Shown: in pieces, positions 1 through 64,000 of the stretch | Numbering within the stretch: position 1 is the first letter of the stretch | Layout of the letters: each line of letters opens with the position of its first letter | Assembly: GCA_002842145.1 (NCBI GenBank) | Contig: PHCF01000049.1 | Location: forward strand, 1-64,000 | Source of the DNA: Betaproteobacteria bacterium HGW-Betaproteobacteria-6 | Lineage (GTDB): Bacteria; Pseudomonadota; Gammaproteobacteria; Burkholderiales; Rhodocyclaceae | Length of the DNA: 64,000 nucleotides | Direction of reading: 5' to 3' | Translations under genes and position numbers: made by a program | Notes under the pieces: model-generated | Databases searched by the model: none | Seen by the model: only the letters and a program-made list of their open reading frames with translations | What the model was told of the DNA's origin: nothing

Positions 1-49
1 CATGGGTGCGCTTGCGGCGCACGACCGACGGTTGATACGTGCGTTTCAT
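1..49 (-). CDS. rpmH: 50S ribosomal protein L34 (partial, runs off left edge)
   Basis: Reverse complement reads MKRTYQPSVVRRKRTH, the L34 N-terminus; located upstream of dnaA. Confidence 0.93.
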   Translation of the reverse strand, partial: MKRTYQPSVVRRKRTH

Positions 50-134
50 GTTGTAATCCCTTGATGTGCGAAGAAAAACGCGTGATTACACCTTGTTTGT
101 TGGTGTTCTGTCAAGATCAATTAATTTTAAAAGC

Positions 135-143
135 TGTGGATAA
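135..143 (-). promoter_or_regulatory. DnaA box (TTATCCACA on minus strand) in rpmH-dnaA spacer
   Basis: TGTGGATAA on plus strand, next to AT-rich ATCAATTAATTTTAAAA. Confidence 0.7.
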
Positions 144-284
144 CTTCCGTGAATGGGGGGTAAAATCTTGCCTTTGCTGGCGACTGACGGTTAGCCAGCC
201 AAATCAAAATAAGTTTTCAAATCAAGTATCTAATAACCGCCATCGGTCTTCGATCCGAATGCGCGGGGAGGAGTGTTTTCTTAG

Positions 285-1676
285 ATGGCCGGTTTCTGGG
301 AATCCTGTTTGCAGCGCTTTGAGCAGGAATTGCCCGCGCAGCAATTCAACACCTGGATCAAGCCCTTGCGGCTCGAAGGGGAAACCACGGCTCTGGACGA
401 CGGTCTGCGCCTTATCGCTCCGAATACCTTCATCTTGAAGTGGGTACGCGACCGCTATCTGACTCGTATTGAAGAATACAGCCGCAGCTTCTTCTCCGGG
501 CCGGTCAACATCGCGCTGATTATTGGCAGCGGAAAAGCTGGCAATCGGATTGAGGCTGGCAGCGAAGCTGGTGATAAATCTCCAAGCAAGGCTGCTGCCA
601 ATAGCCAAAAAAAGGCCCCCGCTGCTGACAAGCCGCGGGCCAAGAGCGGAAATTACGAAAAATCCAGGTTGTTTCAGTCATTTACTTTCGACAATCTGGT
701 GGTCGGCAAGGCCAATGATCTTGCTCGGGCTGCTGCCGTCCAGGTGGCGAACAACCCCGGTGGCGCCTACAACCCGCTATTCATTTACGGTGGTGCCGGC
801 CTTGGCAAGACTCACCTGATTCACGCCATCGGCAACGCCATCGTTGCTGAAAACCCGGAAAAGATTGTGCGCTATGTTCATGCCGAGGATTACTACTCGG
901 ATGTCGTGCGCGCCTACCAGCAAAAGTCCTTCGATACTTTCAAGCGTACCTATCGTTCGCTCGACGTGCTGTTGCTCGATGATGTCCAGTTCTTCAACGG
1001 CAAGAATCGTTCGCAGGAGGAGTTTTTCTTCCTGTTCAATGCGCTGATCGAAGCACGCAAGCAGATCATCATCACCTGCGATACCTATCCAAAAGACATC
1101 AACGGCCTCGATGACCGTCTGGTCACGCGCTTCGACTGGGGCCTGACTGTCCAGATCGAGCCACCTGAACTGGAAATGCGTGTCGCCATTCTGAAGAAGA
1201 AGGCAGAAGCCGAAGGCATTCATCTCGACGATGAAGTTCCTTTCTTCATCGCCAAGCATTTGCGTTCCAATGTGCGTGAACTCGAAGGCGCCCTGAAAAA
1301 GGTTCTGGCCTACTCGTCCTTCCATGGCCGCGCCATCGCGCTGGACCTGACCAAGGAAGCGCTCAAGGACGTTATTGGTTCGGCCCGTAATGTCGGCATC
1401 GACAACATCCAGAAGACCGTTGCCGATTACTACAAGATGAAGGTTGCCGAACTGTTCTCGAAAAAGCGTACCCGCGCCATTGCCCGACCCCGTCAGGTTG
1501 CCATGTGGTTGTGCCGGGAAGTGACCTCACACAGTTTTCCGGAAATCGGCGATGCCTTTGGCGGCCGCGATCACACGACGGTCATTCATGCCGTCAAGAC
1601 CATCGACGCCTTGCGCCTCAAGGAAAACGAACTCAACCACGACCTGCATGTATTGCTGCAGGTATTGAAAGGGTGA
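285..1676 (+). CDS. dnaA: Chromosomal replication initiator DnaA
   Basis: 463 aa; Walker A GGAGLGKTHL, LLLDDVQF, C-terminal HTH FGGRDHTTVIHA. Confidence 0.98.
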   Translation: MAGFWESCLQRFEQELPAQQFNTWIKPLRLEGETTALDDGLRLIAPNTFILKWVRDRYLTRIEEYSRSFFSGPVNIALIIGSGKAGNRIEAGSEAGDKSPSKAAANSQKKAPAADKPRAKSGNYEKSRLFQSFTFDNLVVGKANDLARAAAVQVANNPGGAYNPLFIYGGAGLGKTHLIHAIGNAIVAENPEKIVRYVHAEDYYSDVVRAYQQKSFDTFKRTYRSLDVLLLDDVQFFNGKNRSQEEFFFLFNALIEARKQIIITCDTYPKDINGLDDRLVTRFDWGLTVQIEPPELEMRVAILKKKAEAEGIHLDDEVPFFIAKHLRSNVRELEGALKKVLAYSSFHGRAIALDLTKEALKDVIGSARNVGIDNIQKTVADYYKMKVAELFSKKRTRAIARPRQVAMWLCREVTSHSFPEIGDAFGGRDHTTVIHAVKTIDALRLKENELNHDLHVLLQVLKG

Positions 1677-1885
1677 GGTTGTCGATAAGTCTGTGGGAAA
1701 GCTGTGTATGAATTGTGGATCATATGGAATTACCCACTTTGTGGGAAAATTGTCCGGATTTCACCCACAGGCAATCCAGTCGTTTTCGCAGACCGTAAAA
1801 TCTGATTCAATCCGCTGAAATTAAACAATATTTTTCAGTTATTCACAGAATTGTTCCCGATATAGTCTACTTAGGAATTTAATTT
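1677..1885. other. Putative oriC (dnaA-dnaN spacer)
   Basis: AT-rich spacer with TTATTCACA (1839-1847) and near-consensus boxes TGTGGATCA (1714-1722) and TGTGTATGA (1703-1711); classical position between dnaA and dnaN. Confidence 0.55.
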
Positions 1886-5505
<3,620 letters not shown>

Positions 5506-5526
5506 CCGTCGGTTTTGTCAGTTCAG

Positions 5527-5550
5527 AAAAGGCTCCGCAGGGAGCCTTTT
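5527..5550 (+). terminator. Terminator after gyrB
   Basis: AAAAGGCTCC-gcag-GGAGCCTTTT. Confidence 0.85.
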
Positions 5551-5572
5551 CCATTTTGACGAGAGGTTGGGT

Positions 5573-6025
5573 ATGCGGGTTGTCGTTCAGCGGGTCAGGG
5601 AGGCCAGTGTTACGGTCAACCGGGAAATTTGCGGAAAAATTGAGTCGGGCCTGCTCGTCCTGGCCGGATTCGAGGCTGATGACGGGGCCGCCGATATTGA
5701 CTGGATGGCCGGCAAGATCGTTCGCCTGCGGCTGTTTGCTGACGAGAACGGGGTTATGAACCGCAGCGTCGTTGAGGCGGGCGGGCAGATTCTCGCGGTT
5801 TCCCAATTCACGCTTTATGCCTCGGTGAAAAAGGGTAATCGGCCGTCGTGGAGTCGGGCGGCGCGCGGCGATGTATCGCAGCCGCTATTCGAGCAGTTTG
5901 TTGCCCGCTTGTCGGCCGAACTGGGCAAGCCGGTGCCGACCGGGGTTTTTGGCGCCGACATGGAGGTCAGCCTGGTCAACGACGGGCCGGTCACGCTGAC
6001 TATTGATTCGAAGGCGCCGGAATAG
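5573..6025 (+). CDS. dtd: D-aminoacyl-tRNA deacylase
   Basis: [16 protein letters not shown]...SQFTLYA...KGNRPSW; 151 aa. Confidence 0.93.
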
Positions 6026-6031
6026 GCGGGC

Positions 6032-6868
6032 TCAGTCGCTGGCAAACGCCGTGTGGAGGCGGACGATGCCCGCCAGCCCTCCCATCGCCAGCCCGATACC
6101 CGTGGCCGGGTCGGGCACTTCCGGTTCGCCGGGGTTGATGCGGATGAGCCGGCCGTTGCAGTTCTCGGAAAAATGACGGACGGTCGGGATGTTCGTCCCG
6201 GCACCGATCTCAATGCAGACGAGACGATCGACTGTGGCCAGCCATTGTTGCAGGCGGTGGTATTGCAGCATCGTCCGCCGATCCACCCAGCCCCAGTCGC
6301 CAAACATCAGGATATTCGGGCGGGCCAGGGCGCCGCAGTGCGGGCAATGAGGCAATTCATTGCGCAGTCGACAGTTGTCAGTGTCGATTTCGGGATGAAA
6401 GTCGTCGGCGGTCCAGATGTGTTCGCCACAACCCGCGGCGCATTGCAGATGATGGATGGAGCCGTGAATTTCACAAACCAGGTCGGTACCGAATCCGGCT
6501 TTCTGGAACTGGCCGTCGACATTGCTGGTGAAGGCGCGGAGGCCGTGCGGCATGCCTTTCGCCAGTTCGCGGAGCAGGGCGAAGCCGGCGTGTGGCGGGG
6601 TTTTCCGGTAGAGGGCGAGGCGATGGCCGTAGAAGCCCCAGGCGAGGCGCGGGTCGTTTTCGAAGGCGGTGGGGTTGGCGATCGATTCGAAGCTGACTCT
6701 GGCCCGGCCGAGCGCCGGATAGACGGACCAGAAGCCGCCCGGCCCGCGAAAATCGGGCAGGCCGGAATCGATGCCCATGCCGGCGCCGGCGGTGATGAGC
6801 AGGGCGTCAGCCTGATGCAGCCAATCGGCTGCCCGGGCAATGTTTCGGCTTTCCTGCGGCTCAGTCAC
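6032..6868 (-). CDS. SIR2-family NAD-dependent protein deacylase
   Basis: TAGAGMGIDSGLPDFRG, FTSNVDGQF, CEIHGSIHHLQC, paired Cys motifs. Confidence 0.9.
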   Translation of the reverse strand: MTEPQESRNIARAADWLHQADALLITAGAGMGIDSGLPDFRGPGGFWSVYPALGRARVSFESIANPTAFENDPRLAWGFYGHRLALYRKTPPHAGFALLRELAKGMPHGLRAFTSNVDGQFQKAGFGTDLVCEIHGSIHHLQCAAGCGEHIWTADDFHPEIDTDNCRLRNELPHCPHCGALARPNILMFGDWGWVDRRTMLQYHRLQQWLATVDRLVCIEIGAGTNIPTVRHFSENCNGRLIRINPGEPEVPDPATGIGLAMGGLAGIVRLHTAFASD

Positions 6869-6882
6869 GGCGGTTTTGACTG

Positions 6883-6919
6883 AATCCCACGGTCAACCGG
6901 GAAAAAGGCCAAAAATTGA
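6883..6919 (-). repeat. Dispersed motif copy
   Basis: Minus: tcaatttttggcctttttcccGGTTGACCGTGGGATT. Confidence 0.6.
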
Positions 6920-6931
6920 AATGATCCGGCC

Positions 6932-8071
6932 TTAGTCCAGGCCGCCTTCGGTGCTGGCCAGTACGCCCGGGTAACCGGTTGGATCATCCTTGTGGTGAAA
7001 AATCTCGTTGATCTGGAATTCCAGGTCGGTGAGGGCGCCGTGTTCGTCGGCGTAGATTTCCTTGATGCGGAGGATTTCCGGTATCGCTAGCTGGAAAGCG
7101 TTGATCAGTTGTGGGTCGAAATGCTTGCCGGATTGCTCGTAGAGATATTGCAGGGCTTCCTCGACCGGCACCGCTTTCTTGTACGGGCGCACCGAAACGA
7201 GGGCATCGAAGACATCGGCGATGGCCACAATGCGGCCTTCGAGCGGGATGTTCTCGCCGGCCAACTGCTGCGGGTAGCCGCTGCCATCCCATTTTTCGTG
7301 GTGGGTGAGGGCGATGATGCGCGAAGTCTCGAGCAGCTCGTTATCGTGTTTGCCGATGATTTCGGCGCCCATGATAGGGTGCTGGTGCATGACTTCCCAT
7401 TCAGCCGCATCGAGTTTCCCGGGTTTGAGCAGGATGGCGTCGGGGATGCCTATCTTGCCAATGTCGTGCATCGGCGCGGTGTTGAAAATGATGTTGGCAG
7501 CCTCTTCGCCGAGGCCGTGGGCGACGGCGATGATGCGGGCGTAGTGGCTCATGCGCAGCACGTGGTTACCGGTCTCGTTGTCCTTGAACTCGGCGGCCCG
7601 GCCAAGACGACGGATGATCTGCTGGCGGGTCGTGAGCAACTCGTGGGTGCGCTGGCGAACCATCCGCTCAAGCTCGCGCGACTGGTCGTAGAGCGCGAGA
7701 TGGGTGCGGACACGGGCTTTGACGATGGGCGGGCTGATCGGCTTGGTGATGTAATCGACGGCACCCGTTTCCAGGCCGCGCTGTTCATCCTCGGTGCTGG
7801 TCATGGCAGTGACGAAAATGATCGGAATGCGCCGCCGGTCGGGGTTCGATTTGAGGCGCCGGCAGATTTCCAGGCCGGAGAGCCCGGGCATCATGATGTC
7901 GAGCAGAATGAGGTCGGGTGGCTCGTCGGAGTACACGATCTTGAGTGCCTTCTCGCCCGAGGTGGCAATGCGGATCCGATAGTCGTCACGCAGCACTTCG
8001 CTGAGCAGATCGATGTTTTCCGGGCTGTCGTCGACGACCAGAATGCATTGTTTGGGGAGCAAGGGGGACAT
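6932..8071 (-). CDS. Response regulator with HD-GYP domain (putative c-di-GMP phosphodiesterase)
   Basis: REC ILVVDDSPENIDLL...LLDIMMPGLSG; HDIGKIGIPD, HHEKWDGSGYP. Start chosen at MSPLLPKQ; upstream ORF extension not supported. Confidence 0.9.
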   Translation of the reverse strand: MSPLLPKQCILVVDDSPENIDLLSEVLRDDYRIRIATSGEKALKIVYSDEPPDLILLDIMMPGLSGLEICRRLKSNPDRRRIPIIFVTAMTSTEDEQRGLETGAVDYITKPISPPIVKARVRTHLALYDQSRELERMVRQRTHELLTTRQQIIRRLGRAAEFKDNETGNHVLRMSHYARIIAVAHGLGEEAANIIFNTAPMHDIGKIGIPDAILLKPGKLDAAEWEVMHQHPIMGAEIIGKHDNELLETSRIIALTHHEKWDGSGYPQQLAGENIPLEGRIVAIADVFDALVSVRPYKKAVPVEEALQYLYEQSGKHFDPQLINAFQLAIPEILRIKEIYADEHGALTDLEFQINEIFHHKDDPTGYPGVLASTEGGLD

Positions 8072-8096
8072 GATCGGTGGGGTCTCGTGGGTAAGC

Positions 8097-12308
<4,212 letters not shown>

Positions 12309-12423
12309 TCTTTCTCCTCTGTGCGAATGCTTACGCTGCCCTGTCTAGGAATTATTGTTTTTGTACCGGAAGCAATGTTACGAGATAGTCGTGTCGGCCG
12401 TATACATGTCAGGAGAATGATTT

Positions 12424-13452
12424 TTACGGAACGACGGTGACTTCAGGCGGCTGGCCGATGAATTCGAGGCGCTGGCGCAAGGCATCGGTGACGAAAATCC
12501 GGTTGTTACGGTCAACGCGCAAAACGAGGCCGATTTCCATCTTCTTTGCCATTTCGCGCCAGCCGTCCGGGCCGGCGATGAAGATCGGCTTGGAGGCGGC
12601 ATCGGACAGTGTGCCGGCTTTCGGCCCGGCCGGGATGAGTACGGTGACGGCCTGCGTCTGGTCGGCCGGGTAGCCGGTGCGCGGGTCGAGCAGGTGGGCG
12701 TAGCGCCGGCCTTCGACTTCGAAGAAGCGCTGGTAGTCGCCCGAGGTGCCGATCGCTTCGCCGTCGGCCAGCGTCACCGTGGCCAGCGGCCCGGCCTGGC
12801 GCGGATGCTGGATGCCGACACGCCACGGCTTGCCTTGCTTGCTGCCGAGCGCCATGACGTTGCCGCCGATGTTGATCAGCGCGTTGTTGATGCCCTGGGC
12901 GCGCAGGATGGTGGCGGCGCGGTCGAGGGCGACGCCCTTGAGGTAGCCGCCGAAATCGAGGGCGACGCCGGCGTTGCGGCTGCGCACGGTGGTGCCGTCT
13001 AGGCTGATGTCGGCAATCGATGGCTTGTTCGCCAGCCAGGCCTTGATGTCGTCCGGCGGCGGCAGCTCGGCCTTGAATTCGTCAGCCTGGAAGCCCCACA
13101 GCTTGATGAGCTGGCCGATGCCGGGGTCGAACAGGTAGTCGCCCTGTTTCGACAGCGCCTGGGCTTCCCGGACGAAGTCGGCGAGCTCCGGGCTGACTTC
13201 CCACGGTCGACCGGAAAAAATGGCCGAATTCAAGGCCGTCAGTTCCGATGGCTGCCACGCGTGGTAGGCGCGGTGCAGGCGGTCGAATTCGCGCAGCACG
13301 GCACCGATGGCCTTGCGCCCCTGCTCGGGTTCTTCGCTGACCACGAGCACTTCGACGCGGGTGCCGAAGACGTAGGCCTGCTGTTCCTGCAGGGGCGTGC
13401 GCCCGCAGGCGGCGAGGATCAGCGCACAGCAGACAATCAGGAAATGCCGCAT
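12424..13452 (-). CDS. apbE: FAD:protein FMN transferase (ApbE lipoprotein)
   Basis: Lipobox LILAACG; DFGGYLKGVALD, GGNVMALGSKQGKPWRVGIQHP, LLDPRTGYPA. Confidence 0.9.
   Translation of the reverse strand: MRHFLIVCCALILAACGRTPLQEQQAYVFGTRVEVLVVSEEPEQGRKAIGAVLREFDRLHRAYHAWQPSELTALNSAIFSGRPWEVSPELADFVREAQALSKQGDYLFDPGIGQLIKLWGFQADEFKAELPPPDDIKAWLANKPSIADISLDGTTVRSRNAGVALDFGGYLKGVALDRAATILRAQGINNALINIGGNVMALGSKQGKPWRVGIQHPRQAGPLATVTLADGEAIGTSGDYQRFFEVEGRRYAHLLDPRTGYPADQTQAVTVLIPAGPKAGTLSDAASKPIFIAGPDGWREMAKKMEIGLVLRVDRNNRIFVTDALRQRLEFIGQPPEVTVVP
13198..13231 (-). repeat. Dispersed motif copy (inside apbE)
   Basis: Minus: gaattcggccattttttccGGTCGACCGTGGGAAG. Confidence 0.5.
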
Positions 13453-14456
13453 GCGTGTTCGATGGCGGTGATGAAAGCGCCGGCTGCATCGAACCCCGAC
13501 TGCTGGCGGATCTCGACCATGCAGGTCGGGCTGGTCACGTTGATTTCGGTCAGCCGGTCGCCGATGACGTCGATGCCGACCAGCATGAGCCCGCGCTTGA
13601 TGAGGACGGGGCCGATGGCTTCGGCGATTTCGCGGTCACTGGCCGACAGTTCCTGGGCGACGCCGGTGCCGCCGACGGCGAGGTTGCCGCGCGTTTCGCC
13701 GGCCTTGGGGATGCGCGCCAGGCAGAAGGGCACGGGCTTGCCGGCGATGATCAGGATGCGCTTGTCGCCCTGGCTGATCTCGGGCACGTAACACTGTGCC
13801 ATGATCGTCCGGGCGCCTTCGTGTGTCAGCGTTTCGACGATGACGTTGCGGTTCGGGTCGTTGCGATGGACGCGGAAAATCTGGCTGCCGCCCATGCCGT
13901 CGAGCGGCTTGAGGATGACGTCACGCTGCTCGTCGATGAAATGATGAAGCTGCGCCATGTTGCGGGTTACGACGGTCGACGGCGAAAAACGGGCAAATTC
14001 CATGATCGCCAGTTTTTCGGAATGATCGCGCAGCGCCCGCGGCCGGTTGAAAACCTTGACACCGTCGGCCTCGGCCCGTTCGAGCAGCCAGGTTGCCGTC
14101 AGGTATTCCGCATCGAAGGGCGGATCCTTGCGCATGACGATCGCGTCGAAGGTGGTCAGCGGCAACCACTCGCGGCCGGTTTCACGATACCAGTCGTGGT
14201 CGTCGGGGCGCAGGTGAAGGTGGGTCGCCTCGCCGAACACGCCGCCGGCCTGATCGCTCTCTGGCTTGCGCCAGCCGAGGCTGGCGGCGTCGATGGTGTA
14301 AACCTCATGGCCGTGGTGTTCGGCGGCGCGCATCATGGCGACCGACGAATCCTTCCAGGCCTTGAGATGCTCAAGCGGATCGACGACAAATGCCAGTTTC
14401 AAGGATCGGGCGCTACCGCCGAGCAGGTGTTTTTCGAAGTGCAGTTGCTGAGCCAT
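13437..14456 (-). CDS. gshB: Glutathione synthetase
   Basis: 339 aa; LKLAFVVDPLEHLKAWKDSS, VILKPLDGMGGSQIFRV, INVTSPTCM. Confidence 0.95.
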   Translation of the reverse strand: MAQQLHFEKHLLGGSARSLKLAFVVDPLEHLKAWKDSSVAMMRAAEHHGHEVYTIDAASLGWRKPESDQAGGVFGEATHLHLRPDDHDWYRETGREWLPLTTFDAIVMRKDPPFDAEYLTATWLLERAEADGVKVFNRPRALRDHSEKLAIMEFARFSPSTVVTRNMAQLHHFIDEQRDVILKPLDGMGGSQIFRVHRNDPNRNVIVETLTHEGARTIMAQCYVPEISQGDKRILIIAGKPVPFCLARIPKAGETRGNLAVGGTGVAQELSASDREIAEAIGPVLIKRGLMLVGIDVIGDRLTEINVTSPTCMVEIRQQSGFDAAGAFITAIEHACGIS

Positions 14457-14462
14457 GCCGAC

Positions 14463-15749
14463 TCAGACTGCTTCCGGGGCCGTGCGTTCGAGTTCGATGG
14501 CGGCGGCCAGGCAGGCCAGCCGGCCGACCACGCCATAGGCGTAGAAGCGGTTGGGCGCTGCATCCGGGTCGTTGCAGCCGTAATCCGGCATGTTGCAGCC
14601 GGTCTCGAAGGCCAGCGGCTCGAAATGCATGCCCGGTGCGTTGAGGTTTTCATCCTTGCCGCGCCCGGTATGCACCCGGTAGAAGCCGCCGACGACGTAA
14701 CGGTCGACCATGTAGATGACCGGCTCGGCCACCGCGTCGTTGAGCGTTTCAAAGGAATGGACGCCTTCCTGGATGAGCACCTCGGAAACCTCCAGACCTT
14801 CCTTGACGACGCTCATCTTGTTGCGCTGCTTGCGGTTGAGGGCGATGACCTCGTCGACGTTGCGCACGGTCATGATGCCCATGCCGTAGGTCCCGGCATC
14901 GGCCTTGACGACGACGTAGGGCGTCTCCTCAATGTCGTATTCGCGGTACTTTTCCTTGACGATGTCGAGCACGGCCGAGACGTTGGCAGCCAGACATTCC
15001 TCGCCCTGACGCTCGTGGAAATTGACGCTGCGGCACACCGAAAAGGCCGGGTTGATGCGCCACGGGTCGATGCCGATGGCCTTGGCGAAATCGTTGGCGA
15101 CCTGATCGTAGGCGGCAAAATGGTTGGACTTGCGCCGTACCGCCCAGCCGGCATGCACCGGGGGCAGCACGACCTGCTCGTTGAGGCCCTGCAGGATATC
15201 GGGAATGCCGGCCGACAGGTCGTTGTTGAGCAGGATGGCGCAGGGATCGAAGCCATCCAGTCCGAGTCGGTGGCCGGTGCGGACCAGCGGTTCGAGCAGC
15301 AGGTGCTGGCCGTTGGGCAGGTCGATCGGCGTCGGCTGGGTGATTTCCGGGTTGAGCGAGCCGAGGCGCACGTTCAGCCCGGTCTGCTTGAGAATGGCGG
15401 CGATCTGCGCGACGTTCCGCAGGTAGAACTGGTTGCGCGTGTGGTTCTCGGGGATGAGCAGCAGGCTGCGCGCTTCCGGACAGAATTTTTCGATGGCGCT
15501 CATCGCGGCCTGCACGCAGAGCGGCAGGAAAGCGGGGTTCAGGTTATTGAAGCCGCCAGGGAAAAGATTGGTGTCGACCGGCGCCAGCTTGAAGCCGGAA
15601 TTGCGCAGGTCGCACGACGAATAAAACGGCGGCGTGTGCTCCTGCCATTGGCCGCGCAGCCAGTGTTCGATCTGCGGACTGGCCGCCAGGAAGCGCCGTT
15701 CAAGCTCGAGCAGGGGGCCGGTGAGGGCGGTGGTGAGGTGGGGGACCAT
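14463..15749 (-). CDS. gshA: Glutamate-cysteine ligase (proteobacterial GshA-type)
   Basis: 428 aa; FPGGFNNL, VKADAGTYGMGIMTV; adjacent to gshB. Confidence 0.88.
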   Translation of the reverse strand: MVPHLTTALTGPLLELERRFLAASPQIEHWLRGQWQEHTPPFYSSCDLRNSGFKLAPVDTNLFPGGFNNLNPAFLPLCVQAAMSAIEKFCPEARSLLLIPENHTRNQFYLRNVAQIAAILKQTGLNVRLGSLNPEITQPTPIDLPNGQHLLLEPLVRTGHRLGLDGFDPCAILLNNDLSAGIPDILQGLNEQVVLPPVHAGWAVRRKSNHFAAYDQVANDFAKAIGIDPWRINPAFSVCRSVNFHERQGEECLAANVSAVLDIVKEKYREYDIEETPYVVVKADAGTYGMGIMTVRNVDEVIALNRKQRNKMSVVKEGLEVSEVLIQEGVHSFETLNDAVAEPVIYMVDRYVVGGFYRVHTGRGKDENLNAPGMHFEPLAFETGCNMPDYGCNDPDAAPNRFYAYGVVGRLACLAAAIELERTAPEAV

Positions 15750-15897
15750 GTGCTGTCTCTCAATCCGTGTTTTCTATTTTTGGCCGCAAATCTTACACCG
15801 CAGTGCAGCAAAAGTGATCCCTTTGCCGCCGTTAACCCCCTGAAAACAGGTAAAATCCGGCCCTTCGTTTTACCGCTTTTTGCAGATTGGAATCGCC

Positions 15898-17516
15898 GTG
15901 CTTGTCGCCGCCAACATCACCATGCAGTTCGGGGTCAAACCCCTGTTCGAGAACGTCAATGTCAAATTCGGCGAGGGCTATCGCTATGGCCTGATCGGTG
16001 CCAACGGCGCCGGCAAGTCGACTTTCATGAAGATTCTCTGCGGCGCGCTGGAGCCGTCGGCCGGCAATGTCTCGAAAGACAAGCACGAGCGCATGGCCTA
16101 TCTGAAACAGGACCAGTTCGCTTACGAAGACATGCGCGTGCTTGACGTCGTGCTCATGGGCCACGAGGAAATGTGGGCCTGCATGAGCGAGCGCGATGCC
16201 ATCTACGCCAATCCGGAAGCGACCGAAGACGACTACATGAAAGCCGCCGATCTCGAACATCAGTTCGGCGAGATGGACGGCTACACGGCTGAATCCCGGG
16301 CCGGCGAGTTGCTGCTCGGCGTCGGCATTCCGACCAGCCAGCACAACGGCCCGATGAGCGAGGTTGCCCCCGGCTGGAAGCTGCGCGTGCTGCTCTGCCA
16401 GGCGCTGTTCGCCAACCCCGACATCCTGTTGCTCGACGAACCGACCAACAACCTCGACATCAACACCATCCGCTGGCTGGAAGATGTGCTGAACAATCGT
16501 GATTCGACGATGATCATCATCTCTCACGACCGTCACTTCCTGAACCAGGTCTGCACCCACATGGCCGACCTCGATTACGGCAAGATCACGACCTACGCCG
16601 GCAACTACGACGACTTCATGGAGGCCGCCCAGGCCGCCCGCGAACGCCAGCAGAACGCCAACGCCAAGGCCAAGGAACGCATCGCCGAGCTGCAGACCTT
16701 TGTCCGCCGCTTCTCGGCAAACGCCTCCAAGGCCAAGCAGGCGACCAGCCGGATGAAGCTGATCGACAAGCTCAAGCCAGAAGACGTCAAGCCTTCGTCG
16801 CGCCAGTACCCGTGGATCCGCTTCGATTACGACGAGAAGCAGAAGCTGCATCGCCAGGCGGTCGAAATCGAGAACGTTTCCTTCACCTACGAAGGCGGCG
16901 AGCGCAAGATTTTCAACAACCTGACCCTGACCATCAACGCCGGCGAAAAGATCGCCGTGATCGGCGAAAACGGCGTCGGCAAGACGACCTTCCTCAAGCT
17001 GCTCATGGGCGAAGTGACGCCGCAGTTCGGCACCATCAAGTGGGCCGAGAAAGCCAATCCGGGCTATTACGCCCAGGACCATAGCGCCCAGTTCGCCGGC
17101 ACCGAGAGCCTGACCGAATGGATTGCCGGCTACGCTCGGGCCACCATCGACGAGGGCGGCGATCTCGAGACCCTGATCCGCGGCACGCTGGGCCGTCTGC
17201 TCTTCTCGGGTGACGAAGTGAAGAAGCCGGTCAACGTCATTTCCGGCGGCGAGCAGGGCCGCATGCTGTTCGGCAAGCTCATGCTGTCGAAACACAACGT
17301 GCTGCTCATGGACGAGCCGACCAACCCGACATGGAATCGATCGAAGCGCTGAACAGCGGCCTGGAAAAATTCCCCGGTACGCTGGTCTTCGTTTCGCACG
17401 ACCGGGAATTCGTGTCGTCGCTGTCCACCCGTGTCTTCGAGGTCAAGAACGACGGCCGGATCATCGATTACCTTGGCGGCTACGAGGATTACCTGGCGTC
17501 GCAAGGCGTCGAATAA
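15898..17516 (+). CDS. ABC-F family ATPase (YbiT/Ettlike), frameshifted near 17326
   Basis: Two NBDs. GTG start [23 protein letters not shown]1 [11 protein letters not shown] intact; NBD2 reads [14 protein letters not shown] where [16 protein letters not shown] is expected; the remainder continues in another frame (17331-17516). Confidence 0.9.
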
Positions 17517-17526
17517 GAAATCCGCC

Positions 17527-17545
17527 GAAAGCCCTCAGGGCTTTC
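17527..17545 (+). terminator. Hairpin after ABC-F gene
   Basis: GAAAGCCCT-C-AGGGCTTTC. Confidence 0.6.
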
Positions 17546-17555
17546 AACGGATTTC

Positions 17556-17590
17556 AATTTTTGCCTGTTTTTCCGGTTGACCGTGGGAAT
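17556..17590 (+). repeat. Dispersed motif copy
   Basis: aatttttgcctgtttttccGGTTGACCGTGGGAAT. Confidence 0.65.
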
Positions 17591-17608
17591 GCCCGGTTTG
17601 ACCGACAA

Positions 17609-17641
17609 AGGCCGAAACGCAACGCGATTTCGGCCTTTTTT
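17609..17641. terminator. Hairpin terminator between convergent genes
   Basis: AAAGGCCGAAA-N9-TTTCGGCCTTTTTT. Confidence 0.7.
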
Positions 17642-18110
17642 ATTGAATCTTGCCGCCGGCCGCCAAGGTCCGGATGAGGCGGACGCAATCGACATCCGAC
17701 TGGTGGTAGGCCGATTTGACGTATTCGATGTAAGCCCGCTCCTCGGAGTTCGGGTCGGTCGCCAGCGTCGTCTGGTAAGCAAAGCGCAGGAACAGGAAGC
17801 CGGGTTCCGGCTCCTCGATGGTGATCATCAGGCTGCCGCCGGGATGGACCTCGGAGGGCTGGATGTCGAAGCGCACCCACTCCATGTCGACGAGCGTCAC
17901 GCGGTCATGAATCACGGCCGGGCCGAAATCCAGCTCGCGGAGCAGGGTGTCGGCCTGTCGCTCGAGAATGGTGCAGGATTCCAGTCCGGGCAGGAAGGGA
18001 ACGGCGTTTTCGACGCGATGGAGCAGGCCCTGCCACAGCTGATCGCGGGTAATGGTTTCGACCAGCGGGTTTTCCGGGTCGTTGATCTGGATAAGATGTT
18101 CGAAGTTCAT
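17640..18110 (-). CDS. AtaL-like / SRPBCC (DUF1857-like) family protein
   Basis: MNFEHLIQINDPENPLVETITRDQLWQGLLHRVENAVPFLPG; start could be further upstream. Confidence 0.65.
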   Translation of the reverse strand: MNFEHLIQINDPENPLVETITRDQLWQGLLHRVENAVPFLPGLESCTILERQADTLLRELDFGPAVIHDRVTLVDMEWVRFDIQPSEVHPGGSLMITIEEPEPGFLFLRFAYQTTLATDPNSEERAYIEYVKSAYHQSDVDCVRLIRTLAAGGKIQ

Positions 18111-18250
18111 GGATATATTGTATTTCATCGCCCGGCCGCCCATTGCTTTGTCGACCGCGCCTTGCCGTGCTATTCGCACTGCCGGCGGCTTGTCTTCGCG
18201 CACTGGACAGCCGGGCGATGAAATAGTTGGCTCGTGTTAACATCCCGGCC

Positions 18251-18958
18251 ATGCAACTAGAACGTATCCTCCAAAAACATGGATTTGGCTCGCGCCGCGA
18301 ATGCCGGGGCCTCATCCGTCGTGAGCGTGTCGCGATCAACGGCCAGGTTTGCGATGACCCTTTCATCGAACTCGACACTGAAGGGCTGGTGTTCACGGTC
18401 GATGGCGTCGATTGGCCCTATGCCGAATTCGCCACGCTGATGCTCAACAAGCCGGCCGGCTACGAATGCTCACGCAAGCCGAAACACCACGCCAGCGTCC
18501 TTGAATTGCTGCCGGTGCCGCTACGCGAACGCGATGTCCAGCCGATCGGCCGGCTCGACGAAGACACCACCGGCCTGCTCCTGATTACCGATGATGGCCA
18601 GCTCAATCACCAGTTGTCCTCGGCCAAGCGCAAGGTGCCGAAAGTCTATCTGGCGACAACCAAGCACCCGCTCGATCAGGCGCAGATCGACCAGTTGCTG
18701 GCCGGCGTCCTGCTCGCTGACGAGTATGAAACGATTGCCGCGGCTGCCGCCGAAATTGTCGGCCCCAACCAGCTGCGCCTGACCCTGACCGAGGGCAAAT
18801 ACCATCAGGTCAAACGCATGGTCGCCGCCGTCAGCAATCGGGTCGAGGCGCTGCATCGCGAAGCGGTCGGCGAACTGACACTGCCGCCCGATCTCAAGCC
18901 GGGCGAGTGGCGCTGGCTCTCTGCGGTCGACCTGCAAAAACTCGGATATTCCAAATGA
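18251..18958 (+). CDS. rsuA: 16S rRNA pseudouridine synthase (RsuA family)
   Basis: MQLERILQKHGFGSRRECRGLIRRERV, IGRLDEDTTGLLLITDDG, KYHQVKRM. Confidence 0.88.
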   Translation: MQLERILQKHGFGSRRECRGLIRRERVAINGQVCDDPFIELDTEGLVFTVDGVDWPYAEFATLMLNKPAGYECSRKPKHHASVLELLPVPLRERDVQPIGRLDEDTTGLLLITDDGQLNHQLSSAKRKVPKVYLATTKHPLDQAQIDQLLAGVLLADEYETIAAAAAEIVGPNQLRLTLTEGKYHQVKRMVAAVSNRVEALHREAVGELTLPPDLKPGEWRWLSAVDLQKLGYSK

Positions 18959-19869
18959 CCCTGACCGAAATGCGCTACATCGTGGCCCTGGCCCGCGAGC
19001 GGCATTTCGGCAAGGCTGCCGACGCGTGCCACGTCAGCCAGCCAACCTTGTCGGTGGCGCTCAAAAAGGTCGAAGGCCAGCTCGGCTCTCCGCTTTTTGA
19101 ACGGGGTGCCAGCGATGTCCGCATTACCCCGCTCGGTGAGCGTATCGTCGCCCAGGCCACCCGGGTGCTCGAGGAAGCGGTCAAGCTCGAAGAGATCGCC
19201 GAAGCGACGGGCGAACCGTTGAGCGGCCAACTCCGCGTCGGCATCATCTACACCATCGCACCCTACCTGCTGCCGCAACTGATCCCGGCCCTCAACCGGG
19301 AGGCGCAAAAAATGCCGCTCTTCCTCAAGGAAGACTTCACGGCCAACCTGATCCCCGCGCTCAAGGCCGGCGAACTCGACGTCATCATCATTGCGCTGCC
19401 CTTTGCCGAACCGGGCTTGGTTGCCCAGCCGGTTTACGACGAACCTTTCCGCGTCGTCGTCCCGGCCAGCCATTCATGGGCCAGCCGTCCGGACGTCAAC
19501 GGTGACGAACTCGATGGCCAAAACCTGTTGTTGCTTGGCCAGGGCAACTGCTTTCGCGATCAGGTTCTCGAGTCCTGCCCCCGCCTCAGTGCGCCGGATG
19601 CGCTCGAACATTCGCTCGAAGGCAGTTCGCTGGAAACCATCCGCTACATGGTCGCCAGCGGCGCCGGCGTTGCGGTGATGCCAAGCACGGCAGCCGATCC
19701 CCTGATCGCCAAGGAACCCATGGTCAAGGTGCTTCCCTTTGCTGGCGTTCAGCCAAAACGCACGGTCGGCCTGGTCTGGCGCGTTACCTTTCCCCGTCCG
19801 CAAGCCATCGATGCCGTACGGGCCGCGCTGCTGTCCTGTCAGCTACCGGGAGCCACGGCGGTTCGCTAA
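18955..19869 (+). CDS. oxyR: LysR-type hydrogen peroxide regulator OxyR
   Basis: MTLTEMRYIVALARERHFGKAADACHVSQPTLS; redox motif GNCFRDQVLESCP; ATGA overlap with rsuA. Confidence 0.9.
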   Translation: MTLTEMRYIVALARERHFGKAADACHVSQPTLSVALKKVEGQLGSPLFERGASDVRITPLGERIVAQATRVLEEAVKLEEIAEATGEPLSGQLRVGIIYTIAPYLLPQLIPALNREAQKMPLFLKEDFTANLIPALKAGELDVIIIALPFAEPGLVAQPVYDEPFRVVVPASHSWASRPDVNGDELDGQNLLLLGQGNCFRDQVLESCPRLSAPDALEHSLEGSSLETIRYMVASGAGVAVMPSTAADPLIAKEPMVKVLPFAGVQPKRTVGLVWRVTFPRPQAIDAVRAALLSCQLPGATAVR

Positions 19870-19889
19870 GGTTTCACGTGGAACGGCAG

Positions 19890-19924
19890 AAAAAAAGCCC
19901 TCGGCGTTGGCTGAGGGCTTTTTT
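19890..19924. terminator. Bidirectional terminator between oxyR and topB
   Basis: AAAAAAGCCCTC...GAGGGCTTTTTT. Confidence 0.8.
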
Positions 19925-19943
19925 CTGACTGGCTGGCGGTCAA

Positions 19944-22469
19944 TCAACTCGCCGCATCAGCTTTTTTCTTGGCTGGCGCCTTCGGCTTGGCCACCTTCTT
20001 CTCAAACTCAAACCCAACCTTGCCATCCTTGGCCACCAGATAGGCGGAGAACTTCCGGCGGGTGCGGTTGGAGACGAACTCCTTGAGCAGGTCGGTCTTG
20101 CCTTCGGTCAGCAATTTCTTCATCTGGGCGAGATCGATCGGTTGCTGAAGAATGATCTTGCCGGAGCGGAAATCGCAGGTCTTTTCCGGGCCGACCGATT
20201 TCTCGCAGACGTAGGAATTGCCGTGCTCGAAGACGTTGCTGGCGCATTTCGGGCATTTGCCGATGCTTTCTTGGGCCGAGAAGTCGACTGGTTCGGCATC
20301 GGCGGCGTCGGCCTTGTCCTGACCGAAGTCGAATTCCGGCAACTTGTCTTCATTGAGCTTGATGGCCGCAGCAAAGGTGCGGCCCATCTTGTTGCGGAAG
20401 CCGGTTAGCGGGCCGATCGTGCCTTCGTTGATCAGGGTGTCGATTTCGGCCGGCTCGAACTGGCGGCCGGCGACGATCTTCCAGAGCGAGTAGTCGCAGC
20501 CGCCGCACTGGAATTTCTTGTAGGTTTCGCGGATCTCGCCGCCGCAGCGTGGGCATTTCGCGGTCAGTACGCCAAAATCGCCGGGAATCGTGTCCGCTTC
20601 ATAGTGCTTGGCGCGTTCGACCATATGGCGGGTCATCTCGGCGATTTCGCGCATGAACTCACCGCGCGTGAATTCACCCTTTTCGATGCGGCCCAGCTTC
20701 CATTCCCAGTCGCCGGTCAGTTCCGGTTGGGTCAGTTCGTTGATGCCGAGGCCGTTGAGCAACGTCATGAGCGAGAAGGCCTTGGCGGTCGGGATCAGTT
20801 CCCGGCCTTCGCGGTGCACGTATTGCTCGCCGATCAGGTTTTCGATGATCTGGGCGCGTGTCGCCGGGGTGCCGAGGCCGCGGCCGGCCATGGCCGCCTT
20901 GAGCTCTTCATCGTCGACCATCTTACCGGCACCTTCCATGGCGGAGAGCAGTGTGGCTTCAGAGTAGCGCGGCGGTGGTTTGGTGGCGTTGGCCTTGACC
21001 GTGACTTCCTCGGTTTTTACCTTTTCCTTGGCGTCGACCGCAACGAGATTGCCTTCATCGCCATCCTGGCCTTCCTTGCCATGCACGGCGAGCCAGCCCG
21101 GATTGACCAGCACCTTGCCCTCGGTCTTGAAGGGGTGGCCTTCGACGCGGGTGATTCGGGTGGTCACCAGGTACTCGGCGGCCGGGAAGAAGACGGACAG
21201 GAAACGGCGGACGACGAAGTCGTAGAGCTTCTGTTCCAGTTCGTTCAGGTTTTTCGGGGCCTGCGGTGTCGGAATGATGGCGAAGTGATCGCTGATCTTG
21301 GCGTTGTTGAAGATGCGCTTGTTCGGCAACACCCAGTTGCGGGCCAGGATCTGGTGGGCAAACGGCGAATAGCGGGCGATCAGCACCTCGTCGTGACCCT
21401 TGCCGGCACCTTCGCCGGTCAGCACGGCCAGCGTTTCCTTGACGGTGGGCAGGTAATCTTCGGGCAGGCAGCGCGAGTCGGTCCGCGGGTAGGTCAGGAC
21501 CTTGTGCTTTTCGTATAGCGACTGGGCCAGCGACAGCGTGGTTTTGGCGGAGAAGCCGAAACGGCTGTTGGCTTCGCGCTGCAGGGTGGTCAGATCGAAG
21601 AGCGCCGGCGACAAACGGGTTTCCGGCTTGGCTTCCTCGGTTACGTCGCCCGGCTTGCCCAAGGTGGCGGCGCGGATGGCATCGGCCCTGGCTTGTTCCC
21701 AAAGGCGGTCGGCACGGGCGTGCTCATCGTCGTTCTTGCCCTTGAAACCTTCGTCGAACCATTTGCCTTTGTAACTGCCTGCTTTGGCTGTGAATTCGGC
21801 TTCGACTTCCCAGTAATCACGCGGCTTGAATTCGCGGATGCGCTTTTCGCGTTCGACAACGATGGCCAGCGTCGGCGTCTGCACACGGCCGACGGTGGTC
21901 AGGTGGAAGCCGCCGGTTTTGGAGTTGAAGGCGGTCATCGCCCGCGTGCCGTTGATGCCGACCAGCCAGTCGGATTCCGAGCGGCAGACGGCGGCATCGC
22001 CAAGGCCCTGCATTTCGTTGCCGTTGCGCAGACGCGAGAAACCGTCGCGGATCGCGCCTTGCGTCATCGACTGCAGCCACAGCCGTTGTACCGGCTTGCC
22101 GGATTTGGTGTGCTGGGCGATGTAATTGAAGATCAATTCACCTTCGCGCCCCGCGTCACAGGCGTTGATCAGGGCGCTGACATCCTTGCGCTTGATCAGC
22201 TTGGCCAGCACCTTGAGGCGGGATTCAGTCTTCTCGATCGGCTTCAACGCAAAGTGCGGCGGAATGACCGGCAGATGGGCGAATGACCATTTGCCACGTT
22301 TGACCTCGAACTCCTCGGGGCAGGCCAGTTCCAGCAAATGACCAACGGCCGACGAAATGAGATGGGTGTCACTCTCGTAATAGTCGTCGTGCTTGGTGAA
22401 CCCTCCCAGCGCCTTGGCAATGTCGGCAGCGACGGAAGGTTTCTCGGCAATAATCAGCTTTTTGGTCAT
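19944..22469 (-). CDS. topB: DNA topoisomerase III
   Basis: 841 aa; KKLIIAEKPSVAADIAKALG, TYPRTDSRCLP, C-terminal zinc-binding cysteine repeats. Confidence 0.92.
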   Translation of the reverse strand: MTKKLIIAEKPSVAADIAKALGGFTKHDDYYESDTHLISSAVGHLLELACPEEFEVKRGKWSFAHLPVIPPHFALKPIEKTESRLKVLAKLIKRKDVSALINACDAGREGELIFNYIAQHTKSGKPVQRLWLQSMTQGAIRDGFSRLRNGNEMQGLGDAAVCRSESDWLVGINGTRAMTAFNSKTGGFHLTTVGRVQTPTLAIVVEREKRIREFKPRDYWEVEAEFTAKAGSYKGKWFDEGFKGKNDDEHARADRLWEQARADAIRAATLGKPGDVTEEAKPETRLSPALFDLTTLQREANSRFGFSAKTTLSLAQSLYEKHKVLTYPRTDSRCLPEDYLPTVKETLAVLTGEGAGKGHDEVLIARYSPFAHQILARNWVLPNKRIFNNAKISDHFAIIPTPQAPKNLNELEQKLYDFVVRRFLSVFFPAAEYLVTTRITRVEGHPFKTEGKVLVNPGWLAVHGKEGQDGDEGNLVAVDAKEKVKTEEVTVKANATKPPPRYSEATLLSAMEGAGKMVDDEELKAAMAGRGLGTPATRAQIIENLIGEQYVHREGRELIPTAKAFSLMTLLNGLGINELTQPELTGDWEWKLGRIEKGEFTRGEFMREIAEMTRHMVERAKHYEADTIPGDFGVLTAKCPRCGGEIRETYKKFQCGGCDYSLWKIVAGRQFEPAEIDTLINEGTIGPLTGFRNKMGRTFAAAIKLNEDKLPEFDFGQDKADAADAEPVDFSAQESIGKCPKCASNVFEHGNSYVCEKSVGPEKTCDFRSGKIILQQPIDLAQMKKLLTEGKTDLLKEFVSNRTRRKFSAYLVAKDGKVGFEFEKKVAKPKAPAKKKADAAS

Positions 22470-23581
22470 GTTGGGGCCTGTGGAGTCCGGCGCATGATAA
22501 GTGCCCGGTGAGCGGCTTGGTAGCGGTTGCCAGATAGGGTGGCTATTCGGCCGGAAAGTTCCAGCATCAGGAGCTCGGTGAGCAATTGCTCGGCGCTCTG
22601 ACCGGTGAATTCAACCAGGTCGTCCAGGCTGCATGGATCGTGGCCAAGGGCGGCGAGTACAGGGTGTTCGTTGTCAGCGGCAGGATTTTGCTTCGACGTC
22701 GGGGACGAGACGAAATTGCCGAGTTCTTCGAGCACATCGTTGGCAGTTTCGACCAGCTTGGCACCCTGCTTGATCAACTTGTGGCAGCCGCGTGCCACCG
22801 GCGAGTGAATCGAGCCGGGGATGGCGAAAACCTCTCGTCCTTGCTCGCCGGCGAGCCGCGCCGTAATGAGCGAGCCGCTTTCCGGTGCGGCTTCAACAAC
22901 CAGAACCCCGCGCGACAGGCCGGAGATGATGCGGTTGCGGCGCGGAAAGTTGGCGGCAATGGCGGGTGTGCCGAGTGGAAACTCCGAAATGACCGCGCCG
23001 TGTTCGACAATGGCCTGCGCCAGTTCTTTGTTGCGGGCGGGGTAGATGCGATCAGCGCCGGTGCCGATGACGGCAAGCGTGTCGCCGCCGGCTGCCAGAG
23101 CGCCGCGGTGGGCGGCGGCATCGATGCCGAGAGCCAGGCCGCTGACAATGCACAGCCCTTTGCCGGCCAGTGTTTTGGCAAAGTTCTCTGCCGTTTGCAA
23201 GCCTTGTGGCGTCGCGTTGCGGCTGCCGACCATGGCCAGCCCGCGTTTTTGCAGCAGTGCCGGGTTGCCGCGAACATAGAGCAGGCTGGGCGGGTCGGCG
23301 ATTTCAAGCAGGGCCTGCGGGTAGGCATCGTCGGCCAGGGTCAGGATGTGTTGCCCCGGCTGGCTGGCCCACTCAAGGCTACGGTCGACGGCTTCGGAAG
23401 GGTCAAAATCGAAAAGCGGATCGGCGCGATCACCGATGACACTGCGTGCGGCGAGTCGCCCGGCGGCGAAAACGGCTTCGGGTAAACCGAAAGCGGCGAG
23501 TAGCTTTCTTTGCGACTCGCCGCCGATGCCGGGAATAAGCGTCAGCCGCAACCAAACGGCCAGACCTTCGGAAATGATCAC
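22466..23581 (-). CDS. dprA: DNA-processing protein DprA
   Basis: AMVGSRNATPQGLQTAENFAKTLAGKGLCIVSGLALGIDAAAHRGAL, PRRNRIISGLSRGVLVVEA. Confidence 0.95.
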   Translation of the reverse strand: MIISEGLAVWLRLTLIPGIGGESQRKLLAAFGLPEAVFAAGRLAARSVIGDRADPLFDFDPSEAVDRSLEWASQPGQHILTLADDAYPQALLEIADPPSLLYVRGNPALLQKRGLAMVGSRNATPQGLQTAENFAKTLAGKGLCIVSGLALGIDAAAHRGALAAGGDTLAVIGTGADRIYPARNKELAQAIVEHGAVISEFPLGTPAIAANFPRRNRIISGLSRGVLVVEAAPESGSLITARLAGEQGREVFAIPGSIHSPVARGCHKLIKQGAKLVETANDVLEELGNFVSSPTSKQNPAADNEHPVLAALGHDPCSLDDLVEFTGQSAEQLLTELLMLELSGRIATLSGNRYQAAHRALIMRRTPQAPT

Positions 23582-24609
23582 GGGTTCCTTGCCGCGTCCC
23601 CAATGATGACGGACTTGGAGGAATCGACTACGAGAGCGTAGGCAACGTTGTCGAAGACACGGAAGACGAAGGCGAGGCCGTAGCGCTCTTCCGGAACCGG
23701 GGTTTCCGTCTTGACGCCGTTGTCGTCGATGTTCACCGAGACGCGCTTGCGGAAGAGGGCCAGGACGTGGCCGACTTCGAGTCCGTCTTTCTTGCCGCGT
23801 GTCAGCGAGACGACGGATGAGGCTCCGCCTTCCTGGACGCCGCCATAGATGGACATGATGCGGGCGGTAACTTCACGGTCCGGGCGGTGCGGCACGTAGG
23901 ACATGATTTCCGGTAGCGGTGCCGGTATCAGTTCGTCGCCACGGGCCATTTCCTGCTTGGACAGCGTAACGCGCAGTGAGGCCGGTTCGCCTGGCTTGGT
24001 CAGGCGGGCATTGCCGAGGAAAAAGGCTTCGTAGGCAACGATGGCGCCTGTCTCGGGATCCTTGAGCGGCTCGCCTTTGCGGAAAACATTCCATTTCTCG
24101 ACGCTGGCATCGGGAATGCCGCTGGCGTAGAACGAATCCCCCGTGCCAAGCAGCATGCGGTCTTCCTGAGCGGCGACGATGCGGACGGCGGCTTCCTTCG
24201 GCTGGTTCTCGACAATCAGCGGTTGGGAAATGAAGGGTTCGATGACATTCGACGGAATGCTCGGAATCACTTGTTCGATTGGCGTGCTATGCGCAGTCGG
24301 CTGGGCCTTGCCGCTCTGGCCGGTGACGCGCTTGGCCATCTTGAGGCGGGGGGAACCGCTCGATACATCGAGCAGAATGATGTCGCCCGGATAAATCCAG
24401 TGCGGATTCTTGATTTCTTCCTTGTTCATCTGCCAGATTTCCGGCCAGCGCCAAGGTTGCTTGAGGAATTTTCCTGAGATGTCCCACAGGGTGTCGCCTT
24501 TGACGACGATGTGTCGATCAGGTGGGTTATCGACGAGCGTTAGCGGCTCGGCGGCCGATGCGCAGGCGGCCGTCACGGCCAGGATGAGCGCGGATATAAT
24601 GCGAACCAT
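23578..24609 (-). CDS. LysM domain-containing protein
   Basis: Signal peptide, HIVVKGDTLWDISGKFLKQPWRWPEIWQMNKEEIKNPHWIYPGDII; adjacent to dprA/def. Confidence 0.88.
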   Translation of the reverse strand: MVRIISALILAVTAACASAAEPLTLVDNPPDRHIVVKGDTLWDISGKFLKQPWRWPEIWQMNKEEIKNPHWIYPGDIILLDVSSGSPRLKMAKRVTGQSGKAQPTAHSTPIEQVIPSIPSNVIEPFISQPLIVENQPKEAAVRIVAAQEDRMLLGTGDSFYASGIPDASVEKWNVFRKGEPLKDPETGAIVAYEAFFLGNARLTKPGEPASLRVTLSKQEMARGDELIPAPLPEIMSYVPHRPDREVTARIMSIYGGVQEGGASSVVSLTRGKKDGLEVGHVLALFRKRVSVNIDDNGVKTETPVPEERYGLAFVFRVFDNVAYALVVDSSKSVIIGDAARNP

Positions 24610-24647
24610 AGTCGTAACCTCAAGCAAGCTTTTATTCCTATTTTCAT

Positions 24648-25151
24648 ATGGCCCTCTTACCCATTTTGCGTTTCCCCGACCCGCGTCTGAAAAAGGTGGC
24701 GGCACTTGTTACCAAGGTCGATGACAGCACCCGAAAACTGGTCGCCGACATGGCAGAAACCATGTATGAGGCACCGGGAATCGGCTTGGCGGCGACTCAG
24801 GTCGATGTACACAAGCGTATCGTCGTCATCGATGTTTCCGAAGACAAGAGCGAACTGCAGGTTTTTATCAATCCGACGCTTGGCCGGTGCGAGGGTTCGC
24901 ACATCGGCGAGGAGGGCTGTCTGTCGGTGCCTGGAATCTATGACAAGGTCGAGCGTGCCGAGCGGGTGTCGGTGACCTATCTCGATCTCGACGGCAAGCA
25001 GCACACGCTGGAGGCCGATGGCCTGCTGGCGGTGTGCATCCAGCACGAAATAGACCATTTGAACGGGACTGTCTTTGTCGATCACTTGTCGATGCTCAAG
25101 CAAGCACGGATCAAGAACAAGATGGCCAAACAGGCGCGCGTCACCGCATGA
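24648..25151 (+). CDS. def: Peptide deformylase
   Basis: [28 protein letters not shown]. Confidence 0.97.
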
Positions 25152-26071
25152 GGCTGATTTTCGCGGGAACGCCGGAATTTGCTGCGCAGGCCTTGCGGGC
25201 CATCGTTGCGGCAGGACATGACGTGGCGCTGGTGCTGACGCAGCCGGATCGGCCGGCCGGGCGAGGCATGAGTTTGCAGCCTTCGGCGGTCAAGAAGGTG
25301 GCGCTGGATAATGGCATCGAGGTCTTTCAGCCGTTGTCGCTGAGGGATGCCGAGGCACAGGCGAAGGTCGCCGCGGTTGGTGCCGAGGTCATGGTGGTTG
25401 CGGCCTATGGCCTTATCCTGCCGCAGGTCGTGCTCGACCTGCCGCGTTTCGGTTGCATCAATATCCACGGCTCGCTGCTGCCGCGCTGGCGTGGCGCGGC
25501 GCCGATCCAGCGGGCTTTGCTGGCCGGTGATGCCGAGACGGGCGTTTGCATCATGCAGATGGAGGCCGGTCTGGATACCGGGCCGGTGCTGCTGCGCGGA
25601 GCGTTTCCCATCGAGGCGAGCGATACCACGGCTTCGTTACACGACCGACTGGCCGAGCTGGGCGCCCAACTGGTTGTCGAGGCATTGGGCAAGCTGCCCC
25701 TGCCGGCCGAGCCGCAGCCGGCTGAAGGCGTGACTTACGCCCACAAGATCGAGAAGGCCGAGGCGCTGATCGATTGGTCGAAGAGCGCGGCGGAGCTGGA
25801 TCGCCACATCCGTGCCTTCAACCCGTTTCCCGGTGCACAAGCCTTGTTTGGCGGCCAGACGGTGAAATTGTGGCAGGCGACGCCGGTTGCCGGCGAGGGT
25901 GAAATTGGCACCATTTTGGTCGTTGACCGTAGCCATGTGGTCGTCGCCTGTGGCCAGGGGGCGCTGGCTGTGACCGAATTGCAGAAGGCAGGTGGCAAGC
26001 GTTTGCCGGTGCAGCAATTCCTGGCCGGACACCCGTTGAAGGTGGGCGACCGCTTCGATATTCCGGCCTGA
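25148..26071 (+). CDS. fmt: Methionyl-tRNA formyltransferase
   Basis: [41 protein letters not shown]. Confidence 0.97.
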
Positions 26072-26076
26072 CGATC

Positions 26077-26427
26077 TCAGGCTGTGCCGACGCGCAGGGG
26101 GATGTCGCGGCTGGCCGGTGGCAGCGTTCCGACAACGGCCAGACTCGGTCTTTCCCCCGGTTTCTGGTGGCGTAGCGTCAGATAACGCAGGCAGGTGACG
26201 CGCAGGAAGGAGGCGAAGTTCTCGACTTCGCCGCGGTAAACCTCGATTTCATCGTAGAGCTTGGCGATCAGCTGGTTGGTCGTCATGTTTTCGTTGGCAG
26301 CCAGTTCGGCCAGGATGTCCCAGAACAGGTTTTCCAGCCGGATCTTGGTGACGAAACCATGAATGCGTAGCGAGCGGGCCCGTGACTCGTAGAGCATCGG
26401 GTCGGCCCTGACGTAGATTTCACACAT
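26077..26427 (-). CDS. Ribbon-helix-helix domain-containing protein
   Basis: SRSLRIHGFVTKIRLENLFWDILAELAANENMTTNQLIAKLYDEI. Confidence 0.7.
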   Translation of the reverse strand: MCEIYVRADPMLYESRARSLRIHGFVTKIRLENLFWDILAELAANENMTTNQLIAKLYDEIEVYRGEVENFASFLRVTCLRYLTLRHQKPGERPSLAVVGTLPPASRDIPLRVGTA

Positions 26428-26443
26428 GCTGCCTCCTTGAAAG

Positions 26444-26475
26444 CCCGGGCAACGTCAGCGTGACGTTGCCCGGGG
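26444..26475. terminator. Strong hairpin downstream of PfpI-family gene
   Basis: CCCGGGCAACGTCA-gcg-TGACGTTGCCCGGGG. Confidence 0.6.
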
Positions 26476-26481
26476 AGTCGG

Positions 26482-27063
26482 TCAAAGCGTGATTTGGGTA
26501 CCAAGCAGCGGCAGGAATTTGGCCAGCCAGGCCGGGTGCGCTGGCCAGGCCGGGGCGGTGACCAGATTGCCGTCGACGTGGGCCTGATCGACCGGAATGT
26601 CGGCATATTGGCCGCCGGCCGCCCGGACTTCCGGGCCGCAGGCCGGGTAGGCGCTGCACGAACGGCCGCTCAATACGCCGGCTGCGGCGAGCAGTTGCGC
26701 TCCATGGCAAATCGCCGCGATGGGCTTGCCGGTGTCGGCGAAGTGGCGAACCATGGCCAGGACTTCCGGATTCAGACGCAGGTATTCAGGGGCGCGGCCG
26801 CCGGGAATGACCAGCGCGTCGTAGTCCTCGGCGCGGATGTCGGCGAAGCTGGCGTTGAGCGTGAAGTTGTGACCGGGCTTTTCGCTGTAGGTCTGATCGC
26901 CCTCGAAGTCGTGGATGGCCGTGCGCACCGATTCGCCGGCTTTCTTGCCCGGACAGACGGCATGGACGGTGTGGCCGACCATGAGCAGTGCCTGGAAGGG
27001 CACCATGGTTTCGTAATCTTCGGTGTAGTCACCGGTCAGCATGAGAATTTTCTTGGCAGCCAT
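26482..27063 (-). CDS. DJ-1/PfpI family protein
   Basis: [54 protein letters not shown]. Confidence 0.9.
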
Positions 27064-27153
27064 GTTTGTCTCCTTTGTTGTGTCGCCGGCAAGATGGTCG
27101 GCGGGCAGAAACATTGTCGGAGGATTTTCCGGCTGGCGGGTAGCAGCCGGCTG

Positions 27154-27540
27154 CTACTTTACCGGTGCCAGACGGCCGCGTCCGACGCGGGTGCACTGTT
27201 GGTTTTCCGGCGCGAAACGGTTGATGACTTCGTCAAACAGGGCACTAGCCTTGGAGCTGTTGTCGCCGCTGAAGTTGCAGACATAAACGTCGAGCGTGAC
27301 GCTGGCGATCTCGGGCCAGGTGTGCACCGCCAGGTGCGATTCGGCGAGGACGACGGTGCCGGTGACGCCGGCCGGCTGACCGGCGGCGTCATGGAAGGTA
27401 TGGAACAGCCGGCCGACGACGGTCAGGCCGTGGCGCTGGCAGGCATCGACGCAGAACGATTCGAGCCCTGGTGCGTCGAGCAGGAAATCCGGTGCGCAGC
27501 GGCAGTCGTGGAGGTCAGCGATCAGGTGCAGGCCGTTCAT
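27154..27540 (-). CDS. S-adenosylmethionine decarboxylase family proenzyme
   Basis: MNGLHLIADLHDC..., cleavage-site motif ESHLAVHTWPE. Confidence 0.88.
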   Translation of the reverse strand: MNGLHLIADLHDCRCAPDFLLDAPGLESFCVDACQRHGLTVVGRLFHTFHDAAGQPAGVTGTVVLAESHLAVHTWPEIASVTLDVYVCNFSGDNSSKASALFDEVINRFAPENQQCTRVGRGRLAPVK

Positions 27541-28435
27541 GGCGCGATTTTAGGGTGTTTTGCCTGACGCGCTGACCGAAAATGTCCTCGAGCAGCTTGC
27601 CCAGCCGGTAGCCGGCCGCCACGATGCGGCGCTCGGCAATCGCCCGGCTGTGCTGGCGGAAATCCTCGGTGACGATCGGCTGCGGGCTGCCGCTGGTCTC
27701 CGGGTAGGCCTCGGCGAGCAGACGATGACTTTCACGGCGCCATAGCGCGACGTCGCCTTGTTTCGGGGCGGGGTGGTTTGCCTGCAGGCGCGCCGCGTTT
27801 TGTTGCAGGCGTTTGCCGCGCAGCCAGGGCGGGCCGGGCAGATCGTCCCAGTAAACATGCAGGCTGGTGAACGGCAGACGTTTGTTGAACGGATTTTCGA
27901 TTTCGACCGCGTTGCCACCTTCGTCGCCGTGGCGGCCGACATGCAGCGGCTGGTGGATGTCGGCAACGAGGTGGGTGAGCCAGGGCAGGGCATTTGAAAT
28001 TTCGGCCTTTTTTCGGGTTGACCGTAGGATTCGGCTCAGGCGTTCGATCTGGCTGTCCAGTTCGCCGGCTATCGTTTTGCCGGCGGTATCGAGGTCCACG
28101 TAGTGCCAGCGCTTGTGACGCGCCGTGTCGGTCAGGCCGGGGAGCGCCGGCGTTGGGGGTTCGCGGTGTTCGTCGTAAAAGCGCGGATCGTTGCGGATGT
28201 TGTCCGGCCAGGTCGAGGCCTCGGCGAAGATATCGACGTCTTTCCCCGAGCGCGATCTTTCGGCCCAGCGCGCGTAGTCCGGGTGGCGGGACAGCGCTGC
28301 GGCGATCGCCGCCTGGGTTGGCGGAGACAGTTGCTGCCACGCAATAACGGCGGTCAGCCGATGGCCGGCCGCGTTCCAGGCACAGGCTGGGGCGGCTACG
28401 GCAAAGAAAAGCAGGGCGAGGAGGATTTGCCGCAT
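27515..28435 (-). CDS. S1/P1 nuclease family protein
   Basis: Signal peptide; WNAAGHRLTAVIAWQQL, PWLTHLVADIHQPLHVGRHGDEGGN. Confidence 0.92.
   Translation of the reverse strand: MRQILLALLFFAVAAPACAWNAAGHRLTAVIAWQQLSPPTQAAIAAALSRHPDYARWAERSRSGKDVDIFAEASTWPDNIRNDPRFYDEHREPPTPALPGLTDTARHKRWHYVDLDTAGKTIAGELDSQIERLSRILRSTRKKAEISNALPWLTHLVADIHQPLHVGRHGDEGGNAVEIENPFNKRLPFTSLHVYWDDLPGPPWLRGKRLQQNAARLQANHPAPKQGDVALWRRESHRLLAEAYPETSGSPQPIVTEDFRQHSRAIAERRIVAAGYRLGKLLEDIFGQRVRQNTLKSRHERPAPDR
27998..28033 (+). repeat. Dispersed motif copy (inside S1 nuclease gene, antisense)
   Basis: aaatttcggccttttttcgGGTTGACCGTAGGATT. Confidence 0.6.
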
Positions 28436-28469
28436 TCGGCCATTATGCCGCGTGCGATAATGCGCGCCT

Positions 28470-29729
28470 ATGTCCAGTTTGCCGCTCAATTCACTCGCCT
28501 ACGCCCTGTTGCAGGCCTCGCGCATCGATACCGCCGTATTCGGCGGGCAGAGTCTGGCCGACGGCCTGCTCGGGCGCGTCGAGCCGGCGGCCCGTCCCGC
28601 CGTGCAGGATCTCGTCTACGGCAGCTTGCGCGCTTATGGGCGGGGCGATTTCTTCCTGTCCAGGTTGCTCCAGAAGCCGCTGGCCAGCGACGAAGTGCGT
28701 GCCTTGTTGCTGGTCGCCCTCTATCGCCTCGAAACCCGGCCGGATGCAGCGCACACCGTCGTCGATCAGGCTGTTTCTGCGGCTGGCGAAGTGGCCGGCG
28801 GGAATTTCAAGGCACTGGTCAATGGCGTGTTGCGCAACTTCCTGCGCCAGCAAATGGCGTTGACTGCCGAATTTGCCGCCGATCCGGTTGCTTCGGCCAT
28901 GCACCCCGACTGGTGGCTGGTCCAGTTGCAAGCCGCCTATCCGCAGGACTGGCCGGCCGTCGCCGCCGCCGGTAACGCGCCGCCGCCGATGGGCTTGCGG
29001 GTCAATACCCGACGAATTTCGCGCGACGATTATTCAATGAAACTGGCGGCCGCAGGCGTTGCTGCCAAACCCGTCGGCGAAAGCGGATTGGCGCTCGACA
29101 AGCCGGTGCCGGTCGACGCCTTGCCCGGTTTCGCCGATGGCCTCGTTTCGGTCCAGGACCCCGGTGCGCAAATGGCTGCCACGCTGCTCGATCCTGCCCC
29201 GGCCAGTCGCGTGCTCGACGCCTGCGCAGCGCCCGGTGGCAAGACTGCGCACCTGCTCGAGCGCGGCGACCTCGATCTGCTGGCGCTCGACCTCAAGCCC
29301 TCCCGCTGCCGCCGTATCGCCGAGACCCTGTCGCGGCTCGGCCTGAAGGCCGAGATTGTCGATGCCGACTGCGCCAAGCTGACGACCTGGTGGGATGGCC
29401 AGCCCTTCGATGCCGTGCTGGCCGACGTCCCGTGCACGGCCAGCGGCGTCGTGCGGCGCAATCCCGATGCCAAGTGGTTGCGCCGCGAGGCCGACATCGC
29501 CAGCTTTGCCAAAGCGCAGGCGCGAATTCTCGACGCCCTGTGGCAGGTTGTGCGGCCGGGCGGTAAACTGCTCTACGTTACCTGCTCGGTCTTCCCGGCC
29601 GAAAATGGCGGGCAGATCGGGCGCTTCCTGGCGCGCCAACCACAGGCTCACCGTTGTCACGAAGAACAGCTACTACCAACCGCTGAACACGATGGATTCT
29701 TCTACTGCCTGCTCGAAAAGCGTGCTTGA
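28470..29729 (+). CDS. rsmB: 16S rRNA (cytosine(967)-C(5))-methyltransferase
   Basis: NusB-like N-terminus; LDACAAPGGKTAHLLE, DVPCTASGVVRRNPDAKW. Confidence 0.95.
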   Translation: MSSLPLNSLAYALLQASRIDTAVFGGQSLADGLLGRVEPAARPAVQDLVYGSLRAYGRGDFFLSRLLQKPLASDEVRALLLVALYRLETRPDAAHTVVDQAVSAAGEVAGGNFKALVNGVLRNFLRQQMALTAEFAADPVASAMHPDWWLVQLQAAYPQDWPAVAAAGNAPPPMGLRVNTRRISRDDYSMKLAAAGVAAKPVGESGLALDKPVPVDALPGFADGLVSVQDPGAQMAATLLDPAPASRVLDACAAPGGKTAHLLERGDLDLLALDLKPSRCRRIAETLSRLGLKAEIVDADCAKLTTWWDGQPFDAVLADVPCTASGVVRRNPDAKWLRREADIASFAKAQARILDALWQVVRPGGKLLYVTCSVFPAENGGQIGRFLARQPQAHRCHEEQLLPTAEHDGFFYCLLEKRA

Positions 29730-30303
29730 CCAACTGCGCCGATGGCTGGCGCTGCTGGTCTTCGTGCCCGTTTTGGCATGGGCAGCGGAAATTGAAATCA
29801 CCGAACCGCTACTGACCCCGAGCGACGACGGCTATGTCCTCTCGGCCGATTTCAAGATCGAACTGAACCCGCGTCTTGAAGAAGCGGTGACCAAGGGCGT
29901 CGTCCTCTATTTCGTCGCCGATTTCGAGCTGACCAAAGGGCGCTGGTACTGGCTCGATGAAAAGCTGGTCAGCCGCAGCCAGACCTATCGTCTGTCCTAC
30001 CACGCGCTGACCCGGCAATACCGGCTGACGACCGGTGGCCTGCATCAATCCTTCCCGACCTTGTCCGAGGCCATGCAGGTGCTTTCCCGGCTGCGCAACT
30101 GGACAGTCATCGACAAGAACGACAAAGCGGTTCGCCCCGGCGACACCTACGAAGCATCGCTGCGCATGCGGCTCGACATTACCCAGTTGCCGCGCCCCTT
30201 CCAGATCAGCGCGCTTGGCAACAAGGACTGGAGCCTTGGCTCCGACTGGAAAATATGGCCTACGAACCTGCTTCCGGCAGTGTCGCCGGCGGAGGCCAAG
30301 TGA
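29722..30303 (+). CDS. DUF4390 domain-containing protein
   Basis: Signal peptide, then AEIEITEPLLTPSDDGYVLSADFKIELNPRLEEAVTKGVVLYFVADFEL; between rsmB and ntrY-like gene. Confidence 0.83.
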   Translation: MLDQLRRWLALLVFVPVLAWAAEIEITEPLLTPSDDGYVLSADFKIELNPRLEEAVTKGVVLYFVADFELTKGRWYWLDEKLVSRSQTYRLSYHALTRQYRLTTGGLHQSFPTLSEAMQVLSRLRNWTVIDKNDKAVRPGDTYEASLRMRLDITQLPRPFQISALGNKDWSLGSDWKIWPTNLLPAVSPAEAK

Positions 30304-32456
30304 AGCGCATTGTCGCCGCCGGCGGGGCATTCGCAGCCGCCATCGGGGGCATCCTGTGGTTCCTGCTGCTGATGTCCACGGCGGCTGATACCGTCCTGTT
30401 CTCGCGCAACTATCCGCTGCTCATCGCGCTTAACGTCGTGCTGGCGCTCTCCATGCTCGGCCTGGTCGGCTGGCAGCTGAGTACCTTGTGGCGCGACTAC
30501 CAGGCCCAGGTCTTCGGCGCCCGGCTCAAGCTGCGCCTGATGCTCATGTTCGGCGTCATCGCCGTGCTGCCCGGGGCCCTGGTCTATGGCGTGTCGGTCC
30601 AGTTCGTCACCCGCTCCATTGAAAGCTGGTTCGACGTGCGTGTCGAAAAGGCTCTCGAATCCGGCTTGCAACTGGGCCGTTCGGCGCTCGATTCCCTGCT
30701 CCTCGATCTCGGCGAGAAGGCCCGCAGCGTGGCTACCGAGCTGACCGACATCCAGGAATCGTCGCGTCGCTCGGCCCTGTTGCGCCTGCGCGAGGAAAAA
30801 GGCGTCCAGTCAGTGGCCCTGTTTTCGGTGGGCGGTCAGTTGCTGTCGAGCGCGACGAGCGAACTTTCCAGCCTGCTCCCCGAACTGCCCAGCCAGGGGC
30901 AGTTGAAGCAGGCGCGCAGCACACAGATGGTGAGCACCATCGAAGGTGATGGCGGCAAGCTCTACCTGCGCGTGCTGGTCCCGGTCAGCGCCCGGGAAAT
31001 GTTTGAAGAACCGCGCATCCTGCAACTGACCCAGCCCGTGCCGGCCGGACTGGCCCAGGATGCCGACGCCGTTCAGGGGGTCTATCGTGACTATCAGGAA
31101 TTGCAGCTGGCGCGCGAGGGCCTGACCCGCATTTATGCCCTGACCCTGACGTTGACCGTACTCGTTGCCTTGTTCGGCGCCTTTGCGCTGGCTTACGTCA
31201 TGGCCCGCCGCCTGGCGGCACCGCTCTACATCCTGGCCGAAGGCACGCAGGCCGTGGCGCAGGGCGACTTCTCCCCGCGCCAGGCGATCTACAGCGGCGA
31301 TGAACTCGGTGTCCTGACCCAGTCCTTCAACCGCATGACCCGTCAGCTCAATGACGCCCGGCATGAAACCGAGCGCCACCGGAGCGAACTGGAATCGGCG
31401 CGCGGCTATCTCGAATCCATCCTGGCCAACCTGTCCACCGGGGTTCTGGTTTTCGACCGCCATTTTGTCCTGCGCACGATCAACGAAGGCGCCATGACCA
31501 TATTGAGTGACGATTTCATCGGGCTGGTCGGTTCTGCGGCCGAGGACTGGCCGCGCCAGCAGGCGCTCGGCACCTTCATCCGCGAACAGTTCTCCGCGAC
31601 GGACGAGGTCGAGTGGCAGGCCCAGCTCGAGATGGAGCGCCCGAACGGCATGCCGCAAGTGCTGTTGCTGCGCGGCTCCCGCTTGCCGGAAGCCAGTGGC
31701 GGCGGCGATGTCGTGGTTTTTGATGACGTAACCCGCCTGATCGCCGCCCAACGCAGCGCCGCCTGGGGCGAAGTGGCGCGTCGTCTGGCCCATGAAATCA
31801 AGAACCCATTGACGCCTATCCAGCTTTCGGCCGAGCGCCTCCAGTTCAAGCTGGCCGACAAGCTGTCCAACGGCGACGCCGACATGCTGGCGCGCGGCAC
31901 GCAGACGATCATCAACCAGGTGCAGGCCATGAAACGGATGGTCGACGACTTCCGCGATTACGCCCGGATGCCAGCGCCGGAAGTGGCCGCGCTCGACCTC
32001 AACGAACTGATCGGCGAGGTGCTGGGCCTCTACGAAAGTTCGTCGGCGGCGATCGAAACCCGGCTGGCCGACAATTTGCCACCCATCCTCGGCGACGCCA
32101 CGCAGTTGCGACAGATCATCCATAACCTGCTGCGCAATGCCGAGGACGCGCTGGAAAGCCGCGACGCCACGCGCATCCTGATTCAGACCGAGCTGGCCGG
32201 CCGCTACGCCCGGCTGACCATCGCCGACAATGGCCCCGGCTTTCCGGTCGAATTGCTGCCACGCATCTTCGAGCCTTACGTCACGACCAAGGCGCGCGGC
32301 ACGGGGCTTGGTCTGCCCATCGTCAAGAAAATTGTCGAAGAACATCTTGGAACCATCGAAATAGGCAATGCACCCGAGGGCGGCGCGCGGATCGATATCC
32401 GTCTGCCCCTGGTGAAAGCGGAGGAAGCCAAAAATGGCAATCATTCTGGTCGTTGA
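30300..32456 (+). CDS. ntrY: NtrY-like sensor histidine kinase
   Basis: N-terminal TM region, HAMP, PAS, RRLAHEIKNPLTPIQLSAERLQ, TKARGTGLGLPIVKKIVEEH; GTG start overlaps upstream stop. Confidence 0.88.
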   Translation: MKRIVAAGGAFAAAIGGILWFLLLMSTAADTVLFSRNYPLLIALNVVLALSMLGLVGWQLSTLWRDYQAQVFGARLKLRLMLMFGVIAVLPGALVYGVSVQFVTRSIESWFDVRVEKALESGLQLGRSALDSLLLDLGEKARSVATELTDIQESSRRSALLRLREEKGVQSVALFSVGGQLLSSATSELSSLLPELPSQGQLKQARSTQMVSTIEGDGGKLYLRVLVPVSAREMFEEPRILQLTQPVPAGLAQDADAVQGVYRDYQELQLAREGLTRIYALTLTLTVLVALFGAFALAYVMARRLAAPLYILAEGTQAVAQGDFSPRQAIYSGDELGVLTQSFNRMTRQLNDARHETERHRSELESARGYLESILANLSTGVLVFDRHFVLRTINEGAMTILSDDFIGLVGSAAEDWPRQQALGTFIREQFSATDEVEWQAQLEMERPNGMPQVLLLRGSRLPEASGGGDVVVFDDVTRLIAAQRSAAWGEVARRLAHEIKNPLTPIQLSAERLQFKLADKLSNGDADMLARGTQTIINQVQAMKRMVDDFRDYARMPAPEVAALDLNELIGEVLGLYESSSAAIETRLADNLPPILGDATQLRQIIHNLLRNAEDALESRDATRILIQTELAGRYARLTIADNGPGFPVELLPRIFEPYVTTKARGTGLGLPIVKKIVEEHLGTIEIGNAPEGGARIDIRLPLVKAEEAKNGNHSGR

Positions 32457-33699
32457 CGACGAAGTCGGCATACGCGAACTGTTGTCCGAAATCCTGATCG
32501 ACGAAGGCTACGACGTGCGCGTCGCCGAAAATGCGACGGCGGCCCGCCGGGTCCGCAACGAATTGCGCCCCGATCTGGTCCTGCTCGACATCTGGATGCC
32601 CGACACCGACGGCATCACGCTGCTCAAGGAATGGCACGCGGCCGGGCATCTCAACATGCCGGTCGTCATGATGTCCGGGCATGGCACCATCGATACGGCG
32701 GTCGAGGCAACGCGTTTCGGTGCCTTCGATTTCCTCGAAAAGCCGATCGCCCTGCAAAAGCTGTTGTCCACCGTCCAGAAGGCGCTCAAGCACGACAAGC
32801 CGCCAGCCCGCCCGGCGCTCACGCTGGAGGCCTTCAGCCGCCTGCCTTTCGTGAAGGATTTCAAGCGGCGTCTCGAACAGGCGGCGGCCAAGTCGCCGAT
32901 TCTGCTTATCAAGGGCGCCAATGGCGGCATGGCCGAAATTTGCGCCCGTACCCTGCAGCCGCCCCGCGCGCCGTGGCTCGATTTGTCGGGTGTGAGTAGC
33001 GCGCTCACCCAGGAAATGCTGGAAAAGGTGACGGGCGGCATCCTGTTTGTGCCGGATATGGCGGCGCTCGGCAAGATGCAGCAAATGAACCTGGCGTTTG
33101 CGGTCGACCGTCTGGAAAAGCTCAATTTGCAGTTGATCGCCGCCACCGTGACCAGCGCCAGCGCGCTCGGGGAAACGGGTTGGGACAGCAAGCTGCTCGC
33201 CCGACTTGGCGAGATTTGGGTGGCTATGCCGTCACTGGCCGGACATGGCGACGAATTGCCGGAAATTGCCAGCCTGCTGCTGACCAATTTCGTTGAACGT
33301 GGCGAGGTGCCTGCCCGTCGACTGTCCAGCGCGGCGCTCAATTCGCTGCGCACGCTGTCCTGGAAAAGCAGTCCCGACTCCAGCTGGAACGATCTGTATG
33401 CGCTGGTGCGCAATCTGGCGATCACTTCTCTGGAAGAGGAAATCAGTGGCGATGATGTGGCCCGCGTCATGCCGAGCGACATTGCCGGCAGTCCGGAAGG
33501 ACATTCCCTGTTGCCGTTGTTCGACCAGCCCTTGCGCGAGGCACGCGATGCTTTCGAAAAAATGTATTTCGAGCACCATTTGCGCCTTGAGGGGGGAAAC
33601 ATGACCAAGCTCGCCGATCGTTCCGGACTGGAACGCACGCATCTTTATCGGAAACTCAAGCAGCTTGACGTCAAGCTCGGCAAACGTAGCGACGAATAA
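32434..33699 (+). CDS. NtrX-like response regulator with degenerate AAA+ domain and Fis-type HTH
   Basis: Intact REC (ILVVDDEVGIREL...LLDIWMPDTDG) and HTH (NMTKLADRSGLERTHLYRKLKQL). Walker A position reads LLIKGANGGMAEICAR; no GAFTGA. Confidence 0.85.
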   Translation: MAIILVVDDEVGIRELLSEILIDEGYDVRVAENATAARRVRNELRPDLVLLDIWMPDTDGITLLKEWHAAGHLNMPVVMMSGHGTIDTAVEATRFGAFDFLEKPIALQKLLSTVQKALKHDKPPARPALTLEAFSRLPFVKDFKRRLEQAAAKSPILLIKGANGGMAEICARTLQPPRAPWLDLSGVSSALTQEMLEKVTGGILFVPDMAALGKMQQMNLAFAVDRLEKLNLQLIAATVTSASALGETGWDSKLLARLGEIWVAMPSLAGHGDELPEIASLLLTNFVERGEVPARRLSSAALNSLRTLSWKSSPDSSWNDLYALVRNLAITSLEEEISGDDVARVMPSDIAGSPEGHSLLPLFDQPLREARDAFEKMYFEHHLRLEGGNMTKLADRSGLERTHLYRKLKQLDVKLGKRSDE

Positions 33700-33723
33700 C
33701 GGCCCGGGTACAAAGGGGGAGAT

Positions 33724-35157
33724 ATGAAAGTCATCATACTCGGCGCCGGCCAGGTTGGTGCCAGCGTAGCCGAAGGCCTGGTTTCGGAAGAGAACGACAT
33801 CACGATGGTCGATTTCGACGCCCCCCGCCTGCTCGCCCTGCAGGACAAGCTCGATCTGCGCACGGTGGTGGGTAACGCGGCGACGCCCAGCGTCCTGCGC
33901 GATGCCGGGGCGGCTGATGCCGATATGCTCATTGCGGTCACGCAAAGCGATCATGCCAATCTGGTCGCCTGCAAGTTAGCTCACAGCGTCTTCAATGTGC
34001 CGACGCGGATTGCCCGCCTGCGCTCGCAGGACTTTCTCGAGGACGCGAGTCTGCTTACGCCGGAAAATTTTGCGGTCGACTTCGCGCTGTGCCCCGAGCA
34101 GGTGATCACCGACTATATTCGCCGGCTCATCGAGTTCCCGGAAGCCCTGCAGGTACTCAATTTTGCCCGGAGCAGGGTGAGCCTCGTGGCCGTGCGTGCT
34201 TACCAGGACGGCTTGCTGGTTGGCCGGCCGATCAAGGAAATGCGCGAACATCTGCCGTTCGGGATGGATGCCCGGATCGCCGCAATCTTTCGCCGGGACC
34301 AGCCGGTTTTTCCCGAGGGCGACACCATTGTCGAGGCCGGGGATGAAGTATTCCTGCTCGCCGCCGCCGAACATATTCGACCGGTCATGCGCCAGCTGCG
34401 GCGCATGATGAAGCCGGTTGAGCGGATCATGATTGCCGGCGGCGGCAATATCGGTCTGCGTCTCGCCAAGTCGCTGGAAAAACGCTACGAGATCAAGCTG
34501 ATCGAAGGCCGCAAGGAGCGGGCCGAGCTGATTGCCAACCAGCTGGACAATACCCTTGTTCTGCTGGGCGATGCGACGGACGAGGAATTGCTGGAACGGG
34601 AAAACATCGCCGAGATGGACCTCTTCCTCGCGGTGACCAACGACGACGAAGACAACATCATGTCCGGTAGCCTGGCCAAGCGCCTGGGTTGCGAGCGCGT
34701 GGTTGCCCTGATCAATCGGCGGGCCTACGCCGAGATGATCGAAGGCGGGCCGATCGATATCGGCATCTCGCCTGCCCAGGTGTCGATTGGCGCCCTGCTG
34801 GCGCATGTCCGGCAAGGCGATGTGGCTGAGGTCCATTCACTGCGCCGCGGCGCGGCCGAAGCACTCGAACTGGTTGCCCATGGTGACGCCAAGACCTCGC
34901 AGATCATCGGCAAGCGCATCGGCGATATTCCCTGGCCACACGGGGTGACGGTGGCTGCCCTGGTCCGCAATTTCGACACGGCCGTCATTGTTGGCCAGAC
35001 TGACGACTGGACAGCCATCACGCGGCATGGCGAGGTCGTCATCGCCCACCACGATACGGTGATCGAGGCGGACGACCATGTGATTGTCTTTTGTACGAGC
35101 AAGAAGCTGGTCAAAAAGGTCGAGAAACTCTTCCAGGTTGGTTTTCACTTTTTTTAG
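33724..35157 (+). CDS. trkA: Trk potassium transport regulatory protein TrkA
   Basis: MKVIILGAGQVGASVAEGL, second Rossmann IMIAGGGNIGLRLAKSLE. Confidence 0.95.
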   Translation: MKVIILGAGQVGASVAEGLVSEENDITMVDFDAPRLLALQDKLDLRTVVGNAATPSVLRDAGAADADMLIAVTQSDHANLVACKLAHSVFNVPTRIARLRSQDFLEDASLLTPENFAVDFALCPEQVITDYIRRLIEFPEALQVLNFARSRVSLVAVRAYQDGLLVGRPIKEMREHLPFGMDARIAAIFRRDQPVFPEGDTIVEAGDEVFLLAAAEHIRPVMRQLRRMMKPVERIMIAGGGNIGLRLAKSLEKRYEIKLIEGRKERAELIANQLDNTLVLLGDATDEELLERENIAEMDLFLAVTNDDEDNIMSGSLAKRLGCERVVALINRRAYAEMIEGGPIDIGISPAQVSIGALLAHVRQGDVAEVHSLRRGAAEALELVAHGDAKTSQIIGKRIGDIPWPHGVTVAALVRNFDTAVIVGQTDDWTAITRHGEVVIAHHDTVIEADDHVIVFCTSKKLVKKVEKLFQVGFHFF

Positions 35158-35166
35158 GGGTAGACC

Positions 35167-36621
35167 GTGACTCGCTTTGCCCCCGTTTATCGCGCCATGG
35201 GCATGATTACCATGCTCTTTGGCCTGACCATGCTGGCGCCGCTGATTCTGTCCTACGTGACCAATGACGGAGCGCAGGCTGCCTATGACGAAGCTTTCGC
35301 GCTGACCATGCTGTGCGGGGCTTTTCTTTGGTATCGCTATCGACGCTGCAAGCGGGAACTGAACATTCGCGACGGATTCCTGATGGTGGTGCTGGTGTGG
35401 ACCGTGCTGCCCGGATTTGCCGCCATTCCGCTCATGTTGCAACTCGGCATCAGTCATACCGACGCCTATTTCGAGGCTGTTTCCGGCCTGACCACCACCG
35501 GCGCAACGGTGTTGTCCAATCTGGATAGCCTGCCGATGTCGATCAACCTGTGGCGGCACCAACTGGTCTGGCTTGGCGCCATGGGGCTCATCGTTCTCGC
35601 AGTCGCCATCCTGCCCATGCTGGGCATTGGCGGCCGGCAGATGTTCAAGGCGGAAACGCCCGGTCCAATGAAGGATTCCAAGCTGACCCCGCGCATTGCT
35701 GAAACGGCAAAAGGGCTATGGACGGTCTATATCCTGGTCACCATTTTTTGTCTGTTTGCCTACCGCTGGGCCGGCATGAGTTGGTTCGATGCCGTCTGCC
35801 ACACCTTCTCGACCATGGGGCTGGGCGGATTCTCGACACATGACGCCAGTTTCGGTTACTTTGGCTCGTCCAGGATTGAGGCGGTGGCGATCGTCTTCAT
35901 GCTGATCGCCGGCATGAACTTCGCCACGCTCTTTCTGGCCGCCAGCGGGCGCTCGTTGATGCCGTATGTGCGTGATCCGGAAGCCCAATGGTTCGTCGGG
36001 ATCACGTTGATCAGCATTGTCATCGTCGGCACCTATGTATGGAAGGATGGCATCTATGGCGATGTCAATACGGCGATGCGGCACGCCGCGTTCAACGTGG
36101 TTTCCATCGCCACCACGACAGGCTATGCGAGTGTCGACTACGCCCAATGGCCCATTTTTGCCCCGTTGTGGATGCTGTTCCTCTCCAGTTTTGCCACCAG
36201 CGCCGGGTCGACCGGCGGTGGCATCAAAATGATGCGGGCGCTTCTGCTATACAAGCAGGTCTATCGCGAGCTGCTGCGGGCCATGCATCCGAATGCGGTC
36301 TACAACATCCGCATTGGCGGTCAGGTAGCCCCCCAATCCATCTTGTTCGCGGTGCTTTCATTCGGCTTCATGTATATGGTCAGCATCGCGTCATTAACGC
36401 TGGTCCTGGCCTTCACCGGCCTCGATATCGTCACCGCCTTTACCGCCGTTGTTGCCAGCGTCAACAATACCGGGCCGGGTCTCGGCCTGGTTGGGCCATC
36501 GACGACGTATGCCGTACTCGAGGATTTCCAGACCTGGGTGTGCATTTTTGCCATGCTCCTCGGCCGGCTCGAAATATTTACGCTGCTCGTTGTTCTGACC
36601 CCCGCCTTCTGGCGGAAGTGA
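35167..36621 (+). CDS. trkH: Trk potassium transporter subunit TrkH
   Basis: SGLTTTGATVL, FSTMGLGGFSTHDASFGYF, SSFATSAGSTGGGIKMMR. Confidence 0.95.
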   Translation: MTRFAPVYRAMGMITMLFGLTMLAPLILSYVTNDGAQAAYDEAFALTMLCGAFLWYRYRRCKRELNIRDGFLMVVLVWTVLPGFAAIPLMLQLGISHTDAYFEAVSGLTTTGATVLSNLDSLPMSINLWRHQLVWLGAMGLIVLAVAILPMLGIGGRQMFKAETPGPMKDSKLTPRIAETAKGLWTVYILVTIFCLFAYRWAGMSWFDAVCHTFSTMGLGGFSTHDASFGYFGSSRIEAVAIVFMLIAGMNFATLFLAASGRSLMPYVRDPEAQWFVGITLISIVIVGTYVWKDGIYGDVNTAMRHAAFNVVSIATTTGYASVDYAQWPIFAPLWMLFLSSFATSAGSTGGGIKMMRALLLYKQVYRELLRAMHPNAVYNIRIGGQVAPQSILFAVLSFGFMYMVSIASLTLVLAFTGLDIVTAFTAVVASVNNTGPGLGLVGPSTTYAVLEDFQTWVCIFAMLLGRLEIFTLLVVLTPAFWRK

Positions 36622-36630
36622 CCCGACGCC

Positions 36631-36658
36631 CGGAAAGGCGGATAATTCCGCCTTTCCG
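36631..36658. terminator. Terminator between trkH and hemE
   Basis: CGGAAAGGCGGA-taat-TCCGCCTTTCCG perfect inverted repeat. Confidence 0.75.
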
Positions 36659-36678
36659 ATTTTCTGGCGGAGTCCGAC

Positions 36679-37746
36679 GTGAGCCGACCCAAGAACGATA
36701 CTTTCCTGCGCGCCCTTCTCAAAGAGCCGACCGATTACACCCCGCTGTGGCTGATGCGTCAGGCTGGGCGCTACCTGCCCGAGTATTGCGAAACCCGCAA
36801 ACGGGCGGGCAACTTCCTGAACCTCTGCAAGTCGCCGGCCATGGCCTGTGAAGTGACGCTGCAACCGCTGGCCCGTTACGACCTGGACGCCGCGATCCTG
36901 TTCTCCGATATTCTGACCGTACCCGATGCAATGGGCCTCGGCCTGTATTTCGCCGAAGGCGAGGGGCCGAAATTCGAGCGTCCGCTGCGCGAAGAATGGG
37001 CCATCAACAACCTGACCGCCCCGGATCCCTACGAACATCTCGGCTACGTCATGGATGCCGTTTCGGAAATTCGCCGGGCACTCGACAACTCGGTTCCGCT
37101 CATCGGCTTCTCCGGCAGCCCCTATACGCTGGCCTGCTACATGGTCGAAGGCGAGGGCTCGAGCGATTTCCGCAATATCAAGGGCATGCTCTACAACCGT
37201 CCGGACCTGCTGCACCGCATCCTGTCGGTGACTGCCGATTCCGTGATCGCCTACCTGAACGCCCAGATCGACTGCGGCGCCCAGGCCGTGATGATTTTCG
37301 ATACCTGGGGTGGCTCGCTGTCGAATGCGGCCTACGAAGAATTTTCCCTGCAGTACATGCGTCGTATCGTTGCCGGCCTGAAAAAGGAAAAGGACGGCCA
37401 GCGCGTTCCGAGTATCGTGTTTACCAAGAATGGCGGCTTGTGGCTCGACAAGATTGCCGACATCGGTTGCGATGCGGTCGGTCTCGACTGGACCATCGAT
37501 ATCGGCGATGCGCGCCGTCGGGTTGGCGACAAGGTGGCACTGCAGGGCAACCTCGACCCGAACGTGCTGTTTGCGCAACCGGAAATCGTTGCTGCCGAAG
37601 CGAAAAAAGTGCTCGATAGCTTCGGCCCGGCCAATACCGGCCACGTTTTCAACCTGGGTCACGGCATTTCCCAATTCACACCGCCGGATAGCGTGACGGC
37701 ACTGGTCGAAACGGTGCATGCACACAGCAGGCTATTACGTAAGTAA
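36679..37746 (+). CDS. hemE: Uroporphyrinogen decarboxylase
   Basis: GTG start; [46 protein letters not shown]. Confidence 0.97.
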
Positions 37747-37774
37747 TAGCCATAAGTGAGCGGTGAGGCTTGAC

Positions 37775-37974
37775 TTATGCACAGAGTTTTGCCTCTCGCT
37801 GAAAATAAACTCCGAAAACCCCTTGACTCGGCATTGTTTGTTTAAATTATTGAATTTAAACAAATAGTGCTGTTGCTCAATATTTCGGCAGAGTGACGGA
37901 ATCCTTACCAAACCGTTACTTGGCGCCATAGTCCAAAAGAAATCCACAAAGTTATCCACAGTTTTTGTGGACAA
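37775..37974. promoter_or_regulatory. DnaA-box cluster with AT-rich palindrome in hemE-priA spacer
   Basis: TTATGCACA 37775-37783; TTATCCACA 37952-37960; TTGTCCACA on minus 37966-37974; TTTGTTTAAATT-ATTG-AATTTAAACAAA 37837-37864. Confidence 0.6.
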
Positions 37975-38022
37975 CTCAAAATCTCCGGTTTTGGGTCGCA
38001 ATAAATCCGATTTTTTGGAGAA

Positions 38023-40029
38023 ATGACGGCTTCGGCCGGAAAATCCATGCCCGTTTTGCGCATCGCCCTCGATTTGCCCCTACATCGCCTTTTTGATTAT
38101 GTGGCTGAGGCGGCGTCGACCGTAGATATCGGTTACCGGGTTCGCGTGCCGTTCGGGCGAGGCGAGCGCATTGGGGTCATCGTCGATGTTGTCCATGCAA
38201 GCGACTGGCCGCTCGATCAGCTCAAGCCGGCCGGTGAAATACTCCGCGACTTGCCGGCGCTGCCCCCGGACTTTTTCCGACTTTGCGAATTTGCGAGCAC
38301 TTACTATCAGGCCGCGTTCGGCGAGGTGGTGCTGCAGGCCTTGCCGGTCGGGCTCAAGCGTCTTGATCCACCGGAGCGTCGAAAAGGTCGGACCCCGCGA
38401 AAGGCGGAGCAGATTCAGCCTCCGGCGCTAACCGATGAGCAGGCCTCTGCGCTGGCGGCTATCGATCCGGCGGCGGGGTTTTCCGTGCATTTGCTGCACG
38501 GTGTCACTGGCAGCGGCAAAACCGAGGTCTATCTGCGCCTCGTCGAAAAGGCGCTGTCGGCCGGTCGTCAGGCCTTGCTGCTGGTTCCCGAAATCAATCT
38601 GACGCCCCAACTCGAAGGCCGGGTGCGGGCCCGCTTTCCCGATGCCGAAGTGGTTTCCCTGCACAGCGAACTGGCCGAAGCGGCGCGTGAGCGCAACTGG
38701 CGGGCAGCCTTTGCCGGCGAGGCGAGCATCGTTCTCGGCACGCGGCTTTCAATCTTTACGCCGCTGCCCCGACTCGGCCTGATCGTCATCGATGAAGAAC
38801 ATGATTCATCGTTCAAGCAGCAGGACGGCATGCGTTACTCGGCGCGCGACGTTGGTGTTTTTCGCGCCCACCAGCTTGGCATTCCCATCCTGCTCGGCTC
38901 GGCGACGCCCTCGCTCGAATCGTGGGCCAATGCCCAAGGCCGGCGCTATGGTCTGCTCACCCTGAATCAGCGGGCCAATCCGGCGGCCAAGCTACCGGCA
39001 GTGCACGTGATCAACACCAAGAAAATGGTCCTCAAGGAGGGCGTCAGCGAACCGCTGATCGCGGCCATCAAGGAACGTCTGGTGCGCGGCGAGCAAAGCC
39101 TGGTCTTCCTGAACCGCCGGGGTTACGCGCCGGTTTTGGCCTGCCCGGCTTGTGGCTGGATTTCGCGGTGCACGCGCTGCGCCGCCAACATGGTGCTGCA
39201 CCTCGCCGATCGCCGCCTGCGTTGCCACCATTGCGGTTGCGAACACCGCGTTCCGAAGGCCTGTCCGACCTGTGGCAATCAGGACATCCACCCGTTCGGG
39301 CGCGGTACGCAGCGTCTGGAAGCGTGGCTGCAGGAGCAGTTTCCCGAAGCGCGTGTGCTGCGCGTCGACCGCGATTCGGTGAAGAGCCGCAAGCAGTGGG
39401 AGGCCATGCTGGAACTCATCCACGGCGGTCAGGCCGACATTCTGGTCGGTACCCAGATGCTGGCCAAGGGCCACGATTTCCCGAAATTGACGCTGGTTGG
39501 CGCGCTCGGCGCCGATGCCGCGCTCTACGCCGCCGACTGGCGCGCCCCGGAGCGCCTGTTCGCGCAGCTCATGCAGGTTGCCGGGCGGGCTGGGCGGGCC
39601 GAACTCAAGGGCGAGGTGCTGATCCAGACCGAGTATCCGGATCACCCGCTGTTTGCCGCGCTGGTCGAGCACGACTATCCGGGATTTGCCGCCCAGCAGC
39701 TCAAGGAGCGCGAACAGGCCGGCTTCCCGCCCTATGCTTTCCAGGCCGTACTGCGCGCTGAAGCGCCGGAAATGGCCGACGCCATCGCTTTCCTCAATGT
39801 CGCCGCGACCTTGCCGCTGGTTGGTGAGCACGAAAACGTCATGATTTATGACCCGGTGCCGATGAAACTGGCCCGGCTGGCCAATCTGGAACGCGGCCAG
39901 TTGCTGGCCGAGTCCTGTTCCCGTCCCGCCTTGCAGCATTTTCTGCCGCGCTGGCGGGAGGCCATTGAAGGCATCAAGGCGCCATCGAAACTGCGCTGGC
40001 ACATCGAGGTCGATCCGCTCGAGTTCTGA
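38023..40029 (+). CDS. priA: Primosomal protein N' (replication restart helicase)
   Basis: LLHGVTGSGKTEVYLRL, VIDEEHDSSFKQQDG, zinc Cys clusters CPACGWISRCTRCAANM. Confidence 0.95.
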   Translation: MTASAGKSMPVLRIALDLPLHRLFDYVAEAASTVDIGYRVRVPFGRGERIGVIVDVVHASDWPLDQLKPAGEILRDLPALPPDFFRLCEFASTYYQAAFGEVVLQALPVGLKRLDPPERRKGRTPRKAEQIQPPALTDEQASALAAIDPAAGFSVHLLHGVTGSGKTEVYLRLVEKALSAGRQALLLVPEINLTPQLEGRVRARFPDAEVVSLHSELAEAARERNWRAAFAGEASIVLGTRLSIFTPLPRLGLIVIDEEHDSSFKQQDGMRYSARDVGVFRAHQLGIPILLGSATPSLESWANAQGRRYGLLTLNQRANPAAKLPAVHVINTKKMVLKEGVSEPLIAAIKERLVRGEQSLVFLNRRGYAPVLACPACGWISRCTRCAANMVLHLADRRLRCHHCGCEHRVPKACPTCGNQDIHPFGRGTQRLEAWLQEQFPEARVLRVDRDSVKSRKQWEAMLELIHGGQADILVGTQMLAKGHDFPKLTLVGALGADAALYAADWRAPERLFAQLMQVAGRAGRAELKGEVLIQTEYPDHPLFAALVEHDYPGFAAQQLKEREQAGFPPYAFQAVLRAEAPEMADAIAFLNVAATLPLVGEHENVMIYDPVPMKLARLANLERGQLLAESCSRPALQHFLPRWREAIEGIKAPSKLRWHIEVDPLEF

Positions 40030-40051
40030 CCTCCCGGCGCTCGATGTTTTC

Positions 40052-40066
40052 GGCACGACCCTTGCA
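40052..40066 (+). promoter_or_regulatory. Sigma-54 (-24/-12) promoter
   Basis: GGCACG-accc-TTGCA, matching TGGCACG-N4-TTGCA; 34 bp before ATG at 40100. Confidence 0.7.
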
Positions 40067-40099
40067 CTGAGGTAAGCCCAATCACGCAAGGAATCGATC

Positions 40100-41083
40100 A
40101 TGAAAATTCAGGATTCGAACGTTCAGCTGTCGTCCACGCACGAAGCGAGTCGCAGCCAGGAGCTGGAGATCACCAGCGTGCGCGAGTTTCGGCGCATCTT
40201 CGACGATCTCTCGCTAAACCCGGCCGAGGTGCGGAAAACCGAGCGGCAGAAAATCCAGCAGATGCTGCAATCGCTGCTCGACGCCATCATGGCGGCAATG
40301 GATGGCAAGAAAGTCGGGGAAAAGTTTGCCGCCGGCGAGGCCTTGCCGGCTCAGCCGGCGGTCGCCCGGCGCGGCGCAGAAATCAGTTGGCAGCGGACGA
40401 TCCGGGAGACGGTCAGCGAATCGGAGAAGACGACGGTATGCGGCAACGGCAAGGTGACGACCTGCGATGGCAAAGTCATCGAATTCGACTATGCACTGGC
40501 CATGGAGCGCAATTACGCCAGCGAGAAGGTGGAAGAAGAGAGCGGCACCGTCAAGTTGAGCGATCCACTGATGCTCAGTTTCAACGGCAAGGCCTGCGAG
40601 CTGACCGAGGATTGCATCGCCTTCGATCTGAATGCCGATGGCACTGCCGAGCAGATTCCCGGCATCGGCCAGGGCAGCGGCTATCTGGTGTTCGACCGGA
40701 ACGGCAATGGCAAGGCCGACGATGGCAGCGAATTGTTCGGCGTCGCCAGTGGCAATGGTTTCACCGATCTGGCCAAACTCGACGACGACCATAATGGCTG
40801 GATCGACGAGGCCGATGCCGCCTTTGGCCAACTCGGCGTGTGGTCGGCCACGGGTTACGGTTCGCTCAAGGACCAGGGCGTCGGCGCGCTCTACACTTCT
40901 ACGGTCAACGCTGAATTTTCGCTAAAAACGAAATCCAACGAACTGCTCGGGCAGATTCGGGCGGCCGGGCTTTACCTTTCCGAGGCGGGCGAAGTCGGCC
41001 ACTTGCAGCAGGTCGACCTCGTGGTTTCAGACTTGCCGGCGGGGTCTGAGCATCCAGATCAGGGCCAGGAACTGGCCGCCTAA
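40100..41083 (+). CDS. EF-hand/Ca2+-binding-like protein of unknown function
   Basis: DLNADGTAEQI, FDRNGNGKADDGSELFG, DDDHNGWIDEADAAFGQLGVW loops. Confidence 0.7.
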   Translation: MKIQDSNVQLSSTHEASRSQELEITSVREFRRIFDDLSLNPAEVRKTERQKIQQMLQSLLDAIMAAMDGKKVGEKFAAGEALPAQPAVARRGAEISWQRTIRETVSESEKTTVCGNGKVTTCDGKVIEFDYALAMERNYASEKVEEESGTVKLSDPLMLSFNGKACELTEDCIAFDLNADGTAEQIPGIGQGSGYLVFDRNGNGKADDGSELFGVASGNGFTDLAKLDDDHNGWIDEADAAFGQLGVWSATGYGSLKDQGVGALYTSTVNAEFSLKTKSNELLGQIRAAGLYLSEAGEVGHLQQVDLVVSDLPAGSEHPDQGQELAA

Positions 41084-42244
41084 CAGCGTGAAGAAGGCGC
41101 TGCGAAAAGCCGTATCGCCCGCCCAGCCATGAGCTTGCAGGGCATCGACCAGTATCCCGATGCCCCATTGCAGGCCGAAGGCGCCGGCAAAAACCAGCAG
41201 GTTGAGGGCGGTGTTCGCTCGCCCCGAGAGGCTGGACGGGAAGGCCTGGGCGACCAGCGCATAGGAGACGTTGGAGAGCGAGAAACAGGCGCCGAGAACA
41301 GGCCACAGCAGGTTGCCGGCAAAGGTGGGCAGGCTGCTGATCAGGGCGAGCAGGCCAATGGCGACAAGCATGGAGGCGCGATAGATGGTGTCGAGCTTGA
41401 TGCCGCGGTGCACCAGACGGGTGGCGAAGAAGCCCATGAACACGAAACCGCCGAGCATGGCGCCGCTCATCAAGGTCAGGCGGCCAGCAATCGCGGCCCC
41501 ATCCAGACCTTCCATCACCGTCATCCAGCGCGCCACCCACAGGCCTTGAATGGCCATGAAACCGCCGGTAAACCAGAAGCCCATCGGGGCATAGCGCCAG
41601 AAGTGGGCGCTCGAGAATATTCGTTTGACCCCGGCCAGTTGCTCGGCCAGGCCGCTGCCGCCTGTCTCAACGGGCTTGTCGGGAGCGACGAAGAGGATCG
41701 TGGCAGCAACGGCCAGGGTGGCTACCGAGAGAGCAAAGACGATTTCCTGCCAACTCGCGAAGCCGAGCGCCAATTCCAGCGGCTTCGACGCGGCCAGCGC
41801 GCCGAGACCGCCCGAGGCCATGATCCAGCCGGTCAGCGAGGCTTGCCGCTCAGGGGGAAACCACTGAGCAAAGGCCTTGAACGAAGCCATCAGGCAGGCC
41901 GAAACGCCAAGGCCGATCATGGCGCGCCCCATTGCCAGGCCACCCAATTCGTCTGACAACGCGAAAACGGCCGCCCCGGCGGCGGCGATGACGAGCAATC
42001 CCGCCTCGACACGACGCGGACCAAAGCGATCGAGCAACATGCCGAGCGGCAACTGGGCGGCGCCGAAGGCGAGAAAATAGGTGCTCGTCAGCAGGCCCAG
42101 CGCGTTGTCGCCAAGACTGAGTTCGCGGGCGAGAACCGGGCCGATGACGGCGTTGGCAGTCCGGTAGAGATAGGACAGGAAATAGCCGGCAGCAAACGGC
42201 AGAAACAGCCTGATCCACAGGCGGCGAGCGTCGGTTTCGTTCAT
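41027..42244 (-). CDS. Major facilitator superfamily transporter
   Basis: MNETDARRLWIRLFLPFAAGYFLSYLYRTANAVIGPVLARELSLGDNALGLL; about 12 hydrophobic segments. Confidence 0.88.
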   Translation of the reverse strand: MNETDARRLWIRLFLPFAAGYFLSYLYRTANAVIGPVLARELSLGDNALGLLTSTYFLAFGAAQLPLGMLLDRFGPRRVEAGLLVIAAAGAAVFALSDELGGLAMGRAMIGLGVSACLMASFKAFAQWFPPERQASLTGWIMASGGLGALAASKPLELALGFASWQEIVFALSVATLAVAATILFVAPDKPVETGGSGLAEQLAGVKRIFSSAHFWRYAPMGFWFTGGFMAIQGLWVARWMTVMEGLDGAAIAGRLTLMSGAMLGGFVFMGFFATRLVHRGIKLDTIYRASMLVAIGLLALISSLPTFAGNLLWPVLGACFSLSNVSYALVAQAFPSSLSGRANTALNLLVFAGAFGLQWGIGILVDALQAHGWAGDTAFRSAFFTLLGGQFLALIWMLRPRRQV

Positions 42245-42891
42245 GGGTTTTCGGGTTTCGCGTGGAACGCCACCGGCGCGGGCGACGTCTTTTCTGGATT
42301 TTTGCGGAGCCATTCGACACGTGAAACGATTTTTTGTTGCCAGTTTTTGGCAATGCCGGGGCTGGCGGCGAGTTTTTCCAGATCGGCAAGGGCGGGGCGA
42401 TGGGCTTGCCAGCACAGCATCGCCTCGCCCAGCGTGAAGCTGCCCTCGGCGGCCAGGACCAGTTCGAGCCGGTCGCCGGGCGTTACGTGGCCGGGGGTGA
42501 CGACGCGCCAGTACCAGCCGGTCAGCCGATGCTCGGCGATGAAGGCAGCCATGCCGTCGCTGGCGAAGCGCTCGTCGATTTTCATGTCGCCGATGCGGAC
42601 ATCGCTTTCGTCGAGGTCGGCCGTCGAGATGTTTTCCCCGAGGCTGCCGATGACAAGTTGTGGTGCCGCCTCCGGGAAACGTTCGGCCAGTCTGGCGTAA
42701 TGGCGTGCCGGGTAGAGGTGGACGGCCTTTTCGGGGCCGCCGTGTACGCGCCGGTCGGCCTGCTGGTCGCCGACGAAGCCTGCGCGGCTGAGTTCGAGCC
42801 GGCCGACAGCTGGCTGCTTGTACATGCCGGTCGGTCGGCCGGAGTCAGGAAGTGGGCGTATGCCGCCGATGAAGAGGGAAACGTCTGCCAT
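42241..42891 (-). CDS. MOSC domain-containing protein
   Basis: LSRAGFVGDQQADRRVHGGPEKAVHLYPARHY, SLGENISTADLDESDVRIGD. Confidence 0.88.
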   Translation of the reverse strand: MADVSLFIGGIRPLPDSGRPTGMYKQPAVGRLELSRAGFVGDQQADRRVHGGPEKAVHLYPARHYARLAERFPEAAPQLVIGSLGENISTADLDESDVRIGDMKIDERFASDGMAAFIAEHRLTGWYWRVVTPGHVTPGDRLELVLAAEGSFTLGEAMLCWQAHRPALADLEKLAASPGIAKNWQQKIVSRVEWLRKNPEKTSPAPVAFHAKPENP

Positions 42892-42909
42892 GGTCGCCGG
42901 ATTTTGCCA

Positions 42910-43803
42910 TCAATCCCACAACCATGCTGCACCGCGTACCCCCGAGGAATCCCCATGCAGGGGCGGTCGGAACTGGGTGTTGAAAACATCCGAAAATACG
43001 TGTCGACCGCAGCATTCCGGCAAATTGCGGTAAAGCCGCTGCATGTTCGACAGCCCGCCGCCGATGACGATGACCTGCGGGTCGAGCAGGTTGATGACGC
43101 CGGCCAGGGCCCGCCCGAGGCGCTCTTCGTAGCGGCCCAGCGACGCCTCGCAGTCGGGGTCGCCGCTGGCGGCAAGGCGGTCTATTTCGTCGGCGGTCAG
43201 CGTTTGACCGGTATGGCGGCGGTGGTCGTCGGCCAGCGCCGGGCCGGACAGGTAGGCTTCGATACAGCCTGCCCGGCCGCAGTAGCAGCGGGGCAGGGGC
43301 AGATCGTCGCCAGCCGGTAGCGGAAGAGGGTTGTGGCCCCATTCGCCGGCAATGGCATTGGCCCCGGTCAGCACCTGCCGGTGGATGACGATGCCGCCGC
43401 CGACGCCGGTACCGAGAATGATGCCAAACACGATGTCGGCGTCTCGTCCGCTGCCATCGACCGCTTCGGAAAGGGCAAAGCAGTTGGCATCGTTGGCCAG
43501 CCGCACCTCGCGCTGGAGCAGCGCCTGCAGGTCGCGCCTGAGCGGCTTGCCGATCAGGCAGGTCGAGTTTGCATTCTTGATCAGGCCGGTGGCCAGCGAT
43601 TCGGCTCCGGGGATGCCGATGCCCACTCTGCCGCGCCGACCGAGTTCGTTTTCGGCGTTCTCAACCAGTCCGGCAATGGCCATGATGGTTGCCATGTAGT
43701 CGCACCGCGGCGTCGGAATGCGTTGACGCAGCAATTCGCTGCCGTCGTCGGCCAGCGCGATGATCTCGGTTTTGGTCCCGCCGAGGTCGATTCCGAGCCG
43801 CAT
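42910..43803 (-). CDS. ROK-family sugar kinase
   Basis: MRLGIDLGGTKTEII, GIILGTGVGGGIVI, GEWGHNPLP, CYCGRAGCIEAYLSG. Confidence 0.9.
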   Translation of the reverse strand: MRLGIDLGGTKTEIIALADDGSELLRQRIPTPRCDYMATIMAIAGLVENAENELGRRGRVGIGIPGAESLATGLIKNANSTCLIGKPLRRDLQALLQREVRLANDANCFALSEAVDGSGRDADIVFGIILGTGVGGGIVIHRQVLTGANAIAGEWGHNPLPLPAGDDLPLPRCYCGRAGCIEAYLSGPALADDHRRHTGQTLTADEIDRLAASGDPDCEASLGRYEERLGRALAGVINLLDPQVIVIGGGLSNMQRLYRNLPECCGRHVFSDVFNTQFRPPLHGDSSGVRGAAWLWD

Positions 43804-44453
43804 CAGACGCGTACGGCGACGCCCTTGACGTTTCCGTAGGTGGTCGTCAGCGTGCGCAGGACGCTGGCTCCGGCTTCGAGCAGCAGCATGAAGAGATTGC
43901 GCTCGGTATACAGGCAGACCGGTTCGCGGATCCCGTATTTCTCGGCGAGCGCCGGGGCCAGCTCGCTGAAGCGCTCGTCAATACCGGCTTCGCTGGCGGC
44001 GTAACCTTCACTCAGCTCGGAGTGCAGACCGAGGACGGAAACGTAAAGCTTGCCGCCGATCTTGAGCTTGAGGAGCATTTGCCGGACGAGGCGGCGGGCG
44101 TCCTCGTAGGGGACGCTGCACAGGCCGCGGCGAATGACGATGATGTCGTATGGCTCGCCGTAAAGTTCGTCGGGCAGAGCCGGCAGGGCGCAAGGGGTAA
44201 AGATGATTTCATCGCGCAGCCCGGCCGCCAGTATCCGGCCTTCGATGTCGGGTTTCAGCTCGGCTTGTTCGGCAACGATAACCTGGGCGCCGAGGCGGGC
44301 AAACTTGATGGCCATCTCGCAGCGTTTGTCGGGGAGTATCAGGACCGATACGCGCTGATCCACACGGTGTCGCTTGACGCATTCTTCCAGCGCAAAGCGC
44401 TCGAGATCGTCGGCGCCTGTGTCGAAGGAATTGGCGTTAATATTTGCGGACAT
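43803..44453 (-). CDS. Class I SAM methyltransferase-like protein
   Basis: VSVLILPDKRCEMAIKFARLGAQVIVAEQ..., YDIIVIRRGLCSVPYEDARRLVRQMLLKLKIGGKLYVSV. Confidence 0.55.
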   Translation of the reverse strand: MSANINANSFDTGADDLERFALEECVKRHRVDQRVSVLILPDKRCEMAIKFARLGAQVIVAEQAELKPDIEGRILAAGLRDEIIFTPCALPALPDELYGEPYDIIVIRRGLCSVPYEDARRLVRQMLLKLKIGGKLYVSVLGLHSELSEGYAASEAGIDERFSELAPALAEKYGIREPVCLYTERNLFMLLLEAGASVLRTLTTTYGNVKGVAVRV

Positions 44454-44534
44454 GATATTTGTCTCCCTTCGGATCATTGTGCCCAAGGCGGCGCGGCGTG
44501 ACAACCGGGAACCCAAGCAGGGAAAGGAAAAACA

Positions 44535-44873
44535 ATGTTGGTCCGCTTTTATTCCAGTGAAACGGGTGAATTACTGATGTTCGCTGAGGCAGCGCGGCCA
44601 TTGCTGCAGGTGCTCGGCAAGGCCACGACGGCACGGGGAACGTTTACGCTGGCCGAGATGGCCCCGGCCGCACAGAGCTTGCGCGAGGCGGTGAAGCGGG
44701 CCGAGGCGCCGCCGCCACCGCCGGACGAGGACGAACGGGATGAAACGGGGAAAAAGAAGGAGCCGGTGGTCGCCATGAGCCAGCGTGCCTGGCCTTTGAT
44801 CGATATGCTGGAGCGCACGAGCAAGGGTGGGCCGAAGGCGAATATTATCTGGGAAGCGTCGGCCGATTTCTGA
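44535..44873 (+). CDS. DUF1840 domain-containing protein
   Basis: MLVRFYSSETGELLMFAEAARPLLQVLGK...RAWPLIDMLERTSKGGPKANIIWEASADF. Confidence 0.8.
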   Translation: MLVRFYSSETGELLMFAEAARPLLQVLGKATTARGTFTLAEMAPAAQSLREAVKRAEAPPPPPDEDERDETGKKKEPVVAMSQRAWPLIDMLERTSKGGPKANIIWEASADF

Positions 44874-44881
44874 GCGGTTGC

Positions 44882-45274
44882 TCAGTTCGGAGAGCCGATG
44901 CCGAAGCCGACGGCGATGCCGTCGATAACCGTATTGAGTTCCTGGTCGAATTGGGCGAATACGGTTTCGGATGGCATCTCGCCGCTGTGCAGGGCTTTTT
45001 CGAGTGCCATGGCGGCATTTTGCAGGTCCAGAGCGCCGATGGTGCCGGCCAGCCCCTTGGTGCTGTGCGCTTGCCTTTCGGCACTGACGAAGTCGCCGCC
45101 GGCCAGCAATGTGCGAATGACCTGGGGGGTATCGATAAGGCGGGCGTGAAAGTCGCGCAGGATTTTTTCGTAGAGCGCCGGCTTGTTCAGCATGCGCCTG
45201 AGGCCATCGGCTGTGTCAATGCCAGGCAGATCGGGCAGACCGCCCACGCCTGTCATGGTTGGACTTTCCGGCAA
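44882..45274 (-). CDS. HPt domain-containing protein
   Basis: RQAHSTKGLAGTIGALDLQNAAMALEKAL phosphotransfer-His motif; start uncertain. Confidence 0.78.
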   Translation of the reverse strand: MPESPTMTGVGGLPDLPGIDTADGLRRMLNKPALYEKILRDFHARLIDTPQVIRTLLAGGDFVSAERQAHSTKGLAGTIGALDLQNAAMALEKALHSGEMPSETVFAQFDQELNTVIDGIAVGFGIGSPN

Positions 45275-45381
45275 GGGCAGGGGGCTTCCATGGCATTCAT
45301 CTCGCGGATCCGATGGTCCTTAGTTCGACGCCGTCATGTTAGCGTCATCGCAAACATCCTTCAACGGGATTCCTGACTACA

Positions 45382-45951
45382 TCAGAATAGTTCGATGTCG
45401 TCGTTCTTTTCCTTCATGTCGGCCATGAACTTGTCGACGGCTTGCTGGACGGGCATCCCTTGCATGACGGCTTCGAACATGGCGATTTCCTCGCGTGTGG
45501 TGTATTTGGTGCGAATCTTGGTCTGCAGGGAACACCATTCGTTGGGGTTGAACAGGCGCCGGCTGTCGGCCACCAGGTCGCTCAGATCGCCCAGGCTGAT
45601 GCCGACGTGGGCCAGGCGCTGGACCAGTTTGTCGTAGAACTGGAAGGCAATGATGGCCTGGTGCACCATGCTGGAAACGTGTTCGGAGACGCCGCTCAGG
45701 TTTTGCTTGGCGAGGCCGACCGCGCCGTCGTCAGGCAGGGTCTGAACGGTATCGGAAATGGTCCGCATGTAGCTGGCCATGGTCGTGAAGGAGTCGGTCA
45801 GCACTTCGACCGAAGCGTCGCTGTCCTTCATTGCCGATTCGATCTGGACGGCGGCGAGTTCGAGCATAAGCACGGTTTCGCGGACCTGGCTCCAGTTCAG
45901 ATCAGGCATGTGGGCGCTGGTGCCCCGTGGTTGGATCGTCTCGTCACTCAT
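45382..45951 (-). CDS. CheZ-like helical protein of unknown function
   Basis: Predominantly helical; AIIAFQFYDKLVQRLAHVGISLGDLSDL resembles the CheZ-type QFQD motif. Weak call. Confidence 0.4.
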   Translation of the reverse strand: MSDETIQPRGTSAHMPDLNWSQVRETVLMLELAAVQIESAMKDSDASVEVLTDSFTTMASYMRTISDTVQTLPDDGAVGLAKQNLSGVSEHVSSMVHQAIIAFQFYDKLVQRLAHVGISLGDLSDLVADSRRLFNPNEWCSLQTKIRTKYTTREEIAMFEAVMQGMPVQQAVDKFMADMKEKNDDIELF

Positions 45952-46060
45952 CGTTGTGGTCCCTTTGCTGGGCGGAAACTATAGCGCAAATAGCGCCGGC
46001 CGATCCATCGCCCTGCCGCCTTTTGAGGCGCTGGCCGCGAGTTGGCGCGATAATCGGCCG

Positions 46061-46774
46061 ATGATTCGCCCGCGCCATTTCATTTTTGCCCTGTTTTTCC
46101 AGTTGACCGTAGCAATGGCCGCGCCGCCGCTGGTTGCTGTCGATGTCGGCCACGGCGGCCGCGATGGCGGCGCGACGAGTGCGCGCGGCCGTCCGGAATT
46201 CGCCTTCAACCGCGAATTTGCCGGGGTTCTCGCCGGCCTCATGCGGGATCGCGGCGAGTCCGTGCGCGAAGTCAATTTTGCCGGCGACATCGGCAGCCTG
46301 GCGGCGCGCCCGGAGCAGGCGGCCGGCAGCGATTTTTTCATTTCCATCCACCACGACTCGATCGACGAGTCCTGGCTCAAGTCGTGGATCTGGGAGGGCA
46401 CGGAGCAGACTTACACCGAGGTCAAGCGCGGCTACGGGATCTTCGTGTCGGCGCAGAACCCCGACCTCGAAACCAGCCTGCTCTGCGCCTCGAGCATCGG
46501 GGCCATGTTGCGCCGGGCCGGCTTCACGCCGTCCACCTGGCATGGTCGCAAGCATCTGGCGGCCGACGCCGGAAACGGCGTCTGGTATTACGACAACCTC
46601 GTCGTCCTCTACCGGACTAGCCTGCCGGCGGTGCTCTTCGAGGCCGGCGTCATCAAGCATCGCGACGAGGAGCTCGAACTGGCCGACCCTGACCGTCAGG
46701 CCCGCATGGCCGATGCGCTGGCCACCGGCATCGCCGCCTGCCTGTTCGTTAGAGGAAAATCGGCTCGGGAGTGA
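46061..46774 (+). CDS. N-acetylmuramoyl-L-alanine amidase (Amidase_3)
   Basis: Signal peptide; [61 protein letters not shown]. Confidence 0.9.
46082..46117 (+). repeat. Dispersed motif copy (inside amidase signal peptide)
   Basis: atttttgccctgtttttccaGTTGACCGTAGCAAT. Confidence 0.6.
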
Positions 46775-47703
46775 GGGCGACGCCGAAGCGGGCTTGCACG
46801 TCGGCCTGCACGGCGGCCATCGTCCGCCGCACATCGTCGCCGGTTGCCCCGCCGCGATTGACCAGCACCAGCGCCTGTTTTTCATACATGCCGACCGGGC
46901 CGAGATCCTTGCCCTTCCAGCCGGCCTGCTCGATGAGCCAGCCGGGCCAGTGCCGCGGCCTGTGCCGCATCGACGACCGGGTTGTGGAAAAAGCTGCCCG
47001 TGTTCGGAACCATCGCCGGGTCCGGCAACTTGCGCTGGCGGACGGCGATGATCGCCCTGGCGATATCCTGCGCCGTTGGCGTGGCAATCTCTTGCGCCGC
47101 CAGTTCCTGATTCACGTCGGCATAACGCAGGTTGGGCGTCCACGCCTTGGGCAGCCGGAAAACGACCGAGGTGATCGCCATCCGCCCGCTCAAATGCCAG
47201 CCTTCCTGCTTGAAAACGCTATCGCGGTAGGCGAATCGGCAGTTGCTACGGTCAACCGGAAAAAATGCCCGTTTTTCAAAATCCCAGGCCGTCAGCGAAT
47301 GAAAGCATTCGCCGACTTCCAGCCCGTAGGCGCCGATGTTCTGGATCGGCGCGGCACCCACCGTGCCGGGGATCAGGCTCAGGTTTTCCAGCCCCGGCCA
47401 ACCCTGCTGCAAGGTCCATTGCACGAAGTCATGCCAGTTCTCTCCGGCCCCGGCCTCGATGTAGAAAGCCTCGGCGTCTTCCTTCACCAAGCGCTTGCCG
47501 GGGATGGCCATGTGCAGGACCAGGCCGTCGAAATCGCCGGTCAGCACCAGATTGCTGCCACCACCGAGGACGAAACGTTTTTGGCCGGCCAGTTCGGGGG
47601 CGGCCAACTGCCCGGGGCTGGTGATGTCGAGATAACGGGCGGCCCGGCCCGGCAGGGCGAGGGTGTTGAGGCGGGTGAGATCGACGTTCAGTTCGGGATG
47701 CAT
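46749..47703 (-). CDS. murB: UDP-N-acetylenolpyruvoylglucosamine reductase, frameshifted near 46940
   Basis: [24 protein letters not shown]...GGGSNLVL...[22 protein letters not shown], then out of frame; [46 protein letters not shown] follows in another frame. Confidence 0.9.
47243..47282 (-). repeat. Dispersed motif copy (inside murB)
   Basis: Minus: gattttgaaaaacgggcattttttccGGTTGACCGTAGCAAC. Confidence 0.6.
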
Positions 47704-47756
47704 CCCCGAATTTTCGTCGATTTTCCGGTTTTGTGGCGGCCTGGCGGAACGCAGTA

Positions 47757-49101
<1,345 letters not shown>

Positions 49102-49112
<11 letters not shown>

Positions 49113-50910
49113 CTTCGTCCTTGCCGTTGGCGGCCGGCAGCGTCAACTCGAACACGGCGCCGCCGTCGGCCGCGTTGTCGGTACGTAGTGTGCCACCGTA
49201 GCTCTCGACGATGGCCAGCGAAATGGCCAGGCCGAGGCCAAGCCCCTCGCTGGCCGGCTTGGTCGTGTAGAAGGGTTCGAACAGGTGGCTGCGCACCTCG
49301 TCGGCGATGCCCGGCCCATGGTCGCGCACGCTCAGGCGGACCTGGGCGCCAATACGGGTGACAGCGATTTCGAGGTGCGGATCGGGCTGCCCATGCATGG
49401 CATCGAGGCCGTTGAGCATCAGGTTGACCAGCACCTGCTCGAAGCGGCCGGACTCGGCGATGACGCACAAGCCGGGTTCGTTCTGGCTGACGTCGATGCG
49501 GGCACCGTAGTCGCGCCGGCGCGGCTCGACCAATAGCAGCGCATGCTCGATCGCGGTCGCGATGGTCACCGCCTGTGGCGTCGCCGCCTCCTTGCGGGCA
49601 AAGGTCTTCAGCTGGCGGACGATGCGCCCGGTGCGGCCGATCAGTTCGCGGATCATCTCGAGGTTTTCGCCGACTTCTTCGTGTCGACCGCGGGCGAGCA
49701 GGGCGGCGGCGTTGTCGGCGAAGGTCTGCAGCGCCGCCAGCGGCTGGTTCAGCTCGTGGCTGATGCCGGCCGCCAGCTGGCCGAGCACGGCGAGCTTGCC
49801 GGCCTGGACGGCGGTGTCGCGGGTCTCGTGAAGGATCGCTTCGGTGCGCTGCAATTCGGCGATCTTGTCGGTCAGATCGGCGGTGCGTTCGGCGATCCGC
49901 TGTTCGAGTTCGCCGTGGATGCGCCGCAGTTCCTCGCGCCGGTGGCGGCGATGGCGCAGATGGGCGGCGACACCCATGGCGAAGGCGGCGGCCAGCGCTA
50001 CCGCCAGCGCCCCGGAAAACGCCGCGCCGCGCGCTTCGTCGGGGCTGCCGAGCTGGACGACGCGCCAGCCGAGATTGCCGACCGGGCGGGTGACCTGCAG
50101 CAGTTCGCGGGCAGGCTGGTCGGGCAGTGCCAGGCGCAGCGGCCGTACCGTGTCGAGATCGAGCGGCCGGTCGGCCAGCGGCGGAATGGTCAGCTTGCCG
50201 TATTGCCGGGTTGCCGCCAGGCGGGTCGTGACGTCGGCCGGCAACGGGGCCAGCGACCGATAACGCAGGCGGCGTTCGGAGGACAGGAAGACGATACCGT
50301 CGGCGTCGGCCAGCAGCAGCGTGTCGCCGGCCCCGGCCATGGCCTGTTCCATGGCTTCCAGGCCGACCTTGAGGACGACGACGCCGAGCACCCGGCCCTG
50401 CTCGCGGACCGGCGCGGCGAGAAAGTAGCCGGGTTCGCCGGTGGTCACGCCGACGCCGTAGAAGCGGCCGAGTCCATGGGTCACGGCATCGGAGAAGTAA
50501 GGGCGGAAGGCGTAGTTGTGGCCGACGAAGCTGCGCGGCTGGCGCCAGTTGCTGGCAGCCAGCGTCATCCCTTTGGCGTCGATCAGGTAGGTCGCGGCAA
50601 CGGCGGCGCCTTGCTGGGCGGCTTCCAGGTAGGCGTTGGCGGCAGCGATCCGCTGTTCGTTGCCCGGGTCGCGCAGCAGCGCCGCCAGCGACGGTTCGAG
50701 GGCGAGCAGGCCGGGCAGCGATTCGTGGCGCGTCAGCGTTGCCTCCAGCGACAGCGCGAAGGCATCGAGGCGCTGCGTCGCCGCTTGTCGTTCGTGCGCG
50801 AGATAGGCGCCGAGCAGCAGTTGATAGCCGAGCAGACCAATCAGCAGGCAGACAAATGCCGCTGCCGAGGTCAGCAACCAGGTTCGGGATGAAAAAGAGG
50901 GGCGGCCCAT
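49102..50910 (-). CDS. DctB-type sensor histidine kinase
   Basis: MGRPSFSSRTWLLTSAAAFVCLL...; LAAGISHELNQPLAALQTFADNA, GLGLGLAISLAIVESYGG. Confidence 0.9.
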
Positions 50911-50948
50911 CGGCGCATCGTAACCACTTTTGGCGGCGCCCGGCAGAG

Positions 50949-51325
50949 TCAGGGTGATGGCGGGCATGGTTGCAGCGAAACCACGGTATCGGGCGGCAGA
51001 CCGGGCAGCCAGGCCGGCATCGGCCGGCAGTCGGCACCGGCGCAGACGGTGTACGGGGCGACATAGGGCGAATGCCGCAGCGTCACCGCCGGCAAGGGCG
51101 GCAACGGCGGCGTGTAATGCCAGGCACCCTCGCGGTAAACCGCATCGAGCGGCGGTTCCATGCCGGCGCCGGTGCCTTGCACGCGGGCCGAGGTCAGCTT
51201 CAGGGCGTTGCCCTGCAGGCGGTACTCTTCCGCCCACAGGGTTTTCTGGATCGAATGCATCCACTGCAGCGTGACCGTCTCGCCGACGGGCGCGACCAGC
51301 AGGCCGGCGACGAGACAGATCGCGT

Positions 51326-51329
<4 letters not shown>
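50949..51329 (-). CDS. DUF1850 domain-containing protein
   Basis: VGETVTLQWMHSIQKTLWAEEYRL...; immediately downstream of TRAP permease. Confidence 0.78.
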
Positions 51330-53395
<2,066 letters not shown>

Positions 53396-53401
53396 GATCG
53401 C

Positions 53402-54310
53402 CTACTTCAGCAGCCCGGCTTCGCGGTAGTACTTCTCGGCGCCCGGGTGCAGCGGCACCGGCGAACCGTTGGCCATCCTTTCCTTCTTGATCGCCTTGGC
53501 GGCGGCGTGGGCCGTGGCCATGGTGTCGAGGTTCTCGGCCATCGACTTGGTCATCTTGTAGACCATGTCCTCGGAAACGCCGGCGTGGGTGACCAGGTAG
53601 TTGGGGACCAGCACGGTATTCACATCGGTGGTCTGGCCGTTGTAGGTGTTGGCCGGAATGGTGCCGGACTGGTAGGCGGCATCGCCGATTTTGGTGACGA
53701 CCTCGGCCGGGATCGGGATGACGACGATCTTCAGCGAGGTGGCCAGGTCGCGCACGGCGGCGACGCCGAGGCCGGAGGAGAGCAGCGTCGCATCAAGCTG
53801 GCGGTTCTTCATCAGTTCGACCGATTCCGAGTAGCCGAGGTATTCGACCTTGGCGAAATCCTGGTAACCCAGGCCGACCGCCTTCAGGATGTCGCGGCTG
53901 TTCAGTTCGGTGCCGCTCTTCGGGGCGCCGACCGAGACGCGCTTGCCCTTGAGGTCGGCCAGCGACTTGATGCCGGCATCGGCGGCGGCCAGGAAATGGA
54001 TGTAGTTGGGGTAGATCGCGGCGACCGTGCGCAGCTTGTTGAGCGGCGCCTTGAAGCCGACTTCGGCGTTGCCCTTCCAGGCTTCGGACAGCGTGTCGCC
54101 GAGCGTGAAGGCGATTTCGCCCTTGCCGGCCTGCAACAGGTTCAGGTTTTCGGCCGAGGCCTTGGTCGCCTGCACCGACATCTTCGCCTCCGGCAGCACC
54201 TTGCCGTAGATCTGGGTCAGCGACACGCCGAGCGGGTAATAGACGCCGCTGGTACCGCCGGTCAGCACATTGATGAAATCGGCCGCGTGGCCGGCGGTGG
54301 TGCCGACGTT
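53402..54310 (-). CDS. TAXI-family TRAP solute-binding protein, start codon and most of signal peptide missing
   Basis: ..VGTTAGHAADFINVLTGGTSGVYYPLGVSLTQIYGKVLP...; reading frame preceded directly by TAA at 54311-54313 next to a good RBS (GGAGGAG). Confidence 0.85.
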   Translation of the reverse strand, partial: NVGTTAGHAADFINVLTGGTSGVYYPLGVSLTQIYGKVLPEAKMSVQATKASAENLNLLQAGKGEIAFTLGDTLSEAWKGNAEVGFKAPLNKLRTVAAIYPNYIHFLAAADAGIKSLADLKGKRVSVGAPKSGTELNSRDILKAVGLGYQDFAKVEYLGYSESVELMKNRQLDATLLSSGLGVAAVRDLATSLKIVVIPIPAEVVTKIGDAAYQSGTIPANTYNGQTTDVNTVLVPNYLVTHAGVSEDMVYKMTKSMAENLDTMATAHAAAKAIKKERMANGSPVPLHPGAEKYYREAGLLK

Positions 54311-54363
54311 TTATCTCCTCCGGTAATTGGAATGCGCCGCGAGGCGGCCGCACCATTCCGTAT

Positions 54364-54379
54364 TGCAGGAGACGTGCCA
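54364..54379 (-). promoter_or_regulatory. Sigma-54 (-24/-12) promoter upstream of TAXI-TRAP genes
   Basis: Minus strand TGGCACG-tctc-CTGCA; GG-N10-GC spacing correct; one mismatch in the -12 element. Confidence 0.6.
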
Positions 54380-54384
54380 GTGAC

Positions 54385-54421
54385 GATTGCTACGGTCAAC
54401 CGGCTGATTTGATGGATTTTT
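54385..54421 (-). repeat. Dispersed motif copy (upstream of TAXI gene)
   Basis: Minus: aaaaatccatcaaatcagccGGTTGACCGTAGCAAT. Confidence 0.6.
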
Positions 54422-54522
54422 GTGCGGCCGGTCGCGCGGCTGGCAAGGGTCGGCGTGTGTGGAAATCCGGAATCGGGCCGGGCGTCAGTGCGGAATTCCG
54501 GACGCGCCGATGGGGTATTGAA

Positions 54523-54570
54523 ATTATACGTCTGATGTATATACTGCAATATATACATTCAATGTATAAT
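54523..54570. promoter_or_regulatory. Double palindromic operator upstream of ATPase gene
   Basis: ATTATAC-N7-GTATATA-CTGCAA-TATATAC-N7-GTATAAT, 18 bp before ATG at 54589. Confidence 0.6.
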
Positions 54571-54588
54571 TTTTAGACAGGTGCAACC

Positions 54589-55704
54589 ATGATCGACTGG
54601 CACTATCCTCGCCCCGAGTTGGCTCAAACGCATCTTGCGCAGTTGTTCGACCAGGGACTCTCCCGCCTCGCCTTCTTTGGCCGGCGCCGTATTGGCAAGA
54701 CAGAATACCTGAAGCGTGATCTGATTCCGTCAGCGGCTGAGAAGGGCGTGGTCAACACCTTTTATTGCTCGTTCTGGGAAAACAAGGACCAACCTCACTT
54801 GGCGCTCATCCGGGCGCTGCAGGATGCGCTCCCTGAGCATCAGGCCAAGGTCAAGGCGAAGGCCGGCCTCAACTTCGGGGTCGTGGACTTTTCTGCCGAA
54901 GTGGAGCGGGCCGACCGTCCCCGTCCGGCGCTTCCCAACGAATTGACCCTGGCCACCGCCAGCTTCCAGCAGTGGGTCAAGTATCTCGACGGGCGTCCCG
55001 GCCTGATTGTTCTGGACGAAATCCAGCACCTGGCTACTTCTTTGGCCTTTGCAACCTTCGCCGCATCCCTGAGAACCATGCTGGACATGGCACCTCCCAA
55101 CATCGCGGTCATTTTCACCGGGTCGTCACTCGCCGATTTGCAGCGCCTGTTCAACGACCAGAAGGCTCCTTTCTTCAACTTCGCCACCGTGGTTGATTTC
55201 CCCCTGCTCGATCGTCCCTTTGTTGATCATCTGGCTCGAATCAACAAAATGATCACCGGCCTGGAGATAAAGGCCGACTTGCTATGGGATCTGTTCAATC
55301 GATCCGGCCGGAACGCACAGGTCATCACCGGGCTGGTCAGCCAGATGGTGCTTCGCAAATCGGATGACATCGAGGGTACCTGGCAGGACATCGAAATCGA
55401 ACTGACCGGAGAGGGTGGCTGGTGTGAAAAGGCCTGGTCCGATCTCTTGTTGTCCGATCAGGCGGTTTATCTCCTCCTGCTCGAAGGCCAGGACCTGTTC
55501 TCGGAATCCTCGTTAGCGCTCTACGAGAGGCTGGGGTTCTCTCGTGGGTCCGCCCAACAGGCCATCAAACGACTCATCAACCGCAGCCTGATCGCCCGCA
55601 ATGGACATGGGCGATACGAGCGCATCGTCCCCATCCTGGATGAGTGGATGAAGCTCGCGGGCAAGACCTCACAAATGCTGGTTCCGCCGCCAGTGGGGGA
55701 TTGA
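54589..55704 (+). CDS. AAA/STAND-type ATPase (archaeal-ATPase-like) with C-terminal winged-helix-like region
   Basis: Walker A FFGRRRIGKTEYL, Walker B GLIVLDEIQHL, sensor IAVIFTGSS; 371 aa. Confidence 0.75.
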   Translation: MIDWHYPRPELAQTHLAQLFDQGLSRLAFFGRRRIGKTEYLKRDLIPSAAEKGVVNTFYCSFWENKDQPHLALIRALQDALPEHQAKVKAKAGLNFGVVDFSAEVERADRPRPALPNELTLATASFQQWVKYLDGRPGLIVLDEIQHLATSLAFATFAASLRTMLDMAPPNIAVIFTGSSLADLQRLFNDQKAPFFNFATVVDFPLLDRPFVDHLARINKMITGLEIKADLLWDLFNRSGRNAQVITGLVSQMVLRKSDDIEGTWQDIEIELTGEGGWCEKAWSDLLLSDQAVYLLLLEGQDLFSESSLALYERLGFSRGSAQQAIKRLINRSLIARNGHGRYERIVPILDEWMKLAGKTSQMLVPPPVGD

Positions 55705-55742
55705 AGGGGAATTCGGAACCAATCGGTTTCTGCACCAGCCGC

Positions 55743-55780
55743 AAAAAAACGGGACATCCCTCGCCGGCATGCCCCGTTTG
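55743..55780 (-). terminator. Terminator downstream of metH
   Basis: Minus strand AAACGGGGCATGCC-ggcgag-GGATGTCCCGTTTTTTT. Confidence 0.75.
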
Positions 55781-55798
55781 ATTCTTTCCCGCCGAGCT

Positions 55799-59470
<3,672 letters not shown>

Positions 59471-59534
59471 CTCGGCAAAGCTAAATTACGCCGGGCACGC
59501 CGCAAAAACGAACGGCGCCACAAACCGGCTGGGT

Positions 59535-59620
59535 TTGCGAGCGCCGTTGATCATTGCCGAGCCTGGCCCCGCATTCACATCAAAACATGAAAAGGGTCGC
59601 AGCGCTCCTCGGCAGAGGGG
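59535..59620 (-). ncRNA. S-adenosylhomocysteine (SAH) riboswitch
   Basis: Minus strand CCGAGGAGCGCTGCGACCC...GGGGCCAGGCTCGG...CAACGGCGCTCGC matches the SAH riboswitch core; directly upstream of metH. Confidence 0.88.
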
Positions 59621-59772
59621 CGTAGTTTAACGAGCCTTGTACTTGCTGCCAAGTTAAGCAACTGATTTTGCGGAAAAGCTCAAGGCCAAATGGCGGAGGA
59701 CTGTCGCTTTGCCCTTAAACGGGTTCGAGCGCGCCAGAGGCCGGCTTGCTGGCTCCCGCGCGCTTCAGCCGC

Positions 59773-61983
59773 CTAATCCTGAGTCGATAAACCCGCCACC
59801 CTGGCCCGCGCCATGTGCAGTTTCTGGTAGCTGTCGATCAGGCGCTGGTGCCTGTCGAGCCCTTCCAGTTTCATGCTCGTTGGCGTCAATCCGAAGAAGC
59901 GCACGCTGCCATCTACCGAGCCGAGCACCGCATCCATCCGCGGGTTGCCAAACATCCGGCGGAAATTGACGATGTAATCGTCGAGTTCCAGGTCGTCGGC
60001 CAGCACCACCTCAAGCACCACGTTCAAAGCCTGATAAAACAAGCCGCGCTCGACCGTGTTCTCGTTGTACTGCAGGAAGGTTTCGACCTGCTCCTTGGCG
60101 GCTTCGAATTGCTGCAGGGCGAGGTTGATCAGCAGCTTCAACTCCAGAATCGTCAGCTGACCCCAGGCCGTATTCTCGTCAAACTCGATGCCGATCAGCG
60201 TGTTGATGTCGGTGTAATCATCGAGTTCACTGTCTTCCAGCCGTTCGAGCAGCGCTTCCAGGCCGGCATCGTCCAGTTGGTGCAAGTTCAGGATATCGGC
60301 CCGGAAGGCCAGCGCCTTGTTGGTGTTATCCCAGATCAAATCCTCGACGGGATAAACCTCCGAATAGCCTGGCACCAGGATGCGGCAGGCCGTGGCGCCA
60401 AGTTGGTCGGACACCGCCATGTACACTTCCTTGCCCATCTCTTCGAGAATGCCGAACAAGGTGGCGGCTTCGTCGGCATTGGAGTTTTCGCCCCGGCCCG
60501 AGAAGTCCCACTCGACAAAATCGTAATCCGCCCTGGCGCTGAAAAAGCGCCACGATACGACGCCGCTTGAATCGATAAAGTGTTCGACGAAGTTGTTCGG
60601 CTCGGTGACGGCGTTACTCTCGAACGTCGGCCGCGGCAAATCGTTCAGGCCCTCAAAGCTGCGCCCCTGCAGCAACTCGGTCAGGCTGCGTTCGAGCGCC
60701 ACCTCGAGGCTCGGGTGCGCCCCGAACGACGCAAAGACGCCGCCCGTACGCGGGTTCATCAGGGTCACGCACATCACCGGAAACTCGCCGCCCAGCGATG
60801 CATCCTTGACCAGCACCGGAAAGCCCTGTTTTTCCAGCTCATCGATGCCGGCCAGAATGCCGGGATATTTCGCCAGCACCGCCTGCGGCACATCGGGGAG
60901 CGCCATTTCACCTTCGAGGATTTCGCGCTTGACCGCCCGTTCGAAAATCTCCGACAGGCATTGCACCTGCGCTTCGGCCAGCGTATTGCCGGCACTCATG
61001 CCATTGCTCAGGAACAGGTTGTCGATCAGGTTGGACGGGAAATACACCACCTCGCCGTCCGACTGACGCACAAAGGGCAGCGCACAAATGCCGCGCTGCA
61101 CATTGCCGGAATTGGTGTCGAAGAGATGCGAACCACGCAGCTCGCCATCGGGGTTGTAAATCTCCCGGCAGTATTCGTCGAGGATTTCGGCCGGCAGCGC
61201 ATCCTTGCGGCCCGGCTTGAACCAGCGCTCATTCGGGTAATGCACGAACGGCGCGTTGGCGATCTCTTCGCCCCAGAACTGGTCGTTGTAGAAATGATTG
61301 AAATTCATCCGCTCGATGAATTCGCCCAAGGCCGACGCCAGTGCACTCTCCTTGGTGGCGCCCTTGCCATTGGTAAAACACATCGGCGAATGGGCATCGC
61401 GAATATGCAGCGACCACACGTTGGGCACCAGGTTACGCCACGAAGCGATCTCGATCTTCATGCCCAGACCGGCCAGAACCGCCGACATATTGGCGATGGT
61501 CTGCTCCAGCGGCAGGTCCTTGCCGACGATGTAGGTACTTGCTTCGGACTCCGGATTCAAGGTCAGCAAAGCCTGCGCATCGGCGTCGAGATTCTCCACT
61601 TCCTCGATCACGAACTCGGGCCCGGTTTGTACCACCTTCTTCACGGTGCACCGCTCGATCGAACGTAAAATCCCCTGCCTATCCTTGTCGGAGATATCCG
61701 CCGGCAACTCGACCTGGATCTTGAAAATCTGCTGGTAGCGGTTTTCCGGATCGACGATGTTGTTCTGCGACAGGCGGATGTTTTCGGTCGGAATCCGGCG
61801 CGTGTCGCAATACAACTTCACAAAGTAAGCCGCACACAAGGCCGACGACGCCAGAAAGTAATCGAAAGGCCCCGGCGCCGAGCCGTCGCCCTTGTAGCGG
61901 ATAGGTTGATCGGCGATGACCGTGAAGTCATCGAACTTCGCCTCAAGACGAAGCTTGTCGAGAAAATTGACCTTAATTTCCAT
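59773..61983 (-). CDS. OsmC-like domain fused to YcaO (RimO-associated type)
   Basis: N-term KLRLEAKFDDFTVIADQPIRYKGDGSAPGPFDYFLASSALCAAYFVKLYC (OsmC); then GKGATKESALASALGEFIERMNFNHFY (YcaO) with E. coli YcaO-like C-terminus. Confidence 0.88.
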   Translation of the reverse strand: MEIKVNFLDKLRLEAKFDDFTVIADQPIRYKGDGSAPGPFDYFLASSALCAAYFVKLYCDTRRIPTENIRLSQNNIVDPENRYQQIFKIQVELPADISDKDRQGILRSIERCTVKKVVQTGPEFVIEEVENLDADAQALLTLNPESEASTYIVGKDLPLEQTIANMSAVLAGLGMKIEIASWRNLVPNVWSLHIRDAHSPMCFTNGKGATKESALASALGEFIERMNFNHFYNDQFWGEEIANAPFVHYPNERWFKPGRKDALPAEILDEYCREIYNPDGELRGSHLFDTNSGNVQRGICALPFVRQSDGEVVYFPSNLIDNLFLSNGMSAGNTLAEAQVQCLSEIFERAVKREILEGEMALPDVPQAVLAKYPGILAGIDELEKQGFPVLVKDASLGGEFPVMCVTLMNPRTGGVFASFGAHPSLEVALERSLTELLQGRSFEGLNDLPRPTFESNAVTEPNNFVEHFIDSSGVVSWRFFSARADYDFVEWDFSGRGENSNADEAATLFGILEEMGKEVYMAVSDQLGATACRILVPGYSEVYPVEDLIWDNTNKALAFRADILNLHQLDDAGLEALLERLEDSELDDYTDINTLIGIEFDENTAWGQLTILELKLLINLALQQFEAAKEQVETFLQYNENTVERGLFYQALNVVLEVVLADDLELDDYIVNFRRMFGNPRMDAVLGSVDGSVRFFGLTPTSMKLEGLDRHQRLIDSYQKLHMARARVAGLSTQD

Positions 61984-62751
61984 GCGGGAATCCCAAAAAA
62001 GCGTTCAAAGAGCTGGCCGCTATTATCCGGTTTTACCGGTGGCGCTGGCTTCCCGTTTGCCAACCCCTGGCCGATGGGCCAGGAACCGGCCGACAACACG
62101 ATCCGCAATTTCATCCTGAAGATGAAACAAGATGCCTTTCCGGGTTATTGGCTTGGAAAGCTAAATGTCTCTGAACCCCAATGGCAGCGCGGTCTGACGG
62201 CTGTGAATTATTGACTGGTCGAAATCGCGAGGTTTTCTAGAATTGTCCGGGCGCTTAAAAGTGCCACCACGTCCTAGCGATTGCTGAGTGACGAGTTGTC
62301 GGCCAAAGCGGACCTCGGGCGTCCTGCCAAAATCGGTCGGCTGTGTATCAGCTATCTGCCACTGAATCTCTGATGGGAGCGGCTGCATTTTCGGGTTCAG
62401 CGGTTCGTTCGTCTTGCATTGCTTCCTTGCTTGATGAGGAGCCCTACCGGTCCTTTGCTGCAAGCAGACTGGCGTAATTTGCGCCACCCACCTCATTCAT
62501 TACTTTGGCGTTCATCAGAAGATTGGTGGGGATTTATCAGATGAAATACAGATTTATGGAAGTCATCACGGCCTCCCCATTCTTGACCGAACCAATTTTC
62601 GATGGTGTTTGAAAAATGACAAAACTATAATTTTTTTCCTTACAGATTGCAAAAACACTTGGGACAACATTAGTAAGAGATTATTCTCTGAAGCAATACA
62701 AGCAATGACGCCTTGAGCGACACACAAAACCCCTGCCTTCATCGCTAGATC

Positions 62752-64000
62752 ATGACGAGCCTAAATCCGCGCAAGAGCTTTCAAGTACGTTTGGTACTTG
62801 TCATTGGGTTGCTGGCATTTGTTTTGTTTCAATTAACCGCTGCAATCAACAGAAAAGTCTTTGTCGATCAGATCAAGGCGGACAAAGGGATTTTGCTCGC
62901 TGAAGTAGCGCACCAGATGTCCGATGAGATGGACAAGGGGATCTTCGAGCGACTTCGTGAAATCGAAATCATGGCGTCTTTGCCAATGCTTACGGATCCG
63001 AAAGTCGCTATAGAAGATAAACGTGCTCTGTTGGAAAAGCTGCAATCAACATATAAAAATTATGCTTGGATCGGCTTTACCGATTCGGAGGGGAATATTC
63101 TTGTAGGGACCCATGCCCTACTCGAAGGAAAAAGCGTCGCCAAACGCAGTTGGTTCATCCAGGGGGCAAAAGGACCAGCGGTCGGGAATGTGCATGATGC
63201 TTTCTTGCTCGCCAAGATACTGCCCAAGCCCGAGAACGACTTTCTCCCCTTGAGATTGTTGGATATCTCAGCGCCGATCATCGATAGGAACGGGAAGTTG
63301 CTGGGTGTCATATGTGGGCACTTGTCTTGGGATTGGTCGTTTCAGGTCAAAAATAAATTGCTGGCCCCGCTTCGGGCGCACACCCAGACCGATATTTTGA
63401 TTGTCGGGAAGGAAGGGCAGATTTTGCTAGGTACGCCTGAGCTCCAAAAACTGACCCAAACATTGAGTCTTCCCAGTATTAACGCTGCCCATTCTGGGAA
63501 AAACGAATCCCTGATTGAGCTATGGCCGGATGGAATCGAATATCTCGTTGGGTACGCGCCAAGCGAGGGTTTCGATGCCTACAAGGGACTGGGTTGGACC
63601 GTTCTCGTACGGCAGCCGTCAAATGAAGCTTTTGCCGTTGCTGAAAAATTGTGGAACTACGGGTTTGCTTCCAGCTTAGCGATAGTTCTCGTGTTTGGTC
63701 TCGCGTTGTGGTTCATGGCCGGACGATTAATTGATCCCATGCGGCGCATTGCTGTAGCGGCCGGCCTTATCAGTTCTGGAGATAAAAATACTCGAATGCC
63801 GCTCGTCAAGGGGCAGGATGAAGTGGCGTTGCTATCTAGCTCCCTGACGATGATGATTCATAGCCTAAACACGCAAAAAACCGAACTAGAAAGCAAGAAC
63901 CAGCTGTTGGAACTTTCCGCACAGGTATTCTCGTCGAATACCGAGGGGATCATCATTTGCGATGCCGATGAACGAATCCTGACCGTCAATCGGGCGTTCA
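62752..64000 (+). CDS. Membrane sensor protein (Cache-like periplasmic domain, TM, HAMP, start of PAS), partial at right edge
   Basis: Open frame MTSLNPRKSFQVRLVLVIGLLAFVLFQLTAAINRKVF...LWFMAGRLIDPMRRIAVAAGLISSGDKNTRMPL...AQVFSSNTEGIIICDADERILTVNRAF; absent from ORF track because no stop lies in the window. Confidence 0.85.
   Translation, partial: MTSLNPRKSFQVRLVLVIGLLAFVLFQLTAAINRKVFVDQIKADKGILLAEVAHQMSDEMDKGIFERLREIEIMASLPMLTDPKVAIEDKRALLEKLQSTYKNYAWIGFTDSEGNILVGTHALLEGKSVAKRSWFIQGAKGPAVGNVHDAFLLAKILPKPENDFLPLRLLDISAPIIDRNGKLLGVICGHLSWDWSFQVKNKLLAPLRAHTQTDILIVGKEGQILLGTPELQKLTQTLSLPSINAAHSGKNESLIELWPDGIEYLVGYAPSEGFDAYKGLGWTVLVRQPSNEAFAVAEKLWNYGFASSLAIVLVFGLALWFMAGRLIDPMRRIAVAAGLISSGDKNTRMPLVKGQDEVALLSSSLTMMIHSLNTQKTELESKNQLLELSAQVFSSNTEGIIICDADERILTVNRAF

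Follow-up and report, generated by a model that had tools for sequence, protein, structure and literature searches.

The spacer between hemE and priA in a Rhodocyclaceae genome probably carries a DnaA-reactivating sequence and not a replication origin

Why should the short spacer between two genes, hemE and priA, hold a group of DnaA boxes beside a perfect AT-rich palindrome? In Betaproteobacteria bacterium HGW-Betaproteobacteria-6 this spacer occupies positions 37747-38022 of the window (the whole stretch of 64,000 nucleotides that was analysed), with hemE (36679..37746, + strand) upstream and priA (38023..40029, + strand) downstream. Three DnaA boxes, the palindrome and a TTGACT hexamer were all found where an initial annotation of the window had placed them; it had taken the locus for origin-like, DnaA-titrating or a DnaA-regulated priA promoter. 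Judging from sequence, we propose instead that the spacer probably carries a DnaA-reactivating sequence (DARS), and that it is probably not a replication origin.

Elements of the spacer and their conservation

The DnaA boxes of the spacer are arranged in two parts. A distal box, TTATGCACA (37775..37783, + strand), lies 177 bp from box II, TTATCCACA (37952..37960, + strand), which stands head-to-head, at an offset of 14, with box I, TTGTCCACA (37966..37974, - strand; TGTGGACAA on the plus strand), so that the pair reads TTATCCACA-5-TGTGGACAA. Two further elements had been overlooked in the initial annotation: a weak box III, AAATCCACA (37940..37948, + strand), which has two mismatches in the window and begins 12 bp before TTATCCACA, and a putative IHF-binding motif, TAAATTATTGAAT (37843..37855, + strand), which forms the centre of the 28-bp palindrome (37837..37864), lies 109 bp from box II and deviates by one mismatch from the IHF consensus YAANNNNTTGATW. 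A conserved TTGACT/TTGACA hexamer (37823..37828, + strand) is found upstream of the palindrome, and the IHF site is followed by a conserved block, TTGCTCAATATTTCGGCA..GTGAC..AATCCTTAC (37873..37915, + strand), which precedes the core formed by boxes I to III. The pattern of this block is TTGC..AATATT..GGCA..GTGAC..CCTTAC; other families show a different conserved ..GGCAA block at this place. The window as a whole contains five strict DnaA boxes compared with 1.58 expected, a number reached by 2 of 100 shuffled sequences, and in the 400 kb around the origin of G020, a complete sister genome, no place other than this spacer has three near-consensus boxes clustered within 600 bp.

Conservation in relatives had been named beforehand as the deciding check, and the boxes were indeed retained at near-fixed spacing in 24 of 25 same-genus genomes despite diverged flanks and intervening sequence, the exception being one genome (L022) in which the spacer has been lost. 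Within the genus TTATGCACA and TTATCCACA stand 176-180 bp apart, mostly 177 bp, and in several other families the range is 176-188 bp. When the 24 genus spacers are aligned, column identity averages 0.43-0.56 over the flanks and 0.59-0.93 over the element, with its peak at the paired boxes. The proposal of a functional DnaA-binding locus thus appears to have been right, with conservation as the deciding evidence. The palindrome fared differently: it is perfect only in the genome under study and its closest relatives, and TTGA.TT.A alone is kept genus-wide. Since conservation is limited to this IHF-like centre, we rejected the ideas that the palindrome serves for unwinding or is bound by a repressor; a putative IHF site takes the place of the unwinding site suggested earlier.

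The three-box core and the IHF motif compared with E. coli loci

E. coli is the species in which DARS sites have been elucidated, and we compared the spacer with the sequences of E. coli DARS1, DARS2, oriC and datA. Read on the minus strand, the core consists of box I (+), box II (-) and box III (-) with offsets of 14 and 12, and both offsets and orientations are identical to those of DARS1 (TTATCCACT-5-TGTGGATAA-3-TGTGTATTA) and DARS2 (TTATTCACC-5-TGTGGATAG-3-TGTGAAGAA), whereas no comparable core was found in E. coli datA or oriC. According to reviews, it is the head-to-head pair of boxes I and II that functionally characterises a DARS (PMC10380432; PMC5742627). DARS1, located between bioD and uvrB, shares this core geometry, but its spacer contains neither an IHF motif (up to one mismatch) nor a distal consensus box on that side, both of which are present in the window. 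The likeness to DARS2, between ygdT and the mutH side of rppH, extends further, as its IHF motif has the same orientation and is also situated on the box III side, with a consensus DnaA box beyond it. The distances differ: the IHF motif of DARS2 is 99 bp from box II compared with 109 bp here, which is 10 bp or one helical turn longer, and its consensus box, which from the description in PMC8682772 should be DnaA box V, lies at 197 bp, whereas the distal box in the window, its presumed analogue, lies at 177 bp in opposite orientation. The window module also differs from DARS2 in its location, next to priA and at 36 kb from dnaA-dnaN. E. coli oriC resembles it in having DnaA boxes and IHF across about 200 bp, but lacks the head-to-head core, and the skew origin of this genus is found elsewhere (see below).

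The position of the IHF motif is more constant than expected by chance. The consensus used for DARS2 is TAANNNNTTGATW (PMC4245941), from which TAAATTATTGAAT differs by one mismatch. In 80 loci with the two-box layout, 55 matches to the IHF motif (up to one mismatch) fall within a single 4-bp stretch, compared with at most two per position in shuffled sequences. Among 29 loci of other Burkholderiales picked by the core only, without regard to the IHF motif, 21 have the motif 108-111 bp away from box II, ten of them as an exact match; shuffled sequences gave a mean of 0.04 and never more than 1. A shift of the IHF site by 5 bp impairs DARS2 activity (Kasho 2014), and the same sensitivity would explain the fixed spacing observed here.

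Fis sites set the module apart from DARS2. The exact Fis consensus GNNYANNNNNTRNNC has no match upstream of box II in the 24 genus spacers (shuffled mean 4.3), and another conserved block is present in the hemE-priA module; at the level of the exact consensus, the genus spacers lack the Fis sites that DARS2 needs for activation. The genome does encode a Fis-like protein, with a score below the Fis cut-off. The scores of IHF alpha and Hda are over their cut-offs, and that of IHF beta is just under.

Distribution of the module and alternative readings

The core, with up to one mismatch, is present in 98 of 150 genomes of the order, in 79 of 114 families of the class and in 37 of 100 genomes across the phylum, compared with no hits in any of the three sets for a reversed-pattern control, which keeps the composition but does not control for the symmetry of the paired boxes. 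Many genomes contain two cores. The full layout occurs in Dechloromonas, Azonexus, Azoarcus, Nitrosomonas, Duganella, Collimonas, Methylomonas, Thioalkalivibrio, Cycloclasticus and Stutzerimonas, among others. At 28 of the 80 full-layout loci and 10 of the 30 core-only loci priA is the neighbour, always in the same orientation and at a distance of about 50 to 530 bp, both in betaproteobacteria (with hemE upstream) and in other gammaproteobacteria; the same layout upstream of priA was seen in other families (G028, G031). Sites away from priA, such as the hemW-gltA interval and the region upstream of exbB, are more frequent. Although priA often adjoins the module, it need not do so, and as the module is found more often elsewhere, control of priA is not its common role.

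Several individual loci deserve mention. In a group of gammaproteobacteria comprising Woeseiaceae and relatives (L147, L153, L154 and others), the module follows a hemW-like gene and precedes the gene for citrate synthase, both identified by eye. The hemE-priA spacer of G031 (L028) contains the complete module twice, in tandem. Besides its one perfect core, the genome under study has a second module, whose core (G000:C44:38921-38951; L141) is located upstream of an exbB/exbD-like pair and whose IHF motif, at 111 bp, is exact; cores similar to this second one are present in genomes of the same genus and family. A third, weak core in this genome (C187:39602), with two mismatches and without the IHF motif, was judged to be a chance match.

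Could the spacer nevertheless be a replication origin, main or secondary? Its DnaA boxes, IHF site, AT-rich stretch and oriC-like length would fit such a role, as would its neighbour, since oriC adjoins hemE in Caulobacter. The skew, however, argues against it. In the window, where dnaA lies at 285-1676, the skew is mostly positive beyond 37.9 kb and does not switch sign there. In two complete same-genus genomes, for which it was computed in 20-kb stretches, the cumulative minimum lies near dnaA, at 2.959 Mb in G020 (dnaA 2.944-2.945 Mb, priA 2.886 Mb, module 73 kb from the minimum) and at 258 kb in G024 (dnaA 246-247 kb, priA 203 kb, module 54 kb from the minimum), with an unchanged slope at hemE-priA in both, although the resolution is blunt (about 10 kb) and gene orientation may bias the values. 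In G028 the module, at 142 kb, is about 1.5 Mb away from the skew switch (1.59-1.75 Mb). An origin-like cluster of boxes sits in the dnaA-dnaN spacer, where several DnaA boxes occur at fixed positions in nearly all sister genomes, and the head-to-head core of the hemE-priA spacer is unlike oriC arrays (PMC10380432). Because of the skew minima and the boxes at dnaA-dnaN we place the origin elsewhere; oriC of the genus is most likely the dnaA-dnaN spacer, about 36 kb from the module. We thus abandoned the origin-like reading of the initial annotation, and consider an origin at hemE-priA, main or secondary, extremely improbable in light of the two sister genomes and G028. In the window the dnaA-dnaN spacer (1677-1934) contains several of these conserved boxes, and positions 1816-1855 form an AT-rich stretch. 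The dnaA gene of G028 (L056-L075) is located at 1.28 Mb, 0.3-0.5 Mb off the skew switch, which would indicate either an origin away from dnaA or a rearrangement.

Two other functions were weighed against a DARS. In a datA-like site, boxes flanking an IHF site would form a complex with ATP-DnaA that hydrolyses ATP after initiation, or would simply titrate DnaA, for which a position near the origin helps; the module is about 36 kb from dnaA-dnaN and should therefore be replicated early. The box(+)-68-IHF-box(+)/box(-) order resembles the E. coli datA order of box 2-65-IHF-97-paired boxes, and the IHF motif has the same orientation in both; the window thus shows the DnaA box-IHF-DnaA box layout of datA, in which spacing is critical. 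However, the paired boxes of datA are offset by 12 and have neither box III nor the DARS core, of the four E. coli loci in the comparison only the two DARS have the 14/12 three-box core, and the module of G028 is far from the skew switch. We therefore consider a datA-like function unlikely; titration of DnaA was the nearest of the options raised initially, but the head-to-head three-box core together with the IHF motif indicates a DARS instead. A priA promoter regulated by DnaA and IHF would account for the many priA-linked loci with their single orientation and for the conservation of the TTGAC hexamer, yet most modules are located elsewhere, the distance to priA varies where they are linked, the IHF spacing is constant whatever the neighbour, and no good -10 element exists at proper spacing. 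As a function shared by these loci, the promoter proposed in the initial annotation is thus not upheld, and for the spacer itself we regard it as very unlikely. A sigma-70 promoter for priA was rejected as well: a single 9/12 match was found (shuffled mean 0.5), with a weak -10 element overlapping the IHF site.

Proposed mechanism and meaning

If the spacer carries a DARS, protein binding, ADP release from DnaA and an influence on cell-cycle timing can be inferred as follows. ADP-DnaA would bind to boxes I, II and III, and the head-to-head arrangement of boxes I and II would put two AAA+ domains face to face, leading to the release of ADP. IHF bound at 37843-37855 would bend the DNA such that the distal part, that is the box at 37775 and the conserved block, contacts and activates the core. 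Apo-DnaA might then load ATP and become able to fire oriC, and high levels of ATP-DnaA might shut the site off through the distal box, by analogy with DARS2 box V. More tentatively, and as a possibility we would not rate as probable, reactivation by IHF-bent DARS may be common in beta- and gammaproteobacteria, where a genome would often have two modules, of which one commonly adjoins priA; in the present lineage the switch may be a factor binding to the conserved block and not Fis.

Conservation of DARS has been reported for species close to E. coli (PMC4245941, PMC8682772), and the presence of DARS in beta- and gammaproteobacteria or in many proteobacteria has been stated in general terms (PMC5742627, PMC10380432); because of these general mentions, this kind of element has to be considered known. 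No description of a priA-linked DARS form or of its layout was found in the literature searched (priA, betaproteobacteria, Ralstonia), although an earlier report may exist.

The comparison sorts the parts of DARS2 into general ones, namely the core and IHF, and Fis, which seems to be local. It also implies that origin finders relying on clusters of DnaA boxes could take a DARS for oriC. Finally, the fixed layout of a core with IHF at 109-110 bp is searchable and points to concrete loci in environmental betaproteobacteria, whose replication timing has barely been studied, and as most of the sampled families of beta- and gammaproteobacteria share this layout, the recharging of DnaA is now testable well outside E. 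coli.
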